DNA of 36,142 nt from an uncultured Pseudomonadota bacterium (GTDB lineage Bacteria; Myxococcota_A; UBA796; SXON01), in contig CAIMSU010000084.1 of NCBI GenBank assembly GCA_903844155.1, positions 1 to 36,142 of the forward strand. The letters are read 5' to 3'. Shown here piece after piece: positions 1 to 36,142 of the stretch. How positions within the stretch are numbered: position 1 is the stretch's first letter; each line of letters starts with the position of its first letter. Position numbers and translations under genes: made by a program. A model generated the notes under the pieces. The model did no database searches and was not told the DNA's origin. It was given only the letters and a program-made list of their open reading frames with translations.

Positions 1-92
1 GAGCGAGCACCGCGTAAACCCGGCGACACGACCCAACGCAACGGCCTCCGACGGGCGGGGGAAAGGGGGTGGTTTGCTTCAGGCAGGCCCAT

Positions 93-1691
93 TCAGGCCG
101 CGAGCGCGTGTGTCGCGGCGACGTGCCTATACAACGACGTATCTGTCAGGCTGCCACGGCGCTTGGGCGGGACTGGAACGAATAGGGCGGGGTGTGCTTG
201 GGGGACGCGCGTGTCGGAAAGCCGGCTGTCGTCCCCGGCGCAGGCCTTTGCGCCCGTGGTGCCCAGGCTGCGGAGTGAAGCTGTGCCTGCGCTCGCATCG
301 ATGGGGAGCGCGTCCGCGCCGCTCAGGTGCGTCGAGACATGCAGCAAAGGCGTGCGGGCGTCGGACAACCGGGAATCGTTCCCGGCGCAGGCGGTCGTCC
401 CCGTGTTGCTCAGGCTCCGCAGCGAGGCGGTGCCTGCCGCCGCATCGATCGGGAGCGCGTCGGTCCCGCTCAGGTGTGTCGAGACGTGAGCGGTGGGGGT
501 GCGGGCGTCTGAGAGGCGCGCATCGTCGCCCGCGCAGGCGGACGTCCCGCTACTCCCGAGCGTTCGCAGGGATGCCGTGGTGGCCACCTGATCGACGGCG
601 AGGGCGTCCGAGCCACCCGGCGCATGGGACGTGGCGTGTGCCGCAGGAGCTTCGACGACATGAGCCGATCCGTCCAGGCTCGCGTAGCCGCCCGCCACGC
701 CCTTGTTGCTCTGGCGTTCGACGACCCGGGTGGTCGGCGTGCCTCCGTTGTCCTGATACTTCAGGTCCGCCCCGTTCACCCACGTCTCGCCAGGAGTCGG
801 GGAGCCGGGATCACTCGCGGTTCGAACAGACTTGATCGGCTTGTTAACCTGCGAATTGCTGTCCAGACCGGCGTAGCCGCTGGCGGCGTCGCGGGCGCTG
901 CCAAGCTGGTACTGGGTGTGCGGGTTCCCGGCGGTCAGGTTCAGGAGCGAGGCGTGGTCGATGCTGACGCCGAGGCTGACCCAGGCCGAGCCGTTGTATG
1001 AGTAGTCGACGCCCTCGTCGTCCAAGTGCACGGTGTAGCCCGCGGTCGGCGTGACGAAGGACCATGCGCTCCCGCTCCAGATGGCGATGTCGTCGGTGTG
1101 CCCGCTCCAAGCCCCGGTGGGCGATGCGGCCACGATGTAGCGGGCGCCGGAGGCCGGGCTGCCCGGCGGTGTTGCCAGATCCTTGTCCAACACCGGGTTC
1201 TGCCAGTCCAGCCCGTTTTGCATCGCGACCAGCTGGCCGTAGGTCGCGGCATCGGCCGGGTCTGAGCCCGTGGCGAGGTTCGTGACATGGTTCCCGCCCA
1301 TGTCGAGATCCCCAGACATCGCGCCGCCCGTCGAGGGCACCACGGGCGCGCCGACCACCGTCGTCCCCGACCGCACCAGCGCCTGCCCGTCCGAGATGTC
1401 CCCGAGCGTCAGGAGCGTCGAAGTCGTGCCGTCCGTCGCCCGGAGGCCGCGCACGTCCAGCGAGTCGGCCGAGCCGCCGATCTGGCCAGCCAGCTTCACC
1501 ACGCCTCGCGCACTGCTCGTTGCGCCCGAAACCCCGATCGTGAAGTCCCCGCCCTCGCCGCCGTCCGTGGTGGTGACCGGGGCGGACGCCCGCAGTCGCC
1601 GGGCCTTCGCCATGTTCTCCGAGAGCGCGACCAGCAGGAACTCCGCCCCCTTCTTCGCGTAACGGACGTAGCGGGACTGGGTGGGCGGCAT
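93..1691 (-). CDS. Phage tail-fibre-like protein with DUF2793-type region and C-terminal repeats
   Basis: 532 residues. The N-terminal part (about 1-160) has fibre-like short Gly/Thr/Ser strands and the segment GGAMSGDLDMGGN, common in phage tail fibres. Residues about 160-242 (GLDWQNPVLD ... SYNGSAWVSLG) match the DUF2793 pattern of tail proteins: a Pro/Gly turn, GARYIV, then IAIWSGSAWSFVTP. Residues 352-499 are three near-identical units of 49-50 residues containing ACAGDDSRLSDAR, a motif typical of tail-fibre shafts. The ATG at 1691 is preceded by an AGGA Shine-Dalgarno-like stretch. It was probably a receptor-binding or adhesive fibre. No signal peptide is visible, so phage/tailocin origin fits better than a secreted adhesin. 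No head, portal or terminase gene lies in the window, so the parent particle is unknown. Confidence 0.65.
   Translation of the reverse strand: MPPTQSRYVRYAKKGAEFLLVALSENMAKARRLRASAPVTTTDGGEGGDFTIGVSGATSSARGVVKLAGQIGGSADSLDVRGLRATDGTTSTLLTLGDISDGQALVRSGTTVVGAPVVPSTGGAMSGDLDMGGNHVTNLATGSDPADAATYGQLVAMQNGLDWQNPVLDKDLATPPGSPASGARYIVAASPTGAWSGHTDDIAIWSGSAWSFVTPTAGYTVHLDDEGVDYSYNGSAWVSLGVSIDHASLLNLTAGNPHTQYQLGSARDAASGYAGLDSNSQVNKPIKSVRTASDPGSPTPGETWVNGADLKYQDNGGTPTTRVVERQSNKGVAGGYASLDGSAHVVEAPAAHATSHAPGGSDALAVDQVATTASLRTLGSSGTSACAGDDARLSDARTPTAHVSTHLSGTDALPIDAAAGTASLRSLSNTGTTACAGNDSRLSDARTPLLHVSTHLSGADALPIDASAGTASLRSLGTTGAKACAGDDSRLSDTRVPQAHPALFVPVPPKRRGSLTDTSLYRHVAATHALAA
195..638 (-). repeat. Three tandem ~147-bp repeats in the tail-fibre gene
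   Basis: Three in-frame copies encode H-x-S-H-x-x-G-x-DAL-x-x-D ... TASLR ... ACAG(D/N)D(S/A)RLSD(A/T)R. They begin at residues 352, 402 and 451 (about 638, 488 and 341 on the minus strand), giving a 147-150 bp period. The copies are similar at DNA level, which makes copy-number change by slippage or recombination plausible. Confidence 0.8.
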
Positions 1692-2208
1692 GCGATCTTC
1701 CTACGCGAAGGACAACGAACTGTAGAAACCCCTGAAGCGGGCAACGGCGGCCGAGAGCGTTGAGCATATCCCAGATCCGTGTGCCGGGGGCGGGTGGAGA
1801 CGCCTTTTTTCTTGGAGGACCCACAACGGACCGCCCGGACCCCCAGCCGCTCGTCAGAAGATCGAGCGGGGGCGTCTCGTGAGCTGCCCGCCAGTGCGCC
1901 CTGGCGTCTTCGCGCGAGCGGCGGGCGAGCGCCGCCGTGCGTTCGGCTTCGCCGCGGCCGGTGCACAGACCGGCGACCCTGCGCCGCCGTCCGCCGAACG
2001 CTTTGAGCGCGCTGCCCGGTCTCCGAGGTCGGGGCGGGCCACCCGGGCCCGGTCGTTCCAGTACCACCAGTTTTTGGGACAGCCCGACCTGGTGATCGCC
2101 GCCACGGACAAACGCCCCGTTTTTGAGCCCCGCCCGAGGGGGTTTTCGGGACGGCTCGCCGAGGCCGCGGACGCCCCCAGCTCGCGGTCGGCGGGATAAT
2201 CCACGAAC
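1692..2208. other. Unassigned 517-bp spacer between divergent genes
   Basis: It separates the minus-strand fibre gene (start 1691) from the plus-strand gene at 2209. Open frames exist on both strands (for example 1854-2210 minus, 118 codons; 1879-2199 plus, 106 codons), but they are Arg/Pro/Ala-rich, overlap each other, lack ribosome sites, and resemble GC-driven shadow frames. A possible hairpin begins GAGCC near 2126 and closes with GGCTC near 2158. A T6 run lies at 1804-1809 with no clear preceding stem. Divergent promoters must lie here, but no convincing -35/-10 pair was found. Confidence 0.4.
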
Positions 2209-2451
2209 ATGTCGACCAGCTCTCACGACCCAGCCGAACCCGAAGTCATCCTCAACCGGCCGGTCGGGGAAGACAGCACCGGCCGCCTGATCCTGCCCGG
2301 CGACCGCGTCCGATACCGGGGACGCGAGTACACGTTGCTCTGCCTGCCCGCGCGCCGGAGCGGGCGAGGGTTCCCGTCGGTCAAGCTGGAGGGCCTGGAC
2401 GATCCCGACGCGGACGAGGTCGCGGTCGACTTCGTTTCCAGGCCTGGCTGA
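2209..2451 (+). CDS. Small hypothetical protein (80 aa)
   Basis: 80 residues, acidic overall. A disordered N-terminus (MSTSSHDPAEPE) is followed by a compact beta-rich body (RLILPGDRVRYRGREYTLLCLP ending VDFVSRPG). The middle resembles a small SH3/KOW-like barrel, but I cannot name a family. It is the first of three closely spaced plus-strand genes wedged between the minus-strand fibre genes and is probably an accessory protein of the same element. The ATG at 2209 is the first start in the frame; no strong Shine-Dalgarno is seen. Confidence 0.5.
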   Translation: MSTSSHDPAEPEVILNRPVGEDSTGRLILPGDRVRYRGREYTLLCLPARRSGRGFPSVKLEGLDDPDADEVAVDFVSRPG

Positions 2452-2517
2452 CTCGGAGATGTCGAGCATCGCTGGTGACTACCCGGCGGCCCGACCCCAC
2501 GGTGGTTAGTTTCTCGC

Positions 2518-2829
2518 ATGGCGATCTGCTTGCTCGTCGAAGCCCTCCCAACCGCGCGTCGCGTGGCCACCACGCCGGGCCAGCTCACGAAGCTCGCTCT
2601 CCCTCCAGGTGCGGCCGGGATGCAGATCTCGGTCTACGCCGAGGGCGACTGCTACCTGACGTACACCGGGTTCGACGGCGAAGCTCCGGGCGATGCCGTG
2701 CGGCTCCCCTTGATCGCCCACAATTGGCTTGAGCTTGACCAGCTCGGCCGCGAGGTCTACATCGGGGCGGACGGGCAGGAGCCCGTCGGTGCCGTGTTCA
2801 ACTTCGCGGTGTGGCGGGGGGATGCGTGA
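2518..2829 (+). CDS. Small hypothetical protein, probable phage structural accessory (103 aa)
   Basis: 103 residues with alternating hydrophobic strands and acidic turns (MQISVYAEGDCYLTYTGFDG, EVYIGADGQEPVGAVFNFAVW). It is beta-rich, without signal peptide or membrane segment. The shape resembles small phage tail or fibre accessory proteins, but no family is recognised. Its stop overlaps the GTG start of the next gene (GTGA at 2826-2829), so the two are probably translated together. Confidence 0.5.
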   Translation: MAICLLVEALPTARRVATTPGQLTKLALPPGAAGMQISVYAEGDCYLTYTGFDGEAPGDAVRLPLIAHNWLELDQLGREVYIGADGQEPVGAVFNFAVWRGDA

Positions 2830-3143
2830 AGGTCCGGGTTGGGAGCGCCCCCTCGTCGAGGCCGGCCCAGCCGGTGATCTCGGACGAGATCCACAGCGCG
2901 TCGTTCGCGTTCGATCCGCAGACCGGGTTGTCTTGGGCGGCGCTCTCCGCGCGACCGAATACTGACCCTACTCTGCGCGGCCTCTGCCGTCTGTCGCAGA
3001 ACGGCGTGGAGAGCTGGCGGTTCGAGGACACCCTGGCCTCCCTGGAGACCTGGCGGCTGCGGGGGGCGACGGTCGAGCTGCGGGGCGACGTCACCGGTAC
3101 CGACTGGTCCGTGTTCCGCGTCACGTACCCGAGCGCCGGGTGA
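2826..3143 (+). CDS. Small hypothetical protein, translationally coupled (105 aa)
   Basis: I chose the GTG at 2826 because it overlaps the upstream stop as GTGA; another in-frame GTG lies at 2811. The 105-residue product has a central stretch with Trp and acidic residues (VESWRFEDTLASLETWRLRG) and ends VFRVTYPSAG. It is beta-rich, with no recognisable domain. Its last 23 bp overlap the end of the convergent methyltransferase gene, an arrangement typical of tightly packed phage genomes. Confidence 0.45.
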   Translation: MKVRVGSAPSSRPAQPVISDEIHSASFAFDPQTGLSWAALSARPNTDPTLRGLCRLSQNGVESWRFEDTLASLETWRLRGATVELRGDVTGTDWSVFRVTYPSAG

Positions 3144-4122
3144 ACGTCGCCGGGCTCGCCGCCAGGAGCGCTCGGCCGAGGGCCTCCGCGACGGTCGGCG
3201 GCACCGCGTTGCCGATCTGCCGGTAGACGCTCTCCTGGCTGCCTCGCCACGGGTAGTCCGGCGGGAACGCCTGCAACGCGGCGCACTGGTCGACGGTGAG
3301 GCGTCGGATGCCAGTCGCCAGCCAAAGCACGTCGGACGCCCGATCCGGCCCGCCGCGGGTCTTGCCCGCCGCAGTGGTCCCGAACATCGCGTCGCCGCGC
3401 GTGCCTTTGGACTCGGTCGTGGTCAGGGTGGGCGCGGGCCTGGCCAGCAGCTCGGGCCGGCTGGTGGCAAGTGAGCCGAAGTGTCGCCGCTCCACGCGCA
3501 CGTCCCCAATCACGTCGCCCATCGCGTTCCACGGTCGCCGCCCCCTGATCCTCCCGAGCACCGGGTCCGCGTGGGTCGGCTCCGGCCAGCGGAACGGACG
3601 CGGTCCTGCGACGATGAACACGCGCCGTCGTCGTTGCGGAACGCCGAAGTCCGCCGCATCGAGGATGCGCCACGACACCTCGGCGAAGGTCGCACGCAGC
3701 TCGCGGAGGACGACATGCTCGAAGTAGCAGCCCGGGCAGTCGCGCGGATCGACGCCGGCGTCGCCCGCGTGCGCCCGTCGCGCGTGCAGGGTCAAGCCGA
3801 TGACGTTCTCGCCGATGAACCAGGTCGGGCGCACCCGCCGGACCGTCGCGATCGTCGCCGGCCAGCCGTTGCGCTCGTCGGCGGCACCGAGCCGCTTCCC
3901 GGCGACCGACCACGCTTGGCAGGGGAAGCTCGACCAGACGAGGTCGGCGGCGATGTCGAGCCCTGCGTCCCGAACGTCGCCCAGCACGCTCGGATGCCCG
4001 GCGGCGAGCGCGGTGGCATGCACGTCCGCATCGCGCTCGATGCAGCGAAGGACGTCCAGCCCCGCCTCGATGAGCCCGGTGGTCGCGCCGCCCGCGCCCG
4101 CGAACAGCTCCAGGACGCGCAC
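3121..4122 (-). CDS. dcm: DNA (cytosine-5-)-methyltransferase
   Basis: 333 residues with the ordered C5-methyltransferase motifs. Motif I is FAGAGG near the N-terminus (AdoMet binding). Motif IV is SSFPCQAWS with the catalytic Cys. Motif VI is the ENV triplet in GENVIGL. Motif VIII is QRRRRVFIV, motif IX RRLTVDQCAALQAFP, and motif X QIGNAVPP. The target-recognition region lies between VIII and IX. It should methylate C5 of cytosine in a short site that cannot be predicted here. The start is GTG at 4122, six bases after the stop of the 97-residue gene, so it is read with the fibre gene upstream. No restriction endonuclease is adjacent, so it is an orphan, as often in phages, where it protects against host restriction. 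Confidence 0.93.
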   Translation of the reverse strand: MRVLELFAGAGGATTGLIEAGLDVLRCIERDADVHATALAAGHPSVLGDVRDAGLDIAADLVWSSFPCQAWSVAGKRLGAADERNGWPATIATVRRVRPTWFIGENVIGLTLHARRAHAGDAGVDPRDCPGCYFEHVVLRELRATFAEVSWRILDAADFGVPQRRRRVFIVAGPRPFRWPEPTHADPVLGRIRGRRPWNAMGDVIGDVRVERRHFGSLATSRPELLARPAPTLTTTESKGTRGDAMFGTTAAGKTRGGPDRASDVLWLATGIRRLTVDQCAALQAFPPDYPWRGSQESVYRQIGNAVPPTVAEALGRALLAASPATFTRRSGT

Positions 4123-4128
4123 AGCACC

Positions 4129-4422
4129 CTACGGCGTCGGCGCGGTCGCGCTCGTCGAGGTCGGCCCCTGGCTCTGGTCGTCGCAGTCGTCGGCCGGGGA
4201 AGGCGGTGGGGGCGGAGGCGGGTAGTCCCCCTGCATGTAGTTGGCGATGTCGGTGGGCCCGACACTCCAGGCGTTCGCGTTGAACGGGCCCTGCGCGGTC
4301 GGCACGGGATCGAGCACGCCGAGCATGAGGATGTGCCCTGGGACGAGGGCATCGCGCGAGAGCTCGCGACAGCGCACCGCGAAGGTCGCGCCGTCGCTCA
4401 CCCGGAGATGAACGAGGTACAT
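4129..4422 (-). CDS. Small hypothetical protein with polyproline tail (97 aa)
   Basis: 97 residues. The first ~65 look folded (MYLVHLRVSDGATFAVRCREL ... NANAWSVGPTDIANYMQGDY). The C-terminus is a run of seven prolines followed by a Ser/Thr/Asp-rich tail, probably disordered. ATG at 4422 follows GGAG with good spacing. It lies 28 bp after the fibre gene and 6 bp before the methyltransferase. The position just after a fibre gene suggests a fibre-assembly or tail accessory role, but this is inference. Confidence 0.55.
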   Translation of the reverse strand: MYLVHLRVSDGATFAVRCRELSRDALVPGHILMLGVLDPVPTAQGPFNANAWSVGPTDIANYMQGDYPPPPPPPSPADDCDDQSQGPTSTSATAPTP

Positions 4423-4450
4423 GGCGGGCTCCGACGGTTTCTGGGTCGGA

Positions 4451-5983
4451 CTACGCGTGGTACTTGACGGTGTACGTGTCCCCGGAGCCGACGAAGCTCA
4501 CGCCGCTGAACACCTGGAGCGTCGTCCCGTTCAGCCGCCACTCGCCCTCGTTCGCGGGCGTGCCGACGACGCGCGTGAACCCGGTCTCGACGCCGTTCCG
4601 CATGAGCACCTGGTCCTGGATCACCTGGGTCGCGCTCGCGGGCGTCGCGCCCACGGTCCGGCTGTTGATCGACCCTGCGTAGGTCCAGCCCGTGTCGCCG
4701 TACTCCTCGCGGGTGCGCGAGAACGCGAGCTTGGTCGGGGTGACCCCGCCGTCCGCGAGCTGGGGCGTGCCGACGCCGCTCGCGGCGATGCCGGCGATCC
4801 CTTGCCCGTCGAACGCGAGGGAGGTGCCGTCGAGCTTGACCTCGACGCCGTTGGCGGTGACGCCGATGCCCTTGTTGGCGTTCGCCTTCACGCCGACCTT
4901 CGAGGCGGTGACGACGAGGCCGGGGTTGGTGGTCGCGAGTGCCAGATCGAGGCCCGCGTTCGAGAGCGCGAAGGGTGCCGTGTTGGCGACTTTGATCCCG
5001 ACGCCGTTCCCGCCGTTGGGCGCCTGCAAGCCGCCGTTGTTGTCGAGCTTGATGCCGAGGTTGTTGCCCTGGATCTGCATCGAGTCGGCGACGACGTTGA
5101 CCGTCAGGCCGCCGCCGGAGAGCCCGATGGCACCGTTCGTGTCGCGCCCGACCGACACGTTGTCCGCACCGACGACGAGCGAGGCGTCCGCGGCATTGAA
5201 GTTGATCGTGTTGCCGGTTTTGGTGAGGCCGGAACCGGCCTGAAAGATCCCGGCGCTGCTGAACTGCGTGAAGCCGAGCGCGGTGGTCCCAACGGTGATC
5301 GTCCCGTCGGTCGAGAGCACCCAGCCCGTGTCGCCGTAGGACGAGCCCTGCTCGACGAAACAGTAGGCGCCGGGGGTGACGTTCCCGCCCGTGCCGTCGA
5401 AGTCCGACGCACGCGACCAGGAGCCGCTCGCGGAGACGTAGATGCCGTTCTCCGAGGCCGTGGTCTGCCCCATGGCGAGGACGCGCTTGCCGGCCGGGAC
5501 CGCCTGGCCGTCGATGGTCTGCGCTGCGCCGGAGAGGGTGATGTTGGCGTCAGCGGCGACGAACACCGAGCCCTTGACGTCGAGACCGCTGATGACGGCA
5601 TCGACGTACGCCTTCGTCGCCGCGTCGTTCGCGCCCGAAGGTGCTGCGAGCCCGACGACCTTGTGGTTATTGGCGTCGAGGTTGGCGCTCAGCGTCCCGC
5701 GCAGGTTCGTGAAGTTGAAGGCGGCGTCCTGGTTGAGGGAGAGCGGCGAGCCGTCCCCACCGAGGAGCGTCGTGCCGTCCACGGCAGACACGGCGATCTG
5801 GAACTTGCCATCCCCGTCGGTGTCGATGCCGGCGCCGACGAGGTTGGCGGAGTCCACCGCGAGCGCGAACGCTCCGGTGCGGAGCAACCCGAAGGCGGCC
5901 ATCGCTGACGCGATCCGCAGGCCACCGCTGCTGTCAGGCTCGAGGTTGTTGGTGAGACGGAGCTGGGACGCGGAGATGGTCAT
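4451..5983 (-). CDS. Phage tail-fibre-like protein
   Basis: 510 residues from ATG at 5983 (MTISASQLRLTNN). The open frame extends further upstream, but that part is Arg/Ala-rich and non-coding in character. Strong fibre signatures are present: AATKAYVDAVISGLDVKGSV, then a strand-rich block with ENGIYV, SRASDFDG, YCFVEQG, DTGWVLSTDG and TTALGFTQFS. This block is recurrent in tail fibres of many phages. The middle is a Gly/Asn-rich shaft with repeated VGV/IGIK strands. The C-terminus (GTPQLADGGVT PTKLAFS ... VKYHA) resembles the fibre-tip region that follows a 'G.I....L' repeat. It heads a fibre / small protein / methyltransferase operon. It shares the fibre theme but not the 49-residue repeat of the other fibre gene. 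Confidence 0.75.
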   Translation of the reverse strand: MTISASQLRLTNNLEPDSSGGLRIASAMAAFGLLRTGAFALAVDSANLVGAGIDTDGDGKFQIAVSAVDGTTLLGGDGSPLSLNQDAAFNFTNLRGTLSANLDANNHKVVGLAAPSGANDAATKAYVDAVISGLDVKGSVFVAADANITLSGAAQTIDGQAVPAGKRVLAMGQTTASENGIYVSASGSWSRASDFDGTGGNVTPGAYCFVEQGSSYGDTGWVLSTDGTITVGTTALGFTQFSSAGIFQAGSGLTKTGNTINFNAADASLVVGADNVSVGRDTNGAIGLSGGGLTVNVVADSMQIQGNNLGIKLDNNGGLQAPNGGNGVGIKVANTAPFALSNAGLDLALATTNPGLVVTASKVGVKANANKGIGVTANGVEVKLDGTSLAFDGQGIAGIAASGVGTPQLADGGVTPTKLAFSRTREEYGDTGWTYAGSINSRTVGATPASATQVIQDQVLMRNGVETGFTRVVGTPANEGEWRLNGTTLQVFSGVSFVGSGDTYTVKYHA

Positions 5984-6170
5984 GATGGACGCCTTGGGTT
6001 GCCCGCATGGAGTACGGCGGGCGGCGTCTGCCGCGGTTCTGCTGCGGCGAACACGCAGCGGGATGCGTGTCAGCGCAGCAGCGCCTCCTCGGCGGCGGCG
6101 TGCGCAGGGGACTCTCGCATCCACGCGGGGCTCGCTCCGATAGGGTGCCGACTCTTGCAGCCCTTGCTCC

Positions 6171-6197
6171 GTTATAGTAGCGTTATACGCTGAACAA
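6171..6197 (-). promoter_or_regulatory. Candidate promoter/operator in the 316-bp spacer upstream of the tail-fibre gene
   Basis: The gene-free stretch 5984-6299 is GC-rich except here. Read on the minus strand, TTGTTC (6197-6192) and TATAAC (6176-6171) form a -35/-10-like pair with a short 15-bp spacer. Overlapping it is the perfect palindrome AGCGT-TAT-ACGCT (6179-6191), and GTTATA occurs twice, 11 bp apart (6171, 6182), one helical turn. This looks like a repressor-type operator on a promoter with a roughly 190-nt leader. The rest of the spacer shows nothing else I can name. Confidence 0.4.
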
Positions 6198-6299
6198 ATC
6201 GATGCCGGACGGTGAGCACCGAGGCAGAGTCGCTCGATTCGGCAGTCCGTTGCCGTGAGTGTCCTCACTGCGACAGCCTCGTCACGCTGCACTGCGAGG

Positions 6300-8156
6300 C
6301 TATGGCCCGGGGTTGCCCATCAAGGCGATGAGGCCATCATAGCTGTAGGGATCGGTTGAAGCCCCAGACTCGTCATCCATCGGGTTGGCCCATGCGATGT
6401 CGTCGTCGCCGTCGCCGTCGAGATCGGCGAGCAGGACGGAATTGATGGAGGTGCCGGCGAGAAACGTCGAAACCTTGACCTGATTTGGGAGCCCGCTGAG
6501 GTCCAGCGTCCCGGTGGTGGGGATGTCGGACTCCTCCAGGATGTCGAGCGTGAGCGGCACCCCGTCGCACGACCACGTCCGATCGTTTGGGTACCCGCAG
6601 GAAACGGAGACGACGAGGTCCGTTCGGCCCGAAGCGAGGCTCCCGACGTTGCTCATCGCGTCCACTTCGCCCTGGGTCGAGGTCATCCAAGCATTCGCGT
6701 CCGAGACTGACGTGACGCCGCCGGCGCCCAACCCCTCGAACACGGCGATCCCCCCCATCCCGTCGACGCCGTCTGGGCCCGTCTCTCCATCGAGCATAAG
6801 CACGTCGTTCTTCCCGTCGCCGTCGACATCGCCAGGCGTGCGCACCGCACTTGGGTCGTAGCCGGTGTACTCGAACGCATCCAACGCGACTGCCTCAACG
6901 CTCGCGTCGGTCCCGGACGCCCCCAGCGTCGCCCCGCTAAAGATCACCACCGGACTCCCCATCGCGACGTCGGCGATGCCGTCGCCGTCGACGTCGCCAA
7001 GCGGCTCGACGACTTGAGACGGGTTCCAAATGAACGTGGTGTTGTGTCCCAGAGCCAGGGCATCCGCCACCGCGAGATCCGCTTCGGCATGGACGTCTAC
7101 CCCGTCGTAGAGGACATAGGTCTGCTGCGAGCCCCCCACGAGCAGGTCGTCAACGCCGTCGCCGGTGTAGTCCTGCGACATGCTTCCGCGTACGGTCGCG
7201 CACCCCACGCGATCGTACAGCGGCAGTTCAATACTGAACGCGGCGTCGTCGATCGTGACTGGCCCGTCCATCACCTGAGCGTGCGTCCAGATCGTCGCGA
7301 ATTCATGAGCGGATCCGCCACTCCGATGATACCCGTACCACCCGACCGAGAGCTCCGGAACGCCGTCGCCGTCGAGATCGTCGAGGAAAACCAGATCGCC
7401 ACCCTGTTCGGAATCCTCTGTCTCCCACACCGTCGATGTGGGGTCGATAAGGGGGATGCCAACGTCCGAGACCTCGCCAGTCGCGCCGCCGGACCAAAGC
7501 GTCGCGCCGGAAATGGCGGACAGGATCTTGCTCGAGTCCGCGCCCACCGTGAAGGCCCCGACCACGTCGGGAAGCCCGTCGCCATCGACATCGTCAATCC
7601 GGGCGAGCCCCCAGGTGCCCTGGAAATCCGGCCCGTAGTAGGCGGTCCCGTACCACCGTGCGGTCACGTCCGCGTCGGTCCCCACGTCCAGGTCCACGAT
7701 CCCGTCGCAGTCATCGTCCGTCCCGTTCAACGCGATCTCACCGGCACCCGGAAAAATGCTGGCGTCGCCGTCGTCGCAGTCGACCGAACAGTCGTAGCCG
7801 TCGCCGTCTGCGTCTTGCGCGGCATCGGCGCCATCGCAGTCCTGATCGATGCCGTCGCAGAGCACCTCCGCGGCACCGGGGTAGACGGTTGGGTCGGCGT
7901 CGTTGCAGTCCGTCGCTGCGGGGAACCCGTCTCCGTCCGCATCGAAGGGGCCAGTGTCAGGCGGCGCGGAGTCAGCAGTGTCGGCGGGGACGCTGTCCGA
8001 CGCGTCGGTATCGGGGTCGGTGGCGGAGTCGGCCGCGGAGTCCGGGGTGGAGTCCCCGGCGCTGTCGATGGAGCTAGAATCGATGCTGGAAACCACCGAA
8101 TCCGGCGCCAGCGGCGGGCGGCAGGCGAGTAACGCCCCCAGTAGCGCGGGTGTCAT
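6300..8156 (-). CDS. MopE-type metal-binding / FG-GAP repeat lipoprotein
   Basis: 618 residues from ATG at 8156 (MTPALLGALLAC), chosen because it gives a short signal peptide ending in a lipobox (LLAC) and its ATGA overlaps the stop of the upstream gene. After the Cys comes a Ser/Asp/Thr-rich linker of about 75 residues, then MopE-type motifs (DADGDGFPAATDCNDADPTVYPGA, here split: DADGDG, DCNDAD, VYPGA, CDGIDQDCDG), repeated twice. The rest is an FG-GAP/VCBS-like beta-propeller with recurring D-DGDG-D Ca-binding loops (for example VDGDGLPDVV, LDGDGVPELS, GDGIADVAMGSP). It is an outer-membrane-anchored, probably calcium-binding surface protein. It is unlike a phage gene and typical of Myxococcota secretomes. 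Confidence 0.85.
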   Translation of the reverse strand: MTPALLGALLACRPPLAPDSVVSSIDSSSIDSAGDSTPDSAADSATDPDTDASDSVPADTADSAPPDTGPFDADGDGFPAATDCNDADPTVYPGAAEVLCDGIDQDCDGADAAQDADGDGYDCSVDCDDGDASIFPGAGEIALNGTDDDCDGIVDLDVGTDADVTARWYGTAYYGPDFQGTWGLARIDDVDGDGLPDVVGAFTVGADSSKILSAISGATLWSGGATGEVSDVGIPLIDPTSTVWETEDSEQGGDLVFLDDLDGDGVPELSVGWYGYHRSGGSAHEFATIWTHAQVMDGPVTIDDAAFSIELPLYDRVGCATVRGSMSQDYTGDGVDDLLVGGSQQTYVLYDGVDVHAEADLAVADALALGHNTTFIWNPSQVVEPLGDVDGDGIADVAMGSPVVIFSGATLGASGTDASVEAVALDAFEYTGYDPSAVRTPGDVDGDGKNDVLMLDGETGPDGVDGMGGIAVFEGLGAGGVTSVSDANAWMTSTQGEVDAMSNVGSLASGRTDLVVSVSCGYPNDRTWSCDGVPLTLDILEESDIPTTGTLDLSGLPNQVKVSTFLAGTSINSVLLADLDGDGDDDIAWANPMDDESGASTDPYSYDGLIALMGNPGP

Positions 8157-9757
8157 TCGGAGTCGTCCGAGGGCGAGTCGCACTGGAAGTCGGACCCGTA
8201 GTCGATAAGCCCGTCGGCGTCCCCATTGTTGACGAAGTCCGAACACTGGTAGCCACTCGCCGCGTAGCTGAACCCTCCGCTCGACACGTTGTAGAACATC
8301 AGGTACTTGCCCGCGCTCACCCGGACGATCTCTGGGTCCATTACCGCGTCAAGCGCGGTAGAACATGAGTTGTCGAAATCCATCACGACGCCGTCCGTCG
8401 CGTCGTCCTGAACCGCGCTCTGCCATGTCCAGTACGTGGATCCGTACTGGTTCCCCCAGGTCTGGTGGTAGGCGAAGAGTTGGACCCCCCAGGTGTCAGG
8501 CGTCGGCTGACGGTCGACCCCAGTGAACATCATGCCGAGATCGGTGTCCGAGTCACCATCGGGATCGAGCGGCAGCACTTCCGGATCCACCACGTCGGGG
8601 TTCCGGTAAGGCGTGTTGGTGGTGTCGTCAGGCGGTGCGGTGGCCCACGTCAGCGCCAGACAGGCTGCGGCGTTGAAGGCCGACCCGTTCCAGCAGTTGA
8701 CCGTTCCGCAATCGTAGGAGGCGACGTTACAGCCGACGCCGCCAATTCCCCAATTCAGGCCGTCGTCGTCGCTCTCAGTGTATCGGATACTCGTCCCGGG
8801 CCAGGAGGGCGTAGCGCCGTCGCCGTCTTCGCTCACGAACCACGCACGCCAGAGGTGATCGTTGGGATCGCGGATCATCGTCGGGACGCTCGTGAACGAA
8901 TGGCCGTTGGCGGTGCCCCCCTCGTGGCCGCTCGTATCCTTGATGCGGGCATCCGCGTCCCCGGGATGTGTGGCGCCCGTTGGGAGGAACTTCACCCAGT
9001 CGCCGTCGATCTCCTGGGCATTGGCGAGCATCAAACGTCTGTTGTAGCTGGTCCCATCCGTGCAGTCCCCGGTTTCGTCGGCCTCGTACAGCATCATCAG
9101 TTTGCAGAACCCGGTGTGGGTCGGATCCACGTACATCGGGCACCGATAGGCGTCGTGCACCGCGTAGTCGAAGGAGCAGTTTGTATAGTTGTAGCTGGCG
9201 TAAAACGCGGTGCAAGTCGGCCCACCAGTGATTTGCCAGGTGTCGTTGGTGTAGGTGCCGGACACGTTCTGACCTTCGATGAAGGAACCCCCCGTCACGG
9301 TCGGGGAGCAAGTCCCCCCGGTACCGGTCATCGTGATGCTGGACGGGTTGATGCCGATGTGCTGTGCGGACCACCGAGTCCCCGTGATGTGGGTCATCGC
9401 CTCTGAGCTCACCGCCACGGCAGCGCACAGCCCGATCTGCGCCGAATTGATGCAGTTCTCCACGCCGCCACCGTCAGGACTCAGGATCTTGGTCGCGGAT
9501 CCCGTCCACCCCCCGGTCGCCGGGTCGAACTTTTGAACGTAGAAGTCGTGGTCCGTGACATCAGCGTAAAGCACCCAGATCGCGTCGCCAGTGTTGATTG
9601 CATCCAGCAACGTCCCATTGGAATGGAAGAGGAGCACGGGGTGCCCGTTGTAGTGAGTGGGCACGAAATCGCGGCCCGGCAGAGGGGTCGCGTCCGCGCG
9701 GCCCGCGAGGAGAAGTAGGACAGCCGCGAGGTTGAGTGAGCAGGTCGTACGATGCAT
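8153..9757 (-). CDS. Secreted beta-propeller-like protein with calcium-type C-terminal tail
   Basis: 534 residues from ATG at 9757, preceded by GGAG. The N-terminus MHRTTCSLNLAAVLLLLAG is a signal peptide with cleavage near ADA. The body has repeated strands with Asp/Trp (AIWVLYADVT, WRAWFVSEDGDG, SIRYTESDDDGLNW, DPEIVRVSAGKYLMFYN), as in BNR/glycosidase-like five-bladed propellers, but catalytic residues cannot be assigned. Many Cys pairs suggest disulfides. The end GLIDYGSDFQC...SDDSE matches the D-GLIDYP-D-GC-S-D-E tail seen on many secreted delta-proteobacterial proteins. It is co-translated with the downstream MopE lipoprotein (ATGA overlap at 8153-8156), so the two probably work together at the cell surface. 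Confidence 0.7.
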   Translation of the reverse strand: MHRTTCSLNLAAVLLLLAGRADATPLPGRDFVPTHYNGHPVLLFHSNGTLLDAINTGDAIWVLYADVTDHDFYVQKFDPATGGWTGSATKILSPDGGGVENCINSAQIGLCAAVAVSSEAMTHITGTRWSAQHIGINPSSITMTGTGGTCSPTVTGGSFIEGQNVSGTYTNDTWQITGGPTCTAFYASYNYTNCSFDYAVHDAYRCPMYVDPTHTGFCKLMMLYEADETGDCTDGTSYNRRLMLANAQEIDGDWVKFLPTGATHPGDADARIKDTSGHEGGTANGHSFTSVPTMIRDPNDHLWRAWFVSEDGDGATPSWPGTSIRYTESDDDGLNWGIGGVGCNVASYDCGTVNCWNGSAFNAAACLALTWATAPPDDTTNTPYRNPDVVDPEVLPLDPDGDSDTDLGMMFTGVDRQPTPDTWGVQLFAYHQTWGNQYGSTYWTWQSAVQDDATDGVVMDFDNSCSTALDAVMDPEIVRVSAGKYLMFYNVSSGGFSYAASGYQCSDFVNNGDADGLIDYGSDFQCDSPSDDSE

Positions 9758-9841
9758 TTCGGTGGCTCCAGAACGCAGGGTACCACGATTCGAAGCAGGT
9801 CGGGGTGGTGGCTTCGCGAGCGGCATCTACCCGCCCAGCCT

Positions 9842-12694
9842 CTACGCACCCGCCAGAAGCGACTCTTCACGGTCGGCATGCACGATCAGCCGGCGTCGCA
9901 GCGACGGGAACCCCGAAGGGTCCCGGAGGAGGGCTCGGGTCTCGGCGAGCAGCCCCGCGTGCTCGCCGATGAGTTTCTGCGCTGCGGCGCTGGCGGACCC
10001 GAAAAGCGCCGGGAACACGCTCGTCTCCTCGGCGGTGAAATGGGCGACCAACTCGGGGAGCAGCACTCGCTTGACCTCTGCGGCGATGGTTGCCGGGTCG
10101 GCCGCGATCCGGGCGAGCAAGGCGTGGATCTCCGCGTGGTCGTCCACCAGCCAGCGCGCTGGGTCCTGACCACGGGCAGGTGCGGGGCACCGCTCAACAA
10201 CATCGCCCCGACGCGCTCCGCCCACCATCCCGAGCAGGGTGGCCTCGTTCCGCGCCACAAACGCGCGGATCTCCGCTCGCGTCCACCCCGGCGGCGGGCT
10301 CGCGATCACCGCGTCGACGACGAGCTTGTAGAACTGGAGCCCGTCCCGGATCGGGTGATCCTGCGGCTGGCTGCGCGCCAGCCGGTCGCGCTCGCGGGTC
10401 ACCGCTGCGAGTTCACGCTTCGCGTCCGCCGCCCTCCCGCGCAACTCGCCGAGCTGCTGCTCCAGCTTCGCCACGCGGGAGGCGTCCCCGGCGTCCGGCA
10501 GCCGCAAAAGCTTCGCGACGAGCACCGCGATCGCCGGGAGCAGATGGGCGGTTGCGGCTCCCAAATCTTCCCTTCTGGCGACAAATTCTTCGTCGTGGCC
10601 GTCTCCCATTTTTCCATCAAGGTGTGTCAATTCGTGAACCGCAACGCCGTGAAGGAACGCCGCGAGCGCCAGAGGCCGATCCCGATGCGCCTTCGCCACC
10701 TGCGCGAACCGATCCGGGTGGATGAACACGAACCGGCGCCCGCCGGGCCGCTCGATGGCCTCGGCGACCACGTTGTCGTCCAGCACGAAGCCGGGCCGGA
10801 ACGAGCGGCGCATCCGGGCCTCGGACGCCACGAGTCGCAACGTGCCGTCCCAGGCGAGCAAGTACGGCACCCACTTCGCGACGTTCTTCTTGAAGCGGTA
10901 CGCGCGGGCTCGGTCGTAGGTCTTCTTCGCGATCCGCATCCCGGCGAATCGTCCAAACGGATTCTTTACCCTTCGTTTCTCGGCGGCATCGAGGGAGCGC
11001 GCCCACTTCGGGGTGAGGGCGTCCAGTGCGCCAGTGGCCCGGCTGACGGCAACCGCCTGCATCAGCCCGCCGCCCCCCGGCCCGAGCGCCTGCTCCGCGG
11101 CCCGGTCGATGGCGGCCTCGACGGCCTGGGTCTGCCAGCCATCGAGGTTCTGCCCGGCCTCGGCGCGCCGGAGCGCCTGGTCCACCTGCTCGGTCACGAC
11201 GACGACGCGCACACCGCCCGCAGCCTTCCCGGCGTCGTCCGCCTCGGTCAGGACGCGGCGCAGGACCCGTGCGGCGGCCACGTCGGACAGGGCTGCGATG
11301 TCGGGCTCGACCCTCTCTTTGTCCGCCACGGCGGCAACGCCAGGCGGCAAGACCCAGCCGCGATCCGGCGCGTCCCCCTCCGGGACTGCCCTCGTTCCGC
11401 GCGGTGCCGCAGACGCGACCGGCTCGGCGACCCCGGCGTACTGGGCCTGTGCCGCGTAAAAATCGGTGATCCCGCCCGCTGCGTCCGCGACGGCGGCGCG
11501 CACGTCCGGGTCCTGGAACGCCAACGCGAGCTGGTCGGCGATGGCATCGCCCTCCTCACCGCCGTCGTCTCCTTCGGGATCGATGAACTCATCCTCCTCG
11601 CCTTTGCCCGTGCTTTCGTTCTCGCGCTCGACCTCTTCCACGAGATCGGCGAACGTCCACGCCGCCTGATCGTCGAGCGCATCCCGCGCCGCATTGAAGG
11701 GGTAGCCCCGCACCCCCGGCCGGAGTTTTGAAGAAAAATCCACGACCACATCGGCTTTCAGCCCGCCCCGCTGGGCCGGCATGACCGTTTGTAGCAAGCC
11801 GTTCAGGCGCAAATAGTACGCTCCGCCGCGGTCGCCGGGCGGACGGCGGTAGGCGCGCACGACCGCAGTCGTGCCTACACCCCAGCTCCCCTCGACGGTG
11901 ACGCGCGAGCCACCCCGGCGGCTGAACATCGGCGTGACCTCGCGCCCGTTGAAGACCAGTGTGATCCCCGGCAGATCGTTCCCTGCCAACAGCTCGCGCA
12001 GGCGGTCCTCGATGTCGACGTACACGCCGCGGGCGCGGCTCCAGTACCGCACCAAATCGGGATCCACGTCTGAGAGATCCAGGCGCAGGCCCTGGCGGTA
12101 GGGCGCGTCGAAAATCTGCACCTCCTTGTCCATGCCGTCCGCGACGGCGAGGTTGTCGCGGGTGTGCATGCGCCACCGAAAACCCCGGCTTGTTCCTAAG
12201 ATCACCGCCTTGGCGACGCCGAACCCGCCCGCCGCTTCGCCCGAATCCGCAGCGTCCCGCTTGCCGCTCTCGCCGATCACGAGAAACTTTTTCAGGATGG
12301 TGTCGGCGTCCATACCCACCCCCGAATCACTGTACGAAAGTCTGCGCTCTTTGGCGTCCCACTCGACCTCGAACCGCGCATCCTCTGGCTTTATGCTCCG
12401 TAATCGCAGCGCAGAACGAACTGAGTCCACGGAATTCTGCAACGCCTCCCTCGTCGCCAGCCACGGGAGGTCGCCTGACTTGTAGACCGACTTGGTCAAC
12501 AGCGCCCACAGCATGTTGCTGTTGGCCCCCGGTCGGCCGGACGCCTTGGCAACGGCCTCCATCGCCTCGCGGATTTCGCGGCGCGCCCCGAGCTCGCGCC
12601 GGAGCGCGTCCCGGTCGATGCCGGCACGGCCGACCGCCCGGAGCGATCGACCTACGGAGGGCATCGGCTGGGAGCAGGGACACGGCTTTTGCAC
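9842..12694 (-). CDS. GHKL ATPase / HEXXH metallopeptidase-like / hemerythrin fusion protein
   Basis: 950 residues from GTG at 12694 (GGAG five bases upstream); ATG at 12664 would give 940. Numbers here follow the ATG. A GHKL (Hsp90/MutL/histidine-kinase) ATP site is visible: N-box ATREALQNSVD (Glu73, Asn77), G1 box DSGVGM (113-118), G2 box GEAAGGFGVAKA (142-153). A linker with a very acidic stretch (347-373) follows. At 677-681 is HELTH, with a further His690 in GHDEEF, a zinc-peptidase-like site. A coiled coil spans about 728-765. The C-terminus (840-935) has a full hemerythrin ligand set: His843, His875-x3-Glu879, His902, His929-x3-Glu933. The gene lies downstream of the helicase/methylase, lysozyme and small protein genes on the same strand. 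Substrate and partners are unknown, and I know of no named family with this three-part order. Confidence 0.8.
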   Translation of the reverse strand: MQKPCPCSQPMPSVGRSLRAVGRAGIDRDALRRELGARREIREAMEAVAKASGRPGANSNMLWALLTKSVYKSGDLPWLATREALQNSVDSVRSALRLRSIKPEDARFEVEWDAKERRLSYSDSGVGMDADTILKKFLVIGESGKRDAADSGEAAGGFGVAKAVILGTSRGFRWRMHTRDNLAVADGMDKEVQIFDAPYRQGLRLDLSDVDPDLVRYWSRARGVYVDIEDRLRELLAGNDLPGITLVFNGREVTPMFSRRGGSRVTVEGSWGVGTTAVVRAYRRPPGDRGGAYYLRLNGLLQTVMPAQRGGLKADVVVDFSSKLRPGVRGYPFNAARDALDDQAAWTFADLVEEVERENESTGKGEEDEFIDPEGDDGGEEGDAIADQLALAFQDPDVRAAVADAAGGITDFYAAQAQYAGVAEPVASAAPRGTRAVPEGDAPDRGWVLPPGVAAVADKERVEPDIAALSDVAAARVLRRVLTEADDAGKAAGGVRVVVVTEQVDQALRRAEAGQNLDGWQTQAVEAAIDRAAEQALGPGGGGLMQAVAVSRATGALDALTPKWARSLDAAEKRRVKNPFGRFAGMRIAKKTYDRARAYRFKKNVAKWVPYLLAWDGTLRLVASEARMRRSFRPGFVLDDNVVAEAIERPGGRRFVFIHPDRFAQVAKAHRDRPLALAAFLHGVAVHELTHLDGKMGDGHDEEFVARREDLGAATAHLLPAIAVLVAKLLRLPDAGDASRVAKLEQQLGELRGRAADAKRELAAVTRERDRLARSQPQDHPIRDGLQFYKLVVDAVIASPPPGWTRAEIRAFVARNEATLLGMVGGARRGDVVERCPAPARGQDPARWLVDDHAEIHALLARIAADPATIAAEVKRVLLPELVAHFTAEETSVFPALFGSASAAAQKLIGEHAGLLAETRALLRDPSGFPSLRRRLIVHADREESLLAGA

Positions 12695-12738
12695 GGGATC
12701 TCCAGGCGCGTGAATGCGCGCGGGCTTTTGTCGGTCCG

Positions 12739-13023
12739 TCAGGCGCTGGGCGCGACGATGCGGCGGTTCTGGCCAAACGGCGCAAAATGGAGCGACCACA
12801 CGACCTCGACGAGAAAGTCGATGATGGCCTCCTTCGCGGGGTCTTCGATCCACGCTGGGATCAGCGGCACGTCGATCATCCGCGCCGCGGTGAGCAGCGC
12901 CTGGCGGACCCACGCCTTCTTGGTCTGCCCGGTGCGCGGGCCGAACGTGCTTTCCGCGACGGTCATGATGTCGTTCAGGGTGGGAAGAAGCCAGGCGGGG
13001 AGCTGAAGCTTTGAAATGTCCAT
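12739..13023 (-). CDS. Small protein in holin position (94 aa)
   Basis: 94 residues from ATG at 13023 with GGAG upstream. The sequence starts MDISKLQLPAWLLPTLNDIM and has a second hydrophobic stretch (VPLIPAWIEDPAKEAIIDFLVEVVW). No segment is long enough to be a clear transmembrane helix; amphipathic helices are more likely. It lies 35 bp after the lysozyme-like gene, where phages often carry holins or lysis accessories, but sequence alone does not prove that role. Confidence 0.5.
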   Translation of the reverse strand: MDISKLQLPAWLLPTLNDIMTVAESTFGPRTGQTKKAWVRQALLTAARMIDVPLIPAWIEDPAKEAIIDFLVEVVWSLHFAPFGQNRRIVAPSA

Positions 13024-13058
13024 GGGGACTCCGTGGGGGTTGGGGGATCGGGCGAGGG

Positions 13059-14027
13059 TCAGGAACGGGCGACGGGCGTGTCGCGGAGTTTTTGGTCGAC
13101 CAGCGGCTCGTAGGAGCGGGTGAGGATGAGATCCCACAGGTCCCACGGCCCGGTGACGCCGTGCCAGACGGGGCCGGGCGGCACTTCGCGAACCAGGGCA
13201 ACGCGCTGGGTGCCAACGAGCTTGAGGTTGACCTCCCCGGTGCCCGGCGCGACCTGCACCCACGCGATCGTGTGGTCGTCGTTGTACCAGGGGCTTGGCG
13301 GTGCCGTGGCCCGACGAAACTTGGCGGCACACAACCAGCCGTACTCGGCCAAGACCTGGATCTCGGAGGTGGGGCGCGGATGGCTGCCCGAGGCGTACAG
13401 CGCGACGAGGCGCTGGGCGGGGCCCGTCGCACCCGAGACGCCCTGATGGACGGTCCGGTCGTAGCAGACGACGAGCGCCCTTTCGGACGACACGCCGAGC
13501 AGCTTGGCGATGGCGACCGCCCCCTGCATGTGCGCACCGCGCTTGGCGAGCTCGCGCTGCGCCCCCTGGAACGCCGGGATCGTGCCAGCCGCCACGAACC
13601 GATCCAGCCAAGGCGGGTCCCAGAGATTCGCGCCGTCGACCGGGGCCAACGCGCGCGCCTGGACCGCGGCGAGCATCCGGGCGGCGCTGCCGGGACCGCC
13701 GAACGTCGCGTCGAACGTCGACGGGTCCGCGCTCCGCATCGCCCCGAGCACGTCAGAAAGCCCGCCGCCGCGCTGGGTCCATTGCAAGATGCCGTAGCTG
13801 ACACCCTGTCCGTCGAGGTTCCGCTGCACGCTTGAAAAAGTCCCTTCGTGCGCGGCGGTGTGCGCGATGAGGGTGTCCATCCAGTCTGTGAGCGTGTCGG
13901 CCACGAGAACTCCAGCGCGCCGAACCTCGACGCGCGAACGAGGGGAAAGGGCGAGCGCCAGACCGCCGAGCGCGACGGCGCCGAGGCCGATGGCGACCGC
14001 GAGGGGGGCGGCGCTACTTCGCGACAT
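13059..14027 (-). CDS. Membrane-anchored lysozyme/endolysin-like protein
   Basis: 322 residues from ATG at 14027, overlapping the end of the helicase gene by 14 bp. Residues 7-27 form one hydrophobic anchor (APLAVAIGLGAVALGGLALAL). The region 58-97 (AAHEGTFSSVQRN, then DGQGVSYGILQWTQRGGGL) matches the lysozyme-fold pattern of phage endolysins and chitosanase-like muramidases, with Glu61 as likely catalytic acid and Asp72 nearby. A later YDRTVHQG also recurs in that superfamily. The C-terminal ~120 residues have no recognised domain. The enzyme probably cleaves peptidoglycan glycan strands, either for lysis or as a virion/conjugation-associated muramidase. The N-terminal anchor favours export as a signal-anchor protein. 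Confidence 0.65.
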   Translation of the reverse strand: MSRSSAAPLAVAIGLGAVALGGLALALSPRSRVEVRRAGVLVADTLTDWMDTLIAHTAAHEGTFSSVQRNLDGQGVSYGILQWTQRGGGLSDVLGAMRSADPSTFDATFGGPGSAARMLAAVQARALAPVDGANLWDPPWLDRFVAAGTIPAFQGAQRELAKRGAHMQGAVAIAKLLGVSSERALVVCYDRTVHQGVSGATGPAQRLVALYASGSHPRPTSEIQVLAEYGWLCAAKFRRATAPPSPWYNDDHTIAWVQVAPGTGEVNLKLVGTQRVALVREVPPGPVWHGVTGPWDLWDLILTRSYEPLVDQKLRDTPVARS

Positions 14028-17000
14028 GGGCCAGCTCCTCGGCGTCGTCGGCGTCCGGCTCACCCGACAGCAGGTTGCGCGGGATCGACCGACCCCACCA
14101 CCAGCGCCCGGCCTCCGCGAGCTCGCCGAACTTGATCCCGGAGCCCCCCGCTTGGGCGAGAAACGCCGCCCATCCGGCCTCGGTGGGCGGGAGGATGTCC
14201 ACGCCCGCTGTGCCCGAAGCCGCGCCGGCGTTGACAATTCGGAGCCCCATGCGCGAGACCACCGGGATCTTTTGGGCCTGGGCGTTGTAGTAGCTCACCT
14301 TCGCGAGCGCACTGACGACGACGTCGGCCACCTGCAGCCATGTCCGCTCGACCCAGGCGTCAGGGGCGTGCTGCCACGCCATGCCCGGCCAGTCGCCTGA
14401 GTACCGCAGCTTGTCGTTCGCGATCTGCGCGACGGCGCGCACGGTCGCCGTCTCCTCGTCCGCCGGGAACGTCGCGCCGTAGTTTTGCGGCTTGAGTGCG
14501 GTGAACTTGGCGTCGTCGGATTTGGTCAGCCGCCACGCGCCCTCGCCCGCACCCCGCATCGCGATCTGCCCGTCCTTGGTCACCCGGCCGAACTCGATGT
14601 AGTCGATGCGTGAGGCGTTCCAGGCGCTTGGGACGCCCACCCGGAGGCCCTCGTAGACGGGGCCGCCACCCTCGGCGACGAGCACCGGTTTTTCGCGCAC
14701 GACGCCAGCGCTGGATGCCCACGGCCATGCCTCCACGTTGACCCGGGTGAGGTGCTTGAGCCGCTCCTCGGCCTCGCCCCGGAGGCGAGCCGCCTCGACC
14801 CCGTCCCGCGTGCGCTCGGCGTTGCGGAAGCGTGCGTTGATCGCGCGCAGGAGTTTCGATGCCTCGGTCGCGATCTTCTTCTTGGCCTCTGTCTCCCGCT
14901 GGGCGCGAACGGCTTCGAGCCGGGCGCGGGTCTGCTCCGGGTTGCGGGAGATCAGAAGCAAGATTTCTTCCGGTCCCATGTCCATTTGTGCGCCGGGGTT
15001 GTTCGTGTCCCGGTCCTGCCCTTTTATCAGTTGCGTCATCCACGCCCGTTTGCCCTGGATGAGGTTGAACCGAAGTCCATCCTGGCTTATTCGCGCAAAG
15101 TAGTAGTAGATCGCGATGGCTGAGAGCGTGTTGCCCTGCCGCACGCCGCGTCCGTTCCGCTGCTGGAGCGTCGCGGGCTCCCAGGGAAGATCGAGGTGGT
15201 GGATGGCGCAGGTCCGCGTCTGCAGATCGATGCCTTCGTAGGCGATCTGGTTCGCGATCACGACGTCAAACTTGGGTGCGAAGCCCTCGTCGGCGTCCCC
15301 GTTGAACTCGCGTGCGATGCGCTGGCGGTCGGCGGCGGCGGGTGCGACCTCGGCGTTCAGCACGCCGACCCGATCCTCGCCGATCCCCTCGCTGACCAGC
15401 ACCTGCTTGATCCAGCGGTGCGCCGCCACGTTGTCCACGAACACGATGTGCCCGCAACTCCGGTTCGTGAGGATGCGCTCGGCCATCGCCTCGAACTTGG
15501 GAGAGGACGGGTCCGCGACCTGATCGGCGTTCTTCCAGGTGTAGCCCTCATCGAGGTTCGCATGGACAGCGACGAGCGCCATGCGGGCGAGCAACCCCAG
15601 GATTTTGGCCTTCTGGCTCGGGTCGTCCGACTTGAGCGCGGCCTCGATCTCGCGGACGTACCGATCGTATTTTGCGTCTTGCGCAGGATCCATGTCCACT
15701 TCGACCATCTCGACCTTGGGCTCCGGGAGCTTCAGGCCGACGTCCTCGGCCGTCTTGAACTCGCCGTACCGCAAGATCGTGTCGCGAAGCTCGTGGAGGT
15801 TCTGGAAGCCGACAACGGCCCCGCGTTCCTCGACTTCCATCGTCGGGGTGACGACCGGCTTGATCTCGATGCGCAGGTACCGGTCGATGAATTGTTCGGG
15901 ATCGCGGATGCCCATGCGACGCCAGGCGTCCGGGTCGACGTACTGGATGAGATTGTAGAACTCCAGCGGGGAATTCTTGGCGGGTGTCGCGGACAAGAGC
16001 ACGATGCCGGTGCCGCCTGTCCGCTTGCGGACGGCCGCGCACCGAAAGTCGAGCTGCCACGCGCGCTTGGAGCCGTCGCCGGGGTTGCCCATGAACCGGG
16101 GGACGCCGCCTTCGCGGTCTTCCGGGAGGTACAAATTCTTGTAGTTTTGAGCTTCATCCACCAGAAGAAGGTCAACGCCGATGTCGTCCCAGGCGATCCC
16201 GGGGTCATACTCCCAGCCCTCCGCGAGCTCCATCTGTTGCGCGACCCAGGCGGCGATGCCCTCGCGCAGGATCGCCTCGTCCCGCTCACTCAACTTCTTT
16301 CGCTTCGCGGCGTTCCGACGACGCAACGCGACCTCGCGCTGGATGGCCTCGGTCTTCTCGGCGTAGGCCCTGACCGCCTTCTCGTTCATGCGCGTGCGGC
16401 CGAGTGCGGTGTAGGTGAGGACGACGACGTCGTACTCACCCGCCTGGAACCGGGTCCATTTTTCGGCGCGCTCCTGCGGGGTGTCGGTGTCGCTCGTGGC
16501 CAGGCCCTTGCGCTCGCCCCGCGAAATCGTCTTCTTCTTCGAGCCGATCACCGCGACCCGGTAGTCGGGCAATACGCGCTGGATGTCGGCGACCCACTTC
16601 CAGACGATGGAGTTGGGGACGAGCACGACCGGGCGCTTGCACCAGCCCTCCTGGCGCGCGCGCGCCAACGTGGCGATGCCCGTGTACGTCTTGCCGACGC
16701 CCACGTCGAACGCCAACAAGCCGCCGCGATTCGCCAGGACCCGCCGCGCCCCAGAAACCTGGTGCGGGTGCAGGCGCGGGCCGTCCTTCTTCCAGCGTGC
16801 GATGGTCAGCGGCTCGGCGGTGTAGGTCGGCGCGATGTACCCCCGGAACTGCCGGTTGTAGGCGTGTTCGATCGCGAGCCGTCGCACCGGCGTGGCCCCG
16901 GCCCAGCCCTTGAAGCTGGCGTCCCACTCCAGCGCCTTCTTCATGCGGATTTTGTCGATGTCCTTCTCGTTGTCGTCGTCGAACTTTTTCGAGGGAGCGA

Positions 17001-18666
17001 ACAGCGTCTTGTCGTGGTTGATCCAGCCGAGCAGCAGCAGCACCTCGGGGTGCATCTCCCCCGCGTTGTCCTTCTTCGACATCTGGTCGTACTGCCAGCC
17101 CTTTGGCGCGAGGAGGCCGCCCTGACGCACGAACTGGACGGGGTCGTACCCCGTGTAGGTCGCGTTCACCCACTCGGCGACGAGATCGAGCGGCAACCAG
17201 CCCTGGCGTGCGCTCACCCCCTCGATGTCATCGAAGATCGCGGGTTTCAGCACGTTGAGCAGCCGGGCCACCTGGGTTTTGGCTTGCGCGTCGTCCGGCC
17301 TCGCCATTGCCCGATCCATCTTCGGCCAGAGCGACCCCGACAAGTAGACTTCGGAAGGGAACAGTTCGGTAAAGGTGTCGCCGTCGAGGCACCAGCCCGC
17401 TGCCAGGACCTTCGCTCGGATCGTGTCCGGTCGGTACGGTCCGCCCAGACCCGCGTGGTAGTCGACCAGCTCAGCCAAGGCGAGTCGTCGGGCGACGCGA
17501 AAGAGGTGCTCGGCCTGGGCGACGACGTCGTCGGGCCGGCCGGTGAACCGGGGCTCGATCCGCGGCGGAGCGCGGCGCAGGCCCTCGATGAGGTGCCCGG
17601 CCTTGTCGAATGCCGCTAAAAAGCGCTCGGCTCCGGTGTTGCCCGTGCGTGCGAGCTTGACCAGCTCGACCCGGCCGTGCGGGTTGCCATTGGTGGCGAG
17701 CCAGGCGTTGAGCCCCGCGTTCAGCTCCGGCCAGAGCATCGGCGGCTCCTCAGCGTTCTCGGCGGCGACCAGCGCGAGGTAGCTGTCCACGCGGAGCCCG
17801 AGCAGCACGGCGCTGGCGAGCTCGCGTGACAAGTCGGTCACCTCGGCGTCGGCCACCCGGGTGACTCCGATGCGACCGGCGGGGGCGGTGCCGTCGGCCG
17901 CTTGCTTCGAGGGGAACGCGATGATCCGACAGTCGCTGCAGATCGGGCGCTCGACGAGATCGGGGAGCCGCGTGAACTCGCCCTGCACTTGATACCCCCA
18001 CCGGGGCTTGGCGGTCTGATCGTCCTCGCCGTGGTCGTCGCCGACCTCGCGCCCGAGGATGTGCCTCGGGAATTCCTTGAAGTAGCCGCCCGCGACGATG
18101 GCCTCGTCGGCGCTGTCGATCGCGTCGAGCTGCCCACCGCGCGCGCGGAAGAAGAGCACGTCCGTCACCAGCATCGCGCCGGGGAAGATGGCCTCGCGGC
18201 GCTTCTCGTTGATGCTCGGGAGACGGAACGCGGCGGCCAGGTGGTGCCGCTTCAGCACTTTCTCGCGCAGCGCGACGAACTGGGCGGTCCGGCTCGTCAG
18301 GAAGCCGCCAGGGATGACGAACACGCCCAGCCCGTCGGACCCCAGCAGGTCCAATCCGCGGCGTAGAAAGTAGTGATACGCCATGCGCTCTCTGTACGCT
18401 CGGTCGGGATCTTCGGCGATCGACCCGCCTCGGATGCCATACGGCGGGTTCGACACGACCAAACCCAGCTTTCCCTGTGCCGCCGGTCCCTTTTCACGGA
18501 CCCACCGCTCGAACGGCGCCAGCATCAGGTCCACGTCCGGGCGAAGAACGTGGAGCATCCGGGCGGAGAGCTCGGACCATTCGACGGCGTGCCACGTCAG
18601 GCCGGGCACGGACTCGAAGGCGCGGAGGAAGCGGCCGATGCCGGCAGACGGCTCCAGAGCATGCAC
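14014..18666 (-). CDS. Adenine-N6 DNA methylase / SNF2-type helicase fusion (DarB-like)
   Basis: 1550 residues from GTG at 18666. The N-terminus is an N6-methylase: motif I LEPSAGIGRF (4-13), motif IV NPPYG (73-77), then YHYFLRRGLDLL and VIPGGFL, as in type I/DarB enzymes. The middle (~300-620) is unassigned. A superfamily-2 helicase follows: Walker A DVGVGKT (653-659), DEAQN (836-840), SATPAKN (891-897), helicase-C VFVDN, IAYEGIDLQ and motif VI QQRNGRGVRQG (1167-1177). The C-terminal ~370 residues include a charged coiled coil. Such methylase-helicase giants occur in large phages and conjugative elements, and P1 DarB is the best-known relative, protecting DNA from type I restriction. The GTG start omits the FYTP motif, which lies in frame upstream (see the separate entry), so the gene may be longer or damaged. 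Confidence 0.88.
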   Translation of the reverse strand: MHALEPSAGIGRFLRAFESVPGLTWHAVEWSELSARMLHVLRPDVDLMLAPFERWVREKGPAAQGKLGLVVSNPPYGIRGGSIAEDPDRAYRERMAYHYFLRRGLDLLGSDGLGVFVIPGGFLTSRTAQFVALREKVLKRHHLAAAFRLPSINEKRREAIFPGAMLVTDVLFFRARGGQLDAIDSADEAIVAGGYFKEFPRHILGREVGDDHGEDDQTAKPRWGYQVQGEFTRLPDLVERPICSDCRIIAFPSKQAADGTAPAGRIGVTRVADAEVTDLSRELASAVLLGLRVDSYLALVAAENAEEPPMLWPELNAGLNAWLATNGNPHGRVELVKLARTGNTGAERFLAAFDKAGHLIEGLRRAPPRIEPRFTGRPDDVVAQAEHLFRVARRLALAELVDYHAGLGGPYRPDTIRAKVLAAGWCLDGDTFTELFPSEVYLSGSLWPKMDRAMARPDDAQAKTQVARLLNVLKPAIFDDIEGVSARQGWLPLDLVAEWVNATYTGYDPVQFVRQGGLLAPKGWQYDQMSKKDNAGEMHPEVLLLLGWINHDKTLFAPSKKFDDDNEKDIDKIRMKKALEWDASFKGWAGATPVRRLAIEHAYNRQFRGYIAPTYTAEPLTIARWKKDGPRLHPHQVSGARRVLANRGGLLAFDVGVGKTYTGIATLARARQEGWCKRPVVLVPNSIVWKWVADIQRVLPDYRVAVIGSKKKTISRGERKGLATSDTDTPQERAEKWTRFQAGEYDVVVLTYTALGRTRMNEKAVRAYAEKTEAIQREVALRRRNAAKRKKLSERDEAILREGIAAWVAQQMELAEGWEYDPGIAWDDIGVDLLLVDEAQNYKNLYLPEDREGGVPRFMGNPGDGSKRAWQLDFRCAAVRKRTGGTGIVLLSATPAKNSPLEFYNLIQYVDPDAWRRMGIRDPEQFIDRYLRIEIKPVVTPTMEVEERGAVVGFQNLHELRDTILRYGEFKTAEDVGLKLPEPKVEMVEVDMDPAQDAKYDRYVREIEAALKSDDPSQKAKILGLLARMALVAVHANLDEGYTWKNADQVADPSSPKFEAMAERILTNRSCGHIVFVDNVAAHRWIKQVLVSEGIGEDRVGVLNAEVAPAAADRQRIAREFNGDADEGFAPKFDVVIANQIAYEGIDLQTRTCAIHHLDLPWEPATLQQRNGRGVRQGNTLSAIAIYYYFARISQDGLRFNLIQGKRAWMTQLIKGQDRDTNNPGAQMDMGPEEILLLISRNPEQTRARLEAVRAQRETEAKKKIATEASKLLRAINARFRNAERTRDGVEAARLRGEAEERLKHLTRVNVEAWPWASSAGVVREKPVLVAEGGGPVYEGLRVGVPSAWNASRIDYIEFGRVTKDGQIAMRGAGEGAWRLTKSDDAKFTALKPQNYGATFPADEETATVRAVAQIANDKLRYSGDWPGMAWQHAPDAWVERTWLQVADVVVSALAKVSYYNAQAQKIPVVSRMGLRIVNAGAASGTAGVDILPPTEAGWAAFLAQAGGSGIKFGELAEAGRWWWGRSIPRNLLSGEPDADDAEELAHVAK

Positions 18667-18903
18667 CGTGCCGGCGTCGTGCGGGAGGCTCGGGACGAGC
18701 GGGGCGACGAGACGGGCGATTTCACGAGCTACAACGCTTGGAGTATAGAATTCATGGGAGAGTTTCGTTTTGCGTAATCGAAAGGATCCCCGTTCAACGT
18801 AGACCGCGAGGTTTCAAGGCCAGAATCCGGGGCGAGGGCGACGCCGGATGAGGCTCGCGGCTTCCGGGCCGAGGTCGCGCAGCTCACGCACGGGGGCTTT
18901 CAT
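18667..18903 (-). other. In-frame upstream extension of the methylase gene, interrupted by TGA
   Basis: Reading the methylase frame upstream of GTG 18666 gives 49 sense codons back to 18813. They contain ERGSFRLRKTKLSHEFYTP and VVAREIARL, the FYTP segment expected just before motif I in N6-methylases. No ATG, GTG or TTG occurs in these codons. They are preceded by TGA at 18814-18816. Upstream of it the same frame stays open, with ATG at 18903 encoding MKAPVRELRDLGPEAASLI, also plausible for this family. Possible readings are a nonsense mutation, a sequencing error, a non-canonical start, or recoding; I cannot decide between them. Beyond it, 18904-19121 shows no gene I trust. Confidence 0.6.
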
Positions 18904-19121
18904 GGCGACCGCGTCGACCGGGTCGAGCGCGCCCGCGATCACCGGTGCGCCGTGCGCCGGCCGCGCGGGTGCGATTATCGAGTTCGGTGAGCATGGCGTA
19001 AGCCGGGCGCGCTCGTCGGCGACGCTTCGTCGGCGATACCCTGACCTGCCCCCCCGTTCGACCACCGAGTCGTCCGCGTGCCGAGCCGGGCAGATCCAAG
19101 TCGGATTATCGCCGCGCCGGG

Positions 19122-19148
19122 TAGACACCCGAGCACCCTCGCTATACA
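19122..19148 (+). promoter_or_regulatory. Candidate sigma70-like promoter for the 19.2-22.5 kb genes
   Basis: TAGACA (19122-19127, five of six matches to TTGACA) and TATACA (19143-19148) are separated by 15 bp. They stand out in GC-rich surroundings and lie 22 bp before the ATG at 19171. The spacing is short, so confidence is limited. Confidence 0.4.
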
Positions 19149-19170
19149 CTTCGGGCAGCACGGAGCGCAC

Positions 19171-19599
19171 ATGGCGGACTACACCGAATCGAGCGACGGC
19201 AGCCTCATCTTCCGGATCGCCGCCTCCGGGGGCGCCGGCCACGTCTTCGAAGTGCGATCGCGCGGCTCCGGTGCGGCGCAGTTCACGGTCCAGCAGGACA
19301 AGACCATCGTGTTGCAGGGCGACTTCCACCGCGACGCGGTGCAGGGCGTCAACAACACCGACACATCCACGGACATCGCACAGTTCAAGTCCAACGGATC
19401 GACCGTAGCGACCATCGCGAAGGACGGGATCGGAGTTTTCTCGTCGGCGGGCGCGCAGATTGCGGCCTATGCGAACGGGTTGCGTCCGGCGACCGGTGCG
19501 TCCGGCGACATCATCCTCTATGACGACACCGGCACGGGCTTTTATTTCCTGTATATCTGGGACGCGAGCGGTGCCGTGTGGGCCCCGCTCAACTTATAG
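19171..19599 (+). CDS. Small fibre-tip-like protein, paralogue 1 (142 aa)
   Basis: 142 residues from ATG 19171, preceded by GGAG. Beta-rich with the run FEVRSRGSGAAQFTVQQDKTI (split here: FEVRS, AQFTVQQD) and repeated short strands (TVATIAKDGIGVFS). The C-terminal ~45 residues (GLRPATGASGDIILYDD ... FLYIWDASGAVW) match the same module in the genes at 21640 and 22098: a Gly/Pro turn, GD.(I/V)(I/V)..(N/D), a short loop, then an aromatic strand and Trp. Such ends resemble the tail-fibre C-terminal segment 'G..GDL.V..DG..YV..G..W'. It is probably a surface or fibre-like protein; no signal peptide is seen. A 12-bp gap separates it from the lipoprotein gene. Confidence 0.6.
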   Translation: MADYTESSDGSLIFRIAASGGAGHVFEVRSRGSGAAQFTVQQDKTIVLQGDFHRDAVQGVNNTDTSTDIAQFKSNGSTVATIAKDGIGVFSSAGAQIAAYANGLRPATGASGDIILYDDTGTGFYFLYIWDASGAVWAPLNL

Positions 19600-19611
19600 G
19601 CCGGAGCAAGC

Positions 19612-21615
19612 GTGTTCTTGCTCGCTCTCTTCGGCTGCGCAGGCGACGGTGCCCCCATCGATCCGTCGAAGCCGCCAACCCACGACTCAGCGACGGACAG
19701 CGGCGAGGCCGACCTTGATGGGGACGGCTTTGCCGAAGGCGACTGCGATGACGGCGACCCCGCCGTGTACCCGGGTGCCGCCGAGCACTGTGACGGCGTG
19801 GACGAGGACTGCGACGGAGCCGTCGACGAGGACGCGACGGACGCGGCCACCTGGTACGTCGACGCGGACGGCGACGGCTTCGGCGACCCGGACGTCTCGA
19901 CGCGCGCATGCGACGCCCCCGCCGGGTCCGTCGGCGACGCGACAGACTGCGACGACGGCGACGCGACCGTGCATCCCGGCGGTGTGGAGCGCTGCGACAC
20001 CGAGGCCGACGACGATTGCGACGGCGCTGCCAACGAGGCCGACGCCGCGGACGCGCTCGACTGGCGGCCCGACATGGACGGCGACGGCTTCGGCGATGCC
20101 TCGGCGCCCCCCACGTGGTCATGCGTGCAGCCGGGCGATCTGGTCGCGGACCCGTCGGATTGCGACGACGCGGACCCCGAGATCCGGCCGACGGCCCGCG
20201 ACGTGTGCAACGACGGCATCGATCAGGACTGCACGGGCGCGGACAAGCGCTGCGCGGACACGGGGGTGGTGGACGCGACCGACCGCGCCGATGTGACGCT
20301 GCTCGGGGACGGCATGTCGCCCTACCAGAACCTGACCTCCGTCGTGGCCGGAGACGTGGACGGAGACGGCGCAGCCGACCTCGCGATCTCGAACCCCGCG
20401 GACCGCGGCGACGACGGCATCAACGACGCCGGGCTCGTGGCCATCGTGCCCGACGTTACATCCCTCGGCGCGGAGGTCGTCACCCTCGACCTCGCGCTCC
20501 GCGTGGAGGCGACCAGTGGATCGACGTACTTCGGATCGACCGTGCTGCTCGACGCCGACGTGGACGACGACGGCTCGGCGGACCTGGTCGTCGGCGCGGT
20601 GGCTGCCGACCTCGGGCTGGAGAACCAGGGCGCGGTGTACGTGTTCCGGGGCCCGATCACCTCCGACCTGACGGAAGCCGACGCGTTCGCATCGCTGACT
20701 GGCGAGTTGGCCGGAGACGAGTTCGCTTCCGAGATTCGGCCCGGAGACTTCGACGGCGACGGGGTGGCCGACCTCGCCCTCGGCACGCAGTACCAGAGCA
20801 CGAACGGCACCGAGGCGGGCGCCCTGTATGTGATGTTCGGCCCCATCGCGGAGGGCGCCCAGCAGTCCGCCGCAGGGGCGGATCGGTACGCCCGCGGCCA
20901 GGCCGACTGGAGGTTCGGTTGGCCCCTCTCGGTCGCCGATCTCGATGGCGACGGACTCGACGACCTCGCCGTCGGCGCGATCAACGAGGACGGAGTGGGC
21001 GCTGTAAACGTGTACACGGGCGCGTCCATCCTGGGCGCTGTTGGCGACCTGGGCGCAGGCGATCTCTGCATCGAAGGCAGCGGGCCGGGCTTCGGCGTAG
21101 GCCTCGATGCGGCGCACGACCTCGACGGGTCGGGCACGCCCGACATCGTCGTCTCCGTGAGCTCGCTTTCATCGGGCTTCTCGCCCGGCCAGAGCTACCT
21201 GTTCTTCGATCCCGGGACGTCGGGCACGCTCACATGGACGGACGCTGACGTCACCTTGGACTCGCCTTGCGTGAGCTGCTTCAACGGCGACGGCGGGGGC
21301 ATGGGCGACGTCAACGGCGACGGCTTCGACGACCTGATGTTCGTGACGCCCGGCGACGAAGAGGGCGGCAGCGCCTGGTTGTTCTACGGCCCGATCAGCC
21401 CCGACCTGGGCGCGCTCGCCGACGCGGACGCCCAGTTCGTCGGCCGCGAGGGGGAGGTCGAGGACCTGGGTCTCCGCCATGGCGGCAACCGGACGTTCGA
21501 TCTCGGCGACGTCAACGCCGACGGCTTCGACGACTTCGTGCTTCCTGCAATTTACGCCGCCGCCGACGGCTGGCCCGACCAGATCATGCTATTCTACGGT
21601 GCCGCGGGCCCCTGA
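19612..21615 (+). CDS. MopE-type metal-binding / FG-GAP repeat lipoprotein
   Basis: 667 residues from GTG at 19612 with GGAG upstream. The signal peptide is very short: MFLLALFGC, lipobox LFGC. Residues ~30-215 hold MopE-type copies (DLDGDGFAEGDCDDGD, VYPGA, CDGVDEDCDG; DADGDGFGDPD; DMDGDGFGDAS) ending in CNDGIDQDCTG. From about 220 there are six or more FG-GAP repeats (DVDGDGAADLAISNP, DVDDDGSADLVVG, DFDGDGVADLALG, DLDGDGLDDLAVG, DVNGDGFDDLMFV, DVNADGFDDFVLP), forming an integrin-alpha-like beta-propeller. It should be an outer-membrane, calcium-binding surface lipoprotein. It has the same architecture as the lipoprotein at 6300-8156 but sits between two small fibre-like paralogues, in an apparent operon. 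Confidence 0.88.
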   Translation: MFLLALFGCAGDGAPIDPSKPPTHDSATDSGEADLDGDGFAEGDCDDGDPAVYPGAAEHCDGVDEDCDGAVDEDATDAATWYVDADGDGFGDPDVSTRACDAPAGSVGDATDCDDGDATVHPGGVERCDTEADDDCDGAANEADAADALDWRPDMDGDGFGDASAPPTWSCVQPGDLVADPSDCDDADPEIRPTARDVCNDGIDQDCTGADKRCADTGVVDATDRADVTLLGDGMSPYQNLTSVVAGDVDGDGAADLAISNPADRGDDGINDAGLVAIVPDVTSLGAEVVTLDLALRVEATSGSTYFGSTVLLDADVDDDGSADLVVGAVAADLGLENQGAVYVFRGPITSDLTEADAFASLTGELAGDEFASEIRPGDFDGDGVADLALGTQYQSTNGTEAGALYVMFGPIAEGAQQSAAGADRYARGQADWRFGWPLSVADLDGDGLDDLAVGAINEDGVGAVNVYTGASILGAVGDLGAGDLCIEGSGPGFGVGLDAAHDLDGSGTPDIVVSVSSLSSGFSPGQSYLFFDPGTSGTLTWTDADVTLDSPCVSCFNGDGGGMGDVNGDGFDDLMFVTPGDEEGGSAWLFYGPISPDLGALADADAQFVGREGEVEDLGLRHGGNRTFDLGDVNADGFDDFVLPAIYAAADGWPDQIMLFYGAAGP

Positions 21616-21639
21616 CCGACGAACCCTGGAGACACTCCC

Positions 21640-22071
21640 ATGCCTGATGCCGACACCCTCATCACCGCGGACGACGTCATCGCGAACGTCGACAACAACA
21701 ACACCGCTGGGAACGACAACTACTTCTCGGTGGAGGGCCACGGCGGCGGCATCACGAAGCGCTGCATGTGGATCGACGAGATCGGCAACGTCTACCTGAA
21801 GGGCGCGTTGCAGCAGGCCGCCCCGCTCGTGTTCAACTGCTCAACGGCCGGAGGAGACCCGATCGAGTTCTTTGCCAACGGCACCCTTCGCGCCCAAATC
21901 GACTCAGTCGGGCACGCGGACTTCAGCGCTGGGAGCATCAACCTCCCGGTGCTGGGCAGCACGCCGAACGGCGTACGCAGCGGGAGCGCGGGCGACTGCG
22001 TGATCTGGAACAACGGCGGCACGTTCCGCTTCATGGTCTGCCAGGGCGGCACGACCTGGAACAAGGGATAG
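21640..22071 (+). CDS. Small fibre-tip-like protein, paralogue 2 (143 aa)
   Basis: 143 residues from ATG 21640, GGAG eight bases upstream. The N-terminus is Asp/Asn-rich (VDNNNTAGNDNYFSVEG). The middle has WIDEIGNVYLKGAL and FFANGTLRAQIDSVGHADFSA, a strand-turn pattern like self-trimerising phage fibre segments. The C-terminal module is INLPVLGSTPNGVRSGSAG, DCVIWNNGGTFRFMV, W. That end is clearly homologous to the next gene and more distantly to 19171-19599. There is no signal peptide. Function unknown; phage-fibre or exported adhesive fibre subunit are the main options. Confidence 0.6.
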   Translation: MPDADTLITADDVIANVDNNNTAGNDNYFSVEGHGGGITKRCMWIDEIGNVYLKGALQQAAPLVFNCSTAGGDPIEFFANGTLRAQIDSVGHADFSAGSINLPVLGSTPNGVRSGSAGDCVIWNNGGTFRFMVCQGGTTWNKG

Positions 22072-22097
22072 CGTCTTTACCACCACGGAGATTCCAC

Positions 22098-22541
22098 ATG
22101 GCAAACTACACGATGACCAGCAACGAAAACGTCCGAATGCTCCCGGACGTAGACGACGACGAGATCGACCGGGCGTTCATCATCGAGTCCGGGAGCGCCG
22201 GCAACAACTGCCTCAAGGTGGGCGAGTCTCTCGGCCCGATCACCGTCTACGGGCAGGTCCGGCGCACGGGGTCCGCGATCAAATTCAAGAACACCAGCGT
22301 CACCGGCGACATCGTCAGCTTCCAGAGTGGTGCCGCCGCGAAGGCCACGATCACGTTCGAGGGAAAGTTCGTGTCACTTGGTGGGATACGCCTTCCGGTC
22401 ATCGGGGGGTCAGATCCGAACACCGCCGCCCGGGCGGGGGTGACCGGCGACCTCGTGATCTGGAACAACGGGTCGGGCACCTTCGAGATTTGGGCGTGTA
22501 ATACCGTGGGCGCGAACACCTGGAACCGCGCGACACAGTGA
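22098..22541 (+). CDS. Small fibre-tip-like protein, paralogue 3 (147 aa)
   Basis: 147 residues from ATG 22098, with GGAG upstream, 26 bp after paralogue 2. It contains FIIESGSAGNNCLKVGES, ITVYGQVRRTGSAIKFKN and KATITFEGKFVSLGG, then the shared end GIRLPVIGGSDPN, TGDLVIWNNGSGTFEIW, TWNRATQ. The shared module suggests tandem duplication of a small beta-rich gene. No catalytic motif or export signal was found. Confidence 0.6.
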   Translation: MANYTMTSNENVRMLPDVDDDEIDRAFIIESGSAGNNCLKVGESLGPITVYGQVRRTGSAIKFKNTSVTGDIVSFQSGAAAKATITFEGKFVSLGGIRLPVIGGSDPNTAARAGVTGDLVIWNNGSGTFEIWACNTVGANTWNRATQ

Positions 22542-22724
22542 GTGAACTGGCTTGTGCACCGCGCTCCTGGCGCTGACCGCTGCAGAACATCCAGCGGCGC
22601 GGGAGCCCCTCGCGGACGCGCTTGTCGCAAGCTGGAGGCTGGAGGCCGCCACCCTCCGCGCCACCGCCGCGGACGGACCGTCGCGCTCCCGAGGGCGAGT
22701 TCGCCCGCCGCCATGAGGGATCTG

Positions 22725-22758
22725 CTGCTCGTGTGCAGAGGTCTTGCAACACGAGCAG
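22725..22758. repeat. 10-bp perfect inverted repeat in a gene-poor stretch
   Basis: CTGCTCGTGT (22725-22734) and ACACGAGCAG (22749-22758) are perfect inverted copies with a 14-nt loop. The loop can add GCA/TGC pairs if one A is bulged. No T-run follows, so it is not a classical terminator; it could be a factor-independent RNA hairpin or an operator. The surrounding 22542-22836 has no confident gene. A frame opening with TTG at 22552 (CTALLALTAAEHPAAREPL) looks weakly coding and may be a remnant. Confidence 0.45.
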
Positions 22759-22836
22759 AGCGAAATCTCTCGGCGATTGAGTCTTCTGCGAGGCAGGTGG
22801 GGTAGCCCCTCTACATCGAGGGCCTACTAGGGGTAG

Positions 22837-23239
22837 CATCGTGGTGGGTACGCCAAACTGGCTACGGCGTTTGCGCAGGCGAAGCACGAACTGGCCCCCA
22901 GATTCGCGAGCGCGGCGCTCTCGCAGCAACCCCCTGCGGAGATGGCTGAGCGTTTGCGGGTGATTGCCGACACCCCCGTCTGAACGAGCGGGCCAAAGTC
23001 CCACGGCTGCACAGCGGCCTCGCGGAGTTTGCCTCCGGCAAGAAGGCGACAGTCCTGACGACTTGGCGGCCCTCGTGGACGCGCTGCGAGAGGGGTTGGG
23101 ACACTTCGACGGCTCCACCGGCCTCCCGGCTCCGCTCTTCTTCGAGCGGGTAGTGCGCGACTACATCAGCGACTTCGTGCTTTCTGCGGAGGACCCCGCG
23201 GGCCAGGACGCTGGGGACGATGATGACGACGAGGAGTGA
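22837..23239 (+). pseudogene. Frame-broken remnant of a small acidic-tailed protein gene
   Basis: Three plus-strand frames read in succession give one coherent protein-like sequence. 22837-22980 contains KLATAFAQAKHELAPRFAS and PPAEMAERLRVIADTPV. 22980 to about 23047 reads LNERAKVPRLHSGLAEFASGKKA. From 23048 to the TGA at 23239 it reads DSPDDLAALVDALREGLGHF, PLFFERVVRDYISDFVLSAED and an Asp/Glu tail. Each switch is a one-base shift. An alternative is a shorter intact gene from TTG 22964 (91 codons), whose first 28 residues are Arg/Pro-rich and non-coding in style. The domain is not recognised. The stop overlaps the next gene as GTGA. Confidence 0.4.
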
Positions 23240-23418
23240 TCCCCGATGCCCAACCCCGACATCCTGGCTCCGACCTGGCCGCGTCCGCCTCGGGCCGAAC
23301 GCGCTACAATGCCGCTCTCATGTGGAACTTCGGCCTCGACACATCCCCGCAGGAGACCCAGCCTCGGTTTATCGGGGCTGACCCCCACGGCGGCCCGTCC
23401 GGTGACTGGACGCCGTAG
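23236..23418 (+). CDS. Small hypothetical protein (60 aa), coupled to the remnant upstream
   Basis: GTG at 23236 overlaps the upstream stop (GTGA) and GAGGAG lies just before it, acting as both codons and a Shine-Dalgarno. The 60 residues end ALMWNFGLDTSPQETQPRF and GDWTP. The last 30 look more protein-like than the first 25, and ATG at 23320 is an alternative start for a 32-residue peptide. Nothing is recognised. It converges with the PEGA gene, stops 8 bp apart. Confidence 0.3.
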   Translation: MIPDAQPRHPGSDLAASASGRTRYNAALMWNFGLDTSPQETQPRFIGADPHGGPSGDWTP

Positions 23419-23425
23419 CGGCCCG

Positions 23426-24598
23426 TCAAAACGTCCCCGCGATCCCCGTTGGCGTCGCATGCAAGTGCACGCCCCCGGCCTCCAGCCAGTACACCCCGGA
23501 CCCAAGCAGGCAGAGCGCGCCGGTACCCGCGATCACCCAGGAGATCGTGCGGGGTGTCTGCACGTAGAGCTTGTAGTACACCTCCGGCGAGTCCTGGTAG
23601 TTGAGCTGCAGGTAGGTTGCGTAGTTGAGCTGGGCCGACCGGTTGAGCAGGTACGCTCCCGTAAATGCGCCGCCCGCGATGAGTGTCAGGCCCGTGGCGT
23701 CGCCCACCTTGGTCCACCGGACCTTGCTGGTGGCCATGCGTTGGTGCAGCGAGGGGAGGGGAGCGAGCGAGAGGGTCACGCGGGAGATGGTGTCGGGCGC
23801 CACGATCACGGGTTGGGACCCCTCGGTGTACCCGCGGAGGCGCGCGGTCACTGAGTGGGGGCCGATCGGGATGGTGCCAAGCGTGCGGGGACCGCTGCCC
23901 TCGGGCTCCCCGTCCAGGTAGACCGCTGCGGTCACCGGCGTGACGTCCACCGCGATGGTCCCGACCTGCTGCCGGGCGAGCGTGAGGGTGACGGCCAGCG
24001 GCTGGCCCGGCTCGATGGTGACGCTGGCCTGGGCGGGCAGATAGCCCGGGAGCGTCGCTCCGATCTGGTGGGTACCGCAAGCCAGCGCCTGGGGTGCCAG
24101 GGGTGCTGTGCCGACCGGCTTGCCGTCCACGGCGATCCCGGCGCCGTCCATGTTGGTCGTGATCGTGAGCGCCGCCGAGCCCATGTGCATCGCGGGGTCG
24201 ACGTGCTCGATCGCCTGCGCGTGGACCTCGATGGCCTGCTCCGACACCATGCAGCCCTGGCGGATCGCGACGATGTGCGTGCCAGCGGGCACCTGCTTGA
24301 TCATTCCGGGGGCGACGACGCCGGTGGGCTTGCCGTCGAGCGCGAGGGTGGCGCCTGCGGGACCGCTGACGAAGACGTCTCCGGCAGCCGCAGGGGTCGG
24401 TGGCGGAGGGGTGACGGGCGCGGGGGCTGGCCCGGCGGGCTGCGGGGCGGGCGGCGGGGCGACGGGTGCGGGCACGGCGGTCGGCGGGGCGACGGGTGCG
24501 GGCACGGCGGTCGGCGCGGCCGGGGCGGGCGGCGACGCGGCCGGGGCGGCGACGGCGGAGTGCAGAAGGAGGGCGGCGGAGAGCAGGCAACCGAGCAT
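23426..24598 (-). CDS. PEGA-domain envelope protein
   Basis: 390 residues from ATG at 24598 (MLGCLLSAALLLHSAVA), a signal peptide. Residues 19-70 are Pro/Ala-rich, with a 10-residue unit PTAVPAPVAP repeated in tandem. Three PEGA-type beta modules follow: 73-135 (VSGPAGATLALDGKPTG), 141-210 (TTNMDGAGIAVDGKPVG, GTHQIGATLPGYLP), 213-279 (VTPVTAAVYLDGEPEG, GPHSVTARLRGY). Two C-terminal hydrophobic helices lie at 301-318 and 352-371. PEGA modules bind or organise at the cell surface and occur in many delta-proteobacterial envelope proteins. The protein is probably exported and held in a membrane through the C-terminal hairpin. It diverges from the Ig-like lipoprotein gene. Confidence 0.85.
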   Translation of the reverse strand: MLGCLLSAALLLHSAVAAPAASPPAPAAPTAVPAPVAPPTAVPAPVAPPPAPQPAGPAPAPVTPPPPTPAAAGDVFVSGPAGATLALDGKPTGVVAPGMIKQVPAGTHIVAIRQGCMVSEQAIEVHAQAIEHVDPAMHMGSAALTITTNMDGAGIAVDGKPVGTAPLAPQALACGTHQIGATLPGYLPAQASVTIEPGQPLAVTLTLARQQVGTIAVDVTPVTAAVYLDGEPEGSGPRTLGTIPIGPHSVTARLRGYTEGSQPVIVAPDTISRVTLSLAPLPSLHQRMATSKVRWTKVGDATGLTLIAGGAFTGAYLLNRSAQLNYATYLQLNYQDSPEVYYKLYVQTPRTISWVIAGTGALCLLGSGVYWLEAGGVHLHATPTGIAGTF

Positions 24599-24643
24599 TC
24601 GGCATTCTACCACCCCGGGCCGCGACTGTGGTATTCTCGGCCG
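24599..24643. promoter_or_regulatory. 45-bp divergent promoter region
   Basis: Only 45 bp separate the start codons of the PEGA gene (minus) and the Ig-like lipoprotein gene (plus), so both promoters or leaders must be here or overlap the genes. GTATTCT at about 24631-24637 is a weak -10-like element for the plus strand. No clear -35 was found. Confidence 0.35.
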
Positions 24644-27061
24644 ATGAGCCGGCGCTTCCCCTCGATCCACCCGTCCCCGGTCCACGGCATCCTCGCCCTT
24701 GTGTTGGCGGGGTGCACCACGTCGCTGAAGGCCGTGCATTTCAACTCGCCGCCGAGCGCGCCGACAGTCGGGATCACGCCCGCCGCGCCTGTCACCACCG
24801 ACACATTGACCGCCACCATCGTCGCGGATCCGGTGGATGCCGAGGGCGACACGATGACCTACCACTACCAGTGGCTCGTCGACGGCAAGCCCGTCTCCAA
24901 GGACACAACCCTGAGTCCGGACGCCAGCTCGGTCGGTCAGGTCGTGTTGCTGCGGATGTACGCGGATGATGGCGTGTACACCGGCCCGACGGGCGAGGCG
25001 AGCGTCACGATCGGGGACAGCGCGCCCGCTGGCAGCACCGCGACCATCACCCCCGCAAGCCCGGCGACGGGCGACGACCTCGTCCTCGCACTCTCGGCCA
25101 CAGACGCCGACAATGACCCGATCACCTGGGGCATCGTCTGGATGAAGGACGGCGTGGAGGTCCCGGACGTCGCGAACCTCACGACGATCCCATCGGCCGA
25201 CACCGCCCTTGGCGAGCAGTGGACCGCGGTCGCGACGCCGACTGACGGAACCCTCGCCGGGCCCGTCGCCAGCGCCTCGGTCCGGGTCGGCGACTCGGCC
25301 CCGACGCTCACCGGGTTGGTGTTGGGCCCAAGTGGCGCGAAGGCGGGCGAGGCGCTCACCGTCACTTGCGAGGGCTTGTACGACTCGGACGGCGACTCGC
25401 TCAACGTCCATTACACGTGGAGCGTGGGCGGCGTCGTGGTCGCCGACGATGTTGCCGGGGCGACTGACACTCTCTCCCCAGCCGTCACCCGGGGCGACGC
25501 GGTCAGTGTGTCAGCCTACGCAAGCGACCTCCAGCTCGACTCCGCGCCCGGCCTGTCGAACACCCTCACGATCGCGGACACCGCCCCAACCCTTGCCAGC
25601 GTGCTGCTCTCGCCCGACCCCGCGCACGAGACCGACACACTGACGTGCACCCCCGGCACCGCCGCAGACGTCGATGGCGACGCGGTGACCTACACCTACG
25701 GCTGGCAGCGGAACGGGAGCGCGGTCTCCTACACAACGAGCACGATCACCGGCAGCGCGTTCGCCCGGGGCGACTCGATGACCTGCACCGTCACCCCGGC
25801 CGACGACGCCGCGACCGGCACGAAGGTGACGTCCAACGCCGTCTCCATCGAAAACTCCCCCCCAAGCGTCGCGTCTGTCGCCATCAGCCCCAGCCCGGCC
25901 TCCGCCGCCTCGACCTTGAGCGCCGTCGTGAGCGGGTGGTCCGACGCTGACGGTGACGCGGAGCAGCTCACGTATTCCTGGGTGGTCGACGGGGTCGTCG
26001 TCAGCACGGCGAGCACCTACACAGGCGTTGTCCGCGGTCAGGTTGTGTATGTCGAGGTCACTCCGAGCGACGGGTATGAGTCCGGCGCGACGGTGCGTTC
26101 GGCGTCGGTCACAGTTGGGGACGCCGCCCCAACACTTGCGAGCGTTGCGATCACCCCGTCGGTGCTTTACGCCGATTCAACCCCCGTCGCTGTTCCATCC
26201 GGGTATGCGGATGCCGATGGCGACAGTGGGACCTATCGCTATCAGTGGTACCTCGATGGGACCGCGGCGGGCGGTGAGACGACGTCGGCGCTGGCGAGCG
26301 TCCTTGTGGTCGGTGAGGAGGTTCAAGTGAGCGTCTGGCCAAGCGACGGGACGTCCGAGGGTGCGGCTGTTTCGTCGTCCGTAATCACGGTTTCCGACCG
26401 TTCGCCCGTAGCTGCTGCGGAGTTGCTCACGGCCGGGACCATCCAGACCTGCGACGAGATCCAACTTTCGGCCGCCGGCTCCTCCGACCCGGACGGGACG
26501 GCCCTCACGTACGATTGGACCGTGCACACCCGCCCCTCCGATTCGCACCGCGGCACCAGCTACCTCGACGCGGCTTCGGACGAGCTGCCGTACTTCATCG
26601 TGGATGCCGCCGGGACCTGGGATTTTCGCGTGGCCGCCTCGGACGGCTCGCTCTCCGACAGCGCGGACGTGGCCGTGGACGTGGTCGACCGCGGGTTCAA
26701 CACAACACCCGTCGCAGACGCGGGGCCGAACGAGTCCGCGAGCGAGGACGCGGCCTGCTACGCCTATGGGTACGGCATTGTCTGTGATGCGTGCGGTGGC
26801 GCGGCCTACACGCTCGACGGCTCGGGCTCGACGGACGGGGACGGGGACACGCTCACGTATTCCTGGAACATGGTGGACACCTCGTTCGTCTCGATCTCGG
26901 GCACGGACACGGCCAGCCCCGTCGTAACCGTGAGCCCGATCACGCCCGACTACGGCGTGACCACGACAGTCAGCGCGACCATTGCGTTGACCGTCACGGA
27001 CTGCGCGGGCGGCAGCAGCGTCGACTACGTCAGCATCACCTACGCGTGCACGGGGACGTGA
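24644..27061 (+). CDS. Ig/PKD-like repeat lipoprotein
   Basis: 805 residues from ATG 24644. The signal peptide (FPSIHPSPVHGILALVLAGC) ends in lipobox LAGC. The body is about seven tandem modules of roughly 90-100 residues. Each has a spacer such as DSAPTLTGLVL or DTAPTLASVLL, then a DADGDxxTYxYxWxVDG strand pair, a middle loop with VTxGDxVxVxVxxSDG, and ends before the next AP. This matches Ig-like/cadherin-type 'DxDGDxxxYxW' repeats of delta-proteobacterial surface proteins. The last two modules (GTIQTCDEIQLSAAGSSDPD; AYTLDGSGSTDGDGDTLTYSW) are PKD-like. The Cys pairs near the end (ACYAYGYGIVCDACGG) may bond. Anchored in the outer membrane and likely extended outward. Ligand unknown. Confidence 0.85.
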   Translation: MSRRFPSIHPSPVHGILALVLAGCTTSLKAVHFNSPPSAPTVGITPAAPVTTDTLTATIVADPVDAEGDTMTYHYQWLVDGKPVSKDTTLSPDASSVGQVVLLRMYADDGVYTGPTGEASVTIGDSAPAGSTATITPASPATGDDLVLALSATDADNDPITWGIVWMKDGVEVPDVANLTTIPSADTALGEQWTAVATPTDGTLAGPVASASVRVGDSAPTLTGLVLGPSGAKAGEALTVTCEGLYDSDGDSLNVHYTWSVGGVVVADDVAGATDTLSPAVTRGDAVSVSAYASDLQLDSAPGLSNTLTIADTAPTLASVLLSPDPAHETDTLTCTPGTAADVDGDAVTYTYGWQRNGSAVSYTTSTITGSAFARGDSMTCTVTPADDAATGTKVTSNAVSIENSPPSVASVAISPSPASAASTLSAVVSGWSDADGDAEQLTYSWVVDGVVVSTASTYTGVVRGQVVYVEVTPSDGYESGATVRSASVTVGDAAPTLASVAITPSVLYADSTPVAVPSGYADADGDSGTYRYQWYLDGTAAGGETTSALASVLVVGEEVQVSVWPSDGTSEGAAVSSSVITVSDRSPVAAAELLTAGTIQTCDEIQLSAAGSSDPDGTALTYDWTVHTRPSDSHRGTSYLDAASDELPYFIVDAAGTWDFRVAASDGSLSDSADVAVDVVDRGFNTTPVADAGPNESASEDAACYAYGYGIVCDACGGAAYTLDGSGSTDGDGDTLTYSWNMVDTSFVSISGTDTASPVVTVSPITPDYGVTTTVSATIALTVTDCAGGSSVDYVSITYACTGT

Positions 27062-27075
27062 GCGGGTACGCCCGC
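27062..27075. terminator. Small hairpin between converging genes
   Basis: GCGGG-TACG-CCCGC, a 5-bp stem with a TACG tetraloop, sits immediately after the stop of the Ig-like gene. The gene on the other strand ends at 27087. No T-tract follows, so Rho-independent termination is doubtful. Confidence 0.3.
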
Positions 27076-27086
27076 GCCCCGGCGGC

Positions 27087-30000
27087 TCAGGGCTCGACCT
27101 CAAAGTCGGCAGACGCGAGGGCAGACGCCATGAATGTCGTGCGCGGGACGGTCTCGAAGAGGCCCGGGTAGTCCAGTGGGCGGAGGACGGCGAGCTGGCG
27201 GGTCGCGAACGCCGTGCGCTCGTCGAACGCGTTGAGCTCGTACGCACGCTTCAGCGCGTTGGTGTAGGCGGCGACTGCCTTTTCCTGCTGGGCGAACGCC
27301 TTGCCGGCGAGGGTGTCCTTGTAGATCTGGCACTGATCGCCGTCGAGGTAGCCTGGGCAGCGGGATGTGTTGAACGTCTCCGCCATGTCCTCATACGCTT
27401 GACCCAAGCGGACGAGCGAGGCCAACCCCCACTCCCCGGCGCCCGTCTGGACGATGGCCGCGTAGCTGGACTCCAGCGCCGCCAGCGCCCGGGCCTTGGC
27501 GAGGAGCTGGTCGTTGTAGATCGTGTCCTCGGCGTGCGGGCTGACCTTTGCATCGGTGCCGTTGATACGCATCGCCGTGAACCGGCTGAAGTCGCTCTCG
27601 GCGAGCAGGTACCGGATGTGCGCGGCGTCCTCGATCGCGCCTTCATCCCCGGGGACTCGCGGGTCGCCTGCGAGGGCGGGTGTTGTGGCGTTTGCGAACC
27701 AGGCGAGGCTGTCCTTCCAGTGCTTTGGGGCCTCCGCGCCGCGGCCCAGTGTGCCAAGCAGCAGGCCATAGTGGAGGCGCGCCTGCATCACCTCGTCGAC
27801 GGAGGCGAGCGGGGCTGCGGGTGACGGCGTCCTGGTCGCCGTTGCGGGCTTCGTGAAGAACGCGAGGTAGATCGCGGCGGCCTCAGCGGGCTTTCCGTGG
27901 TCCTCGTAGGTCTCGGCCACGCCAAGCTGAAGCGCGTGGATGTCCCGACGGTTGGGGTAGGCCGTGATGAGCGCCTGGTAGTCCGAGATCGCGGTCTCCC
28001 AGCTCCCAAGCGCGTTCCGAAAGATCGCGGCCGAGAAGATCGCGGCGACGGCGCTGGGGTGCGCGCTGTCGACGGCGAACAGCTCTTCGTACCAGTCTGC
28101 GGCCAGGGCGAACTGGCCCTCGGACTCGTAGTCGTAGCCCAACGCCGCGATCTGGTCCTCGTAGTACCGGGATTTCGGAAACCGGTTGATGAGCTCGAGG
28201 CGAACGGGGATGGCGTCCGCCGTGCGGCCAAGGTCATGGAGGTACACAGCGGCGTTGTTGAGCGCGACGTCACACTTGGGTGACGTCGGAAACGCCTTGT
28301 CGAAGGCGACGTAGTCTGCGGCAGCCTTTCCCTTGTCGCCCGTCCTCTGGAGGTCGGCCGCGATGAGGGCGATCGTGGCATTCTCATACTGCGCGTGCAC
28401 CTCCTTCTTGAATTGGGCGTCGCCGAGCCCAGGCTGCTCGGAGTAGAATTGGGCGGTGGCCTTCAGGCTCTGCAGGTCGCCGACGAGCGCAAAGTTGTCC
28501 AGCATCAGGTTGGCGGCCTGCTCGGCGTCGCGCGAGCCCGGGTCCATCTGGATGACCGTGCGGAACCGATCCGACGCCTCGCGGAAGTGGTTGCGGGTGT
28601 TCAGCAGGTAGCCCGCCTGGTAGATGACGCCCCGCGTTTTGTCGGTGGGGTAGAGCTGGGCGTACTGGTCCAGCGCGGCGAGCTTGCGCGCTTCCCACGG
28701 GCTCAACGGCTGCTCGCCCTGGGATCCCGGGGCCGTCGGCGCTGCCCCCTCGACCTTCATCATCTCGCTGGCCGAGAAGATCGAGGAGTTGGCGCAGAAT
28801 TCCGAGTGTTGCCCGTTCGGGTCGATGGCGACCACTGCCATCTCCTGCGCGTATGCCTCGTCGAATTTTCGGACCTTGTAGAGCAGCTCCGAGAAGTTGT
28901 ACCGCATCTCATACGCGTAGGGACCGCTTGGGAACTCCTGCAGGTACGCGCGGTAGGCCTGCTCCGCCAGACCGTAGACCTTCACCGCGGCCGACCCCGT
29001 CCCAAGTCGCCGCGCCTCCTGCTGGTAGTCGACGGCAACGCCGTGCAGCGCCTTTTCGACGATGCCGCCAACGCCCGCCACCGCGTCCGGGTTGGCTGCG
29101 TTCGCCCGCGCCCAGGCGGACTGCTTGCCGTAGGCCGTCCGGAGCCGATCGATTTCGGCGAGCGTGTCCTCCTTTCGCCCCTCCTTTCGGAGCAAGGCGA
29201 CGATCTCGCCTTCAAACCCGGCCGCTTCCGGCGCGTCCGGACTCTCGGTGATCAGGCGTCGGTACATCGTGATCGCGTCGTCAAACCGGCCTTGTTCGCT
29301 GCACGTGGTGGCGAGCCGTTGCAACAGTTGGGGCACCAGGGCCTGCTTCCCGTTCCGCTTGAGGTAGTCCGTGGCTTCCTCGATCGTCCCAAAGTCGGCG
29401 AAGAACAACACGAGATCCCCGAGCGCCTCGTCCGAGAGTTGGGCGCTGCCCGTTGACGCCGTCGCCGATTGGGCCTCCGCGACGACCCCCTCCATCGTGC
29501 GAATCGCGGCCTGCCCGTCCTGCACGTTGTAGTAGCACCACGCCAGCTTGTAGAGGGCAAAGGCGTGCTTGTCGGAGGTGGCGTCGGCCGAGGCCTTCTT
29601 GTAGGCGATCAGGGCCTTGTCCGGCTCGCTCTTCTCGTTGAAGTAGAATTCGCCGATCAGCACGTAGGCGTCGGTGGCGTAGGCGCTGTCGGGGTATTGC
29701 TTGACGAGTCGGGTGAACTGTTGGGCGGCGAGGTCGAATTGGGAGGTCTCGTTGTAGGCGCTGCCAAGGTAGAACGTGGCCTCGTCGGCACGCGTGAATT
29801 GCGGGTAGCCGCTGAGGATCTGCTGGTACAGCGCGATGGATTTCTGCTGCCAGGCGCGGGACGGAGCGAGGATGGCGGTGCAGTCGACGGTATCGGGGTT
29901 CCGGCCGGCGTTCAAGGCGTCGTCCTTCAGGGCGTCGCACGCGGGGCGCTCGTCGAGGTACGAATCGCGCCCCTCGTCGAAGTACATCTCCGAGAGGCGC

Positions 30001-30308
30001 AGGATCAGCTCGGCGCGTTGTTCTGACGGGAGCTCGGTGTCGCCGGCGAGCAGCCCCTTGAGCTTCTGCATCGCCAACGCGCGTGCGTCGCGCCCGGCCT
30101 GACGGAGCTGGGCGCTCTGCTGGTCGACGGCGGCGGTGTCGGGTGGCGTCAGCCGGCGCGGCGTCCTGTCCGCGGCGTGCGCGGCGGGGGCCCAGACTGG
30201 CGAGAGGGCGAGCAGCAGGCCGACGACGCCGCCGCAACGGGTGAGGGAATGGGGCCCTCGAGCCGCGGGTTGACGGGCGGGGAGGTGCTGAGACGGGTGG
30301 ATTGGCAT
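27087..30308 (-). CDS. Long secreted TPR-repeat protein
   Basis: 1073 residues from ATG at 30308. A longer frame exists upstream but is not coding in style. A 47-residue N-terminus with CGGVVGLLLALSPVWAPAAHA is a signal peptide. The remainder is almost entirely tetratricopeptide and half-TPR helices: LRLSEMYFDEG, ATFYLGSAYNET, QFTRLVKQYPDSAYATDAYV, YKLAWCYYNVQD, AITMYRRLITESPDAPEA, RYNFSELLYKVRKFDEA, YENATIALIAADLQ and others. One region (~510-525) is Pro/Gly-rich. Length and layout resemble the periplasmic or outer-membrane TPR proteins of Myxococcota motility and envelope complexes (AglT/GltE-like), but I cannot assign one. It is probably a scaffold in the periplasm. No lipobox was seen. 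Confidence 0.85.
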   Translation of the reverse strand: MPIHPSQHLPARQPAARGPHSLTRCGGVVGLLLALSPVWAPAAHAADRTPRRLTPPDTAAVDQQSAQLRQAGRDARALAMQKLKGLLAGDTELPSEQRAELILRLSEMYFDEGRDSYLDERPACDALKDDALNAGRNPDTVDCTAILAPSRAWQQKSIALYQQILSGYPQFTRADEATFYLGSAYNETSQFDLAAQQFTRLVKQYPDSAYATDAYVLIGEFYFNEKSEPDKALIAYKKASADATSDKHAFALYKLAWCYYNVQDGQAAIRTMEGVVAEAQSATASTGSAQLSDEALGDLVLFFADFGTIEEATDYLKRNGKQALVPQLLQRLATTCSEQGRFDDAITMYRRLITESPDAPEAAGFEGEIVALLRKEGRKEDTLAEIDRLRTAYGKQSAWARANAANPDAVAGVGGIVEKALHGVAVDYQQEARRLGTGSAAVKVYGLAEQAYRAYLQEFPSGPYAYEMRYNFSELLYKVRKFDEAYAQEMAVVAIDPNGQHSEFCANSSIFSASEMMKVEGAAPTAPGSQGEQPLSPWEARKLAALDQYAQLYPTDKTRGVIYQAGYLLNTRNHFREASDRFRTVIQMDPGSRDAEQAANLMLDNFALVGDLQSLKATAQFYSEQPGLGDAQFKKEVHAQYENATIALIAADLQRTGDKGKAAADYVAFDKAFPTSPKCDVALNNAAVYLHDLGRTADAIPVRLELINRFPKSRYYEDQIAALGYDYESEGQFALAADWYEELFAVDSAHPSAVAAIFSAAIFRNALGSWETAISDYQALITAYPNRRDIHALQLGVAETYEDHGKPAEAAAIYLAFFTKPATATRTPSPAAPLASVDEVMQARLHYGLLLGTLGRGAEAPKHWKDSLAWFANATTPALAGDPRVPGDEGAIEDAAHIRYLLAESDFSRFTAMRINGTDAKVSPHAEDTIYNDQLLAKARALAALESSYAAIVQTGAGEWGLASLVRLGQAYEDMAETFNTSRCPGYLDGDQCQIYKDTLAGKAFAQQEKAVAAYTNALKRAYELNAFDERTAFATRQLAVLRPLDYPGLFETVPRTTFMASALASADFEVEP

Positions 30309-30591
30309 GGTGGCGTCCGGCGGGCGAGGGTGAAGGGGGCGAGCGGGCAGGGCTGTCGCCAAGCCCGGCGCGATGAACGCCGGGAATCGGGGACTTGTCC
30401 CGATGTTGACCGATCCTTGACGAACCCGCAAGCGGCTTTTCAGGCCGGGCGCGACTTCTTCCTGGACCCGCGACCGCCGCCTCGGGACGGTTCCTTGATC
30501 AATCGGCATATACTGGCCCTCGCCCGCCCCGAGACCCCGCCTGAAGCCGCCGATCCTCGCCCTCGTCGCCCTCGTCGCGTTCGACCTCGCC
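30309..30591. promoter_or_regulatory. Divergent intergenic region with promoter-like elements for the ABC importer
   Basis: About 283 bp between the TPR gene (minus) and the ATG of the binding-protein gene (plus). TATACT at 30509-30514 is a good -10 for the plus strand; a matching -35 is not clear. Two direct copies of TTGAC, (T/G)-rich, occur near 30405-30420 (TTGACCGATCCTTGACGA). In frame with the binding protein, codons from CTG 30541 encode a signal-peptide-like stretch, so translation may start inside this region. Confidence 0.35.
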
Positions 30592-31590
30592 ATGCTGGCC
30601 TGGCCGGGCGGGCGCTCGCTCGGGCAGGCCCCCGGGAGTGCCCCGCGCGTGGGCCTCGTTTTCGACGTTGGCGGGCGCGGCGACAAGAGCTTCAACGACG
30701 CGGCCTTCCGCGGGCTGATGCGCGTGCGGGACGAGCTGCACATGCCCGTCGAGTACATCGAGCCGGGCGAGGGCGCAGACCGCGAAAGTGCCCTTCGAAT
30801 GCTCGCGGCTGAAGGATTTTCGCTGGTCGTCGGGGTCGGGTTCATCTTCACGGACGACGTGAACAACGTCGCCGTCGACTACCCGCACACCGCCTTCGCG
30901 TGCGTGGACTACGCGCTGCAGACCGGCCCCGACGGCGCGGTCGTCCCGCCGCCCGCCAACGTCGTCGCGCTCAAGTTTCGCGAGGAAGAAGGCTCGTACC
31001 TCGTCGGCGCGCTCGCGGGCCTGAGCACGAAGACGCACGCTGTCGGCTTCGTCGGCGGCATGGACATCCCGCTCATCCGCAAGTTTGAGGCCGGCTATCG
31101 CGCAGGCGTGGCGCGCACCTGTCCGGATTGCCGCATGACAGCCCAATATGCCGGCGTGACGGGCGCCGCGTTCAAGGATCCCGGCAAGGGCAAGGAGCTC
31201 GGGCTCGGGCAGTACGGTTCGGGCGTCGACATCATCTTCCACGCGTCGGGCTCCACCGGCCTCGGGGTGTTCGAAGCGGCGCGCGAAACCGGACATCTCG
31301 CGATCGGCGTCGACTCCGACCAGTACGACGAGGCCCCCGGCCACATCCTCACGAGCATGGTGAAGGGCGTGGACGTCTCCGTGTACGACGTCGCCAAAGA
31401 GGTGCTCGACGGGCACTTTTCCGGCGGCATCCGCAGCCTTGGCCTGGCCGAGGACGGCGTGGCCTGGGTTCACGATGAGCACAACGCCGCGCTCCTGCCG
31501 ACCGGCGCCGTCGCCCAGGTCGACGCGCTGGCCGAGGCCATCAAGCGGGGCGAGGTCACGGTGCCGACGACGGTGGAGGTGCCGAAGTGA
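30592..31590 (+). CDS. BMP-family ABC transporter substrate-binding protein (nucleoside type)
   Basis: 332 residues from ATG 30592. BMP/PnrA hallmarks are VGLVFDVGGRGDKSFNDAAF at the start of the fold, NVVALKFREEEGSYLVGALAG, VGFVGGMDIPLIRKFEAGY, DIIFHASGSTGLGVFEAA and GVDSDQYDEAPGHILTSMVKGVD. These proteins bind purine nucleosides in the periplasm and deliver them to the permeases encoded next. From ATG 30592 no export signal is present. In frame upstream, CTG 30541 begins LKPPILALVALVAFDLAMLAW, a good signal peptide, so a CTG start is likely. There is no lipobox Cys, so the protein would be free in the periplasm. The stop overlaps the ATPase start by 4 bp. Confidence 0.9.
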   Translation: MLAWPGGRSLGQAPGSAPRVGLVFDVGGRGDKSFNDAAFRGLMRVRDELHMPVEYIEPGEGADRESALRMLAAEGFSLVVGVGFIFTDDVNNVAVDYPHTAFACVDYALQTGPDGAVVPPPANVVALKFREEEGSYLVGALAGLSTKTHAVGFVGGMDIPLIRKFEAGYRAGVARTCPDCRMTAQYAGVTGAAFKDPGKGKELGLGQYGSGVDIIFHASGSTGLGVFEAARETGHLAIGVDSDQYDEAPGHILTSMVKGVDVSVYDVAKEVLDGHFSGGIRSLGLAEDGVAWVHDEHNAALLPTGAVAQVDALAEAIKRGEVTVPTTVEVPK

Positions 31591-33197
31591 GCGTCGCTGT
31601 CGAATTACGCGGGATCTGCAAGGCCTACGGCGCGTTGACCGCGAATCGCGCCGTCGACCTGACGGTGGACGTCGGGACCGTCCACGCCATCGTCGGCGAG
31701 AACGGCGCGGGCAAGTCCACGCTCATGCGCATCCTCGCGGGCGTGGAGGTCGCCGATGCAGGCACCGTGCGGATCCTCGGCGAATCGCCTGCCCGCCCCA
31801 CCGCGCGCGAGGCCATCCGCCTCGGCCTCGGCATGGTGCACCAGCACTTCATGCTCGTCGAGCCCTTCACGGTCGCCGAAAACCTCGTCCTCGGCCATGA
31901 ATTGCTGCGCGCCGGCCTCCTCGATCTCGCAGCAGCCCGAAAGGCAGTCGCGGATGTCTCCGCAGCGTGGGGGTTGGAGGTCCCGGCAGACGCCCGGGTC
32001 GAGGATCTGTCCGTCGGCGAGAAGCAGCGCGTCGAGATCCTGCGCGTGCTCTACCAGGGTGCGCGTGTCCTCGTCCTCGACGAGCCGACCGCCGTGCTCT
32101 CGCCCGCCGAGGTGACGCGACTGCTGGCGATGCTCCGGCGTTTTGCCGCGTCCGGCCGGACCGTGCTCATTGTCACCCACAAGCTCGACGAGGTCATGGC
32201 CGTCGCCGACCGCGTGACGGTCCTGCGGCGCGGCGAGAGGGTCGGGGATCTTGTGACAATGCAGACGTCGCCGGCCGAATTGGCGCATTTGATGGTGGGC
32301 CGCCCGGTCCCGATGCCCGGCAACCGACCGGATCCGCCCGATGCGGATCCGGCTATTGACGAGTCAATAGCCGGATCCGCATCAGGCGGTTCGGGCGCTT
32401 CGGCAGGGGCGAGGCCGGCGATCCTGACCCTGGATGGACTCGGGCTGGTCGCTGGCGGGCGCTCGGCGCTGGCGGGGGTCAGCTTCAAGGTCGGAGCTGG
32501 CGAGATCGTCGGGATTGCCGGGGTGATCGGGAATGGCCAAAGCGAGCTGCTCGACGTCCTCGGCGGTTTGCGTGCAGGCGCGACTGGGACGGTGCAATTC
32601 GGCGGGTCGGACCGGGTGAACCTCCTCACGCTCTCCGTCGCCGAGCGGATCCGCGCCGGCGTCGCTCACGTCCCCGAGGACCGGGCTGACCGCGGCCTCG
32701 TCGCCGACTTTACCGTCGCCGAGAACCTCATGCTCGGCAAGCTCCGCGAATTCGGCCCGTGGTACGCGCTCGGTCGGACCGCGGTCCGTGCCCACGCCGA
32801 CGCCGTCCTTGAACGGTTCGACGTGCGTCCGCGCGACCCCGAGGCCCAGGCAAGCACGCTCTCGGGCGGCAACGCGCAGAAAGTGGTGCTTGGACGTGAG
32901 ATCACCCGCTCGCCCAGGCTGTTGCTCTGCGGCCAGCCCACCCGCGGCGTGGACATCGGCGCCGTCGAGGCCATCCACGCCCAGCTCCGGGCCCTTCGCG
33001 ACGCCGGCGTTGGGATCGTGCTCGTCTCCGCCGAGCTCACCGAGCTCCTGGCGCTCTGCGACCGAATCCTGGTGATGCACCGCGGCCGTATCACCGGCGA
33101 ATTCCTGGCTGGCGAGGCTGATCTCGACCGCATCGGCGAGCTGATGCTCGGCGCGACCGCTGCCCCGGCCGCGGCGGGCATCGGAGGGCCGCCATGA
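31587..33197 (+). CDS. Double ATP-binding subunit of the BMP-type ABC importer
   Basis: 536 residues, GTG at 31587 overlapping the upstream stop. The first ATPase has Walker A GENGAGKST (37-45), Q-loop VHQHFM (85-90), signature LSVGEKQ (141-147), Walker B LVLDEP (162-167) and switch His198. The second half (about 280 on) has a degenerate Walker A (GVIGNGQSE, Lys replaced), signature LSGGNAQ and a Walker B-like region LLLCGQPTRGVD (CGQ in place of the usual DE). This two-domain layout with one weak site is normal for sugar/nucleoside importers of the RbsA/YufO type. A linker at ~245-280 contains a DNA palindrome (separate entry). It energises uptake through the two permeases downstream. Confidence 0.93.
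   Translation: MSVAVELRGICKAYGALTANRAVDLTVDVGTVHAIVGENGAGKSTLMRILAGVEVADAGTVRILGESPARPTAREAIRLGLGMVHQHFMLVEPFTVAENLVLGHELLRAGLLDLAAARKAVADVSAAWGLEVPADARVEDLSVGEKQRVEILRVLYQGARVLVLDEPTAVLSPAEVTRLLAMLRRFAASGRTVLIVTHKLDEVMAVADRVTVLRRGERVGDLVTMQTSPAELAHLMVGRPVPMPGNRPDPPDADPAIDESIAGSASGGSGASAGARPAILTLDGLGLVAGGRSALAGVSFKVGAGEIVGIAGVIGNGQSELLDVLGGLRAGATGTVQFGGSDRVNLLTLSVAERIRAGVAHVPEDRADRGLVADFTVAENLMLGKLREFGPWYALGRTAVRAHADAVLERFDVRPRDPEAQASTLSGGNAQKVVLGREITRSPRLLLCGQPTRGVDIGAVEAIHAQLRALRDAGVGIVLVSAELTELLALCDRILVMHRGRITGEFLAGEADLDRIGELMLGATAAPAAAGIGGPP
32328..32395. repeat. Long palindrome inside the ABC ATPase gene
   Basis: A perfect 21-bp inverted repeat (32340-32360 and 32363-32383) has a 2-bp centre and begins and ends with GATGCGGATCC and GGATCCGCATC. 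Allowing three mismatches, the arms extend to 33 bp (30 pairs). It falls in frame in the linker between the two ATPase halves, encoding DADPAIDESIAGSASG (residues 252-267). Ordinary codon use would not create such symmetry. It looks like an inserted palindromic repeat, tolerated because the linker is flexible. Confidence 0.9.
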
Positions 33198-34240
33198 GCC
33201 CGAAGCTCGCGTCGCTGCTCGACCGGCTGATCGCGCCGGCTTTGGCCCTCGCCCTCGCGATGGCCATCGGGCACGTGCTCATCCTCGTTGCCGGCGCGTC
33301 CCCGCCCGAGGTTTTTGGTGCTTTGCTGGCTGGTACCTGGGGTAACGGCTACGGGATCGCGCAGGTACTCTTCAAGGCCACGCCGCTCGTCTTCACCGGT
33401 CTCGCCGTCGCCATCCCCTACCGTGCTGGGCTCTTCAACATCGGCGCTGAGGGTCAGGTCGTGGCTGGGGCGCTCGCTGCGGGCTTCGTCGGGTCGCACC
33501 TGCCGACTGCCGCGCCTGCGCTTGTGGCGGTTACAACCTGCGTTATCGCTGCTTTCATGGCCGGTGCCCTGTGGGGCGCGCTGCCGGGTTGGCTCCGCGG
33601 CCGGTTCGGCGCGCACGAGGTCATCACGTCGATCATGCTCAACTTCATCGCGATGGCGCTGGCGAATTGGGTGGTCGCCGACTTTCTGGCACAGCCCCAG
33701 ACCCTGCACACCGCCGCGATCGTGGACGGGGCGCGGTTGACCCGGCTGGGGAGCTGGCTCCCGGCGTTCCGGGGCAGCGCGGTGAACACGGCGTTGTTCC
33801 TCGTCCCTGTCGTCGTCGCCGGGACGGCGTGGCTCCTGAACCGCACGGCAACAGGGCATCAGCTCCGCTCCGTCGGGCTCGGCGCGCGGGTCGCGGAAGC
33901 CAGCGGCGTGCCGGTCGCGCGCGTGCAGACGCTGGCGATGGCGCTCGGCGGCGGGATGGCGGGGATGGTCGGCGTGAACTTTGTGCAGGGGTACAAAGGC
34001 TATTTTGAGGATGGCTTCTCGGGCGGCGTCGGGTTCATGGGCATCGCCGTCGCAATGCTCGCGCGCGCCGAGCCCTGGCTGCTGATCCCCGCGGCGCTGC
34101 TGTTCGCAACGCTCTCGCAGGGCGGCCTGGCGATCAACGCGCTGGTCCCGAAGGAGATCGTCGATGTGCTCGTCGCCGTCGTGCTCGTCGTTGCCGCGGC
34201 GGCTGGGGCCAGGTCGGCGCGACGAGAGGAGGGGAGTTGA
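33194..34240 (+). CDS. ABC importer permease (BMP/nucleoside type), first subunit
   Basis: 348 residues, ATG 33194 overlapping the ATPase stop (ATGA). Multiple hydrophobic helices are evident (ALALAMAIGHVLILVAG, ALVAVTTCVIAAFMAGALWG, LVPVVVAGTAWLLN, VLVAVVLVVAAAAGA), with the family signatures GLFNIGAEGQ and GALPGWLRGRFGAHEVITSIMLN. The latter includes the coupling region 'HEVI.SIMLNFIA' of YufP/RbsC-like permeases. It forms half of the transmembrane channel with the next gene. Confidence 0.93.
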   Translation: MSPKLASLLDRLIAPALALALAMAIGHVLILVAGASPPEVFGALLAGTWGNGYGIAQVLFKATPLVFTGLAVAIPYRAGLFNIGAEGQVVAGALAAGFVGSHLPTAAPALVAVTTCVIAAFMAGALWGALPGWLRGRFGAHEVITSIMLNFIAMALANWVVADFLAQPQTLHTAAIVDGARLTRLGSWLPAFRGSAVNTALFLVPVVVAGTAWLLNRTATGHQLRSVGLGARVAEASGVPVARVQTLAMALGGGMAGMVGVNFVQGYKGYFEDGFSGGVGFMGIAVAMLARAEPWLLIPAALLFATLSQGGLAINALVPKEIVDVLVAVVLVVAAAAGARSARREEGS

Positions 34241-35127
34241 GCGCGTTCTTGTCCGGCGTGTTCCTGCTGCAGCTCCTGCGCATCGCCGTGCCCTACGTAC
34301 TCGCGGCGTTGGGCGGGACATTCTCCGAGCGCGGCGGCGTCATCAACATCGCGCTGGAGGGCATGCTGCTCGCCGGGGCGTTCGGGTACGTCCTCGCGGC
34401 GCACGCGAGCGGGAGCGCCTGGGTTGGGCTGCTGGGCGGGGTGCTCGGCGGCGAGGTCGTCGCCATCGGCCTCGCTGCGGCGGTCGTCCGCCTCCGTGCG
34501 GACGCCATCGTCGTCGGCGTCGGCCTCAACCTCCTCGCCCTAGCCGTCACCCGGTTCCTGCTGAAGCTGGTGTGGGACTCCTCCTCCAACTCCGACCGCG
34601 TCCCCGCCTTTGACGCTGACAACAGCGCCGTCGGGCTCGTCGCGCTCGTCACCAACCCCGTCTTCCTCCTCACTGTCACCCTCCTCGCGCTCTCGCCCGT
34701 CCTCCTCAACCGGACCCGCTTCGGCCTCCGGTTGAGGGCCTGCGGCGAGCACCCCGAGGCGGCGACGTCCGTCGGGATCTCGGTTACAACCTACAGAACG
34801 GCTGGCGTCCTCCTCTCGGGCATGTTCGCCGGCCTCGGTGGCGTCTGGCTCGCCGCCAGCCAGCACCAGTTCACGGACGGTATGAGCGCCGGCCGCGGCT
34901 ACATCGCCCTCGCCGCGATGATCACCGGCCGCTGGAGCCCCCTCGGCGCCGCTGCCGCCTGCCTCCTCTTCGCGACCGCCGAGGCCGTCCAGATGACGCT
35001 GCAGGGCCAGGGAACCGGCATTCCAACCCAATTCCTGCAGATGCTCCCCCACGTCGTCACCCTCGTCACGCTCGTCGGCTTCATCGGCCGCTCCCGTGCG
35101 CCGCGCGCGCTCGGGAAGGCCCGATAG
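34237..35127 (+). CDS. ABC importer permease (BMP/nucleoside type), second subunit
   Basis: 296 residues. TTG at 34237 overlaps the preceding stop (TTGA) and has GAGAGGAGGGGAG directly upstream, a strong Shine-Dalgarno. Hydrophobic helices and signatures of the second subunit are present: LGGTFSERGGVINIALEGMLL, DAIVVGVGLNLLALAVTRFLL, GLRLRACGEHPEAATSVG, GMFAGLGGVWLA, GRGYIALAAMITGRWSPLGA. It completes a four-gene operon (30.5-35.1 kb) with no gap between genes, a whole importer for purine nucleosides or related compounds. Confidence 0.93.
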   Translation: MSAFLSGVFLLQLLRIAVPYVLAALGGTFSERGGVINIALEGMLLAGAFGYVLAAHASGSAWVGLLGGVLGGEVVAIGLAAAVVRLRADAIVVGVGLNLLALAVTRFLLKLVWDSSSNSDRVPAFDADNSAVGLVALVTNPVFLLTVTLLALSPVLLNRTRFGLRLRACGEHPEAATSVGISVTTYRTAGVLLSGMFAGLGGVWLAASQHQFTDGMSAGRGYIALAAMITGRWSPLGAAAACLLFATAEAVQMTLQGQGTGIPTQFLQMLPHVVTLVTLVGFIGRSRAPRALGKAR

Positions 35128-35158
35128 CGCGGCGGTCTCGGCCGGTTAGTCGCCGGGA

Positions 35159-35542
35159 ATGACCCTCCCCCTCACTGGCGGTTGCCTCTGCGGCGCCGTC
35201 CGCTACAGCATCTCCGCGCCCCCGCGCTTCCAATTCCACTGCCATTGCCGCGACTGCCAGCGCCACTCCGGCACCGGCCACACCTCCCGCATGGCCGTCA
35301 CCCTCGAAACCCTCACGGTAACCGGCGAATTGCGTTGGTTCCGCGTGACGGGCGACAACGGCTCGGGCCTCCTCCGCGGCTTCTGCCCGACCTGCGGCTC
35401 CGCGGTCGTGAATGAGCCTGAGCGCTTGCCAGACCTCCGCATGATCTCCGCGGGAACGTTGGATGATCCGTCCCAATTCTCGCCGGTGAAGTCGCTGTAC
35501 CCCGAGAGGGCACCTCCCTGGGACGTCGTGATCCCGGGGTAG
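35159..35542 (+). CDS. GFA-family zinc-binding protein (Gfa-like)
   Basis: 127 residues, ATG 35159. It has the family's Cys pattern: GGCLCGAVRY (first pair), FHCHCRDCQRHSGTGH (second set), GFCPTCGSAV (third pair), which binds two zinc ions in the glutathione-dependent formaldehyde-activating enzyme fold. Length is near the usual size. Only 31 bp separate it from the permease gene, so it could be read through from the importer operon, though no functional link is evident. Many GFA-fold proteins are not true formaldehyde enzymes; substrate unknown. Confidence 0.92.
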   Translation: MTLPLTGGCLCGAVRYSISAPPRFQFHCHCRDCQRHSGTGHTSRMAVTLETLTVTGELRWFRVTGDNGSGLLRGFCPTCGSAVVNEPERLPDLRMISAGTLDDPSQFSPVKSLYPERAPPWDVVIPG

Positions 35543-35767
35543 GGCGAGGTGGAGGCGTCAGGCTGGAGGTCGGAGGGTCTTCGGCGGGTTTTCTACCGTT
35601 TCCTCGGGCTACTTTGGGCGACTGCTCCGCATCGCGGCGGCATGCTCGCTGGCGGGGGCGGCCGGGCCGGTTCGATCGCTGGCGGTCGGGCGTGGTTGGG
35701 ATCCCGGAGGTCGCGCCGGGCTCCGATTCGCCCCCCCGGGCAGGGTCATCGCGGTCCATCTGCGCCT

Positions 35768-36030
35768 GTCAGCGAGCCAAATGGGTCCAAATGTCGCTTT
35801 CGCGGACTCAAGGTGGTTCAAATGTCGTTGCTGCCGCCTCCGGCAGCGTTCGGGGCGCCCACCCGCGCACGCCCCTCTCGAAAAGTGGAGGTTCGACTGT
35901 TGCGCCATTCCCTCCCCCGGCGCCGTTCCCCCTGACCGAGCCTCCCGTGAGCCCATTCCGGCTCCATCGGCGACATTTGACCCCCCTTGACTCTGGAATT
36001 GCGACATTTGACCCCCCTTGGGTCGCCGAC
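35768..36030. mobile_element. Candidate MITE or IS21-like relic with 60-bp inverted ends
   Basis: The left end (35768-35827) and the right end (35971-36030) are inverted relatives. Each contains two 20-bp units of the type TCAAGGGGGGTCAAATGTCG. Left units are at 35777-35796 and 35808-35827; right units, in opposite orientation, are at 35971-35990 and 36002-36021, with an 11-bp spacer and 31-bp period in both. Outer edges GTCAGCGAG / GTCGGCGAC also match. A 7-bp-stem hairpin (35830-35847) lies just inside the left end. The ~140-bp core has no gene. Repeated subterminal units are characteristic of IS21-family ends, so a deleted IS21-like element is the best guess. The 35543-35767 stretch before it shows no gene. 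Confidence 0.6.
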
Positions 36031-36079
36031 GTCCGCGGATCCTGGCGGCAGGGTGAGCCATCGGTGGTAGGCTGGGGCC

Positions 36080-36142
36080 ATGTTCCTGCTCTTCACCGCG
36101 GTCGCGTGCGCGACGCCGCCGAGTCCGGTCGCCGCCGCTCCC
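36080..36142 (+). CDS. Lipoprotein, 5' end only (truncated by the window edge)
   Basis: ATG 36080 opens 21 codons to the window end: MFLLFTAVACATPPSPVAAAP. The lipobox AVAC directly follows a short hydrophobic stretch, so it is a lipoprotein signal peptide. Nothing of the mature domain is available. No clear promoter; the mobile element ends 50 bp upstream. Confidence 0.55.
   Translation, partial: MFLLFTAVACATPPSPVAAAP

Follow-up and report, generated by a model that had tools for sequence, protein, structure and literature searches.

The window, a stretch of 36,142 nucleotides, carries on its minus strand a frame of 950 codons whose product brings together a GHKL ATPase with its transducer, an HExxH...GH site, and a hemerythrin domain (Table 1). 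The minus strand is free of stops from 13804 down to 9842, and the GTG at 12694 is the likely start of the protein because it gives the N-terminal CPCSQPxP that is present in the paralogs. A sequence-only reading of this DNA had placed the gene on the same strand as a methylase-helicase gene and a lysozyme-like gene, and we found both of them there. The window copy has no tagged cytosine methylase, and its DarB-like gene has lost the first 135 codons, including those for a terminal tag described below, through an insertion. The minus strand at 93-1691 and 4451-5983 also encodes tail-fibre-like (DUF2793) and head-decoration-like (PHROG 2647, E 1e-41) proteins. These genes lie downstream of the GHKL gene with the C5 methylase, were not found in the other loci compared, and are possibly the remains of another prophage.

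Table 1. Features of the GHKL gene and its neighbors, in window coordinates
Feature	Position	Strand	Basis or remark
Whole reading frame, 950 aa, GTG start	9842..12694	-	GHKL ATPase, metallopeptidase-like domain, coiled coil, tag, hemerythrin
Conserved N-terminal KPCPCSQP (Cys pair)	12665..12688	-	Common to relatives
GHKL ATPase and transducer domain, about residues 60-357	11624..12517	-	Model, structural matches, motif boxes
Metallopeptidase-like domain, residues 575-740; HELTH 687-691, GH 699-700	10475..10972	-	Model, structural matches
Long helix / coiled coil, residues 737-775	10370..10486	-	Structure prediction
Terminal tag, diverged copy, 28.6 bits, about residues 785-826	10217..10342	-	Tag profile
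Hemerythrin HHE domain, residues 845-948; this copy only	9851..10162	-	Pfam
Small conserved protein, cluster c2, 94 aa	12739..13023	-	Cassette clustering
Lysozyme-like, N-terminal hydrophobic segment, cluster c4	13059..14027	-	Sub-threshold GH46 match
DarB-like adenine methylase / SNF2 helicase, cluster c3, broken	14014..18762	-	Without residues 1-135, including tag
End of second, inserted element cutting DarB-like gene	18763..18835	-	Outer limit approximate
C5 cytosine methylase, untagged, displaced	3121..4122	-	c0 relative, about 40% identical; membership uncertain

Conservation and predicted folds of the ATPase-protease core

The GHKL ATP site that had been recognized from the letters is complete, with an N box (REALQN, residues 82-87), a G1 box (DSGVGM, 123-128), and a G2 box (GGFGVAKA, 156-163), and it is accompanied by an Hsp90-like lid (FLVIGESGK, 137-145); most residues of the boxes and the lid are invariant in 19 aligned relatives. 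The HELTH site and the GH nearby were likewise found where the sequence-only reading had seen them. An HExxH motif is expected by chance 0.013 times in a protein of the same composition; H687, E688, H691, G699, H700, and E702 are all invariant in the alignment of 19, and H700 would be the third metal ligand. The GHKL and metallopeptidase-like domains are kept together in every one of the aligned sequences (19/19). Measured against the ortholog from the same genus (genome G003), dN/dS was 0.12 in the ATPase part, 0.09 in the protease domain, and 0.44 in residues 741-782, the least constrained stretch of the protein. Purifying selection acts on both the ATPase and the protease part, and the proposal of an ATP-dependent switch joined to a protease-like domain is supported.

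The HATPase_c profile match is weak on its own (E 0.06), and the mean pLDDT of the whole-protein model was 62, with the ATPase part much better. Structure prediction nonetheless recovered the GHKL fold: residues 70-357, approximately, resemble Hsp90/TRAP1, topoisomerase VI-B, MORC2, and MutL (VIA Z 14-16). The long helix predicted after the protease domain fits the coiled coil that had been suggested. When the HExxH domain was modelled by itself (pLDDT 87), its best VIA matches, all of moderate Z, were Wss1 (8.1), selecase (7.9), and 6mdw (7.6), a DNA-protein crosslink repair protease entry whose title refers to protease-dependent crosslink repair. Foldseek with the same model returned no significant match (best E 0.04), a PDB profile search with the domain gave nothing convincing, and Pfam gave the domain no match at a trustworthy score and no SprT or WLM match in any of the 19 members. 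Because Foldseek and Pfam gave no such match, we describe the domain as one that is predicted to work in the manner of SprT/Wss1-type gluzincins, without assigning it to that group. The best-known Wss1/SprT proteins act on DNA-bound proteins. By analogy with the known families, the whole protein likely forms an ATP-driven dimer clamp and carries a zinc site. In the part of the literature that we covered, we found no GHKL-hemerythrin or GHKL-metallopeptidase protein of this kind.

A hemerythrin domain in one copy

The hemerythrin domain proposed from the letters was recovered by Pfam above the gathering score (PF01814, E 4e-7, 30.9 bits against 25.3), and its His and Glu motifs are present and would form a putative di-iron site. 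In the model, where the alignment of this region held no relatives, helices are predicted at low pLDDT. The domain occurs in none of the 27 relatives whose 3' end was covered (six in the window's genome and 21 others), and all but one of these (L063) end in the 44-residue tag. The G003 ortholog, which is 84% identical over 526 residues, stops six residues past the end of the match, just after the tag, and the 81% DNA similarity of the window to G003 ends at the same place. Paralogs in the window's genome with a covered 3' end finish just past the point at which the window protein enters the hemerythrin, and a search of 24 related genomes found no close relative of the hemerythrin. Homologues that keep all three regions were thus not found; in the relatives the domain has not become a separate neighboring gene, and is absent altogether.

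These results do not support a di-iron or oxygen sensor as a working part of the family. The three-part effector of the sequence-only reading does not hold, and the conserved family is an ATPase-protease pair. A hemerythrin that would sense oxygen or redox state and so control the other two domains appears very improbable: although the fused frame has no break and the domain keeps its His and Glu motifs and a coding-like GC pattern, it is missing from all relatives and from the ortholog, and the joint is a clean breakpoint. So the hemerythrin would have been joined after the two species parted, or the join is an assembly error. An error in this draft genome of 375 contigs, or translation of the hemerythrin from a start of its own, would account for a joint that falls exactly where the ortholog ends and for the in-frame GTG between tag and hemerythrin; the frame is continuous, however, and codon composition is similar on both sides of the joint, and we regard this alternative as unlikely. 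In the overall explanation that we prefer, set out in the last section, a recombination event would have joined the hemerythrin to one copy, and the domain would lie outside the mechanism of the family.

A mobile cassette with a shared terminal tag

Gene clustering around the copies revealed a cassette with the order DarB-like adenine methylase/SNF2 helicase, lysozyme-like protein, small protein, C5 methylase, and GHKL protein. Several small unknown proteins, often membrane proteins, are encoded before the DarB-like gene, and a serine resolvase often follows the GHKL gene. Pfam confirmed SNF2, Eco57I, C5 methylase, and resolvase in the cassettes, and the lysozyme-like assignment comes from a sub-threshold GH46 match. 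Methylase/SNF2 and lysozyme-like genes therefore recur beside the homologues in conserved order, and this link, which had been noticed in the letters, is the more informative clue. The DarB-like protein (about 1700 aa) matches PHROG 10089 (E 8e-74), is 27% identical to P1 darB over a third of the query in tblastn, and also matches DarB-like proteins of Thermus and Burkholderia phages. Variable cargo lies between or beside the core genes, and includes metal efflux, type I restriction-modification, Lamassu/ABC-3C, and a recurrent primase-helicase. We recognized no capsid, terminase, portal, or secretion genes among the core genes, and a PDB profile search with two possible virion proteins gave nothing convincing.

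The cassette adjoins genes for small membrane and possibly beta-rich proteins, which would be in keeping with a protease that matures the element's own particle or large proteins, its cutting timed by the ATPase. A role of this kind is predicted for the metallopeptidase domains of phage polyvalent proteins, and zincin-like peptidase domains in large phage and plasmid proteins, including one from the P1 darA operon, have been proposed to process polypeptides (PMC5512222). However, the closest fold of the domain is that of Wss1, SprT, and the minigluzincins, and no precursor protein or cleavage site was identified, and such a maturation role seems improbable to us.

The ATPase-protease core is encoded at 10 places in the window's 8.1-Mb genome, where the other copies are 57-77% identical. 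A first search of 38 genomes gave relatives in 15, and among 284 genomes taken from the phylum 18 had one, mostly from the same family and order, with Nannocystis pusilla DSM 53165 as the one named isolate; this patchy distribution suggests mobility. Two genomes of different genera, G008 and G009, carry element DNA that is 94-97% identical over about 33 kb, whereas their recA regions (recA was chosen as the chromosomal comparison, rpoB being absent from one genome) are 76% identical, and because of this difference we read the element as recently transferred between the two genera. In a tree, the copies of the window's genome fall in three separate parts and are mixed with those of other genera. 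The window and G003 copies are 80-81% identical in DNA, and because this divergence resembles that of the recA region (79-81%), the window copy fits a long residence in the genus. Searches for the GHKL protein gave one weak partial match in phage records, two weak GHKL-only matches in plasmids, and nothing in IMG/VR.

Several related loci deserve separate mention. L038-L040 (G008) and L049-L050 (G009) hold a near-identical element whose cargo comprises metal efflux, Lamassu, and type I restriction-modification. Metagenome contigs titled Klebsiella pneumoniae (L073 and L076) carry an element of myxobacterial type, and their titles are probably wrong. The cultured strain of N. pusilla has three related elements (L126, L127, and L128), all of which encode a DarB-like protein together with small membrane proteins and possibly beta-rich ones; in two of them the DarB-like protein is tagged, is 2663-2898 aa long, and is accompanied by an M23-like peptidase, and one has the GHKL gene.

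The gene content also raises the question of whether the cassette is a host defence system and not part of a mobile element. Methylases together with an SNF2 helicase recall parts of DISARM-type systems, single-component PADLOC models match, and type I restriction-modification and Lamassu/ABC-3C adjoin the cassette in one element. Against this, the PADLOC matches are to single proteins only and none involves the GHKL protein, and the lysozyme-like and membrane genes, the high copy number, and the transfer between genera fit an element; we consider a defence system quite improbable.

About 44 residues are common to the C-terminal end of the GHKL protein, the C-terminal end of the C5 methylase, and the N-terminal end of the DarB-like protein. 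A tag profile built from two seeds and run over 937 genes, which are not independent because some loci overlap, found this stretch in 38 GHKL, 17 C5 methylase, and 23 DarB-like proteins and in one other. When five whole genomes were scanned, the strong matches, in the part of them for which the gene was inspected, were all on the three element enzymes, and in Nannocystis the tag also stands at the N-terminal end of two more DarB-like proteins. A PAPS-reductase-like protein (function assigned by eye) opens with a tag-like stretch (profile E 5e-6), as does, by eye only, a DUF3560 protein; the two proteins lie at L088 13831-15012 and L077 12493-15372. More cargo types may exist besides the three enzymes.

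In phage P1, 30 residues from the start of DarB are enough to bring a reporter into the capsid (PMC9024508), and we suggest that the tag would similarly be a delivery signal. By eye, however, the tag shows no similarity to the P1 DarB N-terminus, and we therefore limit the parallel to position and possible role, and do not extend it to sequence. An end domain common to several proteins could just as well serve for docking, and the GHKL protein could then be a rIIA- or MORC-like ATPase clamp that acts in the element-carrying cell to block superinfection or host defence, the tag serving to join the three enzymes into one complex on DNA and not as a travel label. In rIIA proteins, a GHKL ATPase is combined with a C-terminal domain that varies, and these proteins have been discussed as counter-defence factors (PMC7824862), and MORC2 is among our structural matches; but the RIIA match is very weak (PHROG 612, E 0.85), and the tag of the DarB-like protein is N-terminal, where P1 DarB keeps its capsid signal. 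We judge this clamp to be rather unlikely.

Core genes of the element are repeatedly interrupted. At least six copies of the DarB-like gene in the window's genome are broken at precisely the same site, CTCATTCA/TGAATTC; the interruption is seen in the window (18763-18835), L009 (near 16980), L101, L111, L112, L113, L114, and L120. Sorted by gene halves, copy C263 has a 3' half cut at the site, as the window does, and six further loci have 5' halves, some of which may pair as two halves of one copy. Uninterrupted copies are found in L119 and in other genomes. The DNA that breaks the gene carries inverted ends that resemble each other (GGAGAG...GTAAC) and, by eye, encodes a serine-recombinase-like C-terminus, and could be a nested element that targets the DarB-like gene. 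In two further GHKL copies, DNA with inverted repeats of about 140 bp interrupts the gene at residue 183 in P0001 numbering (L016 8433-8571, L010 1-139, and the ends of L017 and L012), where the contigs break; a search of the assembly located the L016/L010 repeat at no other place. A split near residue 299 divides the G003 ortholog. Other insertions have thus struck the core genes of the element repeatedly. An Rfam search of ten loci found nothing, which sets aside a known RNA family, such as a self-splicing intron, as the cause. With the DarB-like tag lost and no tagged cytosine methylase, the window copy may no longer work in the way that we propose for the family. The simpler view that this copy is just decaying is weakened by its low dN/dS, though its DarB-like partner is broken.

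Proposed mechanism and comparison with known systems

The explanation that best fits the results as a whole is that the protein would be an ATP-gated, SprT/Wss1-like protease that travels with the DNA of the element and clears host proteins; we hold it with slightly less than even confidence, chiefly because the delivery vehicle is unseen. The results show that the gene belongs to a conserved family, that it is one copy of a core gene of a Myxococcota element that moves horizontally and is present in many copies, and that the enzymes of the element share a tag. By its motifs and model, the product is a GHKL ATPase of the Hsp90/MORC/MutL type; its C-terminal half holds a predicted minimal SprT/Wss1-like gluzincin, and the protein would use ATP and zinc. 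The tag, at or near one end of the GHKL protein, the DarB-like helicase-methylase, and the cytosine methylase, would direct them to one place, and the tagged enzymes would most likely accompany the element DNA into the cell that receives it. After entry, the DNA would be marked by the two methylases, and the ATP-gated clamp-protease, cooperating with them, would strip bound host proteins from the incoming DNA as its substrates.

A broader proposal, which we offer tentatively as the less probable of the two, is that an undescribed, amplified Myxococcota element, virus- or conjugation-like, marks several DNA enzymes, a new ATP-gated GHKL-SprT-like protease among them, with a portable 44-aa delivery tag that can stand at either end of the cargo. 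The tag-like stretches on the PAPS-reductase-like and DUF3560 proteins suggest such a general cargo code. Phages and plasmids send protective enzymes along with their DNA, and the directing signal is known in few cases; a tag that occurs on three enzymes, in many copies, and in several genera makes the question of what directs delivered enzymes directly testable. If active, the GHKL-protease pair would be an ATP-gated counterpart of the DNA-protein crosslink proteases, used by a mobile element.

Among known systems, P1 Dar resembles the cassette, whose largest protein is DarB-like and has a short tag at its N-terminal end, the position of the capsid signal in P1 DarB. P1 Dar differs in that the tag is here common to three enzymes, whereas the authors of the P1 study found no consensus among Dar N-termini (PMC9024508), and in that the Myxococcota element adds the GHKL-protease and lacks recognized capsid genes. 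T4 rIIA shares an N-terminal GHKL ATPase, a different C-terminal part, and a mobile-element setting (PMC7824862), but the sequence match is negligible (E 0.85), and the C-terminal part is here a conserved metallopeptidase-like domain.

The ATPase and transducer are predicted to share the fold of Hsp90/TRAP1, topoisomerase VI-B, MORC, and MutL, but identity in the alignments is about 10-20%, and the ATPase-transducer is the only domain shown to be in common. Wss1/SprT and the minigluzincins (selecase) likewise have an HExxH and a further conserved His, and they match the modelled domain at moderate Z (7.3-8.1 over 85-110 residues), but identity is 10-15%, no Pfam match is trustworthy, and the domain is here fused to a GHKL ATPase. 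Polyvalent proteins of phages and plasmids are mobile-element conflict enzymes, DarB and metallopeptidases among them, that are thought to be delivered with DNA (PMC5512222; Iyer et al., 2017). The main text of that account does not mention GHKL, Hsp90, or hemerythrin (PMC5512222), and the functions that polyvalent proteins combine in one long protein are here distributed over separate tagged proteins.
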